The notes under the pieces were generated by a model. It did not search any database. It had not been told where the DNA came from and worked only from the letters and a program-made list of their open reading frames with translations. Source: Bacteroidales bacterium (GTDB taxonomy: Bacteria > Bacteroidota > Bacteroidia > Bacteroidales > P3). Taken from it: a stretch of 64,000 nt of DNA. Within the stretch, counting starts at the first letter, position 1, and every line of letters starts with the position of its first letter. Where the stretch lies: NCBI GenBank assembly GCA_017647785.1, contig JAGCJW010000004.1, positions 1 to 64,000 of the forward strand. The letters run 5' to 3'. The position numbers and the translations under genes were made by a program. Positions 1 through 64,000 of the stretch are shown here, one piece after another.

Positions 1-130
1 CGGCTTGCCGCTCCGACCTTTCAACTTTCAAGGGCTATTGTACTACCTTCGCAGACGAGCAGAGGAAAGGGGCGAATGACGGAATCTGGAAACACTTATA
101 TCGCAGATTTATGATAGACCAAATTCAAAT
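1..130. other. GC-richer left-edge segment of unknown origin
   Basis: The first 60 bases hold 33 G+C and the next 60 hold 26 by hand count, well above the AT-rich DNA that follows. On the + strand one frame is open from base 2 to a stop at 77-79 (ending LRRRAEERGE) and another from base 3 to about 239. Either could be the tail of a gene entering from the left, but I recognise neither. It may be the edge of a mobile or transferred segment; this is inference from composition only. Confidence 0.35.
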
Positions 131-163
131 ATTACCATGTAATAATGAAAAGTGCACCACCTT

Positions 164-194
164 TTTGCTCGTTCATAAAAAAGTTGTACCTTTG
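164..194 (+). promoter_or_regulatory. Bacteroidota-type promoter, exact consensus
   Basis: TTTG at 164-167, 19 bases, then TACCTTTG at 187-194. This matches the known Bacteroidota sigma factor consensus (TTTG, N19-21, TAnnTTTG) exactly. No convincing gene follows within 200 bases on this strand; a 37-codon frame begins at 202, directly after the expected start of transcription. Confidence 0.5.
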
Positions 195-201
195 TTCCAA
201 G

Positions 202-315
202 ATGAGTTGTACATCAATGCAAATCACGCAAGTATGTAGAAATCAGAACAGTTGCCAACTCATTACCTCGTTCTTGAACTTTCCGCATAAACTTTTTATT
301 CTTAGCGGATTATGA
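202..315 (+). CDS. short open frame after a consensus promoter, doubtful gene
   Basis: A 37-codon frame starts with ATG eight bases after the promoter box at 187-194 and ends with TGA at 313-315. The peptide begins MSCTSMQITQVCRNQ and contains three Cys residues but shows no domain, signal peptide or membrane segment. It would be almost leaderless. It could be a remnant of the transferred left-edge segment, a small RNA with an incidental frame, or chance. No function is proposed. Confidence 0.15.
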   Translation: MSCTSMQITQVCRNQNSCQLITSFLNFPHKLFILSGL

Positions 316-347
316 GATTATTCCAAAAATAGCGATTATAATTAATA

Positions 348-425
348 AAATAATTCTTTGTTTTAAAAAAATAACTCTTAGAATTATTTTTCTAATTCTA
401 AGAGTTATTTTTTTGTTTCTTTGAA
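348..425 (-). repeat. 21-base-pitch AT-rich array, four units
   Basis: Four units whose core C falls at 356, 377, 398 and 419, i.e. exactly every 21 bases: TTCTTTG, CTCTTAGAATT, TTCTAAGAGTT and TTTCTTTGAATT. The second and third units pair with each other to form the stem of the terminator annotated at 365-414. The array fills the space just downstream of the porin gene and touches its stop codon. It belongs to a family of similar arrays at other gene boundaries in this window. Confidence 0.6.
365..414 (-). terminator. perfect 22-bp stem terminator of the porin gene
   Basis: Bases 365-386 and 393-414 are perfect reverse complements (22 pairs) round a 6-base loop TTTTTC. Both ends of the stem carry a run of seven A/T, so it can act on either strand. 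It begins 11 bases past the porin stop codon (426) on the - strand. The stem core AAATAACTCTTAG recurs in the hairpin at 28899-28948. Confidence 0.8.
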
Positions 426-1373
426 TTAAATTCCAAAGTAAAAGCTTATGAATGCAAAATACTCTGGATTTGAATTATTGTTTATTGGAACGCTTATTTT
501 AAGGTTTGGAGATATTTTTATTTTGTCGTTGAAGGCGTATTGAAATCCCCCTCTTACGCAAGAATAGTCCTCATTGCTTAAATTCTCTCTTACCTCTAAT
601 ATATCGTAACGTGCATAAAATTCGCTGTTTTTACTTAATTGCACTGTGCCGTAAAGAGATACTCCTTGTTTGCTGTTTTCCATTATGTTATATTCCCCTG
701 CAAGAGAAAAAATTTCGTTTTTGTATCCTGTAAAAAAGGAATAATTTAGGGTATTTGTGTCGTTTATTCCAGCGTAAAGGCGAAAGAATAATCCTTTTGT
801 GGGATTGAGTGTTGCACCTATGCCATATTGTAATCCATTCCCCTGTTGTAGTTTTTTATATCCCTCTCCATTTGTTACGATTACGTCTGTTGTTAGCCAC
901 GATGTAAATTTGTAAGAAGCAGAAAGCCCTAAGTCGGCACTATGTCCAAATTTATATTCGTCTTGAAAGGACTTCATGACGTATCTATGCCCCCAAAATT
1001 TTTCTATTTCGTTGAATTGTGTTGTGGAAATTAAACCTCCGTTCAGCGTAAAGTTGTTATGCTTCCAGGAAATTTGTGCATTTTTTATGTAAGCAATGCG
1101 TTGATAGTCACCAACGTTTTTTGATTGTCCTATATCCATTACTGCTTTTATGGATAGGCCTTTTTGTAATTCGTATTGATAGCCTAAGTATGCTCTATTT
1201 AGGTCAAAGCCTAATTCTTCTTTGTTTTCTCCAAAGCCTGTGTGGAAATCTCCAAATACTTGAATGATTGGTTTGACGTTTGTTTGCGGTGGTTTTTCTT
1301 GTGCTGTCAATGCTGAGGAGCAAATCAGGCTTGCAATCAGCAATATAATGATTGATTTAATTTTCATTTTCAA
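426..1373 (-). CDS. outer-membrane beta-barrel porin (phosphate-selective porin O/P-like)
   Basis: 315 residues with a signal peptide (hydrophobic residues 7-21, cut near ALTAQ/EK). The mature part is made of alternating amphipathic strands (for example FDLNRAYLGYQYEL, GLFFRLYAGIN, EFYARYDILEV) and ends in aromatic residues, FISFYFGI, as expected of an outer-membrane barrel. This layout resembles the phosphate-selective porin O and P family, though the substrate cannot be read from sequence. Its start overlaps the end of tatD by 17 bases, so the two are probably co-transcribed and translationally coupled. A strong hairpin terminator follows. Confidence 0.6.
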   Translation of the reverse strand: MKMKIKSIIILLIASLICSSALTAQEKPPQTNVKPIIQVFGDFHTGFGENKEELGFDLNRAYLGYQYELQKGLSIKAVMDIGQSKNVGDYQRIAYIKNAQISWKHNNFTLNGGLISTTQFNEIEKFWGHRYVMKSFQDEYKFGHSADLGLSASYKFTSWLTTDVIVTNGEGYKKLQQGNGLQYGIGATLNPTKGLFFRLYAGINDTNTLNYSFFTGYKNEIFSLAGEYNIMENSKQGVSLYGTVQLSKNSEFYARYDILEVRENLSNEDYSCVRGGFQYAFNDKIKISPNLKISVPINNNSNPEYFAFISFYFGI

Positions 1374-2133
1374 ATATGTTTAGAGCTGATAGGGTTGTGA
1401 TTTCTGCTACTTGTTCTAATGATATTTCTTTTATATTTGCTATGAATTTTGCAATCTCTAATATGTAGGCACTTTCGTTGCGTTTTCCTCTGTAAGGTAC
1501 GGGTGCAAGATATGGGGAGTCTGTTTCAAGGACTATGTCTTTTATGTCAATTTCTTTTACGATTTCTGCTAATTTTGCGTTTTTAAAGGTGAGAACTCCG
1601 CCAATGCCTATTTTAAATCCCATTTCTATGAGGGTGTTTGCTTGTCTTAAATCTCCTCCAAAGCAATGAAATATGCCATTGTATTTGGTTTTGTTTATGG
1701 TTTTTAAGCAGTGATAGATTTCATCAAAGCTTTTTCGTGCGTGAACAATGAATGGCTTTTCTAATTCTAATGCCCATGAGATTTGTTCTTTGAATGCGAT
1801 GATTTGTTTTTCTAAAAAGGTTTTGTCCCAGTATAAATCTATTCCGATTTCGCCAACTGCACAAAATTTTTCGGGATTTTGAAATAGTGTGTCTTTGATA
1901 ATGGATAGAGATTGTTCGTAATTTTCTTTCACACTTGTCGGGTGAAGTCCCATCATAGGTTTGCAACAATCATATTTCTCACAAAGGGAAATCAAAGGCT
2001 CGATTGTTGTCTCATCAACATTTGGTATATACATTCTATATATTCCATTGTCGTTTGCTCTCTTCATTACCAAGTCTAAATCCTCAGTAAAATTTTCTTC
2101 ATATAAGTGAGCGTGGGTATCAATCAACTTCAT
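1357..2133 (-). CDS. TatD-family metal-dependent hydrolase
   Basis: 258 residues, the usual length for TatD-type deoxyribonucleases with a TIM-barrel amidohydrolase fold. The metal ligands are all visible: the THAH motif (His7, His9), Glu95 in VGEIGIDLYW, His131 in FIVHAR, His156 in IFHCFGG and Asp205 in LETDSPYLAP. The family removes nucleotides from DNA 3' ends or acts in tRNA/DNA quality control in the cytoplasm. It lies downstream of the rpsT terminator, so its transcription may come by read-through, and its last bases overlap the porin start. Confidence 0.9.
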   Translation of the reverse strand: MKLIDTHAHLYEENFTEDLDLVMKRANDNGIYRMYIPNVDETTIEPLISLCEKYDCCKPMMGLHPTSVKENYEQSLSIIKDTLFQNPEKFCAVGEIGIDLYWDKTFLEKQIIAFKEQISWALELEKPFIVHARKSFDEIYHCLKTINKTKYNGIFHCFGGDLRQANTLIEMGFKIGIGGVLTFKNAKLAEIVKEIDIKDIVLETDSPYLAPVPYRGKRNESAYILEIAKFIANIKEISLEQVAEITTLSALNIFENEN

Positions 2134-2142
2134 AATTTATAT

Positions 2143-2172
2143 ATAACAAAAAACCCCCTTATTTAAAGGGGG
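2143..2172 (-). terminator. rpsT terminator
   Basis: CCCCCTT at 2154-2160 pairs with AAGGGGG at 2166-2172 round the loop ATTTA. On the - strand the stem is followed by TTTTTTGTT, giving a textbook intrinsic terminator 32 bases after the rpsT stop codon. Confidence 0.85.
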
Positions 2173-2203
2173 TAGAGGTTTTATGTTTTGTTTACAAATT
2201 TTC

Positions 2204-2458
2204 TTATCTTGCAGAAGCAACACGCTTCATACATTTTGATTTAAGATTCGCTGCCTTATTTTTATGGATAACTGAACGTTTAGCTAATTTGTCTATTTGA
2301 GCAACCAATTTAGGTAATTTAGCAGTTGCTTCGGCCAAATCTTCTGTAGTTCTGAAATCTTTTAAAGCATTTCTCATCGTTTTTGCATAGTAACGATTAG
2401 CTATTCTCTTCTTTTCGTTTGCACGAACTCTTTTTATTGCGCTTTTGTGATTTGCCAT
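2204..2458 (-). CDS. rpsT: 30S ribosomal protein S20
   Basis: 84 residues, rich in Lys/Arg/Ala, starting [18 protein letters not shown], the hallmark N-terminus of S20. The protein binds 16S rRNA early in small-subunit assembly. The gene lies 44 bases downstream of the tRNA-Glu gene on the same strand, with one consensus promoter upstream of the tRNA and one intrinsic terminator after rpsT, so tRNA and S20 look like a single transcription unit. Confidence 0.97.
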
Positions 2459-2502
2459 CTTATTAATCCTTCTCTTTTTCTTTTTCTTCTTTAAATCTCT
2501 TG

Positions 2503-2577
2503 TACCCCGTAGGGGATTCGAACCCCTGATTTCAAGAATGAAAATCTTGCGTCCTAGGCCAACTAGACGAACGGGGC
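2503..2577 (-). tRNA. tRNA-Glu (anticodon TTC)
   Basis: Read on the - strand, the 75 bases form a cloverleaf: acceptor GCCCCGT with ACGGGGT (G1 opposite U72), anticodon stem CAAGA/TCTTG round the loop TTTTCAT giving anticodon TTC, and T-arm CAGGGGTTCGAATCCCCT-like GGTTCGAATCC. The CCA end is not encoded (ACAAG follows). It is the first product of the rpsT transcription unit. Confidence 0.93.
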
Positions 2578-2598
2578 GTTCTATCTTGTTTGACGGTG

Positions 2599-2629
2599 CA
2601 AAATTACAACAAATTTCAATACTACCAAA
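2599..2629 (-). promoter_or_regulatory. promoter of the tRNA-Glu/rpsT unit
   Basis: On the - strand TTTG (2626-2629), 19 bases, then TAATTTTG (2599-2606). This is an exact match to the Bacteroidota consensus, 22 bases before the tRNA 5' end. Confidence 0.75.
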
Positions 2630-2663
2630 TTTTTCTTGAAAAAAAAATTAATATTTTTTAAAA

Positions 2664-3323
2664 CTATTCTCTATCCTGCTGAAATTCAAAGCCTAATCTT
2701 TTTGCTGTAATAAACCTTTTTGCTGATGAATTTAGCTTCATTTCTCCAACATTTACGGTTTTTACTTCATCAAAAGGAGGAACAAGAAGATCAAAATTGT
2801 TCGCATACTCCATTGAAGAAAGGATTATACTACATATAGAGTCCTTATTTATCACAGACGTATTGAAATTTGAATACAATAATCCAATCTCTCTTTTACC
2901 TTCTATGAAATAATGATTCTCTTTATTTATAAAAATTCTTCCTATTAAATACCCTATATCATAATCACGATCATAGTCAAAAGAGTCTGTCAAGAAGTTA
3001 TAAATATTAATCATTCCACAAAACGAACGCTCTTTATCTTGATTTACATAAGGCAATCTCATCACCTCGTGTTGTCGAGAGAACTCAAATGTATTGGTGT
3101 GCATTGTAAAAATCAATATATCTTCTCCAAAACGAATTTCAAATTCTAATTCAGATTTATTTTGAAAGACAAACTTAATCTCTGGAGAACTTTCTTGCAT
3201 TTGTTTTATGATTTCTTGAGAACATTCTCTTAAAAGATTAAATGCAGATTTAGTGTTATTGACAACTGTTTCTAACAATAAAGACTTTTTAACTATCTTA
3301 TTACACAAGCTAATTGTATCCAT
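2664..3323 (-). CDS. conserved-looking protein of unknown function
   Basis: 219 residues, no signal peptide or membrane segment, mixed alpha/beta pattern, so probably a cytoplasmic protein. The N-terminal third is helical (CNKIVKKSLLLETVVNN) and the middle holds short strands (LEFEIRFGEDILIFTMH). I recognise no catalytic motif. It stands alone between the tRNA-Glu promoter and the ferredoxin terminator. Codon use matches the neighbours. No function is proposed. Confidence 0.6.
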   Translation of the reverse strand: MDTISLCNKIVKKSLLLETVVNNTKSAFNLLRECSQEIIKQMQESSPEIKFVFQNKSELEFEIRFGEDILIFTMHTNTFEFSRQHEVMRLPYVNQDKERSFCGMINIYNFLTDSFDYDRDYDIGYLIGRIFINKENHYFIEGKREIGLLYSNFNTSVINKDSICSIILSSMEYANNFDLLVPPFDEVKTVNVGEMKLNSSAKRFITAKRLGFEFQQDRE

Positions 3324-3345
3324 AATTATTGTAAATTTAAGTTTA

Positions 3346-3377
3346 CGAAAAAAGCCCTATGAAAAATACATAGGGCT
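3346..3377 (-). terminator. ferredoxin gene terminator
   Basis: AGCCCTAT at 3353-3360 pairs with ATAGGGCT at 3370-3377; on the - strand the stem is followed by a T-run (TTTTTTCG). It sits 24 bases after the ferredoxin stop codon. Confidence 0.85.
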
Positions 3378-3400
3378 CCTTCTTTACTTCTCTCTGAAAA

Positions 3401-3571
3401 TTAATCTTCAGGTTGAATTGCTTCCATAGGACAAACGTCAGCACAAGTTCCGCAGCTAACGCATTTTTCAGCATCTATTACATAGATATCGCCTTCAGAA
3501 ATTGCCCCTACTGGACATTCATCAATACATGTGCCACATGCAGCACAACTGTCTGTAATTTTATAAGCCAT
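3401..3571 (-). CDS. 2x[4Fe-4S] ferredoxin
   Basis: 56 residues from the ATG at 3571, starting MAYKITDSCAACGTC. Two complete CxxCxxCxxxCP clusters are present (CAACGTCIDECP and CVSCGTCADVCP), the classic clostridial-type ferredoxin that carries low-potential electrons for enzymes such as pyruvate:ferredoxin oxidoreductase. The frame is open 20 codons further upstream, but the -10-like box at 3603-3610 lies inside that stretch and homologous ferredoxins begin at MAY, so the short start is preferred. The gene is monocistronic, with its own terminator. Confidence 0.93.
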   Translation of the reverse strand: MAYKITDSCAACGTCIDECPVGAISEGDIYVIDAEKCVSCGTCADVCPMEAIQPED

Positions 3572-3602
3572 TTTCTTTACTTTTTTAGGGTTAAAACTTT
3601 TG

Positions 3603-3632
3603 CAAAGATACATCATTCTTTCAAATAACAAA
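3603..3632 (-). promoter_or_regulatory. ferredoxin promoter
   Basis: On the - strand TTTG (3629-3632), 18 bases, then TATCTTTG (3603-3610), a near-consensus Bacteroidota promoter 31 bases upstream of the chosen ATG. It argues against a longer ferredoxin start. Confidence 0.6.
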
Positions 3633-3656
3633 AAAAAACAAGAAAAGTTTTACTCT

Positions 3657-3690
3657 TTTGGTATATTTTTTCCTAATTGTTGTAACTTTG
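3657..3690 (+). promoter_or_regulatory. promoter of the lipoprotein/secreted-protein pair
   Basis: TTTG at 3657-3660 and TAACTTTG at 3683-3690 with a 22-base spacer, slightly longer than the usual 19-21. It lies 34 bases upstream of the ATG at 3725 and diverges from the ferredoxin promoter. Confidence 0.5.
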
Positions 3691-3724
3691 CCGAAAAATA
3701 AACTATAAACATATTAAAGAAACA

Positions 3725-4444
3725 ATGAAAAGAAATGCTATTTGGATACTTGGAATTTTGACACTCTTAGTATCGTCTTGCACAAAGAAAGAAGTAGTAG
3801 AAAAATACGAAGATAATTCTCCTAAGTTGGTTTATGTATTTAAAAACAATAGTGGAAACAAAAACAAAGTTAAAGAAATACACTATTATAATAATAAACA
3901 AATAAGAACAGAGGGAGCTTTTGATAAAGCAGGAAATAAAACAGGAAAATGGAAATTTTATTTTTCTACGGGAGAGATTTTTGCAAGTGCAGATTTCACA
4001 AACTCTGAAATAGGTTCTGAATGGGAGGTTTTTGATAAAAACAAAACAGTAATCGTAGCAAAAACAGATAAAATACTTGCATTACATTTTGCAAAAGACA
4101 ATGGTTTATGTGACATAAAAGTAAAAAAAGAAAACGGTGAAACCTTCTACAAATTTTTTGAAGACTTTACAATCTGTCAAAAAATCAATACAAGAGGAAA
4201 CATCCAACAAGGAGAAAGCATCTCTTGGTATGAAAATGGACAAATAAACTCTATACATTATTATAAAGACGGAATGCAAGATAGCATTTATCAAGTTTAC
4301 ACAAAAGATGGAAGTGCATTGATTAAAGGACAATACAAAATGGGTGTAAAAATAGGCAAATGGGAATACTTCCTTTCTGATGGAACCCCTCAAGGAATAG
4401 AAATATATGATATTGATGGAACTTTATTAAAACCTCGTAAGTAA
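3725..4444 (+). CDS. lipoprotein with MORN-like repeats
   Basis: 239 residues. The N-terminus is a lipoprotein signal with the lipobox LVSSC (Cys19), so it is anchored in the envelope. Repeats of the form GKWKFYFSTGE, GESISWYENGQ, IYQVYTKDG and GKWEYFLSDGT resemble MORN-variant repeats (YwqK-type), which form beta-hairpin rods in many Bacteroidota surface or periplasmic proteins of unknown role. The stop codon overlaps the next start (TAATG), indicating coupled translation. Confidence 0.7.
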   Translation: MKRNAIWILGILTLLVSSCTKKEVVEKYEDNSPKLVYVFKNNSGNKNKVKEIHYYNNKQIRTEGAFDKAGNKTGKWKFYFSTGEIFASADFTNSEIGSEWEVFDKNKTVIVAKTDKILALHFAKDNGLCDIKVKKENGETFYKFFEDFTICQKINTRGNIQQGESISWYENGQINSIHYYKDGMQDSIYQVYTKDGSALIKGQYKMGVKIGKWEYFLSDGTPQGIEIYDIDGTLLKPRK

Positions 4445-5010
4445 TGAAAATAAAATCATTTTTTATCCTTTTAGTTGCTTTCTTTTGTAGCGCTTCTGTT
4501 TTTGCTCAATATAGCTTTGACGAAGCAAAATTTTTCGAAACGCTTTCAAATGAAAATTCCAAATGTTACACTATCAAACAAGATACTCTTGTCGTAAAAC
4601 AAATAAACAATAACGAATTAGAAATTAATGGGCATAAATATTCTGCAACAGAACAAGATGTTGTTATTTCCACTTGTGTATTCTACAATGCAAAATTAAA
4701 GACTTATATCTTACTTGTAGATAAAACCGTGGACTATAGCATTGGATGTGATATTATTTTGATTAAAGATAATAACATTAAAGTTTTAGGAGAAATATCC
4801 GTTGCTGCATATACAAAAGACAGAAACGGACGAATGAATTACAACAGTATTTTACCATTTATTTCTATAGTTAAAATATCAGATAGAATAATTTTCAGTT
4901 TTGAAACTCCATTAGTAGTTGTGTATCCCGGATTATCAGAAGAAACAACAATGAACGGACGAGATATTTACTACACTTATTCTAAATCAAAACTCCAAAT
5001 GTTTAAATAA
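4444..5010 (+). CDS. secreted protein of unknown function
   Basis: 188 residues with a clear signal peptide (MKIKSFFILLVAFFCSASVFA, cut before QYSF; quoted only to the cleavage region). The mature protein is mostly beta-strand (VVISTCVFYNAKLKTYILLV) with no recognised domain. It starts one base inside the stop codon of the upstream lipoprotein gene and ends 8 bases inside the convergent comEC gene. Probably a periplasmic partner of the lipoprotein; that is inference from coupling. Confidence 0.55.
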   Translation: MKIKSFFILLVAFFCSASVFAQYSFDEAKFFETLSNENSKCYTIKQDTLVVKQINNNELEINGHKYSATEQDVVISTCVFYNAKLKTYILLVDKTVDYSIGCDIILIKDNNIKVLGEISVAAYTKDRNGRMNYNSILPFISIVKISDRIIFSFETPLVVVYPGLSEETTMNGRDIYYTYSKSKLQMFK

Positions 5011-6292
5011 ATATATGAGTAATTGTAGTTGTTAAAGTTTCTACCACTTTTGCAATAGCAATCAAAATATCTAATTCGGCTTCCACAACAAAGGAAGCAA
5101 TAGTGTTTAATATCTCTACATCTACAAATAATATTAAACAAATTATACTTATTAAAATAAACCCAAGTAAAGGGATAACTATTACATTTGTTAATAAGAA
5201 AAGTATTGGGAATGTTTTAAAATTATAAATAATAATAGGAGCTGTAAATATTTGTGCAGAGAAACTTACGGCCATATTAGTTAGTATTTGTTTCACAAAA
5301 CCCTTTTTTCTTGATTTCAAGACTAATCTATTTATCAATGGATTACATACTAATATGCCGAAAACTGCAAGAAAAGACAATTGAAAACTTATATCAAAAA
5401 GTAATAAAGGATCAGCAATAAGCAAAAAGAAAGCAGTACAATAAAGCGTGTTAAGAGAACTTGTCTGTATAGGAAAGATTTTAGAAAGTATAAATATTGT
5501 AAACATTAGAGCTACTCTCAAAGAAGAAGGCGTACAACCAACGATTAAAGCTAATACCCAAGAAATTACAAGTAATAAAAATTGTCTTAAATAATAAAAT
5601 TTCAGACCAAACAAATAAATAAACTTCGTAATAAGTTGAATAAACCCTAAAATCAAACCAATATGAAGTCCTGATACACAAAGAATATGAGCTATACCAG
5701 TAACAGAAAAACTATTCTTAATATCAGTATCTAATTTAGTTTTATCTCCAAGTAATAATGAAATTGCAAGCTTAGCATTTCTATCCGAAAGATTTGACGA
5801 TCGAATTCTATCTTTCAAGCTTTCGTTCATTTCTTTCCCCCATTTTATTATTTTATTTCCCTGATTTGTTTCTATCTTTTCAAAATTAAAACAATATACA
5901 TTATGATATAACCTCTTATGATTCATATATTTTTGATAATCAAAAGAAGATCCATCGAAATTTTCAATCCTATACATCTTAGCATTAGACTGAATAACAT
6001 CACCATAAGAAAGGGAAGAAGAATCCTTATCGTTTTTAGGAATATTTATGAGAATTTTTCCATTAGTTTCAACCCAAGACTTTCCATTGTAATACTCAAT
6101 AACATCAGCCTTGTAAGTTATCCAATTTTTCTTCGGCTTATAGTCATCAGTTATTACGTAACGAAAAGATTTTGACTCATTAAAATGAGCAGAATAATGA
6201 TCTCTAACGAAAAATACTGGAACAAAAACGTCCACAATTATTATTCCTATAATTAAAATAATAAGAGGAATAATAATTGGGCGTTTAAACAT
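5003..6292 (-). CDS. comEC: ComEC/Rec2-family DNA-uptake channel, lacking the metallo-beta-lactamase domain
   Basis: 429 residues. Residues 5-30 form one membrane helix, followed by a soluble DUF4131-like region (about 40-150) and the polytopic competence domain with the family hallmark HILCVSGLHIG near residue 207. The protein ends after the membrane domain; full-length ComEC proteins of about 700 residues carry a C-terminal metallo-beta-lactamase-like nuclease domain, absent here. It imports single-stranded DNA across the inner membrane during transformation. It lies one base upstream-to-downstream of the radical SAM gene, so it is the last gene of that operon. Confidence 0.85.
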   Translation of the reverse strand: MFKRPIIIPLIILIIGIIIVDVFVPVFFVRDHYSAHFNESKSFRYVITDDYKPKKNWITYKADVIEYYNGKSWVETNGKILINIPKNDKDSSSLSYGDVIQSNAKMYRIENFDGSSFDYQKYMNHKRLYHNVYCFNFEKIETNQGNKIIKWGKEMNESLKDRIRSSNLSDRNAKLAISLLLGDKTKLDTDIKNSFSVTGIAHILCVSGLHIGLILGFIQLITKFIYLFGLKFYYLRQFLLLVISWVLALIVGCTPSSLRVALMFTIFILSKIFPIQTSSLNTLYCTAFFLLIADPLLLFDISFQLSFLAVFGILVCNPLINRLVLKSRKKGFVKQILTNMAVSFSAQIFTAPIIIYNFKTFPILFLLTNVIVIPLLGFILISIICLILFVDVEILNTIASFVVEAELDILIAIAKVVETLTTTITHIFI

Positions 6293-6293
6293 A

Positions 6294-7190
6294 TTATAAT
6301 CTTAATTTAAGTCCTGCAAAGATAGTACTTGGATGGAAATTAAAAACTGCATTCATTTCTCCTGCCATACAAAAGCCACATTCATTACATACACCTTGCT
6401 CATTTCCGATACATTGAGCTTTTTTTGTACCATCAGAGAAAATGAAATTAGTTACCCAACATTGAGGAGTAAAATCAAGACTCTTCATCTTCTTTAATCC
6501 TGCCACAGAATTCATAATCGGATAACCTTTTCTCTTGTAAGAAATAATCATATCAATTATTTCTCTTCTCTTTTCCATATCCAAAGCTAAATATTCTGTA
6601 CCTTCAAAAGGAGTATGGAAATTAAGAGAAATAGATTTTATATAAGGATTATTTTTTACATATTCTATTGTCTCTGTTACCGATTCATAGTTTAGAGTAT
6701 TGATAGCCATATTTACACTCAACGCTTTATGATTACAAGTAGAGATATTTTGCTCTAATTTTGCGAAAGTACCTTTTCCTCTAATTCTTTCGTGGTATTC
6801 GCCAACTCCATCTAAACTAACCCAAATACTATCTGCATGAGAATTTACGAAAGGCTTTTGAGCATTAGTTGTAATTGTACAAGAATAAAATCCCATTGAC
6901 TTTGCTAAATCAATCAAATCGTCAATTCTTTTACCATTATCTTCCCATATAAAAGGCTCTCCTCCTTCGAAATCAATAAACCTTGAACCTTGCTCATAGC
7001 AATAAGCTATTTCTTCTCTTATTTGCTCAAAAGTTTTTATATTTGGATTTGTATGGTTATATACACTGCAATGCTTACATGCAAGATTGCACTTATCAGA
7101 TATAAATATTACACTTTGTAATGGCTTTCTTTTCTTGAAAAATTTAGCCATTAAGAACCATTTTGCTAAATAAAATACTTGCTTAACCAT
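6294..7190 (-). CDS. radical SAM protein with C-terminal Cys cluster
   Basis: 298 residues from the first ATG; an internal ATG at 7151 (MAKFFKKRKPLQ) would avoid the overlap with the upstream gene and is equally plausible. The radical SAM motif CNLACKHC is near residue 34, followed by the GGEP motif (FEGGEPFIW). The C-terminus holds CWV, CIGN and CNECGFC, which probably bind a second iron-sulfur cluster, as in SPASM-like or HpnH-like enzymes. The reaction is unknown. It overlaps the UbiA gene by 25 bases, suggesting both act on one isoprenoid substrate; this is inference. Confidence 0.8.
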   Translation of the reverse strand: MVKQVFYLAKWFLMAKFFKKRKPLQSVIFISDKCNLACKHCSVYNHTNPNIKTFEQIREEIAYCYEQGSRFIDFEGGEPFIWEDNGKRIDDLIDLAKSMGFYSCTITTNAQKPFVNSHADSIWVSLDGVGEYHERIRGKGTFAKLEQNISTCNHKALSVNMAINTLNYESVTETIEYVKNNPYIKSISLNFHTPFEGTEYLALDMEKRREIIDMIISYKRKGYPIMNSVAGLKKMKSLDFTPQCWVTNFIFSDGTKKAQCIGNEQGVCNECGFCMAGEMNAVFNFHPSTIFAGLKLRL

Positions 7191-8182
7191 AATATTACAT
7201 TAACTACAATTATTATCGTACAAAATAAAGAAAGGATATTCCTTGCCGCAAGCCATCTTGCCATAAACCAATCCATACCTGCTTGTTGAAATCCTTCCCA
7301 ATTTCCCATATTTCCTAAATACTTTGGAGGTTTAGCCACTGATTTTTCTTCAGAATAAGTGAACTTAAACAAACTTTTTATCAACCAAATACTTCTTGGC
7401 AAAGCAATAATGATTAATATATATAACCAATGTAAGTATCCTAGTACTATTCCTGATAAAATCATTAGATATGGTATAGTATTTAAAAGAATACTTGCTG
7501 TAAGATTTGCTCTATTTGACTTAAGCAAGCGAGCAAAAGTCATTTTGTTTGCAATTTCATCTGCTTTTTGGTCGATAAAACTATGTGTAAAAAGAATATT
7601 TACAACTAATAATCCAACAGGAATAGAAGCCAATACAACGGATGCATCCAATCTGTTGGCAACTGCAAGATAAACCCCCATCATTAAAAGAGGCCCAAAA
7701 ATAATTCCTATAATCAATTCGCCTAACCCTACATAAGAAAATTTAAAAGGGAAACCGGAATAAGATATTCCTAAAAATAAAGTAATTAGCACTATGGCAA
7801 CTATTCCCCAGTTAAATCTTGCAACAAGAATTATCCCTCCCATTATTGCAGCAAACAACAAAAACAAAATTATAGCATTTCGCAAATCTTTTATGCTTGC
7901 TTGTTTAGAAACTAGATAAGGATACTTATGTATTCTTGCTCTTATTCCTTGACGATTAAGTTCTGTTCTGCTTTCTGCTGTATTGACTTTATAATCAAAA
8001 AAATCATCTGCCAAATTCATCCCTAAATGAGCTGCAACAACACCTAACACAGCTAATATTGCAAAAATAATATTAAAAGACGGCTCATTTATTGCAATAA
8101 TAACAGCCAAGATTGCAGGTAGTAAACTTTGTACTAAAGAAACCGACCTTGCATTTTTAATCCAAAATTTTATAGCATTCAT
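7166..8182 (-). CDS. UbiA-family prenyltransferase
   Basis: 338 residues, about nine hydrophobic segments, integral inner-membrane protein. The first Asp-rich motif is NLADDFFDYK (about residue 56) and the second is DQKADEIANK (about residue 203), the two Mg-prenyl diphosphate sites of UbiA enzymes. It could be a MenA-type dihydroxynaphthoate prenyltransferase, but no men genes are near; instead it heads an operon with a radical SAM protein and ComEC. The substrate is therefore left open. It is divergent from folE with a 76-base gap. Confidence 0.8.
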   Translation of the reverse strand: MNAIKFWIKNARSVSLVQSLLPAILAVIIAINEPSFNIIFAILAVLGVVAAHLGMNLADDFFDYKVNTAESRTELNRQGIRARIHKYPYLVSKQASIKDLRNAIILFLLFAAIMGGIILVARFNWGIVAIVLITLFLGISYSGFPFKFSYVGLGELIIGIIFGPLLMMGVYLAVANRLDASVVLASIPVGLLVVNILFTHSFIDQKADEIANKMTFARLLKSNRANLTASILLNTIPYLMILSGIVLGYLHWLYILIIIALPRSIWLIKSLFKFTYSEEKSVAKPPKYLGNMGNWEGFQQAGMDWFMARWLAARNILSLFCTIIIVVNVILWLSKYFI

Positions 8183-8227
8183 TTGTCTTTATATATTAAT
8201 AAGCTACAAAATTAATATATTTTTTTG

Positions 8228-8235
8228 TATTTTTG
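8228..8235 (+). promoter_or_regulatory. candidate -7 box of folE
   Basis: TATTTTTG, matching TAnnTTTG, 23 bases before the folE ATG. No TTTG is found at the normal upstream distance, so the promoter is only partly supported. Confidence 0.35.
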
Positions 8236-8258
8236 CCAATTCTTATTAGATTATTATA

Positions 8259-8885
8259 ATGGAGAATACAGGAAATTTAACCCCTTTTGGGTATCAAAAA
8301 ATAGAGAGATATAATGAGGAGACATTAGAAAAATTGGCTTATCATTATAAAGAAATCATCAGCTTATTAGGAGAAGATGTAAATAGAGAAGGACTCTTAG
8401 CGACACCTATGAGAGTAGCTAAAGCTATGCAATTTTTCACTCATGGATACGACTTAGAACCTGAAGAGATTCTTCGTTCTGCTATGTTCAAAGAAGATTA
8501 TAAACAAATGGTTATTGTAAAGGATATTGAAATATACTCTTTATGCGAACACCATATGGTACCTATGGTTGGAAAAGCTCATATTGCTTATATACCTAAC
8601 GGATATATTGTAGGTTTAAGCAAAATTCCTAGAATAGTTGATGTATTCGCAAGAAGATTACAAGTTCAAGAAAGAATGACTCAGCAAATTAAAGATTGCA
8701 TTCAAAACACTCTTAATCCTTTAGGTGTAGCTGTTGTTATAGAAGCACGACATCTTTGCATGAGTATGAGAGGTGTGCAAAAGCAAAACTCAGTTACTAC
8801 CACTTCTGACTTCACTGGTGCTTTTTTAAAGAACAAAGAAACCAGAGAAGAGTTTATGCATCTTATTGGAGAGAAATTGTTATAA
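8259..8885 (+). CDS. folE: GTP cyclohydrolase I
   Basis: 208 residues, usual length. Converts GTP to dihydroneopterin triphosphate, the first step of tetrahydrofolate (and, in bacteria with queuosine, preQ0) synthesis. Zn ligands are visible: Cys96 and His99 in CEHHMVP and Cys167 in HLCMSMRG. The substrate-binding GVQKQNS follows. It is monocistronic on the + strand, converging on lpxD with a perfect inverted repeat between them. QueA, encoded at 21.7 kb, uses the queuosine branch of this pathway. Confidence 0.96.
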
Positions 8886-8890
8886 AAATG

Positions 8891-8943
8891 AATCTTTGTT
8901 TCAGTAAATTGAAATCAAGAATTAATTTACTGAAACAAAGATT
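8891..8943. terminator. perfect 20-bp inverted repeat between convergent folE and lpxD
   Basis: Bases 8891-8910 and 8924-8943 are exact reverse complements (20 pairs) with a 13-base loop. It lies 6 bases after the folE stop and can serve as a bidirectional terminator. On the - strand the sequence also reads as 21-base-pitch units (cores CTTTG and CTTGA with C opposite bases 8940 and 8919), so it belongs to the array family described elsewhere. Confidence 0.75.
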
Positions 8944-8979
8944 TAAAATTTTCTTTTCAAGTTTTATTTTTCGGTTATT

Positions 8980-10017
8980 TTATTTAGCCTCCATATATTC
9001 TTTTAGACGCTTTTCTAGATTATCTATTTGAGCTTTCATTTGGTCTAATTTACGGAAATACACATAGCTCTTCATATATTGTTTAGCATCTATTGCTGGC
9101 GAACCAATGATTGTAGAACCTTCTTTTACGTCAGAGATTATTCCTGCTTGAGCTCCAATTGAACACTTATCACCTATATTTATATGTCCTGAAAATCCTA
9201 CTTGTCCTCCTACGAAACAATTGCTTCCTACTTTGGTTGAACCTGCTATTCCTACTTGTGCAGCCATTACAGTAGAGCTTCCTACAACTACATTATGGCC
9301 TAACTGACATAGATTATCTATTTTACTGCCTTTTTCAACAATTGTAGAACCCATAGTTGCTCTATCTATTGTTGTATTTGCTCCTATCTCAACATCATCT
9401 TTTAATATAACATTGCCTATTTGTGCAATCTTTTTAAAAGTTCCGTCTGCTAATGGTGCAAAACCAAATCCATCTGCTCCTAAAACTGCTCCTGCATGAA
9501 TGATACAATTATTACCAATAACTGTATCATGGTAAATTTTTACACCTGCAAAGATTGTTACATTGTCTCCTATAGTTACATTATCTCCTATGTAAACATG
9601 TGGATAGATTTTGCAATTACTTCCTATTTTTGCTTCTTGTGAAACAACTGCAAACTCTCCTATGTAGTTATTTTCCCCTAATGATGCTTTTTTATCTACA
9701 AAAGCAAGTGACGAAACACCTTGTTTGTTAAATCTATATTGATTATAAACCTCTAATAGTTGAGCAAAACAACTATAAGCATCTTTTACTCTTATCAAAG
9801 TTGCTTCTATTTTTTCTTCTGCTACAAAATCTTCATTAACTATAACAATACTTGATTTTGTGTTATATATATATTGTGTGTATTTAGGGTTTGCTAAAAA
9901 AGAAAGTCCTCCTTCTTCTCCTTCTTCTATCTTACATAATTTATTAACTACAACTTCTTCGTTTCCCTCTACAACTCCACTGAGTAATTGGGCTATTTGT
10001 TTTGCACTAAATTCCAT
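8980..10017 (-). CDS. lpxD: UDP-3-O-acylglucosamine N-acyltransferase
   Basis: 345 residues. Adds the second acyl chain to the lipid A precursor in the cytoplasm. The N-terminal uridine-binding domain (about 1-100) is followed by many hexapeptide repeats of the left-handed beta-helix ([19 protein letters not shown]) and a C-terminal helix (about 318-345). The catalytic His is His241 in [10 protein letters not shown]. It is the last gene of the long operon that begins at guaB. Lipid A synthesis confirms a Gram-negative envelope. Confidence 0.96.
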
Positions 10018-10039
10018 AATTAAGATGTGTTTTAGGGTT

Positions 10040-10657
10040 TCAATCTGATAATTTCAAGTAAGGATAAAGCTTATTGTAAGTTTCTTCATCCATTAAATGA
10101 ATTTTCTTTATATCTTCTATTTTTGTAAAATCTTGATTGTACTTTTTGCGAAATCTAATAAAAGCTTTAGCGAGTGCAAAGTCAATATATGGATGATTTG
10201 CTAAATACTTTACATCATCACTATTTATATTTATTTTTCTAATTTCTATTTTTGAAGCATAGAAATGTGACTTGATTTTTTGGAATGTTTCTTCGTCTAT
10301 ACTATAAACCTCTCTTAACTGTTCCACACTTATATAGCCACCTAATTTTTGACCATACTTGTAAATATTCCTTGCTCTCACTTTACCTACTCCTTTAACT
10401 TCTTGAAGGTCTAAAGTATCTGAAGTATTTAAGTCAAGATAGACAGAATCTTTTCTTATTTCGTATTTATATTGTTTTTGATTAGAGGGGATAGAGTCTG
10501 CAACTACTATTTGTCGATTTACTTCATTTGCTTCTAAGTAAGAAAACTTATCCTTTACAAAAAAGAAGATAAAGAAAAGACCTATAGCAATACCTATTAA
10601 AAAATATATTGCGTTTTTATGACGGTTACTTATACGTTTTATACGCAACTTATTCAT
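10040..10657 (-). CDS. membrane-anchored helix-hairpin-helix protein (ComEA-like)
   Basis: 205 residues: short basic N-terminus, one membrane helix (about 17-36), then an extracytoplasmic part with two helix-hairpin-helix regions (about 72-115, [20 protein letters not shown], and 145-200). This architecture matches DNA-binding ComEA-like proteins of transformation, but Bacteroidota also encode similar HhH proteins of unstudied role. Its start overlaps the thioredoxin gene by 4 bases (ATGA type), so translation is coupled. Confidence 0.7.
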
Positions 10658-11778
10658 CGAGTATTTCTTCTACTACTTGGGAATAATTCTTCTATTGCTT
10701 TATCGATTTCTTCTCCATAAAACTCTCTTTTAATAACCTTTTTGTCTTTATCTACAATTATATTAAAAGGTATTGTTTGGAAATTATACTTTGCAGTCAA
10801 TTCATGACCATTTCCCCATAAAGAAAGCCATGATAAAGGATTTTCTTTTGTATAGTTCAACCAATCCATCGGATTAGTATCAACAGATATACTTACAATT
10901 TCTAATCCCTGAGAATTGTATTTTTCATACAATCTCTTTAATTGAGGTATCTCTTCTTTACAAGGCTTACACCAAGAAGCCCAAAAGCATACCAATACGT
11001 ATTTATGATCTTTTATATCCCTTTCTGTATATTCCTTTTCATCTTTATCTAAAGCAGTAAAACTTAATATTGAAGATGAAAGTGCTACCTTTTGACGTTC
11101 AGCTAATAATTTACAAAGATATCCAGCCCAAGCATTTTCTTCTTCTACTGTTAGACAAAGATTCGCGCATAAGTCTATGATTGGATTTTGATCAGTAAGT
11201 TTAAATTGCATCAACTGTCCAATCAGCAATGAATATACTAAACCTGATTCTGGATTTTCTTCTATATAATTTTTATATATATCTGCTTGTTTTGTATAGA
11301 CTTCTTTCTTTTTAGTTTGATCTTTTAATAATATTCTATTTTGATCTATTAAATCATTATAGAACTTAGAAAAATCTTCTGATTTTTTAGTTCCTGAATA
11401 TGAAATATGATAAAAATCTTCTTTTTGATAATACTTATCTAGTCCACTTATCTTTATAACTGCGGTTTCCCCCTTTTCTAATAATGTAGGTATTGGACCT
11501 AAAATCATATTATCTTTACCTCTTATAATAAGAGAACAATCTTTTGTCTTTTTATCAAATGACACTGAATCTAAACTTATTTGCACTTTGCCATTCGTAA
11601 AAGATTGTGTTTTTATTACTTCTTCTTGCGAAACGTTTATTTGTTCAGGAGTTGCATATATTAGTTGTATTTCTCCTTCTTGAATTTCTGGCACTTCTAA
11701 TATTAATTCCCCATTTCCTGAACAAGAAACAAAAAATATTAGACCTACTACTAATTTAAAAAACAGCTTTATATTCAT
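10654..11778 (-). CDS. TlpA-like thioredoxin lipoprotein with DUF4369-like N-terminal domain
   Basis: 374 residues. Lipobox FVSC (Cys19) shows a lipoprotein. Residues 20-235 form an N-terminal domain of the DUF4369 kind that is common in Bacteroidota, and residues 240-370 a thioredoxin fold with the active site WASWCKPC (Cys270, Cys273) and the cis-Pro loop TIPFNII. It probably reduces disulfides or haem-protein thiols in the periplasm. It lies between the OmpA-like secreted protein and the HhH protein in the envelope operon. Confidence 0.85.
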   Translation of the reverse strand: MNIKLFFKLVVGLIFFVSCSGNGELILEVPEIQEGEIQLIYATPEQINVSQEEVIKTQSFTNGKVQISLDSVSFDKKTKDCSLIIRGKDNMILGPIPTLLEKGETAVIKISGLDKYYQKEDFYHISYSGTKKSEDFSKFYNDLIDQNRILLKDQTKKKEVYTKQADIYKNYIEENPESGLVYSLLIGQLMQFKLTDQNPIIDLCANLCLTVEEENAWAGYLCKLLAERQKVALSSSILSFTALDKDEKEYTERDIKDHKYVLVCFWASWCKPCKEEIPQLKRLYEKYNSQGLEIVSISVDTNPMDWLNYTKENPLSWLSLWGNGHELTAKYNFQTIPFNIIVDKDKKVIKREFYGEEIDKAIEELFPSSRRNTR

Positions 11779-11791
11779 AATAAACGTTAAA

Positions 11792-13129
11792 TTATTCTTC
11801 TATTATTTCTCCTGTTGGTTTACGAAGAACCATTTGCATTTGTTTTTTAATTATGTACTGTCCTTTTTTGTTTAGCTTATATGGTTTAAGCCATCCACCC
11901 AAGAATGGGAAGGCTCCAGGTTCTCCTTCTTTTGCAGAATAGAAATAATCAGACATTTCTGCTTCTTCTATTTTTTTACCAATATAAATCGTATCTAATT
12001 GAAATGCTGTTAAGTCTGCAGTAATAGTTTGTAATTTTGTTTCTTTATCTTTTTCTTTTTTTGTAGGAATAGATTTGTAATGAGCTTTCCCTTTGTTATC
12101 ATAAACTTTTGCATAGAATTTTAATCTTGCATCATTTTGATGTAAATCCAATGGTACACTTACCTTTACTATCGGTTGGTAGTTTTCTATATTCTTACAA
12201 GAATTATAATCTGGTTGATGTTCTGCATCTATTATTATGTAACCTGCATTAACCAAGAATTGTTTTTTGTGAGGAATTAAATGATAGTTGTTGGTTAAGT
12301 CTTCAAAATTCATAAATTCCTTATAAGAAATATTACATGTATATTCTATGGTATCTTTTGTATGTGTTATAGATTTTAATGCTCCCCTTGGAATGTTTAC
12401 ACTTGAAAGATTACCAGACAATAACGAGTCTTGTGAAGGATAATAGTAGTCAAAATATTCTCCTAAACAACCTTCTGGATCATCTTCTATGATCAATCTC
12501 ACCTTGCCTGTCAAATTCATTCCATTTTGAGTTCGTTCTTCTTCTGTTTTATTGTAAAGACTTGTCCATTTAAAATCAAATGGCATTTTATATTTAATGT
12601 AATAATTCATTTCTCCACTACAAGAGTGAGTATAGGTACTTGGAGTTCTTTTAATAATAAATTCTGTACCCTCTCTTGAAGAAAAATAATTAAAAATCAT
12701 AACAGCTCTATCTCTTGCTAAAGATGCATTCATTTCATTCAATGGATCTGCATCATCATAAGCATCTATTGTCATTTTGTAGAACTTTGTGTTACTTGTA
12801 GAAAATGCAATAGAATAAATGCTATCTAATATATTTAAACCCTCCTCTGTATAATATGCAGAAGATGGTTCAAAACAGATATAAGCTTCTATCCTCTCAG
12901 GATAATATGGCACTGTAGGCTGTTGGGTTTTCGGAGCTTTGTTCTTTTTTTGTTTAGGAGGTTGAGATACTATCATAAAATTACAGCCATCTGCAGGAAT
13001 ATCTACTTGTTGTGTAGTTGTTTTAGTTGCTGTTTGACTACTTGTTTGTGGATTTCTTTCTCTCGCAGGTTGAGCTATAAGACCTACTACAAAAAGATTA
13101 AACACTAAAAAATATAAAATCTTCTTCAT
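11792..13129 (-). CDS. secreted protein with an OmpA-like peptidoglycan-binding motif
   Basis: 445 residues with a signal peptide (cut near GLIAQ/P). A Thr/Pro/Lys-rich linker (22-70) is followed by a region about residues 78-160 in which DAYDDADPLNEMNASLARDR echoes the OmpA C-terminal signature (Asp-rich loop, then N-x-x-L-x-x-x-R-A). The rest is beta-rich with scattered Cys and matches nothing I know. It sits 4 bases downstream of moxR and upstream of the TlpA-like gene, so it may be an envelope substrate or partner of them. Function unknown. Confidence 0.55.
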   Translation of the reverse strand: MKKILYFLVFNLFVVGLIAQPARERNPQTSSQTATKTTTQQVDIPADGCNFMIVSQPPKQKKNKAPKTQQPTVPYYPERIEAYICFEPSSAYYTEEGLNILDSIYSIAFSTSNTKFYKMTIDAYDDADPLNEMNASLARDRAVMIFNYFSSREGTEFIIKRTPSTYTHSCSGEMNYYIKYKMPFDFKWTSLYNKTEEERTQNGMNLTGKVRLIIEDDPEGCLGEYFDYYYPSQDSLLSGNLSSVNIPRGALKSITHTKDTIEYTCNISYKEFMNFEDLTNNYHLIPHKKQFLVNAGYIIIDAEHQPDYNSCKNIENYQPIVKVSVPLDLHQNDARLKFYAKVYDNKGKAHYKSIPTKKEKDKETKLQTITADLTAFQLDTIYIGKKIEEAEMSDYFYSAKEGEPGAFPFLGGWLKPYKLNKKGQYIIKKQMQMVLRKPTGEIIEE

Positions 13130-13133
13130 CTTG

Positions 13134-14087
13134 TTATCTATTATTTATAAGTTCATTTATTATTGTTTCGCTTGTATATCCATTAGCTTGTGCTTCATAA
13201 TTTAACACTATTCTATGTCTTAATGTAGCAACAGCTATCGCATTCACATCTTCTATATCTGGAGAATATTTGCCATGTAAAACTGCATGTGCTTTAGCTC
13301 CCATAATTAAATATTGAGATGCTCTTGGACCTGCACCCCATTGCAAATATCTTTTTGCTATTTCACTTCCATTACGTCTTGTACTAGAAACTAATTCAAC
13401 AGCATAGTTGTAAACATTATCGCTAACAGGCACTTGCTTTATTAGATTTTGAATATCTATTATATCTTGTATTTCTAATATCTTATTTACTACTACTGTT
13501 TTTTCTGTTGTAGTATTTTTTAGTATTTGTACTTCTTCCGCAAAAGATGGATAATCCAACCAAAGCATAAACATAAATCTATCTAATTGTGCTTCTGGCA
13601 AAGGATAAGTTCCCTCTTGTTCTATTGGGTTTTGTGTTGCTAAAACAAAAAATGGTTCTTGTAAAGAATATGTTTTTGCATTTACAGTCACCTTATGTTC
13701 CTGCATAGCTTCTAATAATGCCGATTGAGTTTTGGGAGGAGTTCTATTAATTTCATCTGCAAGTAGTATATTTGCAAATAATGGCCCTTTTATAAATTCC
13801 AATTCTCTATTTGTATTCAAAATCTCACTCCCTATTATGTCCGAAGGCATTAAATCTGGAGTGAATTGAATCCTTTTATATGTTAAACCTAAAGTTTTTG
13901 CTATTGTATTAACTAATAAAGTCTTTGCCAAACCAGGCACTCCTACTAAAAGACAATGTCCTGAAGAAAGTATAGAGATAAGTATTTGGTCTATAATATC
14001 TTTTTGCCCAACTATTACTTTACCTATTTCTTCTTTTAGTAAATTACACTTACCTACAAGTAAATTGAGTTGTTCAACTTGATTCAT
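13134..14087 (-). CDS. MoxR-family AAA+ ATPase
   Basis: 317 residues. Walker A GVPGLAKT (49-56), Walker B LLADEINR (Asp111, Glu112) and the MoxR hallmark SALLEAMQEH follow in order, with the C-terminal lid domain. MoxR proteins act as chaperone-like ATPases, often with von Willebrand factor A proteins; none is encoded here. It instead lies one base from the SurA-like gene, which points to envelope protein maturation in this operon. Confidence 0.93.
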   Translation of the reverse strand: MNQVEQLNLLVGKCNLLKEEIGKVIVGQKDIIDQILISILSSGHCLLVGVPGLAKTLLVNTIAKTLGLTYKRIQFTPDLMPSDIIGSEILNTNRELEFIKGPLFANILLADEINRTPPKTQSALLEAMQEHKVTVNAKTYSLQEPFFVLATQNPIEQEGTYPLPEAQLDRFMFMLWLDYPSFAEEVQILKNTTTEKTVVVNKILEIQDIIDIQNLIKQVPVSDNVYNYAVELVSSTRRNGSEIAKRYLQWGAGPRASQYLIMGAKAHAVLHGKYSPDIEDVNAIAVATLRHRIVLNYEAQANGYTSETIINELINNR

Positions 14088-14088
14088 T

Positions 14089-15459
14089 TTATTTTACCCA
14101 ATTAAGCTTAAAATCACAATCCTTATATTCAGGATCTATTTTTACATATGTCTTTTTTAATCTCTTATTTGCCCATTCTTTGATTATATCAGTTTTCTTA
14201 GAGTTTAAAGCAGAATTTTGCACCTTGTCGTAATCAAGATTTAAATCTACTTTATGAGCTTCTGTTTTTCTTTTTATTTTTATCAGTCTATAGGCATTTG
14301 AAAGTTCTGTTTTAAATCTTACTGGTTTTGTTATTTCCCCTTCTTTCATAGATTCAAATTCAACTTTCTCAACATTTAACATAGTCTCATTGATCGCATC
14401 TTTTGTAAAAATAGCACTTGCATTATGTGGATTTACAATTAAACCATCATTTACTTTAGAAGCATCATCTGAGTATTTAACTATTGCCTCTTCAAACGTG
14501 ATTTCACCTCTATCTATCTCTTGTTTAATATTTTCTAATTGAGTATAGGCATCCATCAATTGTTGTTCTGTTACCTTTGGTTGTAGTAAAATATGACGAC
14601 AATTTACTTGATTACCCCTTCTTTCTATCATTTGAATAATATGAAACCCATATTTAGTTTCCACTATAGGAGAAATTTCTCCATCTTGAAGTGCAAATGC
14701 AGCGTTTTCAAACTCTCCTACCATTTGTCCTCTTGAAAAGAAACCTAATTCTCCCCCTTTTTTAGCAGAGCCAGGGTCTTCAGAATACAGAGTAGCTATG
14801 GTAGAAAACTTACTTCCTTTTAAAATTCTTTCTCTATATTCATTTAATTTTGCCTTAACCGCTGCTTTTTCCTCTTCAGAAACTTGAGGCATTTTCACAA
14901 TTTGAGAAAACACATATTCCTGTTCAACATTCGGTAAACTATCTTTTGGAATAGAATTGTAAAAATCAACTACCTCTTGAGGGGTAACAGAAACTGCGCC
15001 TGTTAACTTTTGCTCTATTTGAGCAATCATTATATTCTCTTTTATTATATCTTTATAATAAGACTTGATTTCACTTAAAGAACGTCTCATTTGTTTTTCT
15101 AACATTTCTTGAGAGCCATAAGCGCTTATCATGTATCCTATTCTATTATCCATTTCTCTATTAACTTCCTCATCTGTTACTTCAATAGAATCTATTTCTG
15201 CTTGATGTAACATAAGTTTATTAATAAGCATTCCCTCTAACAAATCACATTTTGTTTCATAAACATTCTCAATAATGGTATTGCTATTCATTTTTTGCTG
15301 AAGGAAAGCTGTCTCTAATTCTGAAAGTTTTATCATATTCTGTCCTACAATAGCAATAACTTTATCAACAACTTCTTTCTTGCTATTATCTGTTTGTTGA
15401 GCAGATACAAAAAAACTTAAAAATGAGGTAAGTATTATTAGTGAAAATATTTTCTTCAT
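14089..15459 (-). CDS. SurA-like periplasmic peptidyl-prolyl isomerase
   Basis: 456 residues with a signal peptide (about 1-21). The N-terminal chaperone region (about 28-170) precedes a complete parvulin domain (about 178-280: GGELGFFSRGQMVGEFENAAF, GFHIIQMIE) and a partial second one (about 282-390). SurA-type proteins escort outer-membrane proteins through the periplasm. It follows the second parvulin gene with a 9-base gap, a chaperone pair typical of Bacteroidota. Confidence 0.9.
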   Translation of the reverse strand: MKKIFSLIILTSFLSFFVSAQQTDNSKKEVVDKVIAIVGQNMIKLSELETAFLQQKMNSNTIIENVYETKCDLLEGMLINKLMLHQAEIDSIEVTDEEVNREMDNRIGYMISAYGSQEMLEKQMRRSLSEIKSYYKDIIKENIMIAQIEQKLTGAVSVTPQEVVDFYNSIPKDSLPNVEQEYVFSQIVKMPQVSEEEKAAVKAKLNEYRERILKGSKFSTIATLYSEDPGSAKKGGELGFFSRGQMVGEFENAAFALQDGEISPIVETKYGFHIIQMIERRGNQVNCRHILLQPKVTEQQLMDAYTQLENIKQEIDRGEITFEEAIVKYSDDASKVNDGLIVNPHNASAIFTKDAINETMLNVEKVEFESMKEGEITKPVRFKTELSNAYRLIKIKRKTEAHKVDLNLDYDKVQNSALNSKKTDIIKEWANKRLKKTYVKIDPEYKDCDFKLNWVK

Positions 15460-15468
15460 ATGCTTCTA

Positions 15469-17475
15469 TTACTTTATAGTATCATAAACATCTCTATAAA
15501 TCTTGTACTGATACTTAGTTCTTAAGTCTGAAATCCATTGTTGTTCTAAAAACACTTGGTAATCAGAAGTAACTAATCCTTTACAATCATCTAATTCCTT
15601 AGGTTCATCATCAACCCAAGAGTCTAATACTAAAAACGTTAACTTCTTATTTTTTGTTTCTTGAGACTTAATTGTTCCTTTTACTTGAGAAGTATCTGAC
15701 CAAAGCAAAGCATCTACAGTTTTATTATCTCCCTTTTCATATTTTCCCCACTTATAAACAATCTTCTTATCTATGCCTTCTTTTATTTTTAACTTTTTAG
15801 ACAATTTTTCTTTCGTTTCTTCATTTGTCCAAGACTTAGCGATAGACTTTTTAAGAAGCTTTTCTATCTTAGATTTATCTTTTTCTGCAGCCTCCACACT
15901 CCAAAGTGTTGTACTAACTCTTTTTTCCCAATTGTATTTTTGTTTATTTGCTTCAAAATATGTCTGTAAACCTAAAGTATCTATAAGAGACTTATTCCAA
16001 ACCATTCGATCAGTAATAGAGAATATTAAAACCCCATCACTAAATTCTTGTATTTCTGCTTTTAATTCAGGAAATTTTTCTTCTAATTTACTATCTGCAT
16101 AATTTACCACTTGTTCTAAAACAACTGTGTTGTAAACTTTCTCTATATATGTAGGAATATATTCTGCAGGTTGTATACGTTGATGTTTTTCTATTTCTTT
16201 TGCAAAATCATTTATAGTAAAAGAAAAATCTCCTATTCGGAACAATTCTGTATTATCAGAAAACTCAGCAGGAATAATCCAAGTTGCATTAAATACCGAG
16301 TCTGTAAGTATTTTTTCTATTTCTTTTAAACCATCTTTGTCTTCAACAAAGCCATATTCTAATTTTGCCTTACTTTCAAAAGACTCTAAAGATTTAAAAC
16401 TTCTTTCATCTTTTGAAATTCTATCTTCTATAGTTTTTCTCTGTTGTTCTAAAGAAGGAATAGCTTTATAACTTACAGGTTTTATTATGTGCCAACCAAA
16501 AGCTGTCTTAAATGGAGCAGAAACTTCTCCTATCTTTAATTTTGAAGCCTCTTCTATATAGTTTGCAGGAACCGTATTTACCTTTTGATTCTTCAAAACA
16601 CCTCCTACACTTGCAGTAGATTTATCATCAGAATATAACTTAACAAGACTATCAAAAGTTATTTGACCTTCTTGAATCTTGGCATAAACATCATCTATTA
16701 TTGCTTTACTTTCTTGTTCTGGACGTTTATCTATACCAACCCATATATGAGCTACATCAAACGTACTAAAAAACGCTGGAATCTTATCAGTCAATTTGAT
16801 AATATGGTAACCAAAACGAGTTTTTATAGGAAGAGAGATTTCTCCAACCTCCATTGAATAGCAAGCATTTTCAAAAGGATATATCATTGTCATAGAGGTA
16901 AAATATCCTAATTCTCCTCCATTACCTTTGTAGTTCTGTTCCTTCCTATCTTTAGCAGAAGGATCATCAGAATATTGCTTTGCTAAAGCATTGAAATCTT
17001 CTCCTTTTAACGCTCTTTCTCTTATACTCATTGCTTTATTGTAAGCATTAAGAGTATCTGCTGGATTAGCATTTTCAGGTAAGGAAATCAAAATATGAGA
17101 AGCTCTTACAAAAGTTTTAGTTCTTTCATATGCTTCTTCTATTAAAGATTGTGTTACCTCTGCATCATTCAAATAAGGAATTATTAGTTGTTGTCTATAT
17201 TTATCAACCTCTTCTAAATAAGAAGGAATTGTATCCAAGCCTAATTCTTTTGCTTGTAACAACTTTAACTTATAATTAATGTAAAGTTCAAGATAAGCAT
17301 CTAAATCATTCTTATCTATTTTCCCGGGAGTTAAATTGTTTTTGTTATACATTTTCAAAAACGCTTCCTTAGTTATCTTTTCTCCCGCAACTTCTATTAC
17401 AACATCATTGTCTGTTTGAGCAACAGAACAAAGACTCAATACAAATAAGGTTAATAAAACAACTATTTTTTTCAT
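15469..17475 (-). CDS. periplasmic parvulin-type peptidyl-prolyl isomerase (PpiD/SurA-like)
   Basis: 668 residues, signal peptide about 1-19. Two parvulin domains are visible (about 120-230 with GELGYFTSMTMIYPFENACY and GYHIIKLTD; about 235-335 with GGVLKNQ and GWHIIKP), followed by a long helical C-terminal part (340-668). It probably acts in outer-membrane protein folding together with the SurA-like neighbour. It starts 5 bases after guaB. Confidence 0.87.
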   Translation of the reverse strand: MKKIVVLLTLFVLSLCSVAQTDNDVVIEVAGEKITKEAFLKMYNKNNLTPGKIDKNDLDAYLELYINYKLKLLQAKELGLDTIPSYLEEVDKYRQQLIIPYLNDAEVTQSLIEEAYERTKTFVRASHILISLPENANPADTLNAYNKAMSIRERALKGEDFNALAKQYSDDPSAKDRKEQNYKGNGGELGYFTSMTMIYPFENACYSMEVGEISLPIKTRFGYHIIKLTDKIPAFFSTFDVAHIWVGIDKRPEQESKAIIDDVYAKIQEGQITFDSLVKLYSDDKSTASVGGVLKNQKVNTVPANYIEEASKLKIGEVSAPFKTAFGWHIIKPVSYKAIPSLEQQRKTIEDRISKDERSFKSLESFESKAKLEYGFVEDKDGLKEIEKILTDSVFNATWIIPAEFSDNTELFRIGDFSFTINDFAKEIEKHQRIQPAEYIPTYIEKVYNTVVLEQVVNYADSKLEEKFPELKAEIQEFSDGVLIFSITDRMVWNKSLIDTLGLQTYFEANKQKYNWEKRVSTTLWSVEAAEKDKSKIEKLLKKSIAKSWTNEETKEKLSKKLKIKEGIDKKIVYKWGKYEKGDNKTVDALLWSDTSQVKGTIKSQETKNKKLTFLVLDSWVDDEPKELDDCKGLVTSDYQVFLEQQWISDLRTKYQYKIYRDVYDTIK

Positions 17476-17480
17476 TTCTA

Positions 17481-18950
<1,470 letters not shown>

Positions 18951-18968
18951 TTAAATATATTTTAACTG

Positions 18969-18999
18969 CAAAAATACTATTTTTTTTAGAATAAACAAC
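18969..18999 (-). promoter_or_regulatory. guaB operon promoter
   Basis: On the - strand GTTG (18996-18999; one mismatch to TTTG), 19 bases, TATTTTTG (18969-18976). Transcription would start about 15 bases before the guaB ATG. Confidence 0.55.
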
Positions 19000-19008
19000 T
19001 AAAAAACT

Positions 19009-19090
19009 AATACTAAGAAAAAAAATAATAAAGCAAAGAAATAATTTCGTAAAACAAAGAAATAATTTTCTAATTCTAAGAAAGAAATTT
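19009..19090 (-). repeat. 21-base-pitch AT-rich array, four units
   Basis: Read on the - strand, the units are TTTTCTTAGAATTAG, TTATTTCTTTGTTTTA, TTATTTCTTTGCTTTA and TTTTCTTAGTATTAG; the core C is opposite bases 19079, 19058, 19037 and 19017 (steps 21, 21, 20). The array lies just upstream of the guaB promoter. Its 55-base body matches the array at 26711-26770 closely in the opposite orientation. Confidence 0.6.
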
Positions 19091-19106
19091 GTACTTCTTT
19101 AAGGCA

Positions 19107-19146
19107 ATAAAAAATACCCATAACAAACAAATATGTTATGGGCATT
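19107..19146 (-). terminator. C69 dipeptidase terminator
   Basis: CCCATAAC (19117-19124) pairs with GTTATGGG (19135-19142), 28 bases after the dipeptidase stop codon; on the - strand a T-rich run follows. Confidence 0.75.
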
Positions 19147-19169
19147 TTGGTTTTATTAAGTTTTAAAAA

Positions 19170-20918
19170 CTATTTTGTAGCTGGTACTTTTATCACATCA
19201 CCATGGTCTTTTACTATCATTTCATACCATTGTTGTGGATATTTTGGTTGTTCTGGGAAAACGCATTGGCCTTTTCTGTATGGGCTTTCTTCAAATCTTC
19301 CGTTAGTTTCTTTCTTTATGTTTCCGTCTATGTATTTAACTAATAGGAATTGGCTTAGTTTTCTCCATGCTTTCATCATTTGGTCCGCTTTTTCTAAAGA
19401 GAAGTTTGTTGAAAGTTTTGCAATTTCTTCTGCACTTTTAGCATTCTTTAATTTTTCATCAAAGTGTTTAACTTCTCTTATGAACATTTGTTCCAAACCA
19501 TTTTGTTCTTTGCGGATATCCTTTATCATGTCAGAATATCTTGAATAAGCCATGTTTGTAACTAAGTTAAATAACCAGAAAGCTGATGTTTCAGAATATT
19601 CTACCATGCTTCCGTTTCCTACTTCAAAGCATCTAGGTACTCTTTCTATTGCACAGTACATTGGAACGTAAACTGTAGAGTATGTATCATCAACTCCAAA
19701 CCATAAAATTCCTTTTGCGTTATCTGGCATCCATGAACGTGATTGTGCTACGAATGAGAATCCTGTTTGTTGTGTTGATGTAGCTCTTTCATGTACGTAT
19801 TCTTGTCCGTTTACTGAGAATCCCATTGGTCTCCAACGGTAAGGGCAAGCAAAAGGACCTGCTCCAAGATCTTTTGTCATGTCCATTGGAGTTCCTTCGT
19901 AATGATCTCTCATCAATTCCATTACTTCCTTAACGTCTAATTGCTTTTCTGGTTTTATCCACAAAGGCATACGATTTTTTAAGTCGTGTCCCATTGCGTA
20001 TTTTTCATATTTTATCATGTCTTTGTTGCAACGTAGGAATGCAGCGTAAACTCTGGCTTCACATCCTCTTGCTCCTGAGAAATCAAGTGGTGCGTATGTG
20101 TCGCTGAATGAAAAGTCTTTGTCTTCACCTGTGTAATATCCTTTTAGTCTTGCGAAAGTTATTACATCGTGTGAGTAAACTACTTCAACTTCTGGACGGA
20201 ATATTTCTTTTATTTTTTTAGATGAGATTGATTTGTAGCTACCTTTTGTTTCTTGAGGGAATTGTGTTATTCTTGCGTGGTTAGCATGACCTGAAATGTA
20301 GCCATCTGGAACTCGCATTGCTACCCAAACAGCTCCCTTTGTCCATCTTTTATCAACTTTCCCTTTAGCATTAAGAACAGGGGCACCTTTTCCTATTAAT
20401 TCCATTATCCATACTTCGTTTTCATCTATGATTGAGAAACTTTCTCCTGATGAATAGTATCCATATGTATCAACAAATTCTGCAATTTGTTTGATTGCTT
20501 CTCTTGCGTTCTTTGCTCTTTGAAGTGTTAAGTAGATTAAACTTCCGTAGTCTACACCTCCTGTTGTATCAACTAACTCCTCTCTTCCTCCATAAGTTGT
20601 TTCAGCTATTGCTAAACCCCATTGGTTCATATTTCCTACAGTTGTGTAGGTATTTGCTACTTGAGGTATTTGGATAAGTGGTTTTCCAGAATCCCAATCA
20701 ATTACTTGAATCATTGTTCCTTCTGGATATTGTGCAGCTCTATTGTAATAAAGTTCTCCATACAAGGTATGAGAATCTGCTGCGTATGTTACCATTGTTG
20801 AACCGTCTTTTGAGGCTCCTTTTGTAATCAAAAAGTTTGTGCAAGCAAAAGAATAATTTGCAAAACACATAACTACTGCCATCAATAAGGCTGTTAATTT
20901 AATTTTATTATTCTTCAT
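19170..20918 (-). CDS. secreted C69-family dipeptidase
   Basis: 582 residues. A signal peptide (about 1-25) ends directly before Cys26 in SFACTNFLI; in family C69 this Cys becomes the N-terminal nucleophile of an Ntn-hydrolase after processing. The Ntn-hydrolase core runs through about residue 420 (GGREELVDTTGGVDYGS, HANHARITQFP). The enzyme probably splits dipeptides in the periplasm or outside the cell, in keeping with peptide use. It is followed by a terminator and preceded by pyrH with a 12-base gap. Confidence 0.9.
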   Translation of the reverse strand: MKNNKIKLTALLMAVVMCFANYSFACTNFLITKGASKDGSTMVTYAADSHTLYGELYYNRAAQYPEGTMIQVIDWDSGKPLIQIPQVANTYTTVGNMNQWGLAIAETTYGGREELVDTTGGVDYGSLIYLTLQRAKNAREAIKQIAEFVDTYGYYSSGESFSIIDENEVWIMELIGKGAPVLNAKGKVDKRWTKGAVWVAMRVPDGYISGHANHARITQFPQETKGSYKSISSKKIKEIFRPEVEVVYSHDVITFARLKGYYTGEDKDFSFSDTYAPLDFSGARGCEARVYAAFLRCNKDMIKYEKYAMGHDLKNRMPLWIKPEKQLDVKEVMELMRDHYEGTPMDMTKDLGAGPFACPYRWRPMGFSVNGQEYVHERATSTQQTGFSFVAQSRSWMPDNAKGILWFGVDDTYSTVYVPMYCAIERVPRCFEVGNGSMVEYSETSAFWLFNLVTNMAYSRYSDMIKDIRKEQNGLEQMFIREVKHFDEKLKNAKSAEEIAKLSTNFSLEKADQMMKAWRKLSQFLLVKYIDGNIKKETNGRFEESPYRKGQCVFPEQPKYPQQWYEMIVKDHGDVIKVPATK

Positions 20919-20930
20919 ATTAATTGTTAT

Positions 20931-21638
20931 TTAGTTTTCTACTATTGTTCCTATGTGCTCTCCTTTTACAACCTTTTGCAAATTTCCTATTGTGTTCATA
21001 TCAAAAACATAAATAGGCATTTTATTTTCTTGACAAAGTGCAAAAGCAGTCAAATCCATTATTTTAAGTTTCTTACTCAAAGCCTCATCGTATGTTAATG
21101 TGCTATATTTTGTAGCCGAAGGGTCTTTTTCTGGATCGGCTGTATAGACGCCATCAACTCTTGTACCTTTTAAAATCACATCTGCTTGCATTTCTATTGC
21201 TCTAAGCGTAGATGCGGTGTCGGTTGTAAAGTAAGGATTTCCTGTTCCGCCTGCAATGATTACTACCTTACCTTCTTTCAAAGATGAAATCATTCTTCTA
21301 CGAGAGGTTTCTTTACAAATAGGCTCTATTGCTAAGCCTGAAAGTAATTCTGTTGCGACTCCTTGTTGTTCAAGCTCAGATTGCAAAGCCATACTATTAA
21401 TAACAGTTGCTAACATACCCATATAATCTCCTTGAACTCGGTCCATACCTTTTGCAGCTCCTTGTAAACCACGGAAAATGTTGCCTCCACCAATCACTAT
21501 TGCAATTTCTGCACCCAATTCTTTAGCTTGTTTTATTTCAGAGGCGTATTGAGAAAGCATTTCTGGACTAATACCATATTCTTGTTCGCCCATAAGAGAT
21601 TCTCCGCTTAATTTAAGTAAGATTCTTTTGTATTTCAT
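20931..21638 (-). CDS. pyrH: UMP kinase
   Basis: 235 residues of the amino-acid-kinase fold: KRILLKLSGESLMG at the start, the nucleotide-binding IAIVIGGGNIFRG and the GGTGNPYFTTDTAS loop. It phosphorylates UMP to UDP. The gene lies 16 bases downstream of queA and is read with the C69 gene. Confidence 0.97.
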   Translation of the reverse strand: MKYKRILLKLSGESLMGEQEYGISPEMLSQYASEIKQAKELGAEIAIVIGGGNIFRGLQGAAKGMDRVQGDYMGMLATVINSMALQSELEQQGVATELLSGLAIEPICKETSRRRMISSLKEGKVVIIAGGTGNPYFTTDTASTLRAIEMQADVILKGTRVDGVYTADPEKDPSATKYSTLTYDEALSKKLKIMDLTAFALCQENKMPIYVFDMNTIGNLQKVVKGEHIGTIVEN

Positions 21639-21654
21639 TATTTTTCCCTTCTAT

Positions 21655-22872
21655 TTATTTTGTAAACATACACGCATCTCCAAAGGAAAGAAACCTATAA
21701 TTATTTTCCAAGGCAAATTGATAAACCCTTTTCCAATCCTCTCCAATCATTGCAGAGACTAAAAGCAACAAAGTACTTTTTGGCTGATGAAAATTCGTAA
21801 TCATAGCATCTACAATCCTATATTCATATCCTGGTGCTATCATTAACTGAGTTTGTCCTATCAATACATTTCTGTTTTCTTGCTCCATGCTTTCCAATAT
21901 AGCTTGTAAAGATTCTTTTGCACTTATTCTGCATTCTTCCTGATAGGGATCCCACTGTTTAACATCTATTTCAGAATATCTATTGCCATTTTTCAAAACC
22001 TTCACTCCATGCCAATAAAGACTTTCTATGGTTCTAACCGAGGTAGTACCAACACACATCACACGCTTATCAAGATTTGCCAACAACTCTTCGATATTTT
22101 CTTTTTTCAAAACAATTTGTTCTGTGTGCATAACGTGTCTATCTATTGTCTCTGTGCTTACAGGCTTAAATGTACCTGCTCCCACATGCAAGGTAACAAA
22201 ACACGTCTTCACTCCTTTATCTGCGAGTTGTTTAAAGGTGTTTTCTGAAAAATGTAAGCCCGCTGTTGGCGCTGCAACCGAGCCTTCTTGATGTGCATAT
22301 ACAGTTTGATAATCCTCCTTGTCGCTTTCTTCGTCCTTACGTTTAAGATAAGGCGGCAAAGGCACGTGTCCCATATATTGAAGCACTTCTGCAAAACTCA
22401 AATCCTCTCTATCCCAAGAAAACTCCACAATCCAAGTTTCATTTTCTTGATAAAGACGTTTTGCAGTAAGTGTTAATTGCTTTGAATCGTTAATAAACGA
22501 TGAAGAAATAGTTTCTTGTTTCCATTTTTTGTTATTTCCAATTAAGCATTTCCACTCACAACTACCTTTCTGTGCGTATGCCAATTGAATATCCTTATTC
22601 ATAGGCTCCAAACAGAAGATTTCTATTACAGAGCCGCTCTCTTTTTGAAATAACAAGCGTGCGTGTACAACCTTTGTATCGTTTAAAATCAAAAAAGTAT
22701 TGCTATCCAACATCTCTGGCAAGTCATAGAAGTATTTTTCCTCTATTTTCTTGTCAGAGGTTAGAGACAACAACTTTGCTTTATCCCTTTCAGATAAAGG
22801 ATATTTAGCAATATTCTCCTCTTCTAATGGATAATCAAAATTACTTATTTTGATTTCAGGAGGGTTGTACAT
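21655..22872 (-). CDS. queA: S-adenosylmethionine:tRNA ribosyltransferase-isomerase (QueA family)
   Basis: 405 residues, longer than the roughly 350 of E. coli QueA but within the range of Bacteroidota homologues. Family signatures AAPTAGLHFS and MITNFHQPKSTLLLLVSAM are present. QueA transfers the ribosyl part of SAM to preQ1 in tRNA, making epoxyqueuosine. Because the extended form is a second paralogue in some Bacteroidota, the exact role is slightly uncertain. It follows purS by 9 bases. Confidence 0.88.
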   Translation of the reverse strand: MYNPPEIKISNFDYPLEEENIAKYPLSERDKAKLLSLTSDKKIEEKYFYDLPEMLDSNTFLILNDTKVVHARLLFQKESGSVIEIFCLEPMNKDIQLAYAQKGSCEWKCLIGNNKKWKQETISSSFINDSKQLTLTAKRLYQENETWIVEFSWDREDLSFAEVLQYMGHVPLPPYLKRKDEESDKEDYQTVYAHQEGSVAAPTAGLHFSENTFKQLADKGVKTCFVTLHVGAGTFKPVSTETIDRHVMHTEQIVLKKENIEELLANLDKRVMCVGTTSVRTIESLYWHGVKVLKNGNRYSEIDVKQWDPYQEECRISAKESLQAILESMEQENRNVLIGQTQLMIAPGYEYRIVDAMITNFHQPKSTLLLLVSAMIGEDWKRVYQFALENNYRFLSFGDACMFTK

Positions 22873-22881
22873 ATTAAATAT

Positions 22882-23133
22882 TTATGCCTTTTCTATTTTG
22901 AAAGTATAGTACTCCATGATAGGATTGTGCAACAAATCCTTACAAGCTTTTTCAACTTTTGTTGCTGCTTCCTCTTCATTTGCAGCCTCAATGCTTAAAG
23001 TAATATGTTTTCCTATTCTTACATTGGTTATAACTCCCAATCCCATATTTTTAAGGCTTGAACCAACTGCTTTTCCTTGTGGGTCTAATAATGCTTTCAA
23101 AGGCATTACATCTATTTCTGCTCTAAATTCCAT
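22882..23133 (-). CDS. purS: phosphoribosylformylglycinamidine synthase subunit PurS
   Basis: 83 residues, the usual size. The sequence MEFRAEIDVMPLKALLDPQG and the GLGVITNVRIGKHI strand match PurS, a small subunit that bridges PurL and PurQ. No purL or purQ is in the window, and a separate PurS implies small PurL/PurQ elsewhere, unless it is a relic beside a large PurL. It overlaps pssA by 11 bases. Confidence 0.88.
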   Translation of the reverse strand: MEFRAEIDVMPLKALLDPQGKAVGSSLKNMGLGVITNVRIGKHITLSIEAANEEEAATKVEKACKDLLHNPIMEYYTFKIEKA

Positions 23134-23887
23134 TTTTTGTAAAATTTGATATTAAAGAAATAATAATATACATTAAAACTATAAAAGGTATAGCAAAACA
23201 ATTAAATAAGAAAATTAGCAAAATACAAATTACCAAAAAGATAAACTTTACTTTATTGTCTTGCCATGTAAAATTCTTAAATTTAAACGAAAACATATTA
23301 ATAGGAGCTATTAACATCACACCCATTATTATGCTAAATACTATGATAAACCACGGATTCAAAAGAATTTCTACCAATGAAGAATAAACCTCTTGCTGAT
23401 AAATTCCCCATAAATGTATCTTTTTGTCAGACAAATAGTTCAAAACAGGTAGGCTAAGCCACAAAAGAGCATTTGCAGGCGTAGGAAGACCAATGAAATT
23501 CACGCTTTGTCTTTCATCAACATTAAAATTTGCCAAACGATAAGCCGACATTAGCGCCATAAACAAAGGTATAAGGCACAATATATTAGAAATAAAAAGC
23601 GAGTTTCCGCTACTTAACAAACTATCCTTCAAAACCTCCACCGTTATCAAAGAAGGAGCAAGACCAAATGTTACAACATCTGCCAAAGAGTCTAATTCCT
23701 TGCCAATTGCAGAGGTAACTTTCAGCAGTCTTGCGGTAAGGCCATCAAAAAAGTCGAATATCGCTCCCAATAATATGAAAATAGAAGGAAGTAATATGTT
23801 TTCAGATACATATAGGAAGTATATGGATAACGCTCCACATAAAAGATTAGTTAATGTTATGCTATTTGGAATGTGTTTCTTTATCAT
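23123..23887 (-). CDS. pssA: CDP-diacylglycerol-serine O-phosphatidyltransferase
   Basis: 254 residues, about eight hydrophobic segments. The CDP-alcohol phosphotransferase signature is complete: Asp48-Gly49, Ala52-Arg53, Gly62, Asp66 and Asp70 (DGLTARLLKVTSAIGKELD). It makes phosphatidylserine, precursor of phosphatidylethanolamine, at the inner membrane. Its end overlaps purS, so they are translated together. Confidence 0.94.
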   Translation of the reverse strand: MIKKHIPNSITLTNLLCGALSIYFLYVSENILLPSIFILLGAIFDFFDGLTARLLKVTSAIGKELDSLADVVTFGLAPSLITVEVLKDSLLSSGNSLFISNILCLIPLFMALMSAYRLANFNVDERQSVNFIGLPTPANALLWLSLPVLNYLSDKKIHLWGIYQQEVYSSLVEILLNPWFIIVFSIIMGVMLIAPINMFSFKFKNFTWQDNKVKFIFLVICILLIFLFNCFAIPFIVLMYIIISLISNFTKNGI

Positions 23888-23931
23888 ATTAAGTGCAAAG
23901 ATATGAAAAACTTTTAGAAAACTTACGATTT

Positions 23932-24612
23932 TTATTTTTTCTCTGCTCTTAAAATTTCTCTTTTACCTTTTGGGCCGGGTAATTTAGCAATAGAAAAGCC
24001 TACTTTTTTCATTCTTCTTTTTATCTCTCCCTTACAGCAATAGGTTGTTAAAACACCTCTCTTTTTAAGACTATCATAGACTTTTGAAAACATATCTTCC
24101 GACCACAAATCAGAGTCTTTCTCTGGCGAAAAGGCATCAAAATACACCACATCAAAGAAATCTTTTGGCAAATCATAACTGCAAGCATCTGCCTCACACT
24201 TTTTAATTTTAAAATCAGGAGTAATTTCCACAACTTCTTCCCAATTACATTTGTGAATAAGGTTAAATTCTTCTTTTAGTGAGAGTTGTTCTCCGTAAGA
24301 AAGATTTTCTGCAATAGATTGCGCAATTGGGTAAAGTTCTATTGTTTGATAGAAAATTTTTCTTTGATTAGAATTTTTCAATGTCGCAATAGCATTTAAG
24401 CCTGTTCCAAATCCTATTTCTAAAACATTGACTTGCTCTTTATTGTCTAAGCAGCAAAAATAGCGAAAACCATAATCTATGTATATAGTATTGGTTTCTG
24501 TTAAGGCTCCAAAGTGAGAATGATAACTCTCCCCAATATCCTTTCTCAAAAGCGACTTTGAGCCATCTTCTGTTTGAAAAATTTCTATTAAATTATGCTT
24601 TGAGCTTTCCAT
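23932..24612 (-). CDS. mnmD: tRNA U34 methyltransferase MnmD
   Basis: 226 residues. The Rossmann SAM site is VLEIGFGTGLNAIATL (about 64-79) and the family motif DVVYFDAFSPEKDSDLWS follows. It corresponds to the methyltransferase half of E. coli MnmC (the FAD oxidase half is absent), completing mnm5s2U34 in tRNAs such as tRNA-Glu. Its first 25 bases overlap the end of the PHP phosphatase gene. Confidence 0.92.
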   Translation of the reverse strand: MESSKHNLIEIFQTEDGSKSLLRKDIGESYHSHFGALTETNTIYIDYGFRYFCCLDNKEQVNVLEIGFGTGLNAIATLKNSNQRKIFYQTIELYPIAQSIAENLSYGEQLSLKEEFNLIHKCNWEEVVEITPDFKIKKCEADACSYDLPKDFFDVVYFDAFSPEKDSDLWSEDMFSKVYDSLKKRGVLTTYCCKGEIKRRMKKVGFSIAKLPGPKGKREILRAEKK

Positions 24613-25433
24613 TCTCCGTCAAAATACCAAACGTATCTTTCTCCTATTTCTTTTAAATACTCAATCGCTTCATCGAAAAGCAAATCCACTTCATCTTTCT
24701 TATGACAATCGGTAGAAATCGTTAAAGGGATTTTCATATCACTTGCTTTTTTTATCCACTCTCTTCCAGGATAGAAATCATCATAACGCTTTTTGTAAAG
24801 GCCTCTTGTATTTATTTCACAAATAGCCCCACTCTCTTTTATCTTCAAAAGACTCTCCATCATATAATCCTCAAACCATTTATCCTTCTGCGAAAAGTAT
24901 CTTTCCTTATTGTGCATTTTGATTTTGTCAAAATGTCCTACAACATCAGGTCTTTGAGTCTTTATCATATTTAGCACTTGTTCAAAATAGGCATCAACGG
25001 CTTCTCTTATATCTCCATTAAAAACCTCTTCTAAGCCTTTGTCATAAATCTCTCTATCGCTTCCGTCTATAAACCAAATCTTGTCATTTGTTTTCCCTTT
25101 CACAAAATGCACCGAACCAATAAAGTAATCCAAATCATAACTCTTAGCCATATCTCTTATATTCTCTTGCAAAGAGTTTATATAGTCCATTTCCATAGAA
25201 ATGAATAGCTTGATTTTGTCTTGATACTTTTCTTTTAAAAAACGAGCTGTGCTAAGATATTCTTCAACTCTTTCTTTCTTTAAGGCAACCTTGCTTTCAA
25301 AACACAGAGGGGAATGAGAAGAAAATCCAAAGTATTGCAAGCCTTTTTCAATTGCCGACAATACCATATCTTCCATCGAATCTTTTCCGTCACAGAAAAG
25401 AGAATGTGAATGATAATTGAATTTTTTTAGCAT
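24588..25433 (-). CDS. PHP-domain phosphatase, histidinol-phosphatase-like
   Basis: 281 residues of the HisJ/HisK-type PHP fold: YHSHSLFCDG at the N-terminus, SMEMDYI and SVHFVKG in the middle, TDCHKKDEVD near the end, all metal-ligand motifs. Histidinol phosphate is the likely substrate, though PHP phosphatases vary and no his genes are near. Overlaps the U32 gene by 7 bases and mnmD by 25, so a three-gene coupled operon is likely. Confidence 0.82.
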   Translation of the reverse strand: MLKKFNYHSHSLFCDGKDSMEDMVLSAIEKGLQYFGFSSHSPLCFESKVALKKERVEEYLSTARFLKEKYQDKIKLFISMEMDYINSLQENIRDMAKSYDLDYFIGSVHFVKGKTNDKIWFIDGSDREIYDKGLEEVFNGDIREAVDAYFEQVLNMIKTQRPDVVGHFDKIKMHNKERYFSQKDKWFEDYMMESLLKIKESGAICEINTRGLYKKRYDDFYPGREWIKKASDMKIPLTISTDCHKKDEVDLLFDEAIEYLKEIGERYVWYFDGEWKAQSII

Positions 25434-26674
25434 ATTCCTGTGTTTTCTATCAAGTAAAGCTTATCTCCTCTTCTTACAACGCCTTTTGTTGCAATGGAAC
25501 AAAACTCTCCTTTTACTGTCTTTTCAGTTGGTTTTAAATCTACTCTTATTTCTTCAACTCTGTCTTCATAAACTCCTGTTGTAGGTCCCATAATGTAGAT
25601 GTTATCGCCAACATTTAATTCTCCTGTTTCGATTTTAATTTCTGCAACAGAGATATTTTTAAAGTAATTAGTAACTGTACCTACGAAAGTCTTTTTTGTA
25701 GTTGCTTGTGAGCCATATTTTTTTGTCCATTCTCCAACTCTTTGTCCTAAGTAGTAACCGTCCCAAAATCCTCTATTATATACTTTCTTTAAGTCTTCGT
25801 TCCACTTTTCTAACTTATCTTCGCTCCATTCTCCTTTCAGCCATGCTTGAGCTGCTTCTTTATATACTCTTGTTACAACCTTAACATATTCAGGGCTTCT
25901 GCCTCTTCCTTCTATTTTTAGCACTCTTACGCCTGCGTCAAGCACTTTATCTAAAAAGTCTAAGGTTTTTAAATCTTTTGGAGACATGATATATTGATTG
26001 TCTATCATAAGTTCTGTTCCTCCGTCTAAGTCTGTAACCTTGTAAGGACGGCGACAGAATTGTAAACAAGCGCCTCGGTTTGCCGATTGATTAGCATTGT
26101 CTAAGGAAATGTAGCATTTTCCACTTACTGCCATACATAAGGCTCCGTGTACAAAGCATTCTATTTCTAATGTACGTCCACTTGGCCCTTTTATGTCGTT
26201 TTCTTTTATCCAAGTAGTAATATCTTTCACCTTATCAAGAGATAGCTCTCTTGCTGTAACGATTACGTCTGCAAATTGTGAGAAAAATTTCACTGCCTCA
26301 CGGTTTGTGATGTTGCATTGTGTGGAAAGGTGTACTTCTAAATTGATTGAACGTGCATAACTAATGACTGATAAGTCTGCTGCTATGACTGCCGAAACTC
26401 CACTTTCCTTTGCCGCGTTCAAAATGGCTTGCATATAATCTAATTCGCTGTCATAAACAACGGTATTTAATGTTAGATATGTCTTTACTCCATTTTGATT
26501 TGCTATGTCTGCAATATTTTTTAAGTCTTCTATCGTAAAATTATTTGCAGAGCGAGAACGCATATTCAATCCTTCAACTCCAAAATATACACTATCAGCT
26601 CCCGCTTCTATTGCCGCATAAAGCGCTTCGTAAGACCCCACAGGGGACATTATTTCTACTTGTTTTTCTATCAT
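25427..26674 (-). CDS. peptidase U32-family protein (TrhP/RlhA-like)
   Basis: 415 residues from the ATG at 26674. The N-terminus reads EIMSPVGSYEALYAAIEAGA and the Cys-rich signature ECFVHGALCMAVSGKCYIS ... CLQFCRRPY matches U32 proteins, several of which are RNA hydroxylation factors (tRNA uridine 34, 23S rRNA) rather than peptidases. The frame is open ten codons further upstream, but a -7 box lies at 26694-26701 inside that extension, so the shorter start is chosen. It leads the operon with the PHP phosphatase and mnmD. Confidence 0.87.
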   Translation of the reverse strand: MIEKQVEIMSPVGSYEALYAAIEAGADSVYFGVEGLNMRSRSANNFTIEDLKNIADIANQNGVKTYLTLNTVVYDSELDYMQAILNAAKESGVSAVIAADLSVISYARSINLEVHLSTQCNITNREAVKFFSQFADVIVTARELSLDKVKDITTWIKENDIKGPSGRTLEIECFVHGALCMAVSGKCYISLDNANQSANRGACLQFCRRPYKVTDLDGGTELMIDNQYIMSPKDLKTLDFLDKVLDAGVRVLKIEGRGRSPEYVKVVTRVYKEAAQAWLKGEWSEDKLEKWNEDLKKVYNRGFWDGYYLGQRVGEWTKKYGSQATTKKTFVGTVTNYFKNISVAEIKIETGELNVGDNIYIMGPTTGVYEDRVEEIRVDLKPTEKTVKGEFCSIATKGVVRRGDKLYLIENTGIC

Positions 26675-26693
26675 ATCTTCAAATAATATTTTG

Positions 26694-26701
26694 CAAAGGT
26701 A
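26694..26701 (-). promoter_or_regulatory. -7 box of the U32 operon
   Basis: TACCTTTG on the - strand, matching TAnnTTTG, 19 bases before the ATG at 26674. It decides against the longer U32 start at 26704. No clear TTTG lies at the upstream position. Confidence 0.5.
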
Positions 26702-26708
26702 CAAAAAG

Positions 26709-26772
26709 AAAATTATCTCTTTGAATTAGAAAATTATTTCTTTGATTTATTTAATTATTTCTTTGCTTTTTT
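26709..26772 (+). repeat. 21-base-pitch AT-rich array, three units
   Basis: The 13-mers AATTATCTCTTTG, AATTATTTCTTTG and AATTATTTCTTTG start at 26711, 26732 and 26753, exactly 21 bases apart, with the core C at 26719, 26740 and 26761. The array lies between the U32 operon promoter and the sigma factor promoter, so it may bind a regulator on one face of the helix. Its reverse complement is nearly the same as the array at 19033-19085. Confidence 0.65.
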
Positions 26773-26798
26773 TCAAAAAAGTAAAGACTTTTTTTCTT

Positions 26799-26806
26799 TA
26801 TCTTTG
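26799..26806 (+). promoter_or_regulatory. -7 box of the ECF sigma factor operon
   Basis: TATCTTTG, an exact TAnnTTTG match, 51 bases before the ATG at 26858. The spacing places any upstream start codon before the transcript, so the downstream ATG is used. The TTTG element is missing at the usual distance; a sigma of the ECF type could use another -35. Confidence 0.45.
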
Positions 26807-26857
26807 TGTAACATTTTTCTAAGTAAAACGACTACTTTACAAAGCACAATTTTTAAA

Positions 26858-27343
26858 ATGAAGATTGAAGAATTTAAAAAAATAATTACTACTTATCAAC
26901 CTAAATTACACGCTTTTGCAAATTCTATTCTAAAAAATGATTTTGCAAGTGAGGATATTGTGCAGGAAGTTTTTTGTTTTCTTTGGGAAAAACGAGAGAA
27001 AATAAATACTATTGATAATATTGAGGCTTTTCTTGTACACATTTGCAAATGTAAGTGTGTGGATTATTTGAGAAAAACAAAAAAAGAAGTCTTGGAAGAG
27101 GAGATTATGAATTTGAATTATGAAGAATTTAATGAAGATAGTGAAGAAAGATATAATAGACTCCTTAAACTAATAAATCAACTTCCCGAAAACCAACAAG
27201 AGTTATTGCGTCAAAAATATTTTAACAATAAAAGAATAAGAGAAATTTCAAAAGAAACAGGAATGAGTGAGGGAAATATTCGCACCACTCTTTCTCGTGC
27301 ATATTCAAAATTGAGAGATTTAATAACGAAAACAAAAATCTAG
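26858..27343 (+). CDS. ECF-type RNA polymerase sigma factor
   Basis: 161 residues from ATG 26858. Sigma region 2 (about 8-75, with DFASEDIVQEVFCFLWEKRE) and region 4 (about 105-155, LPENQQELLRQKYFNNKRIR and a helix-turn-helix in ISKETGMSEGNIRTTLSRAY) are clear. It is three bases from the membrane protein gene that follows, an arrangement of sigma and anti-sigma. It probably activates an envelope-related regulon, perhaps including its own operon. Confidence 0.93.
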   Translation: MKIEEFKKIITTYQPKLHAFANSILKNDFASEDIVQEVFCFLWEKREKINTIDNIEAFLVHICKCKCVDYLRKTKKEVLEEEIMNLNYEEFNEDSEERYNRLLKLINQLPENQQELLRQKYFNNKRIREISKETGMSEGNIRTTLSRAYSKLRDLITKTKI

Positions 27344-27346
27344 ATT

Positions 27347-27919
27347 ATGAAAAATGAAGATAAAGAATTGATTGAGTTGTTTGCTTCTATAAAACAACAT
27401 CAAAAAAATATTGAAAGACAAGAAAAGATTCTAAATACAATAGAAAAAAGTATTAAACGAAAGAAACGCAATAAGGTTATTATGTTTTTTTCTGTAGCCT
27501 CTTCTATTGCTGCTTGTTTTTGTATAGTTTGGTTTACTTACTCTCCTATTGACAATAGCGAAACTATTATCGAAAATAAGCCTATTGCAAAAAATATTGT
27601 TGAAAAAAAGCAAGAGACAATTCCTGCAAAGAAAAGCGAGCCTATTGTAAGAGAAAAAAAGAAAATTACGCCAATTGAAATCCCTCAAACAATAGAAGAA
27701 GAAATTATTATTGAACAAGATAGCACGATTATTGAGCCTGAGCCAAAGCAAGAAATGATTATGAAAGAAGAAAAAATAATTGAACCAGAAATTGTAAGGA
27801 TTGAAACCAATAAATTGATTTGCTATAAAGAGGGAAAAAAGAATAACCTTAAATTTTCTTGGAATTATAAAAGGGAAGAAAAGAAAGAATTATTTTTAAT
27901 AGATTTTTCAAAAAGATAA
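27347..27919 (+). CDS. single-pass membrane protein, probable anti-sigma factor
   Basis: 190 residues. A cytoplasmic helical head (1-42, KELIELFASIKQHQKNIERQ), one membrane helix (about 44-64, IMFFSVASSIAACFCIVWF) and a Pro/Glu/Lys/Ile-rich periplasmic stalk (65-150). Location directly after the sigma gene and this topology suggest an anti-sigma factor; no known anti-sigma domain is certain. The charged repeats (EEEIIIEQD, EPEPKQEM) look like an extended spacer. Confidence 0.65.
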   Translation: MKNEDKELIELFASIKQHQKNIERQEKILNTIEKSIKRKKRNKVIMFFSVASSIAACFCIVWFTYSPIDNSETIIENKPIAKNIVEKKQETIPAKKSEPIVREKKKITPIEIPQTIEEEIIIEQDSTIIEPEPKQEMIMKEEKIIEPEIVRIETNKLICYKEGKKNNLKFSWNYKREEKKELFLIDFSKR

Positions 27920-27932
27920 AAATTAGATTTAT

Positions 27933-28853
27933 ATGAAAAAGACAGCATTATTTAGTTTTTTTATCCTTATTTCAGGGATAATTTTAGCACAAAACGAAAA
28001 GATTTATTTGTTTTCTCAACCTATTAAGGAGGATTACAACAAATTAACTTTGACTGCAAAAAGCAATCTTAACTTAGTGAGAAGCGAAACAGACGTTTTA
28101 GAAATTTCTACGAAAGATAGCAATATTGTTTTGAGCAATATATGTGTTTTTGAAGACAAAACGCTGACTATAATGACTGACTCCTTGCCACAAGATGTTA
28201 AAATAACACTTTATTCGTCCAAAGAAGAAGTGTTTTTGAGTAGTCAATTTGATTCAATCAAAGACACAAGGCAAGAAATTGAGGAAAAAGAAAGTGATAT
28301 GATAGAATTACGATGGACTTTGTTAAGTTCAACTAATTTGAATTTTAATACAAAACAATACAACAGCCCTTACTCTTCTCTAATTAGTCATAATTCTGAT
28401 TTTATTACCCTTCAATATGTGCATACTACTAAAAAAAGCAACGATCTTGTTGTCGGTTTAAAATATACTTGGGATTTTAAATATTTAAACAACGATGTAG
28501 AATGCCTAAACAATAAATTGCAACTACTATCAAGTGATTCACATCTTCAAAACAATGCACAATTTATTGTAGATCGCAATTTACTACTATTTACAAGGTA
28601 TATATTAAAATTAAACAACTATTTTTATTGTAATTTTGGATTAAAATTTGGAAGGACCTTAAAAAGTTTTCTTTGGGACTTTAATATAACGCCAGAAAAC
28701 AAACTAAACTTCAACTCAAACAAAATTACAGACTATAATCCTTGGAAATTAGAATTATCTTTCGGCTTTAAAGGATTTGATTTCTTCTTTAATGTTTTGC
28801 CAGAATATAAAAACGACAACACAAGACGCTTTGGAATTAGATTCCGCTTTTAA
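27933..28853 (+). CDS. secreted protein with GIN-like head and beta-barrel tail
   Basis: 306 residues with signal peptide (cut near ILAQ/N). Residues 30-110 contain short repeated beta-turns (LTLTAKSNLNLVRSETDVLEI) similar to the head domain of GIN/DUF2807 autotransporter-like proteins. Residues 125-306 alternate amphipathic strands and end in IRFRF, typical of an outer-membrane barrel. Third gene of the sigma operon, so it may report on, or be regulated by, envelope state. Function not known. Confidence 0.55.
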   Translation: MKKTALFSFFILISGIILAQNEKIYLFSQPIKEDYNKLTLTAKSNLNLVRSETDVLEISTKDSNIVLSNICVFEDKTLTIMTDSLPQDVKITLYSSKEEVFLSSQFDSIKDTRQEIEEKESDMIELRWTLLSSTNLNFNTKQYNSPYSSLISHNSDFITLQYVHTTKKSNDLVVGLKYTWDFKYLNNDVECLNNKLQLLSSDSHLQNNAQFIVDRNLLLFTRYILKLNNYFYCNFGLKFGRTLKSFLWDFNITPENKLNFNSNKITDYNPWKLELSFGFKGFDFFFNVLPEYKNDNTRRFGIRFRF

Positions 28854-28863
28854 TTTTTGAGTT

Positions 28864-28890
28864 TTAAAGCAGAATATCGCTAACGATGTC
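28864..28890 (-). pseudogene. remnant of the 3' end of a trmN6-like gene
   Basis: Read on the - strand, these bases encode DIVSDILL and a TAA stop, and match 26 of 31 bases of the true trmN6 end at 31119-31149, which encodes DIVSEILL. The frame is closed eight codons upstream by a stop. It is 10 bases past the convergent barrel gene. It looks like a duplicated gene tail, as left when DNA inserts at the end of a gene. Confidence 0.5.
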
Positions 28891-28962
28891 TTAGACTTAA
28901 AAAAATAACTCTTAGGAATATTTCACTAATCCTAAGAGTTATTTTTTTCTTTCTTTGATTTA
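28882..28962 (-). repeat. 21-base-pitch AT-rich array, four units
   Basis: Core C at 28890, 28911, 28932 and 28953, all 21 apart: GTCTTAGAC, CTCTTAGGA, TCCTAAGAG and TTCTTTGATT. The second and third units pair to give the terminator at 28899-28948. The first unit overlaps the trmN6-like remnant. Confidence 0.6.
28899..28948. terminator. perfect 19-bp stem, convergent terminator
   Basis: Bases 28899-28917 and 28930-28948 are exact reverse complements (19 pairs) with a 12-base loop and seven A/T at each end. It separates the + strand barrel gene from the - strand genes that follow. The stem shares AAAAAAATAACTCTTAG with the porin terminator at 365. Confidence 0.8.
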
Positions 28963-28965
28963 TTT

Positions 28966-29340
28966 TTAGAATTTAAATAGTTTCCAACTTATGTTAAAGT
29001 TTAGCAATCCTATTGTTGGTTGTGCGTTGTAATTTGAGTAAGAAAGTTCGTAACTTGCTCCAAATCCTAAGCGATAATTAGTAGAAGGCAAAAAGTATTG
29101 ATAGGATAATTCTGCTCCTGCTTGAAAATGCCATGACCTTTCGGTTGGAACGAAAAATGTTCTCATTTCTCTATATGTGTTATCAGTGTATTCATAACCA
29201 TAATAGTAGTCTTTATAAGTGTAAACTGCACCAAAAATTGCACTTGCTTTCAAACGATGAGCCTTTGACTTATTTAAGAAATTGTAACCTAAAGTAATAG
29301 AAGTTGAAGTCGCAATATCGTGATTGAAATAATTCAATTT
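28966..29340 (-). pseudogene. C-terminal half of an outer-membrane beta-barrel protein
   Basis: About 124 codons of amphipathic beta-strands ending NFNISWKLFKF. There is no ATG with a signal peptide: the frame runs on upstream through a run of Pro codons and the GC-rich junction to a stop at 29377. The upstream codons are unlike the rest. I read it as the 3' part of the gene whose 5' part, with signal peptide, lies at 30343-30690, split by the GC-richer segment between them. Confidence 0.55.
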
Positions 29341-29418
29341 ATAAGGCTGTTGAGGGGGGGCGTCAGCTGAACTGTGTCAAGGCTGTTAGATAAATACGAA
29401 TTTAGAGACGCGAGCTGA

Positions 29419-30027
29419 TTAGTGTGCAAAGATAAATCCGAAGTAGATTCGTGGCCCTATAGGTCTATTCAGACCATCTGAGTTGATTGCAAGAAGCCAG
29501 TCTGCCTTAAGGGTGAGTCTGAGTGCTTCGCCTACTACGTATTCTATTCCGACATAAGGGTCGATTGCGAAGAAAGGCTGTTTGTGGAGTACGGATTTCT
29601 GCTCAAGTTCCCAGTCGTGCTTGTCTCCTTCGAACAGATAGAAGGATGTTTCCATTCCTCCGCCTATTGTAGTGCCAACATAGGGAACAAATTTACCTTT
29701 CTGCCAGTACCATTCAGCTAGAACACCTGTCCAGAATAGTTTGTTGTGGCTTCCGCTTTGAACGCCTTTACTGATGGGAGCAGTTGAGAAATATCCCTCA
29801 AATCCCGTTCTGAAATGCTTCGTGAGATGGAGTTTTGCACAGCCGCCGATACCAAATGTAGGGCTGCTGATGTCTAGGTTGTATGGGTTATCGCCTCCGA
29901 ACTGGTATCCAGAGTGTACCATCATTCCACCTGAGAAACCTTTGATTGCTTTCTTTTCTTGGGCATTGGAGATGGTTATAACAGAAATCGATAAGATTGT
30001 GCAAAGTATAAGTCTGTGAAGTTTCAT
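29419..30027 (-). CDS. outer-membrane beta-barrel protein, foreign composition
   Basis: 202 residues from the ATG at 30027 (signal peptide MKLHRLILCTILSISVITIS, cut before QEKK); the frame is open 20 codons earlier but without a signal. The mature part is Gly- and aromatic-rich with barrel strands (GIGGCAKLHLTKHFRTGFEG) and ends PRIYFGFIFAH. GC content and codon use are richer than in neighbouring genes. It lies 13 bases downstream of the DUF4491 gene. Confidence 0.65.
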   Translation of the reverse strand: MKLHRLILCTILSISVITISNAQEKKAIKGFSGGMMVHSGYQFGGDNPYNLDISSPTFGIGGCAKLHLTKHFRTGFEGYFSTAPISKGVQSGSHNKLFWTGVLAEWYWQKGKFVPYVGTTIGGGMETSFYLFEGDKHDWELEQKSVLHKQPFFAIDPYVGIEYVVGEALRLTLKADWLLAINSDGLNRPIGPRIYFGFIFAH

Positions 30028-30040
30028 AGTGCGTTTGGTT

Positions 30041-30328
30041 TTATTTCTTGTGTCCTGGACCTTCTGGGAACCACCCTTTACGAACACGCTCTCGCTGATG
30101 AATCACTTCCAGTATGCTCCAGAAAGAAGAGAAGGCAACGACTCCAAGAATCGTCGACCATATCAGATGACTGACCATTATCGAAGCTATGCCAAAGAGT
30201 ACTCCAGCAATTGCGAAGATTATCCAGCTTTTGACACCAATGTAGTATTCTGCCTTGATTACAAGCGGATGAAATAATCCTATAATAAGGAATGTGGAGA
30301 GTCCCACAAGAAGTCCAGTGAAGTTCAT
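30041..30328 (-). CDS. DUF4491 family inner-membrane protein
   Basis: 95 residues, starting MNFTGLLVGLSTFLIIGLFH and ending in a basic tail (KGWFPEGPGHKK). Three membrane helices. The N-terminal MNFTGL and the KAEYYIG and KGWFP motifs recall DUF4491 proteins of Bacteroidota, whose function is unknown. A -7 box lies just upstream. With the downstream barrel protein it forms the cargo of the GC-richer segment. Confidence 0.75.
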   Translation of the reverse strand: MNFTGLLVGLSTFLIIGLFHPLVIKAEYYIGVKSWIIFAIAGVLFGIASIMVSHLIWSTILGVVAFSSFWSILEVIHQRERVRKGWFPEGPGHKK

Positions 30329-30342
30329 AGTTAAATTACGAT

Positions 30343-30690
30343 TTATCGGTGCAAATATAAGAAATCTACAGCAATTTGTATCTGTCTTCGAACTTTATCG
30401 CAAGCTATTGTGAGATAACGCCCTTCTCCTTCATCTGCATATAAAACGTTAAATCTTAATCGTGCGAAAAATTTATTATCGTAATCCAGTTCCAAAGTAG
30501 GCAACCAATTTAACAAAAAAAGATTGCAAGAACCTCTATTTGGGTCATCAAATCTGTCATAACTATAATATGCATCTGCAAAAGGCAATAAATTCTCTTG
30601 AATGCTTAATGTAAACTTCTTTTCATTCTCTTGCGAAAACGCAACTCCACATATAAAGAGTGCAACTAATAACACTAATGCTTTTTTCAT
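30343..30690 (-). pseudogene. N-terminal half of the split beta-barrel protein
   Basis: 115 codons beginning with a good signal peptide (MKKALVLLVALFICGVAFSQ) and followed by barrel-type strands (FFARLRFNVLYADEGEG). The last 20 codons (after about residue 95) change character and contain a promoter box, so the native sequence probably ends near 30400. Together with 28966-29340 it would make a protein of about 230 residues or more. Confidence 0.5.
30352..30359 (-). promoter_or_regulatory. -7 box of the DUF4491 gene
   Basis: TATATTTG on the - strand, exact TAnnTTTG, 23 bases before the DUF4491 ATG. It lies inside the apparent end of the broken barrel frame (30343-30400), which suggests that this stretch is promoter DNA of the inserted unit rather than native coding sequence. 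Confidence 0.5.
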
Positions 30691-31118
30691 AATCTTTTAT
30701 TTTGTAATTATTAATTTATTAACGCTCTCTTGTGTCTTTATATTATAAACAAATTTTGTTAGTATTTTCGTTTGCAAAAATATACTAACAAAATCAAAAT
30801 CGCAATCTTTTTTTTCAATAAAAACATTCCATTTTTCAGCATTTTAAGCACTTATTTCAAGAAGTTTTTTCGCTATTTCTTAGATATATTGTTTGAAAAA
30901 GGAGAATTTACTTTTGAATTAAATGGAGAATTTCACTCTCTCACTTCGCCAACTGCAATAATTGTTCTATACATACTGTTGTTGCTCCTAATTTAAGAAA
31001 TAATCTTTTAGAATCGTTTATTAAAAGCTTCCATTCATAGTAAGATGAAAATTCAGACAATAGTTCATCGTTTTTATCTTTCTTTGTTTTCTTTTTAGCA
31101 ATCGCAATATTTCTATTC
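30691..31118. other. 428-base gap with little but a palindrome
   Basis: This gap holds the perfect inverted repeat at 30753-30794 and low-complexity AT-rich DNA. A 74-codon + strand frame starting at 30772 has no credible start or composition. Two core words at 30858 (TTTCAAGA) and 30879 (TTTCTTAGA) are 21 apart, a possible weak array. I see no RNA gene. Confidence 0.5.
30753..30794. promoter_or_regulatory. perfect 13-bp inverted repeat around a -7 box
   Basis: ATTTTGTTAGTAT (30753-30765) and ATACTAACAAAAT (30782-30794) are exact reverse complements with a 16-base spacer. On the - strand the spacer contains TATTTTTG (30775-30782), a consensus -7 box pointing at the barrel gene start 30690, 85 bases on. 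A repressor dimer or pair could sit across the promoter. It could also act as a hairpin in a leader. Confidence 0.5.
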
Positions 31119-31826
31119 TTAAAGCAATATTTCGCTAACTATGTCTTTGTATTGAGTGGTGTATTCTCCGTTTTCTTCTCGTATGAATACGTTTTTTATT
31201 TCTGTTTCTTTGTTTTGTTCAAGGCTATATACTCTTATAATTCTTTCTACTGGCTTTGTGGGTTTTGAATATATGTTTATTTGTGTTTCTATCTTTACTT
31301 CTCTTTCTTTAAACAATGTTGTAAGTTCATCGCTCTGCAAGGCGGGAAGTATAATACATATTTTAGCATCGGGTGTTAGGAGTTGAAGGCTACTATCTAC
31401 AAAGTCTTTAAAAGGGAGCTTGTCGGTGTGGCGTGCAAAGGTGCGTTTGCGTGTGTTTGCCTGCAAAGAGTTTACAAAATATGGGGGATTGGAGATGATA
31501 AAGTCGTATTGTTTGTGATTTTCTGGCTTTTGTGCAAAGTCTTGCAAGGAGATATGTTCGGCAATCAGCCTTTCTGACCATTTACTTTTGAGAAAGTTGT
31601 CTTGGGCTTGTTGTATGGATTCTTCATCTACGTCTATGGCTGTGATTTTCGCCTCTTGATTGAATTGTGCCATTGAAAGGCTTATTATTCCACAGCCTGT
31701 GCCTACTTCAAGTATGCGTTTTTTTGCGTTTCTCGGTGCAAGCGATGAGAGAAGTATGGCATCTGTCCCCACCTTCATTGAAGATGATGTGTGATTTAAT
31801 GAAAATTCCTTACAATTAAACTCCAT
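31119..31826 (-). CDS. trmN6: tRNA1(Val) adenine-37 N6-methyltransferase (TrmN6/YfiC)
   Basis: 235 residues. N-terminal SMKVGTDAILL and the SAM site RILEVGTGCGIISLSMAQF (about 37-55), then the N6-adenine methyltransferase motif NPPY (about 113) confirm the family. It methylates A37 of tRNA1-Val. Start at 31826; a TAAATTTG box lies at 31834-31841 on the - strand, close to the ATG, so the transcript may be nearly leaderless. A partial copy of its 3' end lies at 28864. Confidence 0.88.
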   Translation of the reverse strand: MEFNCKEFSLNHTSSSMKVGTDAILLSSLAPRNAKKRILEVGTGCGIISLSMAQFNQEAKITAIDVDEESIQQAQDNFLKSKWSERLIAEHISLQDFAQKPENHKQYDFIISNPPYFVNSLQANTRKRTFARHTDKLPFKDFVDSSLQLLTPDAKICIILPALQSDELTTLFKEREVKIETQINIYSKPTKPVERIIRVYSLEQNKETEIKNVFIREENGEYTTQYKDIVSEILL

Positions 31827-31857
31827 AACAAAGCAAATTTACAAAGTTTTATTAAAT

Positions 31858-31955
31858 TAATTCTTTGATTTAGAAAAATATTTCTTGAAAAGGATTTTTT
31901 ACTTTGGGAAGGTAATAGTATTACTTCTTGAAGGTAGAAGTATTACCTTAGGAAA
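31858..31955 (-). repeat. 21-base-pitch units and a nested palindrome
   Basis: TTCTTTGATTTA (core C 31863) and TTTCTTGAAAAGG (core C 31884) are 21 apart; TTCTTGAAGG (31927) and ACCTTAGG (31947) continue at about the same pitch. Between them GTAATAGTATTAC (31912-31924) is an odd palindrome, and AGAAGTATTACCT (31935-31947) repeats its arm. The region lies between the trmN6 start and the exbD terminator. Confidence 0.45.
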
Positions 31956-31972
31956 GTAATTTTTTGGTAAAC

Positions 31973-32014
31973 ACAAAAAAATAAGAGTTGCTCAGTGTTG
32001 AACAACTCTTATTT
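31973..32014 (-). terminator. exbBD operon terminator
   Basis: AAATAAGAGTTG (31979-31990) pairs with CAACTCTTATTT (32003-32014), 12 bp, and on the - strand the stem is followed by TTTTTTTGTG. It lies 20 bases after the exbD stop codon. Confidence 0.85.
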
Positions 32015-32034
32015 CGTTTTATTTAATCGAAGGT

Positions 32035-32505
32035 TTAATAAGTGTCTTTAACTCTTCGTGATGCTGCGTACATTATACGTAATGCTCCAACTTTTCTAAG
32101 TTCTTGTTTTACGTCTGTTACGTCTCCCATCTTAACTTCTTTATCACATTTGATAGTTGTTGTTAAGAATGGCTTGTCCGCTTCATCTCTTGCTGCTCTT
32201 TCAGATTCTATGAAAGTAGCTATATCACTTATTTCTCCGAATTGGTCGTTTAATTGAAAACGTGTAGCTGAACCGAATTTACGTTCTTCGATTGGCGTTC
32301 CTATGTATATGTAACTTACCAACGATTTCTTTTCCAATTTTTGGATTTCTGATGCTTGTGGTACTGTTACTTTTACCATAAGTGAGCTTTCTCTCATTGT
32401 TGTAATCACCATGAAGAAGAATATCAACATGAAAATGATATCAGACATTGAACCCATGTTCAGTTCAGGAGTTTCTGATGAGCCTTTTTGTTTAAACTTT
32501 GCCAT
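32035..32505 (-). CDS. exbD: ExbD/TolR-family transporter
   Basis: 156 residues: short cytoplasmic head, one membrane helix (about 20-42, SDIIFMLIFFFMVITTM) with the conserved Asp at its start, then a periplasmic domain. With ExbB it uses proton flow to energise TonB-dependent uptake or envelope work. It is the second of two exbD genes and overlaps the first by one base. Confidence 0.93.
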   Translation of the reverse strand: MAKFKQKGSSETPELNMGSMSDIIFMLIFFFMVITTMRESSLMVKVTVPQASEIQKLEKKSLVSYIYIGTPIEERKFGSATRFQLNDQFGEISDIATFIESERAARDEADKPFLTTTIKCDKEVKMGDVTDVKQELRKVGALRIMYAASRRVKDTY

Positions 32506-33086
32506 TATTTATTTCCTCCTATATTTTTAGGTTCTGCTTCTGAAATTGCGATTGGAATGGCTTTATCTATCGCTTCTCTTTGTGCTTGTGAGCAATCTAT
32601 GTATGCTCTTCCGAAACGTGCTTTCGCCATTTCATCTCTTAATTCATTTACAGCTGCTGTTAATTCATTTTGTACCATTAAGTACATTTCGTATGATGTT
32701 CCTCTATCGTTTTGCAAAGAAATAACTCCCTTAGATACTTCTATGTCTCCTAACAAAGGAATATTTCTTGTTTGCTTTTCTGGTAAATTTGGTAAGTTGT
32801 CTGGATTCGATAAAAACTCTTTTGCTCTATCTTTAAGGGCTGTAATATCACCCAATTCGTTATTGAAAAGTAATTTATCGTCCTTATTCACCAACACCAC
32901 AAAAGTATTTCTTCTGTGAATGTCTGGTGGTTTAACGTTAGGGTCTGATGGCGGTGGCAAACGTCTTTGAATACCCATGTCTGTATTGATTGAAGAAACC
33001 AACAAGAAAAAGGTCAATAGCAAAAACGATATGTCCGACATAGACGAAGCGTTAAGACCTGGTAACTTTTTCTTATTTCTTGCCAT
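32505..33086 (-). CDS. exbD: ExbD/TolR-family transporter
   Basis: 193 residues: cytoplasmic head with basic residues (MARNKKKLPGLNASSMSDI), membrane helix (about 17-37) including the functional Asp (SDISFLLLTFFLLVSS), and a longer periplasmic domain than its sister. Two different ExbD proteins are usual in Bacteroidota Exb modules. Located 9 bases after the small membrane protein gene. Confidence 0.92.
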   Translation of the reverse strand: MARNKKKLPGLNASSMSDISFLLLTFFLLVSSINTDMGIQRRLPPPSDPNVKPPDIHRRNTFVVLVNKDDKLLFNNELGDITALKDRAKEFLSNPDNLPNLPEKQTRNIPLLGDIEVSKGVISLQNDRGTSYEMYLMVQNELTAAVNELRDEMAKARFGRAYIDCSQAQREAIDKAIPIAISEAEPKNIGGNK

Positions 33087-33095
33087 AATAATTAA

Positions 33096-33566
33096 CTATT
33101 TTATTTTTTTAGATATTTCTGCAAATAAAACAGATGCTATTACTCCTCCAAATAAGATGTAAACAGTGTACATGCAAGCTCCGATTAATTTAGAGCTTGA
33201 ATAGTCTGAACCTGTCTTTTCAAATACTTCTTGTGGTACGTCTGTTCCAGAAGAAAGTAATAATGAAGCGCCAAATACAACTATTAAAGCAACAACTGCT
33301 ATAATGATACCCATTTGTTTTTTAGGATCTTCTTTTAATCCTTTTATTATTTGTGCTAAAGCAAAGAATATTGCTACTAATAAACTTGCTCCAAGCAATG
33401 CTATAACTGACCAATATGCTACATTCCATACTGCCATTGCAGATGTTTGTCCATCTAGTGGTGCATCTTTGTCAAATAACAATGCGTAGGCAACTGCACA
33501 AATTGAAGCTATAACACCCCATATTAAGGCAATAGTCCAATATATTTTTCTATAATCTTTTTTCAT
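33096..33566 (-). CDS. four-helix membrane protein of the Exb module, unknown role
   Basis: 156 residues with membrane segments at about 8-30, 48-70, 85-107 and 125-150. It has no catalytic motif. It lies between exbB and the first exbD, a position in which Bacteroidota often carry such a protein, so it may support assembly of the motor. Name and function are not known to me. Confidence 0.6.
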   Translation of the reverse strand: MKKDYRKIYWTIALIWGVIASICAVAYALLFDKDAPLDGQTSAMAVWNVAYWSVIALLGASLLVAIFFALAQIIKGLKEDPKKQMGIIIAVVALIVVFGASLLLSSGTDVPQEVFEKTGSDYSSSKLIGACMYTVYILFGGVIASVLFAEISKKIK

Positions 33567-33603
33567 TTTTCCTCCTTGGTTTTTAAAGTAATTACTAAAT
33601 TCT

Positions 33604-33646
33604 GTCCTTCCTTTTTACAAGGACATTTTTTTCTTTCGTAAGAAAA
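33604..33646 (-). other. two hairpins between exbB and the rest of the operon
   Basis: GTCCTT (33604-33609) pairs with AAGGAC (33619-33624), and TTTTCTT (33629-33635) pairs with AAGAAAA (33640-33646) round TCGT. They lie directly after the exbB stop codon, inside an 80-base gap. Such hairpins may trim or stabilise the exbB message and set more ExbB than ExbD; this is inference. Confidence 0.45.
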
Positions 33647-34459
33647 TTACTTTTGTCTGTTTTTAACCAAGATATCCATGAAAGTTATAGAAGAGTCTTC
33701 CATTGTTGCAACTAATCCTTCTATTTTTGATAATAGGTAGTTGTAGCAAATTTGAAGAACTAATGCTGTAATCAAACCGAATACTGTTGTCAAAAGGGCA
33801 ACTTTCATACCACCGGCAACAACTGTTGGAGAAATATCACCTGCTTTTTCGATATCGTCAAATGCTTGAACCATACCAATAACTGTTCCTAAGAATCCGA
33901 ATGATGGTGCAATAGCGATGAACAATGAAATCCAAACCATGTTGTTTTCTAATCTTGCCATTTGAACTCCACCGTAAGAAGTTAATGATTTTTCTACATC
34001 TTCTAAACCATTATCTAATCTAGATAATCCTTGAAAGAAGATAGAAGCAACTGGTCCTCTTGTGTTACGGCAAACATCTTTTGCTCCTTCTACGTTACCA
34101 GCAACTATGTTTTCTTCAACTTTTTGTAATAATTTGTCTGCGTTTGTTGTTGCAAGGTTAAGGTAAAGGATACGTTCGATAACCAATGCTAAACCTAAAA
34201 TCAAACAAATAAGAATTGGAGTCATCCAACCCACACCACCTTCGATGTATTTTGTTTTTAATCCTTGGTGGAATGATTTTTCTTCTACTGCTGGAGCTGC
34301 TGGTTCTTCTACTGCAGCTGCAGTTTCTGTTGATGTTACTGATTCTGTTGCAGAAACAGTTTCTGTTTCAGTTTTCGCTGCATCTTGAGCAAAAACGTTG
34401 TTTGATAAACCTAATGTCAATATCATTACTATTGACAAATAAGCAAATACTTTTTTCAT
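33647..34459 (-). CDS. exbB: ExbB/TolQ/MotA-family proton channel
   Basis: 270 residues. Signal-like N-terminus (1-24), an Ala/Pro/Thr/Glu-rich stretch (25-60), then three membrane helices (about 75-97, 168-190 and 210-235). The family region VKPF-less SLTSYGGVQMARLENNMVWI, PSFGFLGTVIGMVQAFDDI and MKVALLTTVFGLITALVLQI is typical of ExbB/TolQ. First gene of the module and probably strongly expressed from the promoter upstream. Confidence 0.93.
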   Translation of the reverse strand: MKKVFAYLSIVMILTLGLSNNVFAQDAAKTETETVSATESVTSTETAAAVEEPAAPAVEEKSFHQGLKTKYIEGGVGWMTPILICLILGLALVIERILYLNLATTNADKLLQKVEENIVAGNVEGAKDVCRNTRGPVASIFFQGLSRLDNGLEDVEKSLTSYGGVQMARLENNMVWISLFIAIAPSFGFLGTVIGMVQAFDDIEKAGDISPTVVAGGMKVALLTTVFGLITALVLQICYNYLLSKIEGLVATMEDSSITFMDILVKNRQK

Positions 34460-34526
34460 AGCGTTTTTTTTAAATTGTGTTATTAATTATTTTCTTTTTT
34501 TTAAAATTTCACTTTTTATGGACTTG

Positions 34527-34557
34527 CAAAGTTACAATGTTATTTTCAAAATCCAAT
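34527..34557 (-). promoter_or_regulatory. exbB promoter
   Basis: On the - strand ATTG (34554-34557, one mismatch), 19 bases, TAACTTTG (34527-34534). About 60 bases upstream of the exbB ATG. Confidence 0.5.
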
Positions 34558-34598
34558 TTTTTGAGAAAAAAAATAACACCTTTTTTGCATTTTTTTTC

Positions 34599-35897
34599 TT
34601 ATTCTGCTTCTTCTATCAGTTTTTCGGAGTTAATACTAACCAAAATCTTGTCTATTCTTGTCGCATCTAAGTCTACTATTTCAATAATAAACCTATCCCA
34701 CATTATCTTTTCTCCAACTTTTGGAAGAGTACCTCCTGTTTGTTCAAATATTAACCCACTTAAAGTGTTGAAATTATTAGTTTGATATAACTCTTCTAAA
34801 TCAAAATGACTCAAAAAATCATAAAAAGGGTATTGCCCACCCACTAAATATGTACCATCTGTTCTTTCTACAAATTCATTTTCATCTTCATCCGTTTCCA
34901 TTTCGGAAGCATTTCCTACTAATGACTCCAATATATTATTCATTGTTACCATTCCTACAACCATTCCAAACTCATCAATAACAAAAGCATAATGTATTTT
35001 ATTCTCCTTAAAAGTCTCTAATGCATCATAAACACTTGTGCCTTCATGTAGGTATTGTGGTTCTCTCATTATTTCACCTACATTTTTATACTCTCCTAAT
35101 TTACTAAACAAATCTTTTAAATAAACAACCCCTACTATATTATCAAGATTCTTAGAAGCCACAGGATATATGTAATGTACATGTTGAGCTAACTTAGTCT
35201 TTACACAATCCAAATCATCTTCAATATCCAACCATTCAAATTCTGTTCTATGTGTCATTAAAGAAGCAACATCTCTATCATCTAATGAAAGTACTCTTTG
35301 AGTCATTTCAAATTCCTCCTCTGTTACTTCTCCATCTTCAACACTATCGGCCATCATTCCCATAAACTCTTCTTCAACAACCTTGTCATCTTGTTTTTTT
35401 ATTCTAAACAAACGCATCATACCATTTATTGACACAGAAAGTAACCAAACAATAGGATAAAATAATTTAGACAAAAAGTTCATAGGAGAAATAATAAGAC
35501 TTGCTATTTTTTCAGGACTATTAAGTGCAAGCTTCTTAGGGAACAATTCCCCTACTACCAAGGTAACATAAGTTATAGTAAGGATTATAACTGCTCTTGC
35601 TATAATTTCAGAATACTCTATCCCAACACCCAACTTGCTAATAAAAGCACCGAAGGGTTGTATTAAGCTTTCGCCAGAATACATACCTGTAATCAATCCG
35701 ATAGCCGTTATTGCTATTTGAATAGTTGAAATAAAATTATCTGGATTTTCAGAAACCTTTAATATTTTTTTTGCAGTCCTATTTCCTTTCTTAGAATCTG
35801 CATCAAGTTTAGGCTTTCTTGAAGAAACAACGGCAGTTTCCGACATAGAAAAAAGCCCATTAACAATAATAAGTGCTAAAATAATAAGAAATTCCAC
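34599..35897 (-). CDS. CNNM/CorC-type membrane protein with CBS domains
   Basis: 432 residues. The N-terminal CNNM membrane domain (about 1-170, three or four helices) contains NGLFSMSETAVVSSRKPKL, the S-E-x-A motif of the family; two CBS domains (about 205-325) and the C-terminal CorC/HlyC domain (about 345-425) follow. Members transport or sense Mg2+ or Co2+ and are often mis-named haemolysins. It follows lspA by 12 bases. Confidence 0.88.
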   Translation of the reverse strand: MEFLIILALIIVNGLFSMSETAVVSSRKPKLDADSKKGNRTAKKILKVSENPDNFISTIQIAITAIGLITGMYSGESLIQPFGAFISKLGVGIEYSEIIARAVIILTITYVTLVVGELFPKKLALNSPEKIASLIISPMNFLSKLFYPIVWLLSVSINGMMRLFRIKKQDDKVVEEEFMGMMADSVEDGEVTEEEFEMTQRVLSLDDRDVASLMTHRTEFEWLDIEDDLDCVKTKLAQHVHYIYPVASKNLDNIVGVVYLKDLFSKLGEYKNVGEIMREPQYLHEGTSVYDALETFKENKIHYAFVIDEFGMVVGMVTMNNILESLVGNASEMETDEDENEFVERTDGTYLVGGQYPFYDFLSHFDLEELYQTNNFNTLSGLIFEQTGGTLPKVGEKIMWDRFIIEIVDLDATRIDKILVSINSEKLIEEAE

Positions 35898-35909
35898 TAA
35901 TAAATCGGT

Positions 35910-36536
35910 TTAATTGTTAGAATCTTCTATAACAACTTCTTTGTCCTTTTTAACCATAAAAGCAGATACGATAAGCAATCCCACACCTACTGTGATTGCA
36001 ATGTCTGCCACATTAAAGATAGCATTAAAGAACTCAAAGTGATTACCTCCAACAAAAGGAAGCCACTGTGGCAAAGTAGTATCTATCAATGGAAAATAAA
36101 ACATATCAACTACCTTACCCATACAAAGAGAAGCATATCCTCCTGCTTCTGGTAAGAATTGTGCAGTAGTAAAGAAAGTACTTTCAGAGAAAATCAATCC
36201 ATAAAACAACGAATCTATTATATTTCCTACTGCTCCTGCAAATATTAAAGCAAAAGAATAAATAATAAGTTTCTTCTCTCCCTTAATAACAAGTTTTCTA
36301 AGATAAATAAATATTAGAAAAGCTGCAATCAACCTAAACAAAGTAAGAATTAATTTACCGACTTCTTCTCCAAATGACATTCCAAAAGCCATTCCTTCGT
36401 TCTCTATAAAGTGTAATCTACACCAATCACCAATTAGAAAGGCTTCTTCTCCAAGAGTAAAATTCAACTTAATCCAAACTTTTAAAATTTGGTCTATAAG
36501 TAAAATCAAAAAAATAAGTATAATAGGTTTTTTCAC
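35910..36536 (-). CDS. lspA: signal peptidase II
   Basis: 208 residues, four membrane helices. The catalytic Asp motifs are seen in GAVGNIIDSLFYG and FFNAIFNVADIAITVG. It cuts prolipoproteins before the lipid-modified Cys, and this window encodes several (Cys19 lipoboxes). It is 40 residues longer than E. coli LspA owing to an insertion (about 110-150), common in Bacteroidota. Lies 5 bases after the DksA-like gene. Confidence 0.94.
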   Translation of the reverse strand: MKKPIILIFLILLIDQILKVWIKLNFTLGEEAFLIGDWCRLHFIENEGMAFGMSFGEEVGKLILTLFRLIAAFLIFIYLRKLVIKGEKKLIIYSFALIFAGAVGNIIDSLFYGLIFSESTFFTTAQFLPEAGGYASLCMGKVVDMFYFPLIDTTLPQWLPFVGGNHFEFFNAIFNVADIAITVGVGLLIVSAFMVKKDKEVVIEDSNN

Positions 36537-36541
36537 AAAAA

Positions 36542-36934
36542 CTATTTTTTGTTTTGCATTAATTTAGCTTCAACACTTAAAGTTGCATGTGGAACAATTC
36601 TCAATCTTTCTTTAGGAATAAGTTTTCCTGTAGCTCTGCAAATTCCATAAGTCTTATTCTCTATTCTTATAAGGGCTGCTTCCAAATCCTTTATGAATTT
36701 TTGCTGACGTGCAGCCATATTTGCATTATCTTCTTTACTTCTAACACTAGAGCCTTCTTCTAAAATCTTAAAAGTAGGAGAAGTGTCACTCGTATCAGAT
36801 GCATTATTTGCAAAAGCTTCTGTCAATGTTTCAAGATTTTCTTTAGCTTTAGCTAATTTCTCTAAAATAATCGCTTTAAACTCTTGCAATTCTTCGTCAG
36901 AATAACGTACTGTGTTTAAATTTGATGTTCCCAT
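36542..36934 (-). CDS. DksA/TraR-family protein without the zinc-binding Cys
   Basis: 130 residues: N-terminal coiled coil (about 12-85) and a C-terminal region YGICRATGKLIPKERLRIVP that aligns with the DksA zinc finger. The normal four Cys are reduced to one, so no classic Zn site is possible; Bacteroidota homologues known to me share this. It may modulate RNA polymerase. Placed at the head of the lspA operon. Confidence 0.82.
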   Translation of the reverse strand: MGTSNLNTVRYSDEELQEFKAIILEKLAKAKENLETLTEAFANNASDTSDTSPTFKILEEGSSVRSKEDNANMAARQQKFIKDLEAALIRIENKTYGICRATGKLIPKERLRIVPHATLSVEAKLMQNKK

Positions 36935-36986
36935 AACGCTAATATTAACGATGCAAATGTATGAATATTATTACAATAAACAATAA

Positions 36987-37024
36987 AGCCAAAGAAGTTT
37001 TTATATTAAAATCCATCTTTGGCT
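36987..37024 (-). terminator. frr terminator
   Basis: AGCCAAAGA (36987-36995) pairs with TCTTTGGCT (37016-37024), 9 bp with a 20-base loop, 12 bases after the frr stop codon. The T-run is weak. Confidence 0.6.
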
Positions 37025-37035
37025 CTATTGAAAAA

Positions 37036-37599
37036 CTAAATTGACATTATTTCTTTTTCTTTTGCGGCTATAATAGTATCTGTATTTTTGATGAATTTAT
37101 CTGTAACTTCTTGCATTTCTTTTTCTACAGATTTGATTTCATCTTCAGGCACTCCAGCATCTTTTAATTTCTTAACTTTTTCAAGAATATTTCTTCTGAT
37201 ATTTCTTATACTAACTTTAGCTGTTTCTCCTTCTGCTTTAGCTTTTTTACATAATTCTTTTCTTCTTTCTTCTGTAAGAGGAGGAAGAACTATTCTTACA
37301 ACATCTGCTTCAACTTTTGGGGTAAATCCTAAATTTGCAGCTAAGATAGCTTTATCTATAGCATGTAAAAGAGATTTTTCCCATGGTTGAATAACGATTT
37401 GCTTTGGATCAGGTGTGCTAATATTTCCAACATTTTCAATTGGAGTAGGAGTTCCATAATAATCAACTTTAACTCCTCCTAACATAGCCGGATTTGCTTT
37501 ACCTGCGCGCAATTTTTCTAAAGATTTCTCTAAGTGAGAAACCGCATCTGTCATAGAAGCATTAGCTTCTTGAAGCATTTTTTTTGATTCTTCGGTCAT
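37036..37599 (-). CDS. frr: ribosome recycling factor
   Basis: 187 residues, normal length. The sequence includes LRAGKANPAMLGGVKVDYYG and LPPLTEERRKELCKKAK, hallmarks of the family. It splits the post-termination ribosome with EF-G. It follows a lipoprotein gene by 22 bases and has its own terminator. Confidence 0.97.
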   Translation of the reverse strand: MTEESKKMLQEANASMTDAVSHLEKSLEKLRAGKANPAMLGGVKVDYYGTPTPIENVGNISTPDPKQIVIQPWEKSLLHAIDKAILAANLGFTPKVEADVVRIVLPPLTEERRKELCKKAKAEGETAKVSIRNIRRNILEKVKKLKDAGVPEDEIKSVEKEMQEVTDKFIKNTDTIIAAKEKEIMSI

Positions 37600-37621
37600 T
37601 TTGATATAATTTATATAATGT

Positions 37622-38035
37622 TTATAATCTTACTGCTGTTCTTGTATATCCCTTTGTTTTGTCATCAATCTTTACATCAAATTTAAATGTAATAGAATCT
37701 CCATCTAAAGTTGCAGATCCAACTAATTGATAATTTCCACTGACAATTTGGTCAAACTTTGCTGTTGTAGAAGACACCGTTGCTGCAATCTCACAAGAAG
37801 AATTCAATCCAAACAATTCTCCTCCTATTATGATATTATAGTCATCTACTGCCTTTATATTTCCCTTATAAGAAGCCTTTGTAGATTTTGGGAAAACAAT
37901 TTCTTCATTTATTTTCCAAACTCCTTCCCAATCATTTGCGTTGTATGTTGTTCCACTTTCAACACAAGAAAATAGAGATAGAGTAAACAAACTTATAAAA
38001 ACAAGAAATATTCGTTTCCAAAAAACCTTTTTCAT
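37622..38035 (-). CDS. lipoprotein, unknown function (lipocalin-like size)
   Basis: 137 residues with lipobox LFSC (Cys24). The mature protein is beta-rich (WEGVWKINEEIVFPK, SITFKFDVKIDD) and might be a small lipocalin-like or beta-sandwich fold; that is a guess from strand pattern. It sits between the sialidase and frr genes. Confidence 0.55.
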   Translation of the reverse strand: MKKVFWKRIFLVFISLFTLSLFSCVESGTTYNANDWEGVWKINEEIVFPKSTKASYKGNIKAVDDYNIIIGGELFGLNSSCEIAATVSSTTAKFDQIVSGNYQLVGSATLDGDSITFKFDVKIDDKTKGYTRTAVRL

Positions 38036-38109
38036 CTCTACAAAATTTTAATTTTAATTCGGCAAAGGTACATATTTAAACCGAAATAAAAAAATAAGTA
38101 TTGTTTTTA

Positions 38110-39663
38110 TTAATCTTTAGATAAAGTTTTATAAAGCCCATTTGTAATTTCTTCAATAGACAAAGGCACATAAACTATGCAATAATCATTAGGTCCTTCT
38201 TCATATAAAAATCCTATATTACCATCAGCTTGCATAATCATTGTAGAATATGCAGAAAGCCTATCACTAACTTCCAAACCTTTTGTCCAATTTTCAGCTA
38301 AACTAATTGGTGTATATTTTACCGCATCTTGTAATTCCTTGAAGAAAATAGTCACATTAGTACGATTATCTCCTGTAGGCAAAGATTGCAATAAAACATC
38401 ACATTCTTTACCACTACTTGCATTAAGACATCTCACCTTTAGCAATTCTCCATTGCAAGCATTAGCACCAACGAATATCCCTCCTTTTATTTCATTACTT
38501 ACAACTTGTTTTGCCCAACTACCTTTTGCTTTCGCTATATTGGTAAAAGAAAAAATATTAAAGTATCTACCATATCGCTTTCTACTGCTCACAACAATAG
38601 AACCATCTTTTAGCTCTTCAACTTTTGCTTCATCTCCTCCATCTATGCAAATACCTCCTAACAATTTCCAATTTCCTCCAAAATCATCAGAATAAACTAC
38701 ATAATTATCATGTCCCTCTGCACTATTCACAAGTAAAGAAGCATACAAACGATAATACTTACTACCCTTTGCTTTAAAAACTTTGGATTGAACAATCTTA
38801 CCTGAAGCAAAAAACATACTATAAACCTTTGGAAGAATTGGTTTATACTCTCCTTCAACGTCCATAAACATTGAGGTAACATCCTCTGCTGTTTTCCAAG
38901 TCTTTCCTCCATCATTACTTCTTATTCTTGCCATGAAATTATGTCTATCCTTAGTTGCAGAAGGAAAAGCTTGTCTGCCAGCAACACACATAATCAAAAC
39001 CTCATCACTCTCTCTATCTGCCACAATAGCTGCATCACCAAAACCACATTCAAATACATTTCTCTCATCTCCGTTTCCATCAGCTATAAATCTTTCCTCC
39101 CTCCACGTTTTATAATCCTTTGAAGACCTTATCTTTATATCTACTTCTCCAAATCCTATATCAGCCCAACAAGGTCTGTGATCACTCACTGCAAGCAATG
39201 TTCCATCAAGTGTTTGAGCCAAAGCAGGAATGCGGTAAGGTTTATTTGTTTTTTCGTCCAAAGAATAATACAAATATTGATATTTGTTTTCTTTATTTAC
39301 AACAAAACTTATCCTTATAGTATCTGGCAAATTCTCAACTGCCATATTTTCAAAGGTTTTCAAAGAATTAGCACTTTTTTCTTGCTCAAAATCAAAGCCC
39401 CTGTAAACCATTGCAGACAAGGTTATTAGAGAAGATTTTGGGAATGATTGACTTATCGGCTCTATTCTTTCATCTACTTTTAGTGTTTTTGAAAATATTT
39501 TCTCATTATTTAGTTTCAAATTCACATCTGCCACTCTTGTATTAGTTGCAAGGCAAGTTGTTTGGGGTACATCAAAACAAAAAGTTAAAACTCTTTCATT
39601 TTGCGAAATAAGGTAAAGGTTCAAAAAGATAAAAGAAAAAAAGAATGTAATTTTTCTAAGCAT
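38110..39663 (-). CDS. secreted exo-alpha-sialidase (GH33)
   Basis: 517 residues from ATG 39663; an upstream TTG adds nine residues that do not look like a signal. Signal peptide about 1-20. The sialidase Y/FRIP motif (YRIPALAQTLDG) and two Asp boxes (SNDGGKTW, SDDFGGNW) are visible, with an N-terminal carbohydrate-binding-like domain (about 25-130). It releases terminal sialic acid from host glycans; with the fucosidase at 62.5 kb it suggests mucin foraging. No sialic-acid catabolic genes are in the window. Confidence 0.88.
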   Translation of the reverse strand: MLRKITFFFSFIFLNLYLISQNERVLTFCFDVPQTTCLATNTRVADVNLKLNNEKIFSKTLKVDERIEPISQSFPKSSLITLSAMVYRGFDFEQEKSANSLKTFENMAVENLPDTIRISFVVNKENKYQYLYYSLDEKTNKPYRIPALAQTLDGTLLAVSDHRPCWADIGFGEVDIKIRSSKDYKTWREERFIADGNGDERNVFECGFGDAAIVADRESDEVLIMCVAGRQAFPSATKDRHNFMARIRSNDGGKTWKTAEDVTSMFMDVEGEYKPILPKVYSMFFASGKIVQSKVFKAKGSKYYRLYASLLVNSAEGHDNYVVYSDDFGGNWKLLGGICIDGGDEAKVEELKDGSIVVSSRKRYGRYFNIFSFTNIAKAKGSWAKQVVSNEIKGGIFVGANACNGELLKVRCLNASSGKECDVLLQSLPTGDNRTNVTIFFKELQDAVKYTPISLAENWTKGLEVSDRLSAYSTMIMQADGNIGFLYEEGPNDYCIVYVPLSIEEITNGLYKTLSKD

Positions 39664-39689
39664 AATTATTGATATTTGTTTGATTTGCA

Positions 39690-39733
39690 AAAATAACTCT
39701 TTGTTTTATTTTACTGAAACAAAGAGTTATTTT
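39690..39733 (-). terminator. gpsA terminator and two-unit array
   Basis: Bases 39690-39706 and 39717-39733 are exact reverse complements (17 pairs, loop of 10). The stem arms carry AAAATAACTCTTTG, close to the arms at 365 and 28899, and the core C falls at 39699 and 39720, 21 apart. It ends the gpsA unit and lies just upstream of the sialidase start. Confidence 0.7.
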
Positions 39734-39780
39734 ACTAAAACGCCAAAAAAAAATTCTCTTTTAGGCTTTTATTATTTTTT

Positions 39781-40770
39781 CTATTTGAATGTTTCGCTCA
39801 ATATGCGGAGTTCTTGTGTCAATGAAGCACCTTCATACAATACTTTATAGGCAAAATTTGCTATTGGCATATTTACCCCTACAATTGCGTTGGTTTTATT
39901 TATGCAATCCGTTGCATAATATCCTTCTGCAACCATTGACATTTCCAATTGTGCTGATTTAACGGTATAGCCTTGGCCAATCATTTGCCCAAAAGTACGA
40001 TTTCTACTATGTTGCGAGTAGGCTGTTACTAATAAATCTCCTAAATAGACAAAGTTATTAGTATCTCGGTTCTCACTTTGGGCAATTACATTTAAGAATC
40101 GTTGCATTTCTTGTGCCGCATTGGAGATTAGAACTGCTATGAAGTTGTCACCATAACCTGCTCCTTTGCATATACCTGCTACAAGTGCATATATATTTTT
40201 CAATACTGCGGAATATTCTATTCCTCTTACATCATTAGATGTTCTTGTTTTGACAAAGCGACATGCAAAGCGATTTGCAAGTTCTTGTGCAAGGTTTTCT
40301 TGGTGCGCCCCTAAAGTTAGGTATGTCATTCCATCTTGTGCTATTTCTTCTGCGTGAGAAGGTCCACTAAGTACGGCTTGTTTGTCTAATTCAACCTTGA
40401 ATTGAGTTTGCAAATAATCGGCAACTATTTGATTAGTGCTTGGAATTATTCCTTTAGTTGCACTAATTATGATTTTGTTTTCAAAGTCTGATGGTGTTAA
40501 GTCTTGCAATGATTTTTCCACAAAGGCCGATGGAATTACTAAGACTATGTTATCAGTTGCTGATATTACTTTTTTTATGTCTGTTGTAATCTCTATTTTG
40601 TTTGTATCTAACTGGCAAGAACGCAAAAAGAGAGGGTTACGTCCGTATTGACGTACTCCCTCTACTATTTCTGTTTCTCTAACCCACCAATATACTTTGT
40701 CGTGGTTTTGGGTCGCTATTTTAACTATTGCAGTCGCCCAACTGCCACTTCCTAATACTGATATGTTCAT
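39781..40770 (-). CDS. gpsA: glycerol-3-phosphate dehydrogenase (NAD(P)+)
   Basis: 329 residues. Nucleotide-binding GSGSWATAIVKI at residues 7-18, then SATKGIIPSTNQIVADYL and GPSHAEEIAQD. It makes sn-glycerol-3-phosphate for phospholipids, fitting PssA in the same window. It follows the M49 peptidase by 6 bases. Confidence 0.95.
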   Translation of the reverse strand: MNISVLGSGSWATAIVKIATQNHDKVYWWVRETEIVEGVRQYGRNPLFLRSCQLDTNKIEITTDIKKVISATDNIVLVIPSAFVEKSLQDLTPSDFENKIIISATKGIIPSTNQIVADYLQTQFKVELDKQAVLSGPSHAEEIAQDGMTYLTLGAHQENLAQELANRFACRFVKTRTSNDVRGIEYSAVLKNIYALVAGICKGAGYGDNFIAVLISNAAQEMQRFLNVIAQSENRDTNNFVYLGDLLVTAYSQHSRNRTFGQMIGQGYTVKSAQLEMSMVAEGYYATDCINKTNAIVGVNMPIANFAYKVLYEGASLTQELRILSETFK

Positions 40771-40776
40771 TGTTTT

Positions 40777-42411
40777 TTATAGTCCTAAGACTTTTTTTCC
40801 TTGTTCGTATCTTATGTCTTTTGGTATGCTTTTACCATTTATTACGTCAAGAGTTTCTTGTAAGCTCTTACGAATTTGTCCATTTTTGTCTGCATAAGCT
40901 TTTGCTCCGTCTATGTCACCTGTTCCTTCGATTTCTAAGATTTTAGCAGCCCAAGAGTTGATTGCTTTGAAAGCATTGTCGTAATTAATTGTATAAATAC
41001 CTTCTGCATTCTTAGTGAAAGCTTTGTTGTCTTCAAAATAGTTGAAGCACATCATATTCGCAACTCCGTGAGCCGAAGCAGCACCGAAACGAACTGAACG
41101 TAAAATTCCAGCGATGAATGTTGTAACAGCATCTTCTTTTGAAATTGATGTGATTTCTCCTTTATCTATCAATGAGCAAACCATAAATAATCCTAAGATG
41201 TCAGCTTTTGCTTCTTCCCAAGAAGAGTATTGATTTCCTAAAGCTTGTCTTACACCACCTTTTCCATTAATTGTATTTTTAATTCCTAAGCCGTGAGCTA
41301 CTTCGTGGAAAGTTACGTTGTAGAAGAAAGCATCAAATTTTACTTTTGCTAATTGTTCTTGTGATAATATGTTTTCTGCAATAGGATAAAGTATCTTATC
41401 AAATTTTGCTTTCATAGCATTTTTCAACTGAAGACGTCTTGCTCCTTTTTCTAATTGCACTCTTTCATCATTAGGCAAGTTAATAGCGATTGTTTTGCTA
41501 CCAGAGTTGCAGTCTCCTCCGTAATAAATTACGTCATATACGTTAAGGTCAGATTCTGTTCCAGGAACTTCTTGTTTGAATTTAGGGTCACAAGGAAGTT
41601 CTTTTTGAAGTTGAGGAAGCATTGCTGTGAATTTTGCAAGTTTTGCACTTTCTTCTTCATCTTTTACTAAAATAAATGCTTCGTATGCAGCTTTTGCTCC
41701 AAATAAACGGTCTTCATAGTTTTCTATTGGACCTACTACGAAGTCTAAATGACTACTTTTCATATCCATCCAAGCCATATCTGACGCAAAATAGTCATCT
41801 GTTTGGAAGGCTTTCTTTCTTTCTTCTAAGTATTTTTTCAAACCAGCATCCTCAGCTAATGGAATAGCTTGATCTAATAAAGCGCATACTTTGTCTATTT
41901 GTGCTTTATATTCTTCTCTATACCATTTAACTTGTAATTTTCCGTCTTCTCCTCTGCGTATTACAGTGTAAAGACTTCCTTTATTTTCGTCCTGTAATGC
42001 GTCATACTCTTCTTTTGTCATATCTTTTGGATAGAAATTTGCTCCAAGAGGCTTTTCACCATAACCATCTACGAAAGGACGCATACCATCTAATCTTTCC
42101 CATGGTCCATAGTTAATCATTGCAAATTCTCTTGTTGCTGGATCTTGAATTTTTTCCATATCTGCTTTATCTCCATAAGATTGCATCCAGAACAATTCGT
42201 CCATAATTTCTGCTATGTCAAAGAAAATGTTTATTAATTGTTTTTCTTTGTCATTTAATTTGTTTACATCGGTTGTTAATTGTACCATTGCAAACTCATC
42301 TACTTTTTGTTGCATTGTTGCTGTGTTTTCGTCTTGTGTTGTAGTCTTATTGCCACATGAAGCAAATAAAACTGCTCCCAACATAAGAACTGATAATAAT
42401 CTTTTCTTCAT
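40777..42411 (-). CDS. dipeptidyl peptidase III (M49), lipoprotein form
   Basis: 544 residues. Lipobox LFASC (Cys19) predicts a lipoprotein. The zinc site is HEVAHG (His369, Glu370, His373), a five-residue HExxH rather than the six-residue HExxGH of typical M49, with the third ligand in EEAKAD (about Glu400). It releases dipeptides from peptide N-termini in the envelope. A strong promoter lies upstream. Confidence 0.86.
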   Translation of the reverse strand: MKKRLLSVLMLGAVLFASCGNKTTTQDENTATMQQKVDEFAMVQLTTDVNKLNDKEKQLINIFFDIAEIMDELFWMQSYGDKADMEKIQDPATREFAMINYGPWERLDGMRPFVDGYGEKPLGANFYPKDMTKEEYDALQDENKGSLYTVIRRGEDGKLQVKWYREEYKAQIDKVCALLDQAIPLAEDAGLKKYLEERKKAFQTDDYFASDMAWMDMKSSHLDFVVGPIENYEDRLFGAKAAYEAFILVKDEEESAKLAKFTAMLPQLQKELPCDPKFKQEVPGTESDLNVYDVIYYGGDCNSGSKTIAINLPNDERVQLEKGARRLQLKNAMKAKFDKILYPIAENILSQEQLAKVKFDAFFYNVTFHEVAHGLGIKNTINGKGGVRQALGNQYSSWEEAKADILGLFMVCSLIDKGEITSISKEDAVTTFIAGILRSVRFGAASAHGVANMMCFNYFEDNKAFTKNAEGIYTINYDNAFKAINSWAAKILEIEGTGDIDGAKAYADKNGQIRKSLQETLDVINGKSIPKDIRYEQGKKVLGL

Positions 42412-42455
42412 TTCTTATTTTTGTTTAATTGTTATTCTATTTTTATTTTAATTTG

Positions 42456-42486
42456 CGAAAATAATATTTTTATTGTGTTCTACAAA
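42456..42486 (-). promoter_or_regulatory. promoter of the dipeptidyl peptidase/gpsA unit
   Basis: On the - strand TTTG (42483-42486), 19 bases, TATTTTCG (42456-42463; one mismatch). About 45 bases before the ATG, 17 bases after the polA stop. Confidence 0.55.
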
Positions 42487-42502
42487 ATTTATAATTGTTT
42501 TA

Positions 42503-45277
42503 TTAGTGCGCTATTAGCCAATTTTCTCCCTCATTGATACTAACTTCTATCGGTACTTCCAATTGTAAAGCGTTAAGCATCTGTTGTTTTACTATTATTT
42601 TAACTGTTTCAAGTTCTGGTTTATAGACATCAAATACTAATTCATCGTGAACTTGCAGTATCATCTTGGATTGAAGTGAATTTTTCTCAAATTCTTTGTG
42701 GATATTTATCATCGCTATCTTTATCATATCGGCACTACTTGCTTGGATTGGCATATTAACTGCGTTGCGTTGTGCAAAATTTCTTATGTTTAAATTGGCT
42801 GAGTGAAGATCTGGCAAATAGCGTCTTCGTCCACAAATACTTTCTGCATAACCTTTTTCAGTAGCTGCTTCAATACAAGTAGTGATGTATTGTTTTATTT
42901 GTGGATATGAGGCAAAATATTGTTCTATCAACTGTTGTGCTTCTTTTCTTGGTATGTGTAATTGTTCTGAAAGTCCAAAGGCTGATATTCCATAAATAAT
43001 TCCGAAGTTTACACTTTTTGCATTACGCCTCATTTCAGAAGTTATGTTTTCTAAAGGAATCATATAAATTCTTGATGCAGTGGAAAGGTGTATGTCTTCT
43101 CCTGATTGGAAGGCTTGACACAAGGCTTGATCTTTGCTAAGCGAAGCAATAATTCTAAGTTCTATTTGAGAATAATCGGCAGCTAAAAGTATGTGATTAT
43201 CATCTTGCGGAATGAAACAAGAACGGATTTGCTTTCCAAGTTCTGTTCTTATTGGTATGTTTTGTAGATTGGGGTTTTCTGAAGCTAATCTGCCAGTTGA
43301 AGTGGTGGCTTGTTTGTAATGAGTATGTATTTTGTTTGTTGCAGAGTTCACTATCTCTGGAAGAGCGTCCACATATGTGCTTTTTAGTTTAGTAAGTGAA
43401 CGATATTCTAATATTAATGGTATGATTGGGTGATAGTTTATTAGTTTTTGTAAAACTTCTTCGGAAGTGGAGTACTGTTTTGTTTGTGTTTTTTTAATTT
43501 TTTTGTCTGAGGATATTTGCAATTCGTCAAAAAGTATTACTCCTAATTGTTTTGGTGAAGAAATATTAAATTCTTTACCTGCTAATTGGTAAATTCTTTC
43601 TTCTAATTGTTGTTTTTGTTCTTGGAGTAATTGAGAAAATTTATGAAGTTGGGATGTATCTATTTTTACGCCTTGTCTTTCCATATCTAAAAGCACATCT
43701 ACAAGTGGCATTTCAATATTGAGGAAAAGGTCTAATAGATTGTTTTGTTTTAATTCTTCTTCTAATATAGGTTTTAAGGCAAAGGTTACATCTGCATCTT
43801 CAACTGCGTATTCGGTTAGTAAGTCTTGATTTATTTTTTCTATTGAAAATGGTGGTTTTGTATTTTTTCCGAATACGGTTTCAAAATCTATCATTGTGTA
43901 TTCTAAGTATTTTTCACTTAGAATATCTAATTTGTGGCGGGTTTCAGGGTCTAATAAATAGTGGGCTAAGAGTGTGTCAAAAGTTTTGCCTTTTACTTGT
44001 ATTCCATAATTAAGTAAGACGTTTTTATCAAACTTTATATTGTGTGCTACTTTCTCTATGGTTTCTTTTTCAAAGAGTGGCTTAATTATTTCAATGAATT
44101 GTTTTTCTAATTCTTTGTTTTGTGGAAATAAAACAAAGAATCCTTTATGCCTTTGACTAACTAAGGATATTCCTAATAGTTTACAATCTATTTCTAAGCC
44201 TGTTGTTTCGGTGTCAAACGCTATAAGGGTTTCTTCAAGCAAAGAATCTATTACATCTTTTAGCTCTTCCACAGTTTTAATTGTAATATAGGAATGAGTA
44301 ACTTCTTTATAAGTTGGATAAGTTGAAATATCAAAAAGTGTAGGCTCAGAAACTGTAGTATTAAATAGGTCTATGGTTGGTTGAGGTTGGGAAATTTGAT
44401 AGTGAGAGTTAAATCTTTTTGCAAATGTTGCAAATTCCAACTCATTAAAGATTTGATTGCAAGCGTGAATGTTTGGTGGAGATAGCGCTAATTCTTCTTC
44501 GTTGAACTCAATAGGCACATCGGTTATTATTGTTGCTAATTGCTTGCTTTGTATTGCGAGGTCTTTATTTTCTTCTATTGCTTTGCGGATAGATTTACTT
44601 TCTATTTTGTCACTATTCTCTAAAATATCTTCTATTGATGAGAATTGTTGTATCAGAGCTTTTGCTTTCTTCTCTCCTATTGAAGGTACACCTGGAATAT
44701 TATCTGAACTATCTCCCCAAAGCCCTAATATGTCTATTACTTGGGAAGGTTTTTCTATTTCAAATCTTTGCAAAACCTCATCTACTCCCCATACTTCATT
44801 AGGATTTCCAAGCCTTCCTAATCTCAACATCTTAATATTATCTTCTACTAATTGAGCATAGTCTTTATCTGGTGTAACCATAAAAACTTCAAAACCTTGT
44901 TTTACTGCTCTTTTTGACAATGTACCTATAACATCATCAGCTTCAAAACCTTCCTTGCAAAGAATTGGAATATTCATCGCCTCTATTATAGATTTTATAT
45001 GAGGTAATGATTCTCTTATTTCCTCTGGCATAGCTTGGCGATTAGCTTTATATTGCTCAAATTGTTGATGTCTGAAAGTTGGTCCTTGCAAATCAAAAGC
45101 TACACCAAGGTGAGAGGGGTTGTATTGTTTGATTATATCAAATAAAGTGTTGCAAAAACCTAATATTGCTGAAGTATTAAGACCTTTTGTATTGATTCTT
45201 GGATTTTTATTCAGTGCATAATAGGCGCGATATATCATCGCCATAGCATCAATTAAATAAAGAGTTTTCTTCTCCAT
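42503..45277 (-). CDS. polA: DNA polymerase I
   Basis: 924 residues, full length. A 5'-3' exonuclease domain (about 1-290, DVIGTLSKRAVKQGFEVFMV and GDSSDNIPGVPSIGEKKAK), a 3'-5' exonuclease domain (about 320-510, IAFDTETTGLE) and the polymerase domain (about 530-924, LLAADYSQIELRI, SVNFGIIYG, LQVHDELVF). It fills gaps and removes RNA primers. A consensus promoter precedes it. Confidence 0.97.
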   Translation of the reverse strand: MEKKTLYLIDAMAMIYRAYYALNKNPRINTKGLNTSAILGFCNTLFDIIKQYNPSHLGVAFDLQGPTFRHQQFEQYKANRQAMPEEIRESLPHIKSIIEAMNIPILCKEGFEADDVIGTLSKRAVKQGFEVFMVTPDKDYAQLVEDNIKMLRLGRLGNPNEVWGVDEVLQRFEIEKPSQVIDILGLWGDSSDNIPGVPSIGEKKAKALIQQFSSIEDILENSDKIESKSIRKAIEENKDLAIQSKQLATIITDVPIEFNEEELALSPPNIHACNQIFNELEFATFAKRFNSHYQISQPQPTIDLFNTTVSEPTLFDISTYPTYKEVTHSYITIKTVEELKDVIDSLLEETLIAFDTETTGLEIDCKLLGISLVSQRHKGFFVLFPQNKELEKQFIEIIKPLFEKETIEKVAHNIKFDKNVLLNYGIQVKGKTFDTLLAHYLLDPETRHKLDILSEKYLEYTMIDFETVFGKNTKPPFSIEKINQDLLTEYAVEDADVTFALKPILEEELKQNNLLDLFLNIEMPLVDVLLDMERQGVKIDTSQLHKFSQLLQEQKQQLEERIYQLAGKEFNISSPKQLGVILFDELQISSDKKIKKTQTKQYSTSEEVLQKLINYHPIIPLILEYRSLTKLKSTYVDALPEIVNSATNKIHTHYKQATTSTGRLASENPNLQNIPIRTELGKQIRSCFIPQDDNHILLAADYSQIELRIIASLSKDQALCQAFQSGEDIHLSTASRIYMIPLENITSEMRRNAKSVNFGIIYGISAFGLSEQLHIPRKEAQQLIEQYFASYPQIKQYITTCIEAATEKGYAESICGRRRYLPDLHSANLNIRNFAQRNAVNMPIQASSADMIKIAMINIHKEFEKNSLQSKMILQVHDELVFDVYKPELETVKIIVKQQMLNALQLEVPIEVSINEGENWLIAH

Positions 45278-45297
45278 TATATTTCTATATTTTTCTA

Positions 45298-45328
45298 CAA
45301 AGTTAAAAAAATTATACTTAGAAACAAA
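45298..45328 (-). promoter_or_regulatory. polA promoter, exact consensus
   Basis: On the - strand TTTG (45325-45328), 19 bases, TAACTTTG (45298-45305), exact consensus. Transcription starts about 13 bases before the ATG. The 21-base-pitch array at 45310-45385 overlaps its upstream half. Confidence 0.75.
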
Positions 45329-45386
45329 AAATTGATTCTTGAAAAGAAAAAAATGATTCTTGATTTCAGCAAAATGATTTAAAGAA
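45309..45386 (+). repeat. 21-base-pitch AT-rich array, four units
   Basis: Units TATACTTAGAAAC, TTGATTCTTGAAAAG, ATGATTCTTGATTTC and ATGATTTAAAG have the core position at 45317, 45338, 45359 and 45380, 21 bases apart throughout (the last has T for C). The first unit lies across the polA -33 element. It fills the gap between the polA promoter and the tnaA terminator. Confidence 0.6.
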
Positions 45387-45423
45387 AAAAAATAAAGAGT
45401 TCAGCATTATACTGAACTCTTTA
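45382..45423 (-). terminator. tnaA terminator
   Basis: TAAAGAGTTCAG (45393-45404) pairs with CTGAACTCTTTA (45412-45423), 12 bp with a 7-base loop, followed on the - strand by a T-rich run. It lies 26 bases after the tnaA stop codon. Confidence 0.85.
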
Positions 45424-45448
45424 CTATTCAAATATTTAGTAGAAGCTA

Positions 45449-46822
45449 CTATAATCTTTCTAATTGTACAGTGAAGTGACGCATTAATTCAGCTTCCCAA
45501 GTGATTTTTACACCTCTTGTGATTTCGTTTCTTCTGTCGTAAACGTTTTTCAAAGCTGCTGCTATAACGTCCATGTGATTGTTTGTGTAAACTCTTCTTG
45601 GGATACATAAACGAACGAAGTCTAATCCACCGAAACGGTTTTCTCTTGTAACAGGATCTCTATCTGCTAAGATATATCCTATTTCGCAACCACGAATACC
45701 TGCTTCTAAGTAAAGTTCGCAAGTCAATGTTTGAGCTGGGAACTCTTCTTTTGGTACGTTTGTAAGGATTTTGTCAGCATCAACGAATATTGCGTGTCCT
45801 CCAACAGGTCTTTGGTAAGGGATTCCGTATTCATCTAATTTTGCTGCTAAGTATTGTACTTGACGGATACGAGTATCAAGATTGTCAAATTCTGTATTTT
45901 CGTCCAATCCTACGGCTAAAGCATCCATATCTCTTCCGTTCATACCTCCGTATGTTAAGAATCCTTCAAAAGGAATACAGAATAATTTAGCACCTTCGTA
46001 CCATTCTTTTTTACGTGTTGCGATGAAACCTCCCATATTAACGATACCGTCTTTTTTTGCAGACATTGTCATACCGTCAGCATAAGAGAACATTTCTTTT
46101 GCGATTTCTTTGATTGTTTTATCTGCATATCCTTCTTCACGAGTTTTGATAAAGTAAGCGTTTTCTGCGAAACGAGCAGAGTCAAGTATAACTGGTTTGT
46201 TGTATTTGTCTGCAACAGCTCTTACTTCTTTAAGGTTTTGCATTGAAACAGGTTGCCCTCCTGCTGTGTTGTTAGTTACTGTAACTATAATAAAAGGAAT
46301 TTTGTCAGCATTTTCTGCTAATGCTTTTTCTAACTTCTTAGGATCTACGTTTCCTTTGAAAGATATTTCTAATTGAGTGTCTTTTGCTTCGTCTATTGTG
46401 CAATCTAATGCTGTAGCTTTACGACTTTCAATGTGTCCTTTTGTTGTGTCAAAGTGAGAGTTACCAGGTATTATGTCTCCTTGCTTTACTAAATGTGAGA
46501 ATAATACGTTTTCTGCTGCACGTCCTTGGTGTGTAGGTATAACATATTCAAATCCTGTGATAGCAGTGATAGTGTCTTTCAAACGGAAGAAGCTACTTGC
46601 TCCTGCATATGATTCATCTCCCATCATCATTGCTGCCCATTGACGGTCAGACATTGAGCCTGTACCAGAGTCTGTGATACAATCGATGTACACATGTTCT
46701 GATTTAAGCATGAAAACATTGTTTTTTGCTTCTTTAAGCCATTGTTCACGTTCTGCACGTGTAGATTTTCTGATTGGTTCTACCATCTTAATCTTCCACG
46801 ATTCTGCGAAAGGTAATTCCAT
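45449..46822 (-). CDS. tnaA: tryptophanase
   Basis: 457 residues, PLP-dependent. The opening MELPFAESWKIKMVEPIRKS, SMSDRQWAAMMMGDESYAGA, PTHQGRAAENVLF and MSAKKDG (PLP Lys257) match tryptophanases of gut Bacteroides more closely than tyrosine phenol-lyases. It splits tryptophan to indole, pyruvate and ammonia. The gene is monocistronic, with a terminator and a leader of about 150 bases containing a small reading frame and hairpins, suggesting regulated expression. A tyrosine phenol-lyase remains a minor alternative. Confidence 0.92.
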   Translation of the reverse strand: MELPFAESWKIKMVEPIRKSTRAEREQWLKEAKNNVFMLKSEHVYIDCITDSGTGSMSDRQWAAMMMGDESYAGASSFFRLKDTITAITGFEYVIPTHQGRAAENVLFSHLVKQGDIIPGNSHFDTTKGHIESRKATALDCTIDEAKDTQLEISFKGNVDPKKLEKALAENADKIPFIIVTVTNNTAGGQPVSMQNLKEVRAVADKYNKPVILDSARFAENAYFIKTREEGYADKTIKEIAKEMFSYADGMTMSAKKDGIVNMGGFIATRKKEWYEGAKLFCIPFEGFLTYGGMNGRDMDALAVGLDENTEFDNLDTRIRQVQYLAAKLDEYGIPYQRPVGGHAIFVDADKILTNVPKEEFPAQTLTCELYLEAGIRGCEIGYILADRDPVTRENRFGGLDFVRLCIPRRVYTNNHMDVIAAALKNVYDRRNEITRGVKITWEAELMRHFTVQLERL

Positions 46823-46870
46823 AATTAATTATTTTTAATGATTAAACTTATTTTATGATTTGACAAAATA

Positions 46871-46887
46871 TAGCAATAAATTTGCTA
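46871..46887 (-). promoter_or_regulatory. terminator-like hairpin in the tnaA leader
   Basis: On the - strand TAGCAA-ATTTA-TTGCTA (46871-46887) forms a 6-bp stem followed by TATTTTG. Its first three bases are the TAG stop codon of the leader reading frame. A ribosome stalled at that codon would hide the stem, as in attenuation. Weak as a stand-alone terminator (AT-rich, short). Confidence 0.4.
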
Positions 46888-46965
46888 CAAACAAAAAGAG
46901 TCTCTTTCTTTTAGATTAAGAAAGATAATTGAAGTTATATTATTACTCTTTACGTTTTTATTCAT
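46885..46965 (-). CDS. candidate leader peptide upstream of tnaA
   Basis: ATG at 46965 to TAG at 46885-46887, 26 codons: begins MNKNVKSNNITSIIFL and ends DSFCL. The ATG lies about 12 bases after the expected transcript start, with GAGG in GAGGCAATTATATG. It overlaps AAGAAAGAG, which can pair either with TCTTTCTT just upstream or with CTCTTTTT just downstream, so alternative foldings exist. It lacks Trp, unlike E. coli TnaC, so a Trp-stall mechanism is not evident. It could be incidental. Confidence 0.3.
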   Translation of the reverse strand: MNKNVKSNNITSIIFLNLKERDSFCL

Positions 46966-46983
46966 ATAATTGCCTCTTGTGTG

Positions 46984-47014
46984 CAAAGTTAGAAAATCTT
47001 TTCAAAACAACAAA
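46984..47014 (-). promoter_or_regulatory. tnaA promoter, exact consensus
   Basis: On the - strand TTTG (47011-47014), 19 bases, TAACTTTG (46984-46991). It is an exact consensus match and the only one in the gap, placing the transcript start near 46977, about 155 bases before the tnaA ATG. Confidence 0.75.
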
Positions 47015-47017
47015 ATA

Positions 47018-48007
47018 TTATCTATTTTGTATTACAAATTCTCCTTTTAAAACGCTAGAATCTGAAATAAATTTTACATTAACATTTTTTTCTTGAAGCA
47101 TTTTTCTATTTGAACTATTGTACCCTATAGCATAATTTATTTCCTTTGGATTCACTAAAATAGTTCTTGAATCCAAGGGAATATTATTTAGTTTCTCTCC
47201 CCAAATTCTTGATAATACTAATTCTTTAAATGAAACATGAAATGGTCCTGCTAATAAATGTTCGCCTTTTATTAAAGATTCGGACGGGTGCAGCCCCACC
47301 CTTAGTATAGTTATGTCTGTTTTTGAAAATATTTTGTAAATCTCTGCAGTCCACTCCACAGCTTCTTCAAGTGAAAGTGCATTATATTTACCTTCTCTAT
47401 ATAAATCTGCTAATTCAGTGTTATCAATTACAAGTGTAGGATATATTCTTGTAGTTTCTGCTCCTAATGATATTATTTTATTGGCAGTATGTTTTGATTT
47501 TTCTAAAGTATCTAATGGCAAACCTATCATCATTTGTAATCCAAGCGCGAAACCATAAGATTTTATCATGTGTGAAGCATTTTCTACATCTTTCACTGTA
47601 TGTCCTCTTTTTGCAAAGTCTAGCACTTCCTCATCTAAGGATTGAGCGCCAAGTTCTATATTTTTTACTTTATATTTTTTTAGTATATCTAATACTTTTT
47701 CGTTGATATAGTCTGGTCGTGTAGATATTCTTATACTTTCTATTTCTCCTCGCTCTATATAAGGTTGTACAGTTTCAAGATATATTATCATATCCTTCTC
47801 ATCTATACCTGTAAAACTCCCTCCAAAAAAAGCTAGTTCTATTTGAGATGGTTTTATAAAAGTAGCAAGATGCTGTTCTATTATTTGTTTTACTTCCTCA
47901 GGCTTTACGGCTTGTAACCGTCCAGAGATATGACGTTGATTGCAATATATACATTGATTAGGACAAGCTAATTCCGGTATGAAAACAGGTATGTTATAAT
48001 GCTTCAT
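47018..48007 (-). CDS. radical SAM protein of the Elp3-like group
   Basis: 329 residues. The iron-sulfur motif is CPNQCIYCNQR (residues about 15-25), followed by FFGGSFTGI and the SAM-binding TRPDYIN. It resembles the radical SAM half of Elp3/YhcC-type proteins but lacks the acetyltransferase domain. The function is open, probably RNA or cofactor modification. It follows the wzc gene by 7 bases and ends the gltX operon. Confidence 0.8.
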   Translation of the reverse strand: MKHYNIPVFIPELACPNQCIYCNQRHISGRLQAVKPEEVKQIIEQHLATFIKPSQIELAFFGGSFTGIDEKDMIIYLETVQPYIERGEIESIRISTRPDYINEKVLDILKKYKVKNIELGAQSLDEEVLDFAKRGHTVKDVENASHMIKSYGFALGLQMMIGLPLDTLEKSKHTANKIISLGAETTRIYPTLVIDNTELADLYREGKYNALSLEEAVEWTAEIYKIFSKTDITILRVGLHPSESLIKGEHLLAGPFHVSFKELVLSRIWGEKLNNIPLDSRTILVNPKEINYAIGYNSSNRKMLQEKNVNVKFISDSSVLKGEFVIQNR

Positions 48008-48014
48008 ATTAACA

Positions 48015-50432
48015 TTATTTTTCTATTTGGTCATTGTCAAAATAGCCATAACCGTAACCATAATATCCTTTATCATATCTTGCACCATATCCATACTTTT
48101 GAGCAGCTGTTTTTATATCATTAAACACAAAATGTATTTTTATATCATTTCTTTCTGTTAATTCTGATACTGCTATCTTAAATGCAGGTTTATTAGTTTG
48201 CTCTGACCTTACTACAAATAAGTTTATATCACTTTCTTTTGCCAAACATTGAGCATCTGCAATCAAACTAACGGGAGGTGTATCTAATATGATATAATCA
48301 TAACGTTTTCTCAATTCTTTTATTAATGCACGATTCTTTTCTGAATCTATTAACTCAGAAGGATTAGGTGGCACTGGACCGGCAACCAGCACATCAAAGT
48401 TTTCAAATTCTGTTGCTTGCAACACATCATCTAATTCATATCTTCCTACCATATATGATGTAAATCCATGAGTTGCGTTAAGTCCAAAGACTTTATGTAA
48501 TGCAGGCTTTCTTAAATCATACCCTACCAATAGTGTTTTTTTATTAGAAATTGCAAAGATTGATGCAAGATTAACACTTATTAAACTTTTCCCTTCATTA
48601 GGTAGTGATGACGTAACAAGTATTACTTTTCCGTCCTCTTCTTTTTCATTTCCTAATACGTACTTTATATTTGTTCTCAAGGATCTAAATGTTTCTGAAA
48701 TTTGACTCCTTGGTTTATCAAATACTACTAACCTATTATTTGTTTGAGGAATATTTGGAATAAATCCTATAATTGGTTCTCTTGAAATCTTTTCAAGTTC
48801 ATCTTTACTATCTATTGTATTCTTTAATAAATATCTCACCAAAACATAAACTGCTGGCAATGCAATACCAATTAATATCGCTAAAAGAAAGTTTGTACTT
48901 ATTTTAGGATAAACTTGTATCGCAAAATTTGCTTTATCAATTACTTTATGATCCGGTAAAGCTGCGTTTTTTGCTATTTCTGCTTCTGCTCGTTTTGTGT
49001 ATAAGAAATTATATATCTCGTCATTATACTTAAACTGACGCTCTATATTTATCATATCTCTATGAGTAGATGGCAGTAGATCTATCTCTGATTGCAATGC
49101 ATCTTGTTGACGATTAAGTTCCTTTTCGTTTATTTGTGATACTTCTTTAATATTTTTTAAACTTTCTTTTATTTGACCACGAACTGTCTCCATTTGAGCT
49201 AATAGTTCCTTCATTTTTGGAGATTCTGGAGTTAACATAGTAGATAGCCTTTGCTTTTCAAGTATAAGATCTGTTAAAGAAACAACTAATTTACTTAACA
49301 ATGGGTCATCAACTCCCATTGTTGATGGAGCAACAAGTCCTTCATTTAGATTTGTTTGATTAATGTATTTTAACAAATAGTCATAATAAGCTTTTTTAGT
49401 GGCTTCTTCTGCCCTTTTCGTTTCGAATTCATTTGCTTTCTCAAACAGATATTCCGCATCACTCGTAAGATTGAATGTGTTATTGCTTTGTTGAAACTTT
49501 TGTTTTCTATCTTCTGCTATAGTTAAAGAGTCTGAAATAGCGTCTATTTGTGAATTCACAAAATCTATAGTTGCTACATTCAAGTGATTTTTCTCCTCAA
49601 ATGTCATATTTATGTAAACTTCACATAATCTATTTACAAAATCAGTAGCCTTATTCTTATTTGGATTTTTAAATTTTATAGATATAATTGAAGATTCTTT
49701 ATTTAGTAAGTCTATTTCTATTGAATTGTAAGCATTCGCCACTGCATCCATATCATTTATTTTGAATGCATAGTTTATATTAGAGAGTTCATCTTCCCAA
49801 TTATCTGGGTCTTTTAAAAGTATTTTAAACTTCATGCCATCTTTTATGTACCATTGGCCATATCTTATTATTGTACGGGAAGATAAAACGTCTTTAAATT
49901 CTTGCAATATTTTATCTTGTTCATAATCATATATTGGAGCATTTTTTTGTTCTTCATAAGAAACAAGACATTTATTTACATCTAATAATTCAACATTTAT
50001 AATTACCCCTGTTGCTTGTGTAGTCGTCTTATCTAAAATAACTTCAAATGGGGAGGCTTTGTAAATATCTTGATATTGAAAATTGCTTTTTTGAAAATAA
50101 TCAACGTAAAAATCAAGAGATTTAATAGTTCTTTTTACCATAGAAACAGATTGGATTGTCCCTATTTCATTCTGAAAATTAACTGCATCTTGATTATAGA
50201 AATTAAACCCAAAATTTCCTGATAAATTAGACATCATGTTATTGTTGTTCTTTATCAGTAATGTTGTTTTTGCTTCATATAGAGGAGTAGAATATTTTGT
50301 AATAAAAACGCATACAATAATTGCTATAACAATTGCTATAACAAATAAATGCCATTTTTCTAGCATTTTGTATAACACCTCCATCATATTGATAGAAGCA
50401 AACTCTTCTCTCTCTTGTTTTTCTTCGTTCAT
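48015..50432 (-). CDS. wzc: Wzc-type polysaccharide co-polymerase and tyrosine autokinase
   Basis: 805 residues. Two membrane helices (about 30-46, 513-535) bracket a coiled-coil periplasmic domain (50-500). The cytoplasmic BY-kinase has Walker A SSLPNEGKS (608-616), A' LLVGYDLRKP (634-643) and B YIILDTPP. The C-terminus has eight Tyr in 18 residues (780-797), the autophosphorylated tail. It controls chain length and export of a surface polysaccharide. It pairs with the Wza-like gene upstream; no other capsule genes are in the window. Confidence 0.94.
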   Translation of the reverse strand: MNEEKQEREEFASINMMEVLYKMLEKWHLFVIAIVIAIIVCVFITKYSTPLYEAKTTLLIKNNNNMMSNLSGNFGFNFYNQDAVNFQNEIGTIQSVSMVKRTIKSLDFYVDYFQKSNFQYQDIYKASPFEVILDKTTTQATGVIINVELLDVNKCLVSYEEQKNAPIYDYEQDKILQEFKDVLSSRTIIRYGQWYIKDGMKFKILLKDPDNWEDELSNINYAFKINDMDAVANAYNSIEIDLLNKESSIISIKFKNPNKNKATDFVNRLCEVYINMTFEEKNHLNVATIDFVNSQIDAISDSLTIAEDRKQKFQQSNNTFNLTSDAEYLFEKANEFETKRAEEATKKAYYDYLLKYINQTNLNEGLVAPSTMGVDDPLLSKLVVSLTDLILEKQRLSTMLTPESPKMKELLAQMETVRGQIKESLKNIKEVSQINEKELNRQQDALQSEIDLLPSTHRDMINIERQFKYNDEIYNFLYTKRAEAEIAKNAALPDHKVIDKANFAIQVYPKISTNFLLAILIGIALPAVYVLVRYLLKNTIDSKDELEKISREPIIGFIPNIPQTNNRLVVFDKPRSQISETFRSLRTNIKYVLGNEKEEDGKVILVTSSLPNEGKSLISVNLASIFAISNKKTLLVGYDLRKPALHKVFGLNATHGFTSYMVGRYELDDVLQATEFENFDVLVAGPVPPNPSELIDSEKNRALIKELRKRYDYIILDTPPVSLIADAQCLAKESDINLFVVRSEQTNKPAFKIAVSELTERNDIKIHFVFNDIKTAAQKYGYGARYDKGYYGYGYGYFDNDQIEK

Positions 50433-50450
50433 TGTGTTCCCAATTTAAGT

Positions 50451-51248
50451 TTACTTACTACTTAATGAAAGAATCCATGAAAATATTGAAATAACAGACG
50501 TTAATACAACTAATGAATTAGATATAGTAGTTAATGGAATATTTAGAGTAGATAAAGATTTAGTGTTTTTATTTGGTTCAACATAAACCACATCTCCTGG
50601 TTGTAAATACATATTTTTATCTTGTAATATCTCTACATTTCTTAAATCTATTGTATAAACAACATCTTCTGAAATAGTCTTTCTTACTATTTTAACCTTT
50701 TCTCTATTTCCATAATATGTCAAGTCTCCAGCAGCAGCTAAAAGTTCAAATAAGCTCACGCATGGTTGATAAAAGGTATATGTTCCTGGACGATTTACCT
50801 CTCCCAATATTGATACTTTATAATTTACCATCTTACAACTCACAACCGCACCTTGGACATATTTATCTACTTGCTCTTGAATTGCACTTTGAGCTTGTTC
50901 TACAGTTAGTCCTATTAATTTTACTTTCCCTGCAACTGGCAAATTTATCTCCCCATTTTTATCTATAACATAACTATTCAAATATATAGTATTATCTGAT
51001 TGAGTATATCTATTTTCCTTTGAAGAAAACATTCTTGTAGTTTCTTCATTGTGAGTTATAATATCAATATATAACATATCCTCTGCAGCTAAATAATAGT
51101 TCGGAGAAAAGTTTTGATTACCTTCTGTGTAAGTATGCTTATACACATCTTGCTGGTCAGAAAATTGAAAATAAATCAAATTCTTTTGAGAAGTACATGA
51201 AGACAATGCTATAACGATAACACTTAATATTAATACAAATCTATTCAT
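50451..51248 (-). CDS. Wza-type polysaccharide export lipoprotein
   Basis: 265 residues with lipobox LSSC (Cys18). Polysaccharide export domain (about 50-140, YYLAAEDMLYIDII and AGKVKLIGLTVEQAQSAI) and an SLBB domain (about 143-225, VSILGEVNRPGTYTFYQP), then a C-terminal hydrophobic helix (about 238-258). Forms the outer-membrane pore partner of Wzc. It follows miaB by 18 bases. Confidence 0.9.
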   Translation of the reverse strand: MNRFVLILSVIVIALSSCTSQKNLIYFQFSDQQDVYKHTYTEGNQNFSPNYYLAAEDMLYIDIITHNEETTRMFSSKENRYTQSDNTIYLNSYVIDKNGEINLPVAGKVKLIGLTVEQAQSAIQEQVDKYVQGAVVSCKMVNYKVSILGEVNRPGTYTFYQPCVSLFELLAAAGDLTYYGNREKVKIVRKTISEDVVYTIDLRNVEILQDKNMYLQPGDVVYVEPNKNTKSLSTLNIPLTTISNSLVVLTSVISIFSWILSLSSK

Positions 51249-51266
51249 TTTGATAAGACTTTTTTA

Positions 51267-52589
51267 TTATAAACTCTCTCCAAATAAAGTTGCAGATGTA
51301 CAAGATGTTACTTTTACTTGTACATAATCTCCTATTTTAAAGTCCTTCCTATCAAAAATTACAACTTTATTTTGAGAATTTCTTCCAAATAATTGTTCTT
51401 TACTACGCTTACTTTCTCCTTCAATCAATACCTCAAACACTTTTCCAATATCTCTTTGATTACTTTCAAGAGATAATTTTCTTTGCAAGTCAATTATTTC
51501 TTCTAATCTTCTAGTTTTTTCTTCGTAAGCAATATCATCTTCATATTTCTTCGCAGCTAAAGTATTCGAACGTTGAGAATAATTGAACATAAAAGCAGAA
51601 TCATAACCGACCCAACTCATCATATCTAATGTATCTTGATGGTCCTCTATTGTTTCTGTACAAAATCCAGCTATAATATCTGTTGAAATACCACAATCCT
51701 TGATAGTATTCTTTATAGCAGTAATTTTATTCATATAATCTTCCCTTGTATACTTTCTATTCATGAGTTTTAGCATTCTCGTACTACCAGATTGCAAAGG
51801 AAGATGAATAAACTTACAAATATTATCGTATTTCGCTATTGTATCTAAAAGCTCTTGTGAAATATCTTTAGGGTGGGATGTTGAGAATCTTATTCTTAAT
51901 AAAGGACTAACTTCTGCAACCAAAGCTATTAATTTAGCAAAATTTATTTCATTTTCTTGCCCTTTATTCCAAATATAAGAATTTACATTTTGTCCTAAAA
52001 GAGTTACTTCTCTATACCCTTTATTAAATAAATCCTGAGCTTCAGCAATGATAGTTTGTGGGTCTCTACTACGTTCTCTTCCTCTTGTGTAAGGCACTAC
52101 ACAATACGAGCAGAAATTCTCGCATCCTCTCATTATAGAAATAAAAGCTGTTACTCCATTTGTATCTAATTTAATAGGAGTAATATCTGCATAAGTTTCT
52201 TCTTCAGAAAGAACTGCAGATATATATGACTGTTTATTTTTTTCTACATTCTTCAATAAAGAAGGAATATCTCTATAAGAATCTGGCCCAACAACTATAT
52301 CCACCTTATTTTCTTCAACTAATTGATTTTGTAAACGTTCTGCCATACAACCTAAAACACCAACTCTGAGCCAACTTTTTTTCTTTTTAAGATAATCAAA
52401 CTCCGTAAGACGTTTTTTAACTCTTTGTTCTGCGTTCTCTCTTATAGAACAAGTGTTCACTAATATCAAATCTGCTTCAGCAATATCAGTAGTCATTTCA
52501 TAATTATCATCTTTTAATATAGATGCTACTACTTCGCTATCTGCTTGATTCATCTGACAACCATATGTCTCTATATATGCCCTCTTCAT
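51267..52589 (-). CDS. miaB: tRNA-2-methylthio-N6-dimethylallyladenosine synthase
   Basis: 440 residues. N-terminal UPF0004 (YIETYGCQMNQADSE), the radical SAM motif CENFCSYC, and a C-terminal TRAM domain. It adds the methylthio group to i6A37 of tRNAs. It overlaps the sirtuin gene by 4 bases. Confidence 0.96.
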   Translation of the reverse strand: MKRAYIETYGCQMNQADSEVVASILKDDNYEMTTDIAEADLILVNTCSIRENAEQRVKKRLTEFDYLKKKKSWLRVGVLGCMAERLQNQLVEENKVDIVVGPDSYRDIPSLLKNVEKNKQSYISAVLSEEETYADITPIKLDTNGVTAFISIMRGCENFCSYCVVPYTRGRERSRDPQTIIAEAQDLFNKGYREVTLLGQNVNSYIWNKGQENEINFAKLIALVAEVSPLLRIRFSTSHPKDISQELLDTIAKYDNICKFIHLPLQSGSTRMLKLMNRKYTREDYMNKITAIKNTIKDCGISTDIIAGFCTETIEDHQDTLDMMSWVGYDSAFMFNYSQRSNTLAAKKYEDDIAYEEKTRRLEEIIDLQRKLSLESNQRDIGKVFEVLIEGESKRSKEQLFGRNSQNKVVIFDRKDFKIGDYVQVKVTSCTSATLFGESL

Positions 52590-53275
52590 AAATAAGTATC
52601 TAATATTTCATCTACTACTTGTTTTACTCCAATACCTGCTTTTTGTTTCACAAAAACAATATTCTTATCAGTAATATTAACTGTATTTGGGTCAACAAGA
52701 TATTTTTTACAATTCTTTTTAGTATAATGCAAAAGCCCTGCTGCTGGATAAACATTAAGACTTGTTCCTATTATTATCATTATATCAGCTTGTTCACATA
52801 AAGCAATAGCAGGTTCAATATTTGGAACAGTCTCTCCGAACCAGACAATATATGGTCTTAATGGTTTTCCATAATTATCTTTCATCTCCTCAGTAAGCTC
52901 CCAACCATCAAGAAATCTTACATCATTAGAATCTATTTCACTACAAACTTTCTTTAATTCCCCATGTAAATGTAAAACATTTTTGCAACCAGATCTTTCA
53001 TGTAAATCATCTACATTTTGAGTTATTATATGTAAATCAAAATCTTTTTCTAATCGCAACAATTGTTTATGTCCTTCATTAGGCTCTACATTACATAATT
53101 CTTTTCGTCTTTGATTATAAAAACTTCTAACCAAATTAGGATTTCTTCTCCACGCATCAAAGGTTGCAACATCTTCAACTCTGTGATTTTCCCACAAACC
53201 ATCGCTATCTCGAAACGTTTTGATGCCACTTTCTTGACTTATTCCTGCACCTGTTAAAACTACTATCTTTTTCAT
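52586..53275 (-). CDS. cobB: NAD-dependent protein deacylase, sirtuin without the Zn tetrad
   Basis: 229 residues. NAD-binding GAGISQESGIKTFRDSDGLW, TQNVDDLHERSG and the catalytic His in LHLHGELKKVC. After the HG motif only one Cys is visible where the zinc module's four would lie, so the usual Zn site is missing. Class III sirtuins of this kind deacylate lysines. Located between the DUF2520 gene and miaB. Confidence 0.88.
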   Translation of the reverse strand: MKKIVVLTGAGISQESGIKTFRDSDGLWENHRVEDVATFDAWRRNPNLVRSFYNQRRKELCNVEPNEGHKQLLRLEKDFDLHIITQNVDDLHERSGCKNVLHLHGELKKVCSEIDSNDVRFLDGWELTEEMKDNYGKPLRPYIVWFGETVPNIEPAIALCEQADIMIIIGTSLNVYPAAGLLHYTKKNCKKYLVDPNTVNITDKNIVFVKQKAGIGVKQVVDEILDTYL

Positions 53276-53277
53276 AA

Positions 53278-54000
53278 TTAATCCTTATGATAATCAAGAA
53301 TACTTTTGCTCATTGCAGAATACAATTCACTCTCTCTTGAAGATAATTTATCAATATGACGATTCATTATATTAAAATCCCCTCTTATTGCTGGGCCTGT
53401 CTGCAATGAAAATATATCATCAGAAGTTTTTATATTTTCTATCGTTCTATCAATAATAGGAAATAACATTTCAAAAGGAATATTATTTTTCTCCAAAATT
53501 TCTTTTGAAATACCAAACAAATGATTTGTAAAATTATTTGCAAAGACTGCTGCTATATGAAGAAATTGTCTCTGTTCATCAGAAATAAAACAAGTCAAAG
53601 GAGAAAGATTTTCTGCAAACTCTTTTACGCATTCCAAATATTCTTCATTATTTACATAAAAACACAAAGGAACTTTTGAAAAATCAATATCCTTTTTCTT
53701 ATTTAATGACTGCAAAGGATAAAGACAACCATAATTAACTGCTCTTTGTGATAAAATTTCTGTTTGAGTAAATCCCGATGTATGCAACAATAATCCTTCA
53801 ACATTCGGCAATTTATTTAAAACCTCTTTTATCGCATCATCTTTTACTGCAATTATAACAACATCACTTTCCACATCTTTTAAAATAAAATCTCTACGTG
53901 AAGGAATAATTTTCACATCATATCCATTCTCTTTCATTATTTTGTGATAATGAAAAGCGACATTGCCACTTCCTATTATATTGATAGTTCTTATTTTCAC
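53278..54000 (-). CDS. Rossmann-fold DUF2520 protein
   Basis: 240 residues. The N-terminal NAD(P)-binding motif IIGSGNVAFHYHKIM and the C-terminal helical DUF2520 part (about 130-235, FLHIAAVFANNFTNHLF) recall ketopantoate reductase-like proteins of unknown substrate. It overlaps gltX by one base, so it is translated with it. Confidence 0.82.
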   Translation of the reverse strand: MKIRTINIIGSGNVAFHYHKIMKENGYDVKIIPSRRDFILKDVESDVVIIAVKDDAIKEVLNKLPNVEGLLLHTSGFTQTEILSQRAVNYGCLYPLQSLNKKKDIDFSKVPLCFYVNNEEYLECVKEFAENLSPLTCFISDEQRQFLHIAAVFANNFTNHLFGISKEILEKNNIPFEMLFPIIDRTIENIKTSDDIFSLQTGPAIRGDFNIMNRHIDKLSSRESELYSAMSKSILDYHKD

Positions 54001-55532
54001 TATAAGCTTATCTTTTCTGCTGCTATCTTTATTCTAGATATAATTTCTTGTTTGCCCAATATCTTCATTATATCTACCATATTAACACCTTTAGTGTCTC
54101 CAACCACAGCTAAACGAATTGAGTTCATGATTTGTCCCATATTCAATTCGTTTTCTGATATATATTTCATCAAGAACTCTTCTGCATCATCAGCCCAAGA
54201 AAAATTATCCTCTATTACACTCATTCTCTCAGCTATAATACATAGTCTTTCGCTTGTTCCTTCTTTCCAACGTTTCTTTAGAGCTTTTTCAGCATAAGAT
54301 TCTGGAGCCATAAAGAAATAATCGCTGTTATCCCAAATATCTTTTACAAAATTACATCTTTCTTTTACCAACCCAACTATGCTTTTTACCTTATCCAAAG
54401 AAGCGTCTATATTTCTTTCTTTTAAATCTTTTATAAACTCTTGAGCCAACACTTCATCATCTACTTTTTGTAAATATTGATGATTAAACCATTTAGCTTT
54501 TTCCAAATCGAATTTAGCTCCGTGTTTAGAAATTCTGTCTATAGAGAATATTGCAACCAATTCATTTAATGAAAATATTTCTTGCTCAGTGCCAGAATTC
54601 CACCCCAATAAAGCTAACATATTTATAACAGCTTCTGGTAAGTATCCACTTTCTCTATATCCGGAAGAAATTTCTTTTGATTTTGGGTCAGTCCATTGTA
54701 ATGGGAATACAGGGAAACCTAATCTATCACCATCTCTTTTTGATAATTTCCCATTACCATCTGGTTTTAAAAGCAATGGTAAGTGTGCAAATTGAGGCAT
54801 AGTGTCTTCCCAACCAAATGCTTTATATAACATAACATGTAAAGGACAAGATGGCAACCATTCTTCCCCTCTAATAACATGAGAAATACACATCAAATGG
54901 TCATCAACTATATTAGCCAAGTGATATGTTGGCATTCCGTCTGATTTATATAACACCTTATCATCTAACAAAGAAGAATTCATTTTAACATGTCCTCTTA
55001 TCAAATCATCAAGATGAATATCTTCGTTTTCTGGGAATTTAAATCTTATAACATACGCTACTCCTTGATTTAATAAATCTTCTACTTCTTCTTTTGAAAG
55101 AGATAAAGAGTTTCTTAGCCATTTTCTTGTGTTACAATCATATTGAAAGTTTTTCTTTTCACTTTCATATTGTTTTCTTAAAACATCTAACTCTTCAGGA
55201 GTATCAAAAGCATAGTACGCCCAACCTTTTTCCACAAGTTCCAATGCGTACTTTTTATATAATTCTTTTCTATCAGATTGTTTGTAAGGTCCGTATTCTC
55301 CTCCTATTCCTACACCTTCATCAAATTTTAAACCTAACCATTTAAATGATTCTACTATATAATCCTCTGCTCCTTCAACAAATCTTGTTTGGTCAGTATC
55401 CTCTATTCTTAAAATAAAATCTCCGCCATTTTGTTTGGCAAATAAATAATTATACAAAGCCGTTCTCACTCCACCAATGTGCAATGGGCCTGTTGGAGAA
55501 GGGGCAAATCTAACTCTTACTTTTCTTTCCAT
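54000..55532 (-). CDS. gltX: glutamyl-tRNA synthetase
   Basis: 510 residues. HIGH signature [22 protein letters not shown] and KMSKS equivalent KLSKRDG. It charges tRNA-Glu, whose gene lies at 2.5 kb. First gene of an operon that continues through DUF2520, cobB, miaB, wza, wzc and a radical SAM gene. A TATTTTTG box at 55560-55567 may be its -7 element. Confidence 0.97.
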
Positions 55533-55601
55533 TTTTATTATTTCTATTTTATCAAACTACAAAAATACAAAAAATTATTTTTTTATTTTGATTTTCAATT
55601 A

Positions 55602-55682
55602 ATATATTCAAGTTTCTGTCAACGAAAATCAAGTTTTAGAAAAATAAAACTTGATTATAATAATCCATTTCTTTGATTTTAA
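55602..55682 (+). repeat. 21-base-pitch array across a gene end
   Basis: Core words CAAGTTTCTG (C 55609), CAAGTTTTAG (C 55630), CTTGATTA (C 55650) and CTTTGATTTT (C 55671) are 21, 20 and 21 bases apart. The last two units lie in the final codons of the 986-residue gene and the middle pair forms its terminator hairpin. Confidence 0.5.
55627..55656 (-). terminator. hairpin containing a stop codon
   Basis: AATCAAGTTTTA (55627-55638) pairs with TAAAACTTGATT (55645-55656), 12 bp, loop GAAAAA. The TAA stop codon of the upstream gene is at 55636-55638, inside the stem. On the - strand TTTTCGTTG follows. Confidence 0.6.
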
Positions 55683-58596
55683 TATTCAAAATAAAGCAAC
55701 CTTCCTTTGGAATCTTTATTTGATTTGTTTTAGACTCTGCAACCGCTATTCCTTTTGTGTCATATAACACAAGTCGCTCAATATCATAATTTGATATTAC
55801 TTCAAGTAAATCTCTATTCTGAAGAATTTTGTAATTTGAAATATTATTAGGTTGTGCTATATCCTGATAAAAGGAATATAATTTTAGAGTTAAAGTTTTT
55901 TCTTCATCATCAATATGAGAAGTAAACTCATAAAGACTATCTTGAACGAAATCAATTAATAATTCATTGTTTATGTCATATAATTCTGCTCTTAAGACAT
56001 TTTGTGGAATAGAATTAACCCTCAACTCGTAATCAGCAATATTCTTTGTAATATAAGTTATTGGAATAATTATAGAGTCTTCCCACAAAGGTAAAGAAAC
56101 TATAGACAATTCTTTTCCACAAAAAGTTGAATATAAATCAGGTGCAGTGCCAAAACTATGAAGTTTATATACATCAAACTCATCTATACTTTGAGTGACA
56201 TTTTCTTTAAAATAAATCTTTGCCTCATCTTTTCCTTCATCATAAGAAAGTGTAAAATGTAATTTATTGGTTGCAGACTTAGATTGTGAAGGTTGTTCAA
56301 GTGCTTCTCTATGAATTTTCAATAAATTTTCATTAGACTCAACTTTTGTCATAAAACCACTAAAAGGAGGTATTATAAAATCTAAAGGCTCATTTGGATT
56401 ATATGGAATATATTCTCCAGTTGAAGGAGTAAGTAACCACATTCCTGCTATGTTATTTGTAGAAAAATTAGAACGTTTAACAGAAAACGGATAAGGATTT
56501 GCACAAAGATGATAACCATTACCACTTTGTTGCGTGAAAGATGCGTTATTCAAAAGTTCTAATTCAGCTTCTAAAAATAATTCACCTTGCCAATTCAATT
56601 CTTTACATTGTGAATAAGCTACTAAATACCCCAAATTTTGTTTGAAGAAATTTTCATCTATAATATTTTCATCATATTCTACCCAAGCTACATCAGAAAA
56701 ATTCTCTCTAAAGTAATACAAATCATCATTCGCTTCTTTATTAAAACTATTTGCAATTTCATTACGAGTTTTTCCTTCTATACTTATAGGCAATCCAAAA
56801 AATGTCAACCCATTTTCACCAAAAGTATATGCTGAAAAATACGGATTAACAATGGCTTTACCTATTAAAATATTACCATTGCTTATTATTTCTGATTTAT
56901 TTGTAGTATCGCAAGTAGAATACTCTGATTTCAAAACTAATTCTGCACATTCTGCAGTTATATTGTCAGGAACATTAATTTTCACTCCTAGTGGCAAAAC
57001 AACCCTATCTAAATAAGTTGGGATTAATCCATTTTGCCAAATATCTGCATTATTCCACTCTCCATCACTTACAGCTGTAATTTCTCTACCCATTCTAAAA
57101 GTTGTAGAAGCAAGTATCTGATTACCTTCTTTTATATCACACTTATACACTCCATCAAAATAAACATCTGTCAATTGAATAGAGTCTTGCTCTACAGACA
57201 AAACTATATTTGATAAATTATAATTTGTTAGTGGAAAGTCCATTACATGAGCACCAAGAATAGAATTAAGAATCGCTGTATCATATTCGCTTATATTCCA
57301 TTCGTCATAAACAGTGTTAATATCTACAGGATTATTCTTTCTTCCACATCTAACATTTGGTTTCCTAAGTAAAATAGAATTTGCATAAGAAGAAGGTGAT
57401 GACATTAACATTCCAAACAAATCAATAGTATCATAAGTAGTTTCAGTAATTTTTTTCAAAATAATATAAGAATCATTGCCTCCAGAAAAACCTCCGTGGG
57501 ACTTACATGGATAAACAATCAAGTTAGAATCTTGAGGAGAAATTTTTGAATTGAGTGCAATTAAAATACAAGAATTAGATTTTATACTATCGTTTTCAAA
57601 AAAGGTATATCGCAAAGGATTTGCACTTAAAATTGTTGAATTATTATAACCTACAAATTCATAATCCTTTAAACAAATATCTCTTTCTGTTGGGTTATAT
57701 ATTTCAACAACATTAATATTAGTTGTCGAGGCTACTTTTGAAATCAATAAATCATCTGATGCATTAGACACAGAATCTACTGAAAACGAGAAAGTTTGTA
57801 AAGGATTATTATTTATCCATGACAAAGAAACTGTATATGCATTTTCTATTTGAGAAGATAAATTTTCTATTTGTTTTTTAGTTGTAAAGAAAAAAGTATT
57901 CGCTAACGTTGAATCGGAGTTCAAAATCTCTATATAATATTTTGTATTTGGTGTAAGTCCTTGCAAACAAAGAAGATTACTATCATTAAGAGTATAAGGA
58001 ACTATTTCTCTTGGAGTAGTTATTTTAATGTCATCTATTAACAATGTATTGCCTTCACCTTCTATCTTACCAAACTCTACAAAAGATAGATTAGATAAAT
58101 AAATAAACTTTATACTATCTGCATTTTTCTTTAAATGAAAAACTGTATCTCTAACCGTAAGTTGAGATTTAGAATCCCCATTCTTTACGCGAAAAGACAT
58201 TTGTGAATTATTAGGAATATCTAACAAAGGAGTTCTAAATTTAGACGTAGAATACTGTAAATTACATGCATTATCAGAAGTTGGTTTTAAATTTCTAACC
58301 CTAGTTCCTGACATTTGAGTCATAGAATTTGGAAGTAACGTTAATATGTTTTCATCCCCTATTTTTGTAGCTGTTCCTAAAAATCCTCCTCTTGAAAAAT
58401 TCGAGAAATCTTCTTCAAATAATAAAGTGTCTTTAAACACGATTACTGTTTGGTTATCAGATAAATTAAGATTAACAACTGTTGTAGTTGCTGTTATTTC
58501 ATAAGTATCTGAATCCAAATTAGTTTGTTCTTGATTTGCAGAAAAAAGAAATAGATTAATAAATAACAGATAAACAAAAATTATACGCTTCCTCAT
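55636..58596 (-). CDS. large secreted protein with lamin tail domain
   Basis: 986 residues with signal peptide (about 1-19). Residues about 60-210 form a jelly-roll-like domain, about 290-400 a lamin tail domain (NVVEIYNPTERDICLKDYEF, SCILIALNSKISPQDSN), and the last 70 residues (YKILQNRDLLEVISNYDIER ... FILNIKI) look like a degenerate type A sorting tail of the type IX system. Probably exported to the cell surface. Follows comM by 18 bases. The domain roles are inferred from patterns only. Confidence 0.65.
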   Translation of the reverse strand: MRKRIIFVYLLFINLFLFSANQEQTNLDSDTYEITATTTVVNLNLSDNQTVIVFKDTLLFEEDFSNFSRGGFLGTATKIGDENILTLLPNSMTQMSGTRVRNLKPTSDNACNLQYSTSKFRTPLLDIPNNSQMSFRVKNGDSKSQLTVRDTVFHLKKNADSIKFIYLSNLSFVEFGKIEGEGNTLLIDDIKITTPREIVPYTLNDSNLLCLQGLTPNTKYYIEILNSDSTLANTFFFTTKKQIENLSSQIENAYTVSLSWINNNPLQTFSFSVDSVSNASDDLLISKVASTTNINVVEIYNPTERDICLKDYEFVGYNNSTILSANPLRYTFFENDSIKSNSCILIALNSKISPQDSNLIVYPCKSHGGFSGGNDSYIILKKITETTYDTIDLFGMLMSSPSSYANSILLRKPNVRCGRKNNPVDINTVYDEWNISEYDTAILNSILGAHVMDFPLTNYNLSNIVLSVEQDSIQLTDVYFDGVYKCDIKEGNQILASTTFRMGREITAVSDGEWNNADIWQNGLIPTYLDRVVLPLGVKINVPDNITAECAELVLKSEYSTCDTTNKSEIISNGNILIGKAIVNPYFSAYTFGENGLTFFGLPISIEGKTRNEIANSFNKEANDDLYYFRENFSDVAWVEYDENIIDENFFKQNLGYLVAYSQCKELNWQGELFLEAELELLNNASFTQQSGNGYHLCANPYPFSVKRSNFSTNNIAGMWLLTPSTGEYIPYNPNEPLDFIIPPFSGFMTKVESNENLLKIHREALEQPSQSKSATNKLHFTLSYDEGKDEAKIYFKENVTQSIDEFDVYKLHSFGTAPDLYSTFCGKELSIVSLPLWEDSIIIPITYITKNIADYELRVNSIPQNVLRAELYDINNELLIDFVQDSLYEFTSHIDDEEKTLTLKLYSFYQDIAQPNNISNYKILQNRDLLEVISNYDIERLVLYDTKGIAVAESKTNQIKIPKEGCFILNIKIKEMDYYNQVLFF

Positions 58597-58614
58597 AATA
58601 TATATATTGAAATA

Positions 58615-60153
58615 TTATCTACCCCAACTTTCTCTATCTAAGTTTCTGTAAGTTATTGCTTCAGCTAAATGAGCATCTTGAATATCTTTACTTTTTTCCA
58701 AGTCTGCAATAGTTCGTGCAACTTTTAATATTCTATCATATGCTCGAGCTGAAAGTCCTAACCTTTCCATTGCATTGCGTAAAAGTGTCATTCCTGAAGG
58801 AGTAATTTTACAGAATTTCTTCATCAAAGCTGTATTCATTTGTGCATTACAATGAATATCAGGGTATTCTTTAAATCTTTCTTGTTGTATTTTTCTTGCT
58901 TCTATTACTCGTTTTCTGATAGTTTCACTTGATTCTCCCTCTTGTAAAGTAGAAAGTTCTTTAAAAGGAACAGGCACTACTTCTAATTGAATATCTATTC
59001 TATCCAATAAAGGGCCAGAAACCTTATTAAGATACTTATTTACAGCACCTAACCCACAAGTACAAGCTTGAGTAGGGTGATTATAATAACCACAAGGGCA
59101 AGGATTCATTGCCGCAACTAACATAAAACTTGCAGGATATTCAGAAGTTTGTTTTGTCCTTGAAATAGTTATCTTTCTTTCTTCCATTGGCTGACGCAAA
59201 ACTTCCAATACATTTCTCTTAAACTCAGGTAATTCATCTAGAAAAAGTACGCCATTATGTGCTAAAGAAATTTCACCTGGATTAGGGTACGTTCCTCCTC
59301 CAACTAAAGCTGTATCACTTATAGTATGGTGAGGATTTCTAAAAGGACGAACAGAGATTATTGATTGAAAATTACTCATTTTGCCTGCAACGGAATGAAT
59401 CTTAGTTGTTTCCAATGCTTCTTCTATTGTCAATGGAGGAAGAATTGATGGTAAACGCTTAGCTAACATAGTTTTACCACTTCCTGGCGAACCTACCATT
59501 ATTATATTGTGACTACCAGCAGCAGCAACTTCCATTGCTCTTTTAACGCTTTCTTGTCCCTTTACGTCAATAAAATCAAATTCATAATTGTCTAAACTTT
59601 TGTCAAATTCCTCTTGGATATCTATAGACGTTCTTTCTAAAGAGTCTTGTCCATCAAAGAAATTAATAACTTCTAAAATATTATCTGCTCCATAGACTTC
59701 CATATCTGTTACAATAGCAGCTTCTTTTGCATTACACTTTGGAAGAATAATTCCTTTAAATCCTTGTTTCTTAGCTTCTAAAGCTATTGGTAAAGCTCCT
59801 TTAATTTTATTAATACTTCCATCAAGAGATAATTCTCCCATGATTATATAATCGGATAACTTATCTGCACGAATTTGTTCTGAAGCTCCAAGTATTCCTA
59901 TTGCTAATGGTAAATCGTATGCTGAACCCTCTTTCTTCAAATCAGCAGGAGCCATATTGATTACTATTTTCTTGCCAGGAATTTTATAACCATAGAAATT
60001 AAGAGCAGAAGCTATTCTTTGCTGACTTTCTTTCACCGCATTGTCTGGCAAACCTACCAAAAGGAAGTTAATACCTTTATCTACATTTACTTCTATTGTA
60101 ATTGTAGTTGCTACTATTCCTGAAATCGCTGAACCATAAACTTTAATCAACAT
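58615..60153 (-). CDS. YifB/ComM-family AAA+ ATPase
   Basis: 512 residues. N-terminal ChlI-like domain (about 20-140), Walker A GSPGSGKTMLAKRL (about 220), Walker B LFLDELPEF, and the Mg-chelatase-like C-terminus with LGLSARAYDRILKVARTIAD. In transformable bacteria ComM assists branch migration of imported DNA. It overlaps the DUF4296 gene by one base. Confidence 0.92.
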   Translation of the reverse strand: MLIKVYGSAISGIVATTITIEVNVDKGINFLLVGLPDNAVKESQQRIASALNFYGYKIPGKKIVINMAPADLKKEGSAYDLPLAIGILGASEQIRADKLSDYIIMGELSLDGSINKIKGALPIALEAKKQGFKGIILPKCNAKEAAIVTDMEVYGADNILEVINFFDGQDSLERTSIDIQEEFDKSLDNYEFDFIDVKGQESVKRAMEVAAAGSHNIIMVGSPGSGKTMLAKRLPSILPPLTIEEALETTKIHSVAGKMSNFQSIISVRPFRNPHHTISDTALVGGGTYPNPGEISLAHNGVLFLDELPEFKRNVLEVLRQPMEERKITISRTKQTSEYPASFMLVAAMNPCPCGYYNHPTQACTCGLGAVNKYLNKVSGPLLDRIDIQLEVVPVPFKELSTLQEGESSETIRKRVIEARKIQQERFKEYPDIHCNAQMNTALMKKFCKITPSGMTLLRNAMERLGLSARAYDRILKVARTIADLEKSKDIQDAHLAEAITYRNLDRESWGR

Positions 60154-60467
60154 TATTCTTTTGCTCTTTTATGTTTTAAACAATTGATTAATTTCTCCAT
60201 TTCTTTTGGATTTGATTTGTAAAAATCTAAACTTGATTGATAAAATTCAAGACTTACATTATGTTTTTTCAAAATATCTGCATTGAATTGTTGCAAAAAT
60301 TCTTCTTGTCCGTTATTATCTGGGTATGAAGTTTGTACAAATGCTTCTGCCTTCTTTGAATCCATTATTATAGAAGCCATTGTTTCTACATCTATATAGG
60401 TTTCCGAGTCTTTACAAGCTGAAAAAACAAGTAAAAATACCAATAAAATAGAGCCTAATCTCTTCAT
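60153..60467 (-). CDS. DUF4296 lipoprotein
   Basis: 104 residues with lipobox FSAC (Cys18), then a helical domain (ETMASIIMDSKKAEAFVQT) that I assign to DUF4296, a Bacteroidota-specific family of unknown role. It overlaps the nucleoside phosphorylase by 4 bases and comM by one. Confidence 0.75.
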   Translation of the reverse strand: MKRLGSILLVFLLVFSACKDSETYIDVETMASIIMDSKKAEAFVQTSYPDNNGQEEFLQQFNADILKKHNVSLEFYQSSLDFYKSNPKEMEKLINCLKHKRAKE

Positions 60468-61339
60468 ATTCTGTCTAATACTAATTTTATTAAATTGTTC
60501 ATTGCAGGGTGATAATCCTCTGCAAACTCCCCTGTTTCTCTATTTGCAATCACATTACATATTGTCAAGACATTGTGTCCTAGATTCTTAGCTAAAGCAT
60601 ATAAAGATGAAGTTTCCATTTCATAATTTGCCGCTTTAACTCCATTGAAAGAAAATCCACCTATTTTTGAATTAATATTTTCATCTGCTAATTCTATTCT
60701 TATTTGTCTGCCTTGTGGACCATAAAAACCAGGTGCTGTAATTGTTATTGCTTTGTGCATATCAAATGCAAGTCTTTCTAAGAGAGAATCACTGCATTGC
60801 ACTCCATATGGACGTGGAAGGTTTGGTAACCAATCCATAAACTCTACAAAAGAATCTGAAAGCTCTTTTATCAATACGTTTTCTTTGTTTTTATAAAAGT
60901 ACATTATGCCATCTATTCCTATAACATACTGAGATGCAATGCATTGCCCAACTCCTATTTCTTTATTGAAACAACCACAAGTACCTATCCTAACTATATT
61001 GAGTTTTCTCTTGTTTTCCAGCTCTTTACGAGTAGCTAAATCTATATTTACACAGGCATCTAATTCCGTAACAACTATATCTATATTATCAACTCCCATT
61101 CCTGTGGAAAGGACTGTTATGGTTTTGCCTTTGTAAACTCCTGTACACGAATATATTTCACGATTTGACGTTTCATATATCTTCTTATCAAAAAAAGAAG
61201 ATATAGTATTAACTCTTGCTGGGTCTCCTACAAGAATAATATTATCTGATACCATTTCCGGTTTTAGGCGTATGTGATACATACTATTATCAGGCGCTAA
61301 AACCAATTCTGAATTCATTAAATTATTTCTTGATTTCAT
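60464..61339 (-). CDS. uridine-phosphorylase-like nucleoside phosphorylase
   Basis: 291 residues. The phosphorylase signatures ILVGDPARVNTISSFF and VLSTGMGVDNIDI are present. Probable substrates are uridine or other nucleosides, with phosphate giving ribose-1-phosphate and base. The ATG at 61339 lies in the repeat array at 61318-61400; an internal ATG at 61318 (MNSELVLAPD) is also possible, since the first seven residues are read from array sequence. Confidence 0.88.
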   Translation of the reverse strand: MKSRNNLMNSELVLAPDNSMYHIRLKPEMVSDNIILVGDPARVNTISSFFDKKIYETSNREIYSCTGVYKGKTITVLSTGMGVDNIDIVVTELDACVNIDLATRKELENKRKLNIVRIGTCGCFNKEIGVGQCIASQYVIGIDGIMYFYKNKENVLIKELSDSFVEFMDWLPNLPRPYGVQCSDSLLERLAFDMHKAITITAPGFYGPQGRQIRIELADENINSKIGGFSFNGVKAANYEMETSSLYALAKNLGHNVLTICNVIANRETGEFAEDYHPAMNNLIKLVLDRI

Positions 61340-61400
61340 TAAATTTATTCTTGAATTAAAAAAAATGTTTCTTTGTTTCAGTTTTACGATTCTTGAATTT
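61318..61400 (+). repeat. 21-base-pitch AT-rich array, four units (best example)
   Basis: TTTCTTGATTTC, ATTCTTGAATTA, TTTCTTTGTTTC and ATTCTTGAATTT have their core C at 61329, 61350, 61371 and 61392, all exactly 21 bases apart. The array fills the whole gap between the dprA stop codon (61399) and the phosphorylase start. No perfect hairpin is formed, so pairing does not explain the spacing. Confidence 0.7.
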
Positions 61401-62505
61401 AAATTGCTTCATACATTTTACCAGGTAAAATTTTTATAAATCCTTTTAATTCAAGTGTCATAAGTGTGGAATTCAACAATGAAAATCCAAAATTGCAATA
61501 AGTGTTTATCGAATCTAAACTTGCTTGTCTATTTTCCTTTATATATTTATAAATCTTTAATTCAACCTCATTTAACTCATTTTCTCTATTTTGAGAAGTT
61601 TGTAATGGTGCAGTAGTTTGAGAATTAGTAGTTTTATCCCAATTCATTATTTCTCCTATTTTATTTAAATCGCAAAGGTCCATTGCTTGATTTTGAGCTA
61701 TCAACTTGTTGCAACCTAGAGAATTAATATCTCCTAATCTACCTGGAACTGCAAAAACTTCCCTATTGTAATCTTGAGCTAATCTTGCTGTTATTAAAGA
61801 TCCTCCTTTATCCTTTGATTCTATCACTATACACAAATCACAAAGGGCTGCGATTATTCTATTCCTTCTTGGAAAATTATGAGGAGATATTAAGGTTCCT
61901 GAAAAGAAGTCTGTAACCAATCCTCCTTTATCACACATTGCTTTTGCTAAATCCCAATTTTGTGAAGGATATATCTTATCCAAACCATGCCCTAAAATAC
62001 CAAATGTTGGAATAGACTCTGCTATTGAACGCAAATGTGTTACAGAATCTATTCCATAAGCAAGCCCACTTATAGTTGATGCATTGTATTGCTTTAAATG
62101 TTGAACAATATTTGCAGTTACCCATTTACCATAATCACTTGGATTTCGTGTCCCTACAATAGCAACCATTCTATTTGAATCCAAATCTCTATTCCCTTTA
62201 GTAAATAGACAAATTGGTGGGTCATCTATTTGCTTTAAACGATATGGATAATCATCATCTTTAAAGAAATAGGCTTTTATGTTATTGTTTATTATGAAAT
62301 TAAGTTCCCTTTCGCAATCTGCAAACATTGTCTTATTCAAGATTGCTTCAATAGTTTTTTCTCTTGAACCAAAAAGTGTCTCCAATGATTTGCGAGATTC
62401 CTTAAATAATTCCTCCGCTGTGGGATAGTATTCCATTAGTTTTTTCGCAACAGCTGGACCTATCCCATAGGTTTTAGATAAGGCAAGTGAATAAATGCTA
62501 ATCAT
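61399..62505 (-). CDS. dprA: DNA-processing protein DprA
   Basis: 368 residues. The Rossmann-type core has MVAIVGTRNPSDYG, SGLAYGIDSVTH and FPRRNRIIAALCD, and a C-terminal winged-helix domain (about 310-368) follows. DprA loads RecA onto incoming single-stranded DNA in transformation. It starts 4 bases after the fucosidase gene ends, so the two may be co-transcribed. Confidence 0.94.
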   Translation of the reverse strand: MISIYSLALSKTYGIGPAVAKKLMEYYPTAEELFKESRKSLETLFGSREKTIEAILNKTMFADCERELNFIINNNIKAYFFKDDDYPYRLKQIDDPPICLFTKGNRDLDSNRMVAIVGTRNPSDYGKWVTANIVQHLKQYNASTISGLAYGIDSVTHLRSIAESIPTFGILGHGLDKIYPSQNWDLAKAMCDKGGLVTDFFSGTLISPHNFPRRNRIIAALCDLCIVIESKDKGGSLITARLAQDYNREVFAVPGRLGDINSLGCNKLIAQNQAMDLCDLNKIGEIMNWDKTTNSQTTAPLQTSQNRENELNEVELKIYKYIKENRQASLDSINTYCNFGFSLLNSTLMTLELKGFIKILPGKMYEAI

Positions 62506-62509
62506 TTAA

Positions 62510-64000
62510 TTAGTTAATAGAATTTATATAATTATCTAATTTAAACACCCAAGCTCCTTTAGTTGTAATATCTGCTGGAGTTACTGAACGTGTATCAAGA
62601 GTTATAGTTTTGTTTTCTGAATTATAAACCCAAGGTATTTCTTTATTTTTCTCTCCTAAAAGATATACCTTCATATCTACCTTTGGTGCTACGTTCAAGG
62701 TAAATGATATACTATTATCTATTGGTTGTAAACTTATTGCATATAAATTACCATTATTCTTTGTAAAACAAATGTAAGTTTCTTCCCATGACACTTCACC
62801 CTTCCAATCAGATTTTATAGGTTGTTTTGGTAATGATGCTGATTCCCATTGTAATTGCACAACAGCTTCGTGAGTTTTTTCTTGGTAAGTAAGTTCAAAT
62901 TTATAAGTTTCTCCTTTTTTCAATTTAATTGTACGTTTCACTTCCTCTTTTTGTGAAGCTAATCTAAATATAGATTCTCCTTTTGCATTTTTTATCTCTA
63001 AACCAGCTTCTTCATCTGCATTTAAGTAAAGTGTATATTTATCTGTTTCGTTTGGAGTAATTTCTGTTTCCCAAAGGATTGAGAAATTATCTTCTGTCAC
63101 ACCTTTCATTGGTGCATTTCTTACCCAATTAAAATCAATTTCTTTATCATTTCTACTTGCTGTGATAGCTTGATTTTGATATACTGTTTCAAATGCTTCA
63201 CTTCCGTATATAGCTTCTTGATTGATTTCTATCCATTTACCTAAATCTAGCAAACGTTCTTGTTGAAGTAAAGGAATTTTACCATCTGCACTAGGTCCTA
63301 CATTTATTGTTAATCCACCTCCTGCTGCAACTAAACGAGAAAAATGCTTAATTAAATCTTCACTTGTTAGATAACTCTCCAAATCTGCATTTCTATTTAA
63401 AGCAAATGAACGGCTTAAACCTCTACATTCTGCCCACGGACGATTATTATCCATAATTCCTGAACTATATTCAGGAGTTGCATAACCATGATTAAATCCT
63501 ATACCCCATCTATCGTTTACCACACCTTCTGCTCCTACTACATCATAATAATATTTTACCATTTCATTACTGCGGAAAGATTTGTGATTAAAATCCCAGT
63601 CTCCATCTGAAAAGACGATAGATGGTTTAAAAGTATCTATTAACTCTTTAAATTGTGGTAATAGATGTTTATCTACATAGTTATCAATACTTATATTGGT
63701 ATCTACAGTCCAACGATACAAAGGATTTGTCCATTCTGTCAAAGAATAATACAAACCAAATTTGATATCACGTTTTCTAACCTCTTCTGCAAGTTCTTTA
63801 CAAAAATCTCTATTTGGAGTTGTTGTTGTACTAGACCAACCTTTTGCATATTTACTATCCCACATACAATATCCATCATGGTGTTTTGAGGTAAAGAGTA
63901 TATATTTTGCACCTGCTTTTTTAAACAATTCTGCCCATTCACTTGCATCAAATAATTCTGCTTTGAACAAATCCTTATAATCTCTATATTCAAAATACTC
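62510..64000 (-). CDS. alpha-L-fucosidase (GH29), 5' end beyond the window
   Basis: About 497 codons, running off the right edge. The GH29 motif SKHHDGYCMWDS and the nucleophile region VFSDGDWD are visible in the catalytic domain (up to about residue 260 of what is seen), followed by two C-terminal beta domains (about 280-490, one like a PA14/carbohydrate-binding region). It removes fucose from glycans, probably outside the cytoplasm. The signal peptide would lie outside the window. Confidence 0.9.
   Translation of the reverse strand, partial: EYFEYRDYKDLFKAELFDASEWAELFKKAGAKYILFTSKHHDGYCMWDSKYAKGWSSTTTTPNRDFCKELAEEVRKRDIKFGLYYSLTEWTNPLYRWTVDTNISIDNYVDKHLLPQFKELIDTFKPSIVFSDGDWDFNHKSFRSNEMVKYYYDVVGAEGVVNDRWGIGFNHGYATPEYSSGIMDNNRPWAECRGLSRSFALNRNADLESYLTSEDLIKHFSRLVAAGGGLTINVGPSADGKIPLLQQERLLDLGKWIEINQEAIYGSEAFETVYQNQAITASRNDKEIDFNWVRNAPMKGVTEDNFSILWETEITPNETDKYTLYLNADEEAGLEIKNAKGESIFRLASQKEEVKRTIKLKKGETYKFELTYQEKTHEAVVQLQWESASLPKQPIKSDWKGEVSWEETYICFTKNNGNLYAISLQPIDNSISFTLNVAPKVDMKVYLLGEKNKEIPWVYNSENKTITLDTRSVTPADITTKGAWVFKLDNYINSIN

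Follow-up and report, generated by a model that had tools for sequence, protein, structure and literature searches.

In the tna operon of Escherichia coli, residues W12 and D16 of the leader peptide TnaC build a site for Trp, the ribosome stalls at the stop codon, and control is exerted via Rho (PMC8429421, PMC3902921). W12 is irreplaceable (PMC8429421), an Asp (D16) stands four residues past this Trp, and a Pro (P24) occupies the arrest site (PMC3902921). The TnaC of Proteus vulgaris acts via Rho as well and stalls at a sense (Lys) codon (PMC8429421, PMC3902921), which sets a precedent for stalling ahead of the stop (PMC3902921). The leader described here, which precedes tnaA in a Bacteroidales genome, shares with attenuators of the trpL/pheL type a leader frame and hairpins before an amino-acid operon, and differs from them in that it lacks a run of regulatory codons, would control catabolism rather than synthesis, and conserves residues other than the cognate amino acid. 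SpeFL and similar arrest peptides offer a further comparison: in these systems, a free metabolite is recognized by the nascent chain together with the ribosome, and expression of a catabolic gene is controlled accordingly. This principle is expected to be common to them and to the Bacteroidales leader; the gene and the presumed ligand differ, and no sequence resemblance was noted.

The window, that is, the whole stretch of 64,000 nt analyzed here, carries tnaA on the minus strand (45449..46822), encoding a tryptophanase of 457 aa. The assignment follows from the NCBIfam tryptophanase equivalog NF053783 (917.9 bits against a cut-off of 750) and from the tryptophanase structure PDB 8sbg (878 bits), and the product stays under the cut-off for tyrosine phenol-lyase (561.6 versus 720.7 bits). 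A promoter of the Bacteroidetes type, consisting of a -33 element TTG (47011..47013, minus strand), a 19-nt spacer, and a -7 box TAACTTTG (46984..46991, minus strand), lies about 157 nt 5' of the tnaA ATG, close to the 155 bases given in the original prediction. The spacer mode among relatives is 19 to 20 nt. A generic sigma-70 scan returned nothing useful, as is expected for the phylum Bacteroidetes. The promoter is squeezed between tnaA and a radical-SAM-like gene (47018-48007, minus strand), whose 3' end comes to within a few bases of the -33 element.

Between promoter and gene, a frame of 26 codons (MNKNVKSNNITSIIFLNLKERDSFCL) occupies 46885..46965 on the minus strand, with its ATG at 46965-46963 and its TAG at 46887-46885, and is followed by a gap of 62 nt to tnaA that is AU-rich and C-poor. 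It contains no Trp codon. Its conserved core, FLNLKERDSF, is encoded at 46894..46923 (minus strand) and corresponds to the consensus [FY]LN[IVL]KxRDx[FY]. The frame had been predicted from the letters of the window, and its conservation at the peptide level in relatives now identifies it as a real coding sequence; likewise, the predicted absence of Trp is true both of the window frame and of the core in relatives.

Among 183 tnaA upstream regions from related loci chosen solely by TnaA similarity, 76 contain a short frame with FLNLKERD or a close relative of it, as judged by a relaxed motif that found 0 matches on the opposite strand, 0 in reversed sequences, and 0.1 in shuffled ones. A chance open frame is rejected on these counts (76 sense versus 0 antisense matches). 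The other 107 regions are without the peptide, and the core is not present at the named Bacteroides loci L092, L097, L108, and L114. Of 149 genomes in the family, 71 carry a match to a degenerate DNA pattern that represents the core, about one in each and nearly always at the tnaA leader, whereas the backwards pattern gave a single match. Across the order Bacteroidales, the pattern is found in 124 of 393 genomes; 285 of the 393 have a TnaA match, and the exact pattern is present in approximately one-third of the tnaA-bearing genomes sampled. When the contexts of 130 matches were examined, about 93 proved to be short frames ending 31 to 180 nt 5' of tnaA. A distribution beyond Bacteroidales was considered and rejected, with the pattern at background in the class Bacteroidia outside the order (16 of 295 genomes, the genome of the window itself among them).

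Together, the family and order sets comprise 169 leaders (153 nonredundant) from about 55 Bacteroidales families, and their consensus core is [FY]-L-N-[IVL]-K-x-R-D-x-[FY], followed by 0 to 9 residues and the stop codon. Per-column conservation is strictest at L, N, K, R, and D, where the exact invariance of N, K, R, and D is in part a product of selection, as the order-wide set was gathered by a pattern that fixes these four. The [FY] two residues after Asp lies outside every search pattern and is kept in 136 of the 153 leaders, with a stop codon at that position in four others. In a few further leaders, among them L149 and L197, Q or V replaces the core L. Approximately 10 C-terminal residues are kept, while the first 13 or so codons of the frame vary freely. 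Synonymous codon choice is likewise free at the L, R, I, N, K, D, and F positions; the leaders use each of the six codons for Leu, the six for Arg, and the three for Ile. Because all synonymous codons occur, selection acts on the peptide and not on the RNA. Conservation of an RNA alone is accordingly rejected, and Rfam covariance models are likewise without a match at the leader: their sole match in the window is a tRNA, and in 13 related loci (E<=0.5) they gave only a sub-threshold match to an L20 leader, in L326 and off the leader. The leaders thus share with ligand-dependent arrest peptides in general a C-terminal-proximal amino acid motif with free synonymous codons.

The placement of the frame also resembles that of TnaC, directly upstream of tnaA and behind a common promoter. 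A TAnnTTTG box is found in 144 of the 153 leaders. Of 162 such boxes, 134 are situated 50 to 79 nt 5' of the core; a reversed-sequence control gave 20 matches. An ATG stands about 13 codons 5' of the core in 135 of 142 leaders. The positions of promoter and start codon therefore point to a co-transcription layout, in which peptide and tnaA are evidently arranged for a single transcript.

The likeness to TnaC extends to general design. In both, a leader peptide of about 24 to 36 residues directly precedes tryptophanase, with the critical residues in its C-terminal half. Asn-Ile follows an aromatic and a hydrophobic residue in each (WFNI in E. coli TnaC, FLNI in Bacteroidales), and in the commonest tail lengths FLNI lies 9 to 10 residues before the stop, similar to WFNI; this resemblance can be taken as suggestive only. 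The differences are more substantive. The position aligned with W12 is F or Y in 169 of 169 leaders, that aligned with the essential D16 is Lys in 169 of 169, and no conserved Pro follows as an equivalent of P24; Trp is seen towards the end of the frame in a single leader of the 169, and never in the core. The Bacteroidales leader further differs in its short spacer (median 92 nt, range 31 to 180 nt before tnaA), in its hairpins at core and stop, and in its occurrence before an iorAB operon, described below. The Pfam model PF08053 (Tna_leader), which scores E. coli TnaC at 71.1 bits, had no match at E<=10 to eight Bacteroidales leader peptides, including that of the window, so that descent from TnaC is not supported. 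The view put forward in the original prediction, that a leader without a Trp codon would work differently from E. coli TnaC, is supported by conservation of the peptide across Bacteroidales with a core that lacks Trp. By sequence, the leader is not TnaC; it may nonetheless work like TnaC.

A link to the likely signal comes from three genomes (G236, G337, and G451; loci L378, L379, and L380) in which the peptide precedes an operon other than tnaA. No TnaA match is present in any of these three genomes, and in relatives from their families the peptide stands before tnaA. The operon encodes a fused indolepyruvate:ferredoxin oxidoreductase alpha/beta (iorAB), an ADP-forming acyl-CoA synthetase, and a class I/II aminotransferase, all with family scores under the equivalog cut-offs; the genes fit steps in the oxidative breakdown of aromatic amino acids, and their exact substrates are inferred. 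The common denominator with tryptophanase would be an aromatic amino acid. Hence, the position of the peptide before an iorAB-type operon in genomes that lack tnaA suggests that the signal is an aromatic amino acid, with Trp as the simplest candidate.

The RNA around the frame appears to be structured as well. Within the core of the window leader, TCTTTCTT-AATCTAA-AAGAAAGA forms a first hairpin (46903..46925, minus strand), its arms being a perfect 8-bp inverted repeat (46918-46925 and 46903-46910). A second hairpin, TAGCAA-ATTTA-TTGCTA (46871..46887, minus strand), holds the leader stop codon in its 5' arm, and its stem of TAGCAA (46882-46887) and TTGCTA (46871-46876), followed by TATTTTG, is as the original prediction described it. 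The mutually exclusive pairings that had also been predicted are borne out in part: the TCTTTCTT/AAGAAAGA repeat stands, and the switch around AAGAAAGAG is not confirmed in the form proposed, since pairing of AAGAAAGAG with CTCTTTTT leaves a 1-nt loop and is thus unlikely. A more stable alternative to it is predicted to be a long-range outer helix that encloses the 8-bp hairpin, formed between 46945-46957 and 46889-46901 (46889..46957, minus strand). The fold of the whole window leader has a z of -1.7, and 15 of 200 shuffles are equally good. Taken singly, the hairpins of the window are weak, and it is their conservation in relatives that carries the finding.

Covariation of the stop-codon stem in related tnaA leaders, suggested beforehand as a check, is seen in L035, where TAGCAA/TTGCTA of the window is replaced by TAACAA/TTGTTA, and hairpins at the stop position recur in relatives. 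Folding is better than in dinucleotide shuffles in two zones of the leaders, at the core and around the stop (mean z of -1.1 to -1.2, and about 0 farther on). Over the core, the mean energy is -6.57, versus -4.66 +/- 0.18 when synonymous codons are redealt among the sequences, and the best register beats this synonymous-codon control with a z of 5.4. Pairing of the frame tail with the 5' part, which corresponds to the outer helix, reaches 0.233 in 152 leaders versus 0.149 +/- 0.011 with the 5' part shuffled. Strong hairpins after the core are found in 54% of leaders versus 21% of shuffles, and in 39% of leaders versus 18% of shuffled sequences they start 12 to 17 nt past the Asp codon (p = 2.6e-5). 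Judged by the size of the ribosome footprint, a ribosome whose P site holds Asp or the codon after it would have its leading edge roughly at this start. In a clade of eight leaders, the helix has three pairs in which both partners have changed, and 10 doubly changed cells, a count reached in 0 of 500 shuffles by statistics that, as throughout our covariation analysis, ignore relatedness among leaders; the pairing is lost on sliding the partner strand. In L161, L180, L022, L148, and L205, a terminator-like hairpin with a U-tract coincides with the stop or closely follows it. U-tracts stand behind hairpins in about a quarter of leaders, and mean U is little above background, so a universal intrinsic terminator is not supported. 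The stretch directly 5' of tnaA is unstructured in most leaders, with folding energies that approach those of shuffles past +40 relative to the stop.

These results establish a selected peptide, a layout for co-transcription with tnaA, a tie to aromatic catabolism, and a conserved RNA structure surrounding the frame. A nascent-chain regulator is suggested because only the C-terminal end is kept, the codons are free, and the peptide is tied in cis to a class of substrate, and such a signature favours ligand-induced arrest at or just after R-D-x. We therefore consider it reasonably probable that the leader is an unannotated, cis-acting arrest-peptide attenuator before tnaA, Bacteroidales-wide and TnaC-like in its action. 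In this proposal, of which we infer the stalling, the ligand, the termination step, and the direction of control, abundance of an aromatic amino acid (in the simplest case, free L-Trp) would cause a ribosome translating the leader to stall at R-D-x or just past it, with the nascent core in the exit tunnel forming or completing the sensor, as in TnaC. Once stalled, the ribosome would melt the core hairpin and the outer helix, sit against or over the hairpin that starts 12 to 17 nt past the Asp codon, and alter the fate of the leader RNA such that transcription reaches tnaA. If no signal is present, the ribosome would finish and leave, and transcription would end early in the leader, at an intrinsic terminator in leaders with a U-tract and perhaps through Rho in others. 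The E. coli mode, with arrest at the stop codon, would not be general, because the distance from the peptide core to the stop varies from 1 to 11 residues after Asp. As for the ribosome itself, the 23S rRNA gene of the window genome is represented by a partial match only (contig C13, L376), in which the 2609 region is absent and the stretch GUUGAAAAA, which we take to be the TnaC-relevant 746-752 loop, is present.

The output of such a peptide could be different. A Trp-sensing peptide might expose the tnaA start or block a nuclease, and so act on translation or RNA stability rather than on termination. The restriction of U-tract terminators to a subset of leaders would agree with this, as would the short gaps between leader and gene (median 92 nt), of which that of the window, 62 nt, AU-rich, and C-poor, offers scant room for a Rho site; with an unstructured stretch before tnaA, however, there would be little sequestration of the start site to relieve, and we regard this output as rather unlikely. 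The sensing step could also be conceived as that of a classical attenuator, in which the ribosome slows at Phe/Tyr codons for want of charged tRNA and thereby selects an RNA structure. Core positions 1 and 10 do retain an aromatic residue, the tail commonly has one as well, and the site is flanked by hairpins. The strictest conservation nevertheless falls on L, N, K, R, and D instead of on the aromatics, there are only 2 to 4 aromatic codons without a run, and a starvation sensor would induce a catabolic gene just as its substrate runs low, all of which makes this reading quite improbable.

Two further explanations dispense with sensing by the ribosome. The peptide could be a small protein with a target in trans, for instance TnaA, a transporter, or the membrane, and could reside in the tnaA operon by chance. 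Conservation at the peptide level would be expected of it, yet the free first 13 residues, the variable tail length, the RNA structure conserved around the frame, and the presence of the peptide at the head of other aromatic catabolic operons where tnaA is absent all fit it poorly, and we hold it to be very unlikely. Finally, bacterial uORFs can work through reinitiation, and a constitutive, ligand-free uORF might provide coupling of translation or protection of the mRNA without any regulation; such a frame would have no need of a fixed C-terminal motif with free codons that is restricted to aromatic-amino-acid operons, and there is hardly any probability left for it. Ligand-induced arrest of the nascent chain is thus the reading that we prefer.

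Among 5.4 million open papers, with most subscription papers and all bioRxiv preprints outside this scope, no description of the core sequences or of a Bacteroidales tna leader was found, and the peptide may be present, unnamed, in small-protein catalogues. We lean somewhat towards the view that the leader represents an undescribed class of nascent-chain sensor of aromatic amino acids, independent of TnaC, Bacteroidales-wide, and portable among aromatic catabolic operons, in which the Trp of TnaC is replaced by Phe/Tyr and a Lys-x-Arg-Asp block. If the mechanism is true, this would be a second, sequence-unrelated way to sense an aromatic amino acid by a nascent peptide and would allow a comparison of how different peptides make a sensor of the same ribosomal tunnel. 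Indole from gut Bacteroidales acts on the host and on other microbes, and the literature searched holds no description of how these bacteria switch on tryptophanase; the mechanism, if true, could therefore also provide a genetic handle on indole production. The leader is also an unannotated and easily recognized element that stands before tnaA in families across Bacteroidales, an order abundant in the gut.

The leader peptide is a single short frame where it occurs before tnaA, and it is not essential, because 107 of the 183 tnaA upstream regions, and hence many tnaA-positive Bacteroidales, are without it. The nearest -7 box lies a median of 80 nt from the tnaA ATG in regions without the peptide versus 212 nt in those with it. 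The peptide would thus behave as a module, in whose absence the promoter adjoins tnaA. Such an arrangement is found within the genus of the window, at a locus whose TnaA is 95% identical (L007): here, leader peptide and hairpins are both absent and a similar promoter adjoins tnaA, which makes this locus and the window species a natural comparison of leader absent and leader present.
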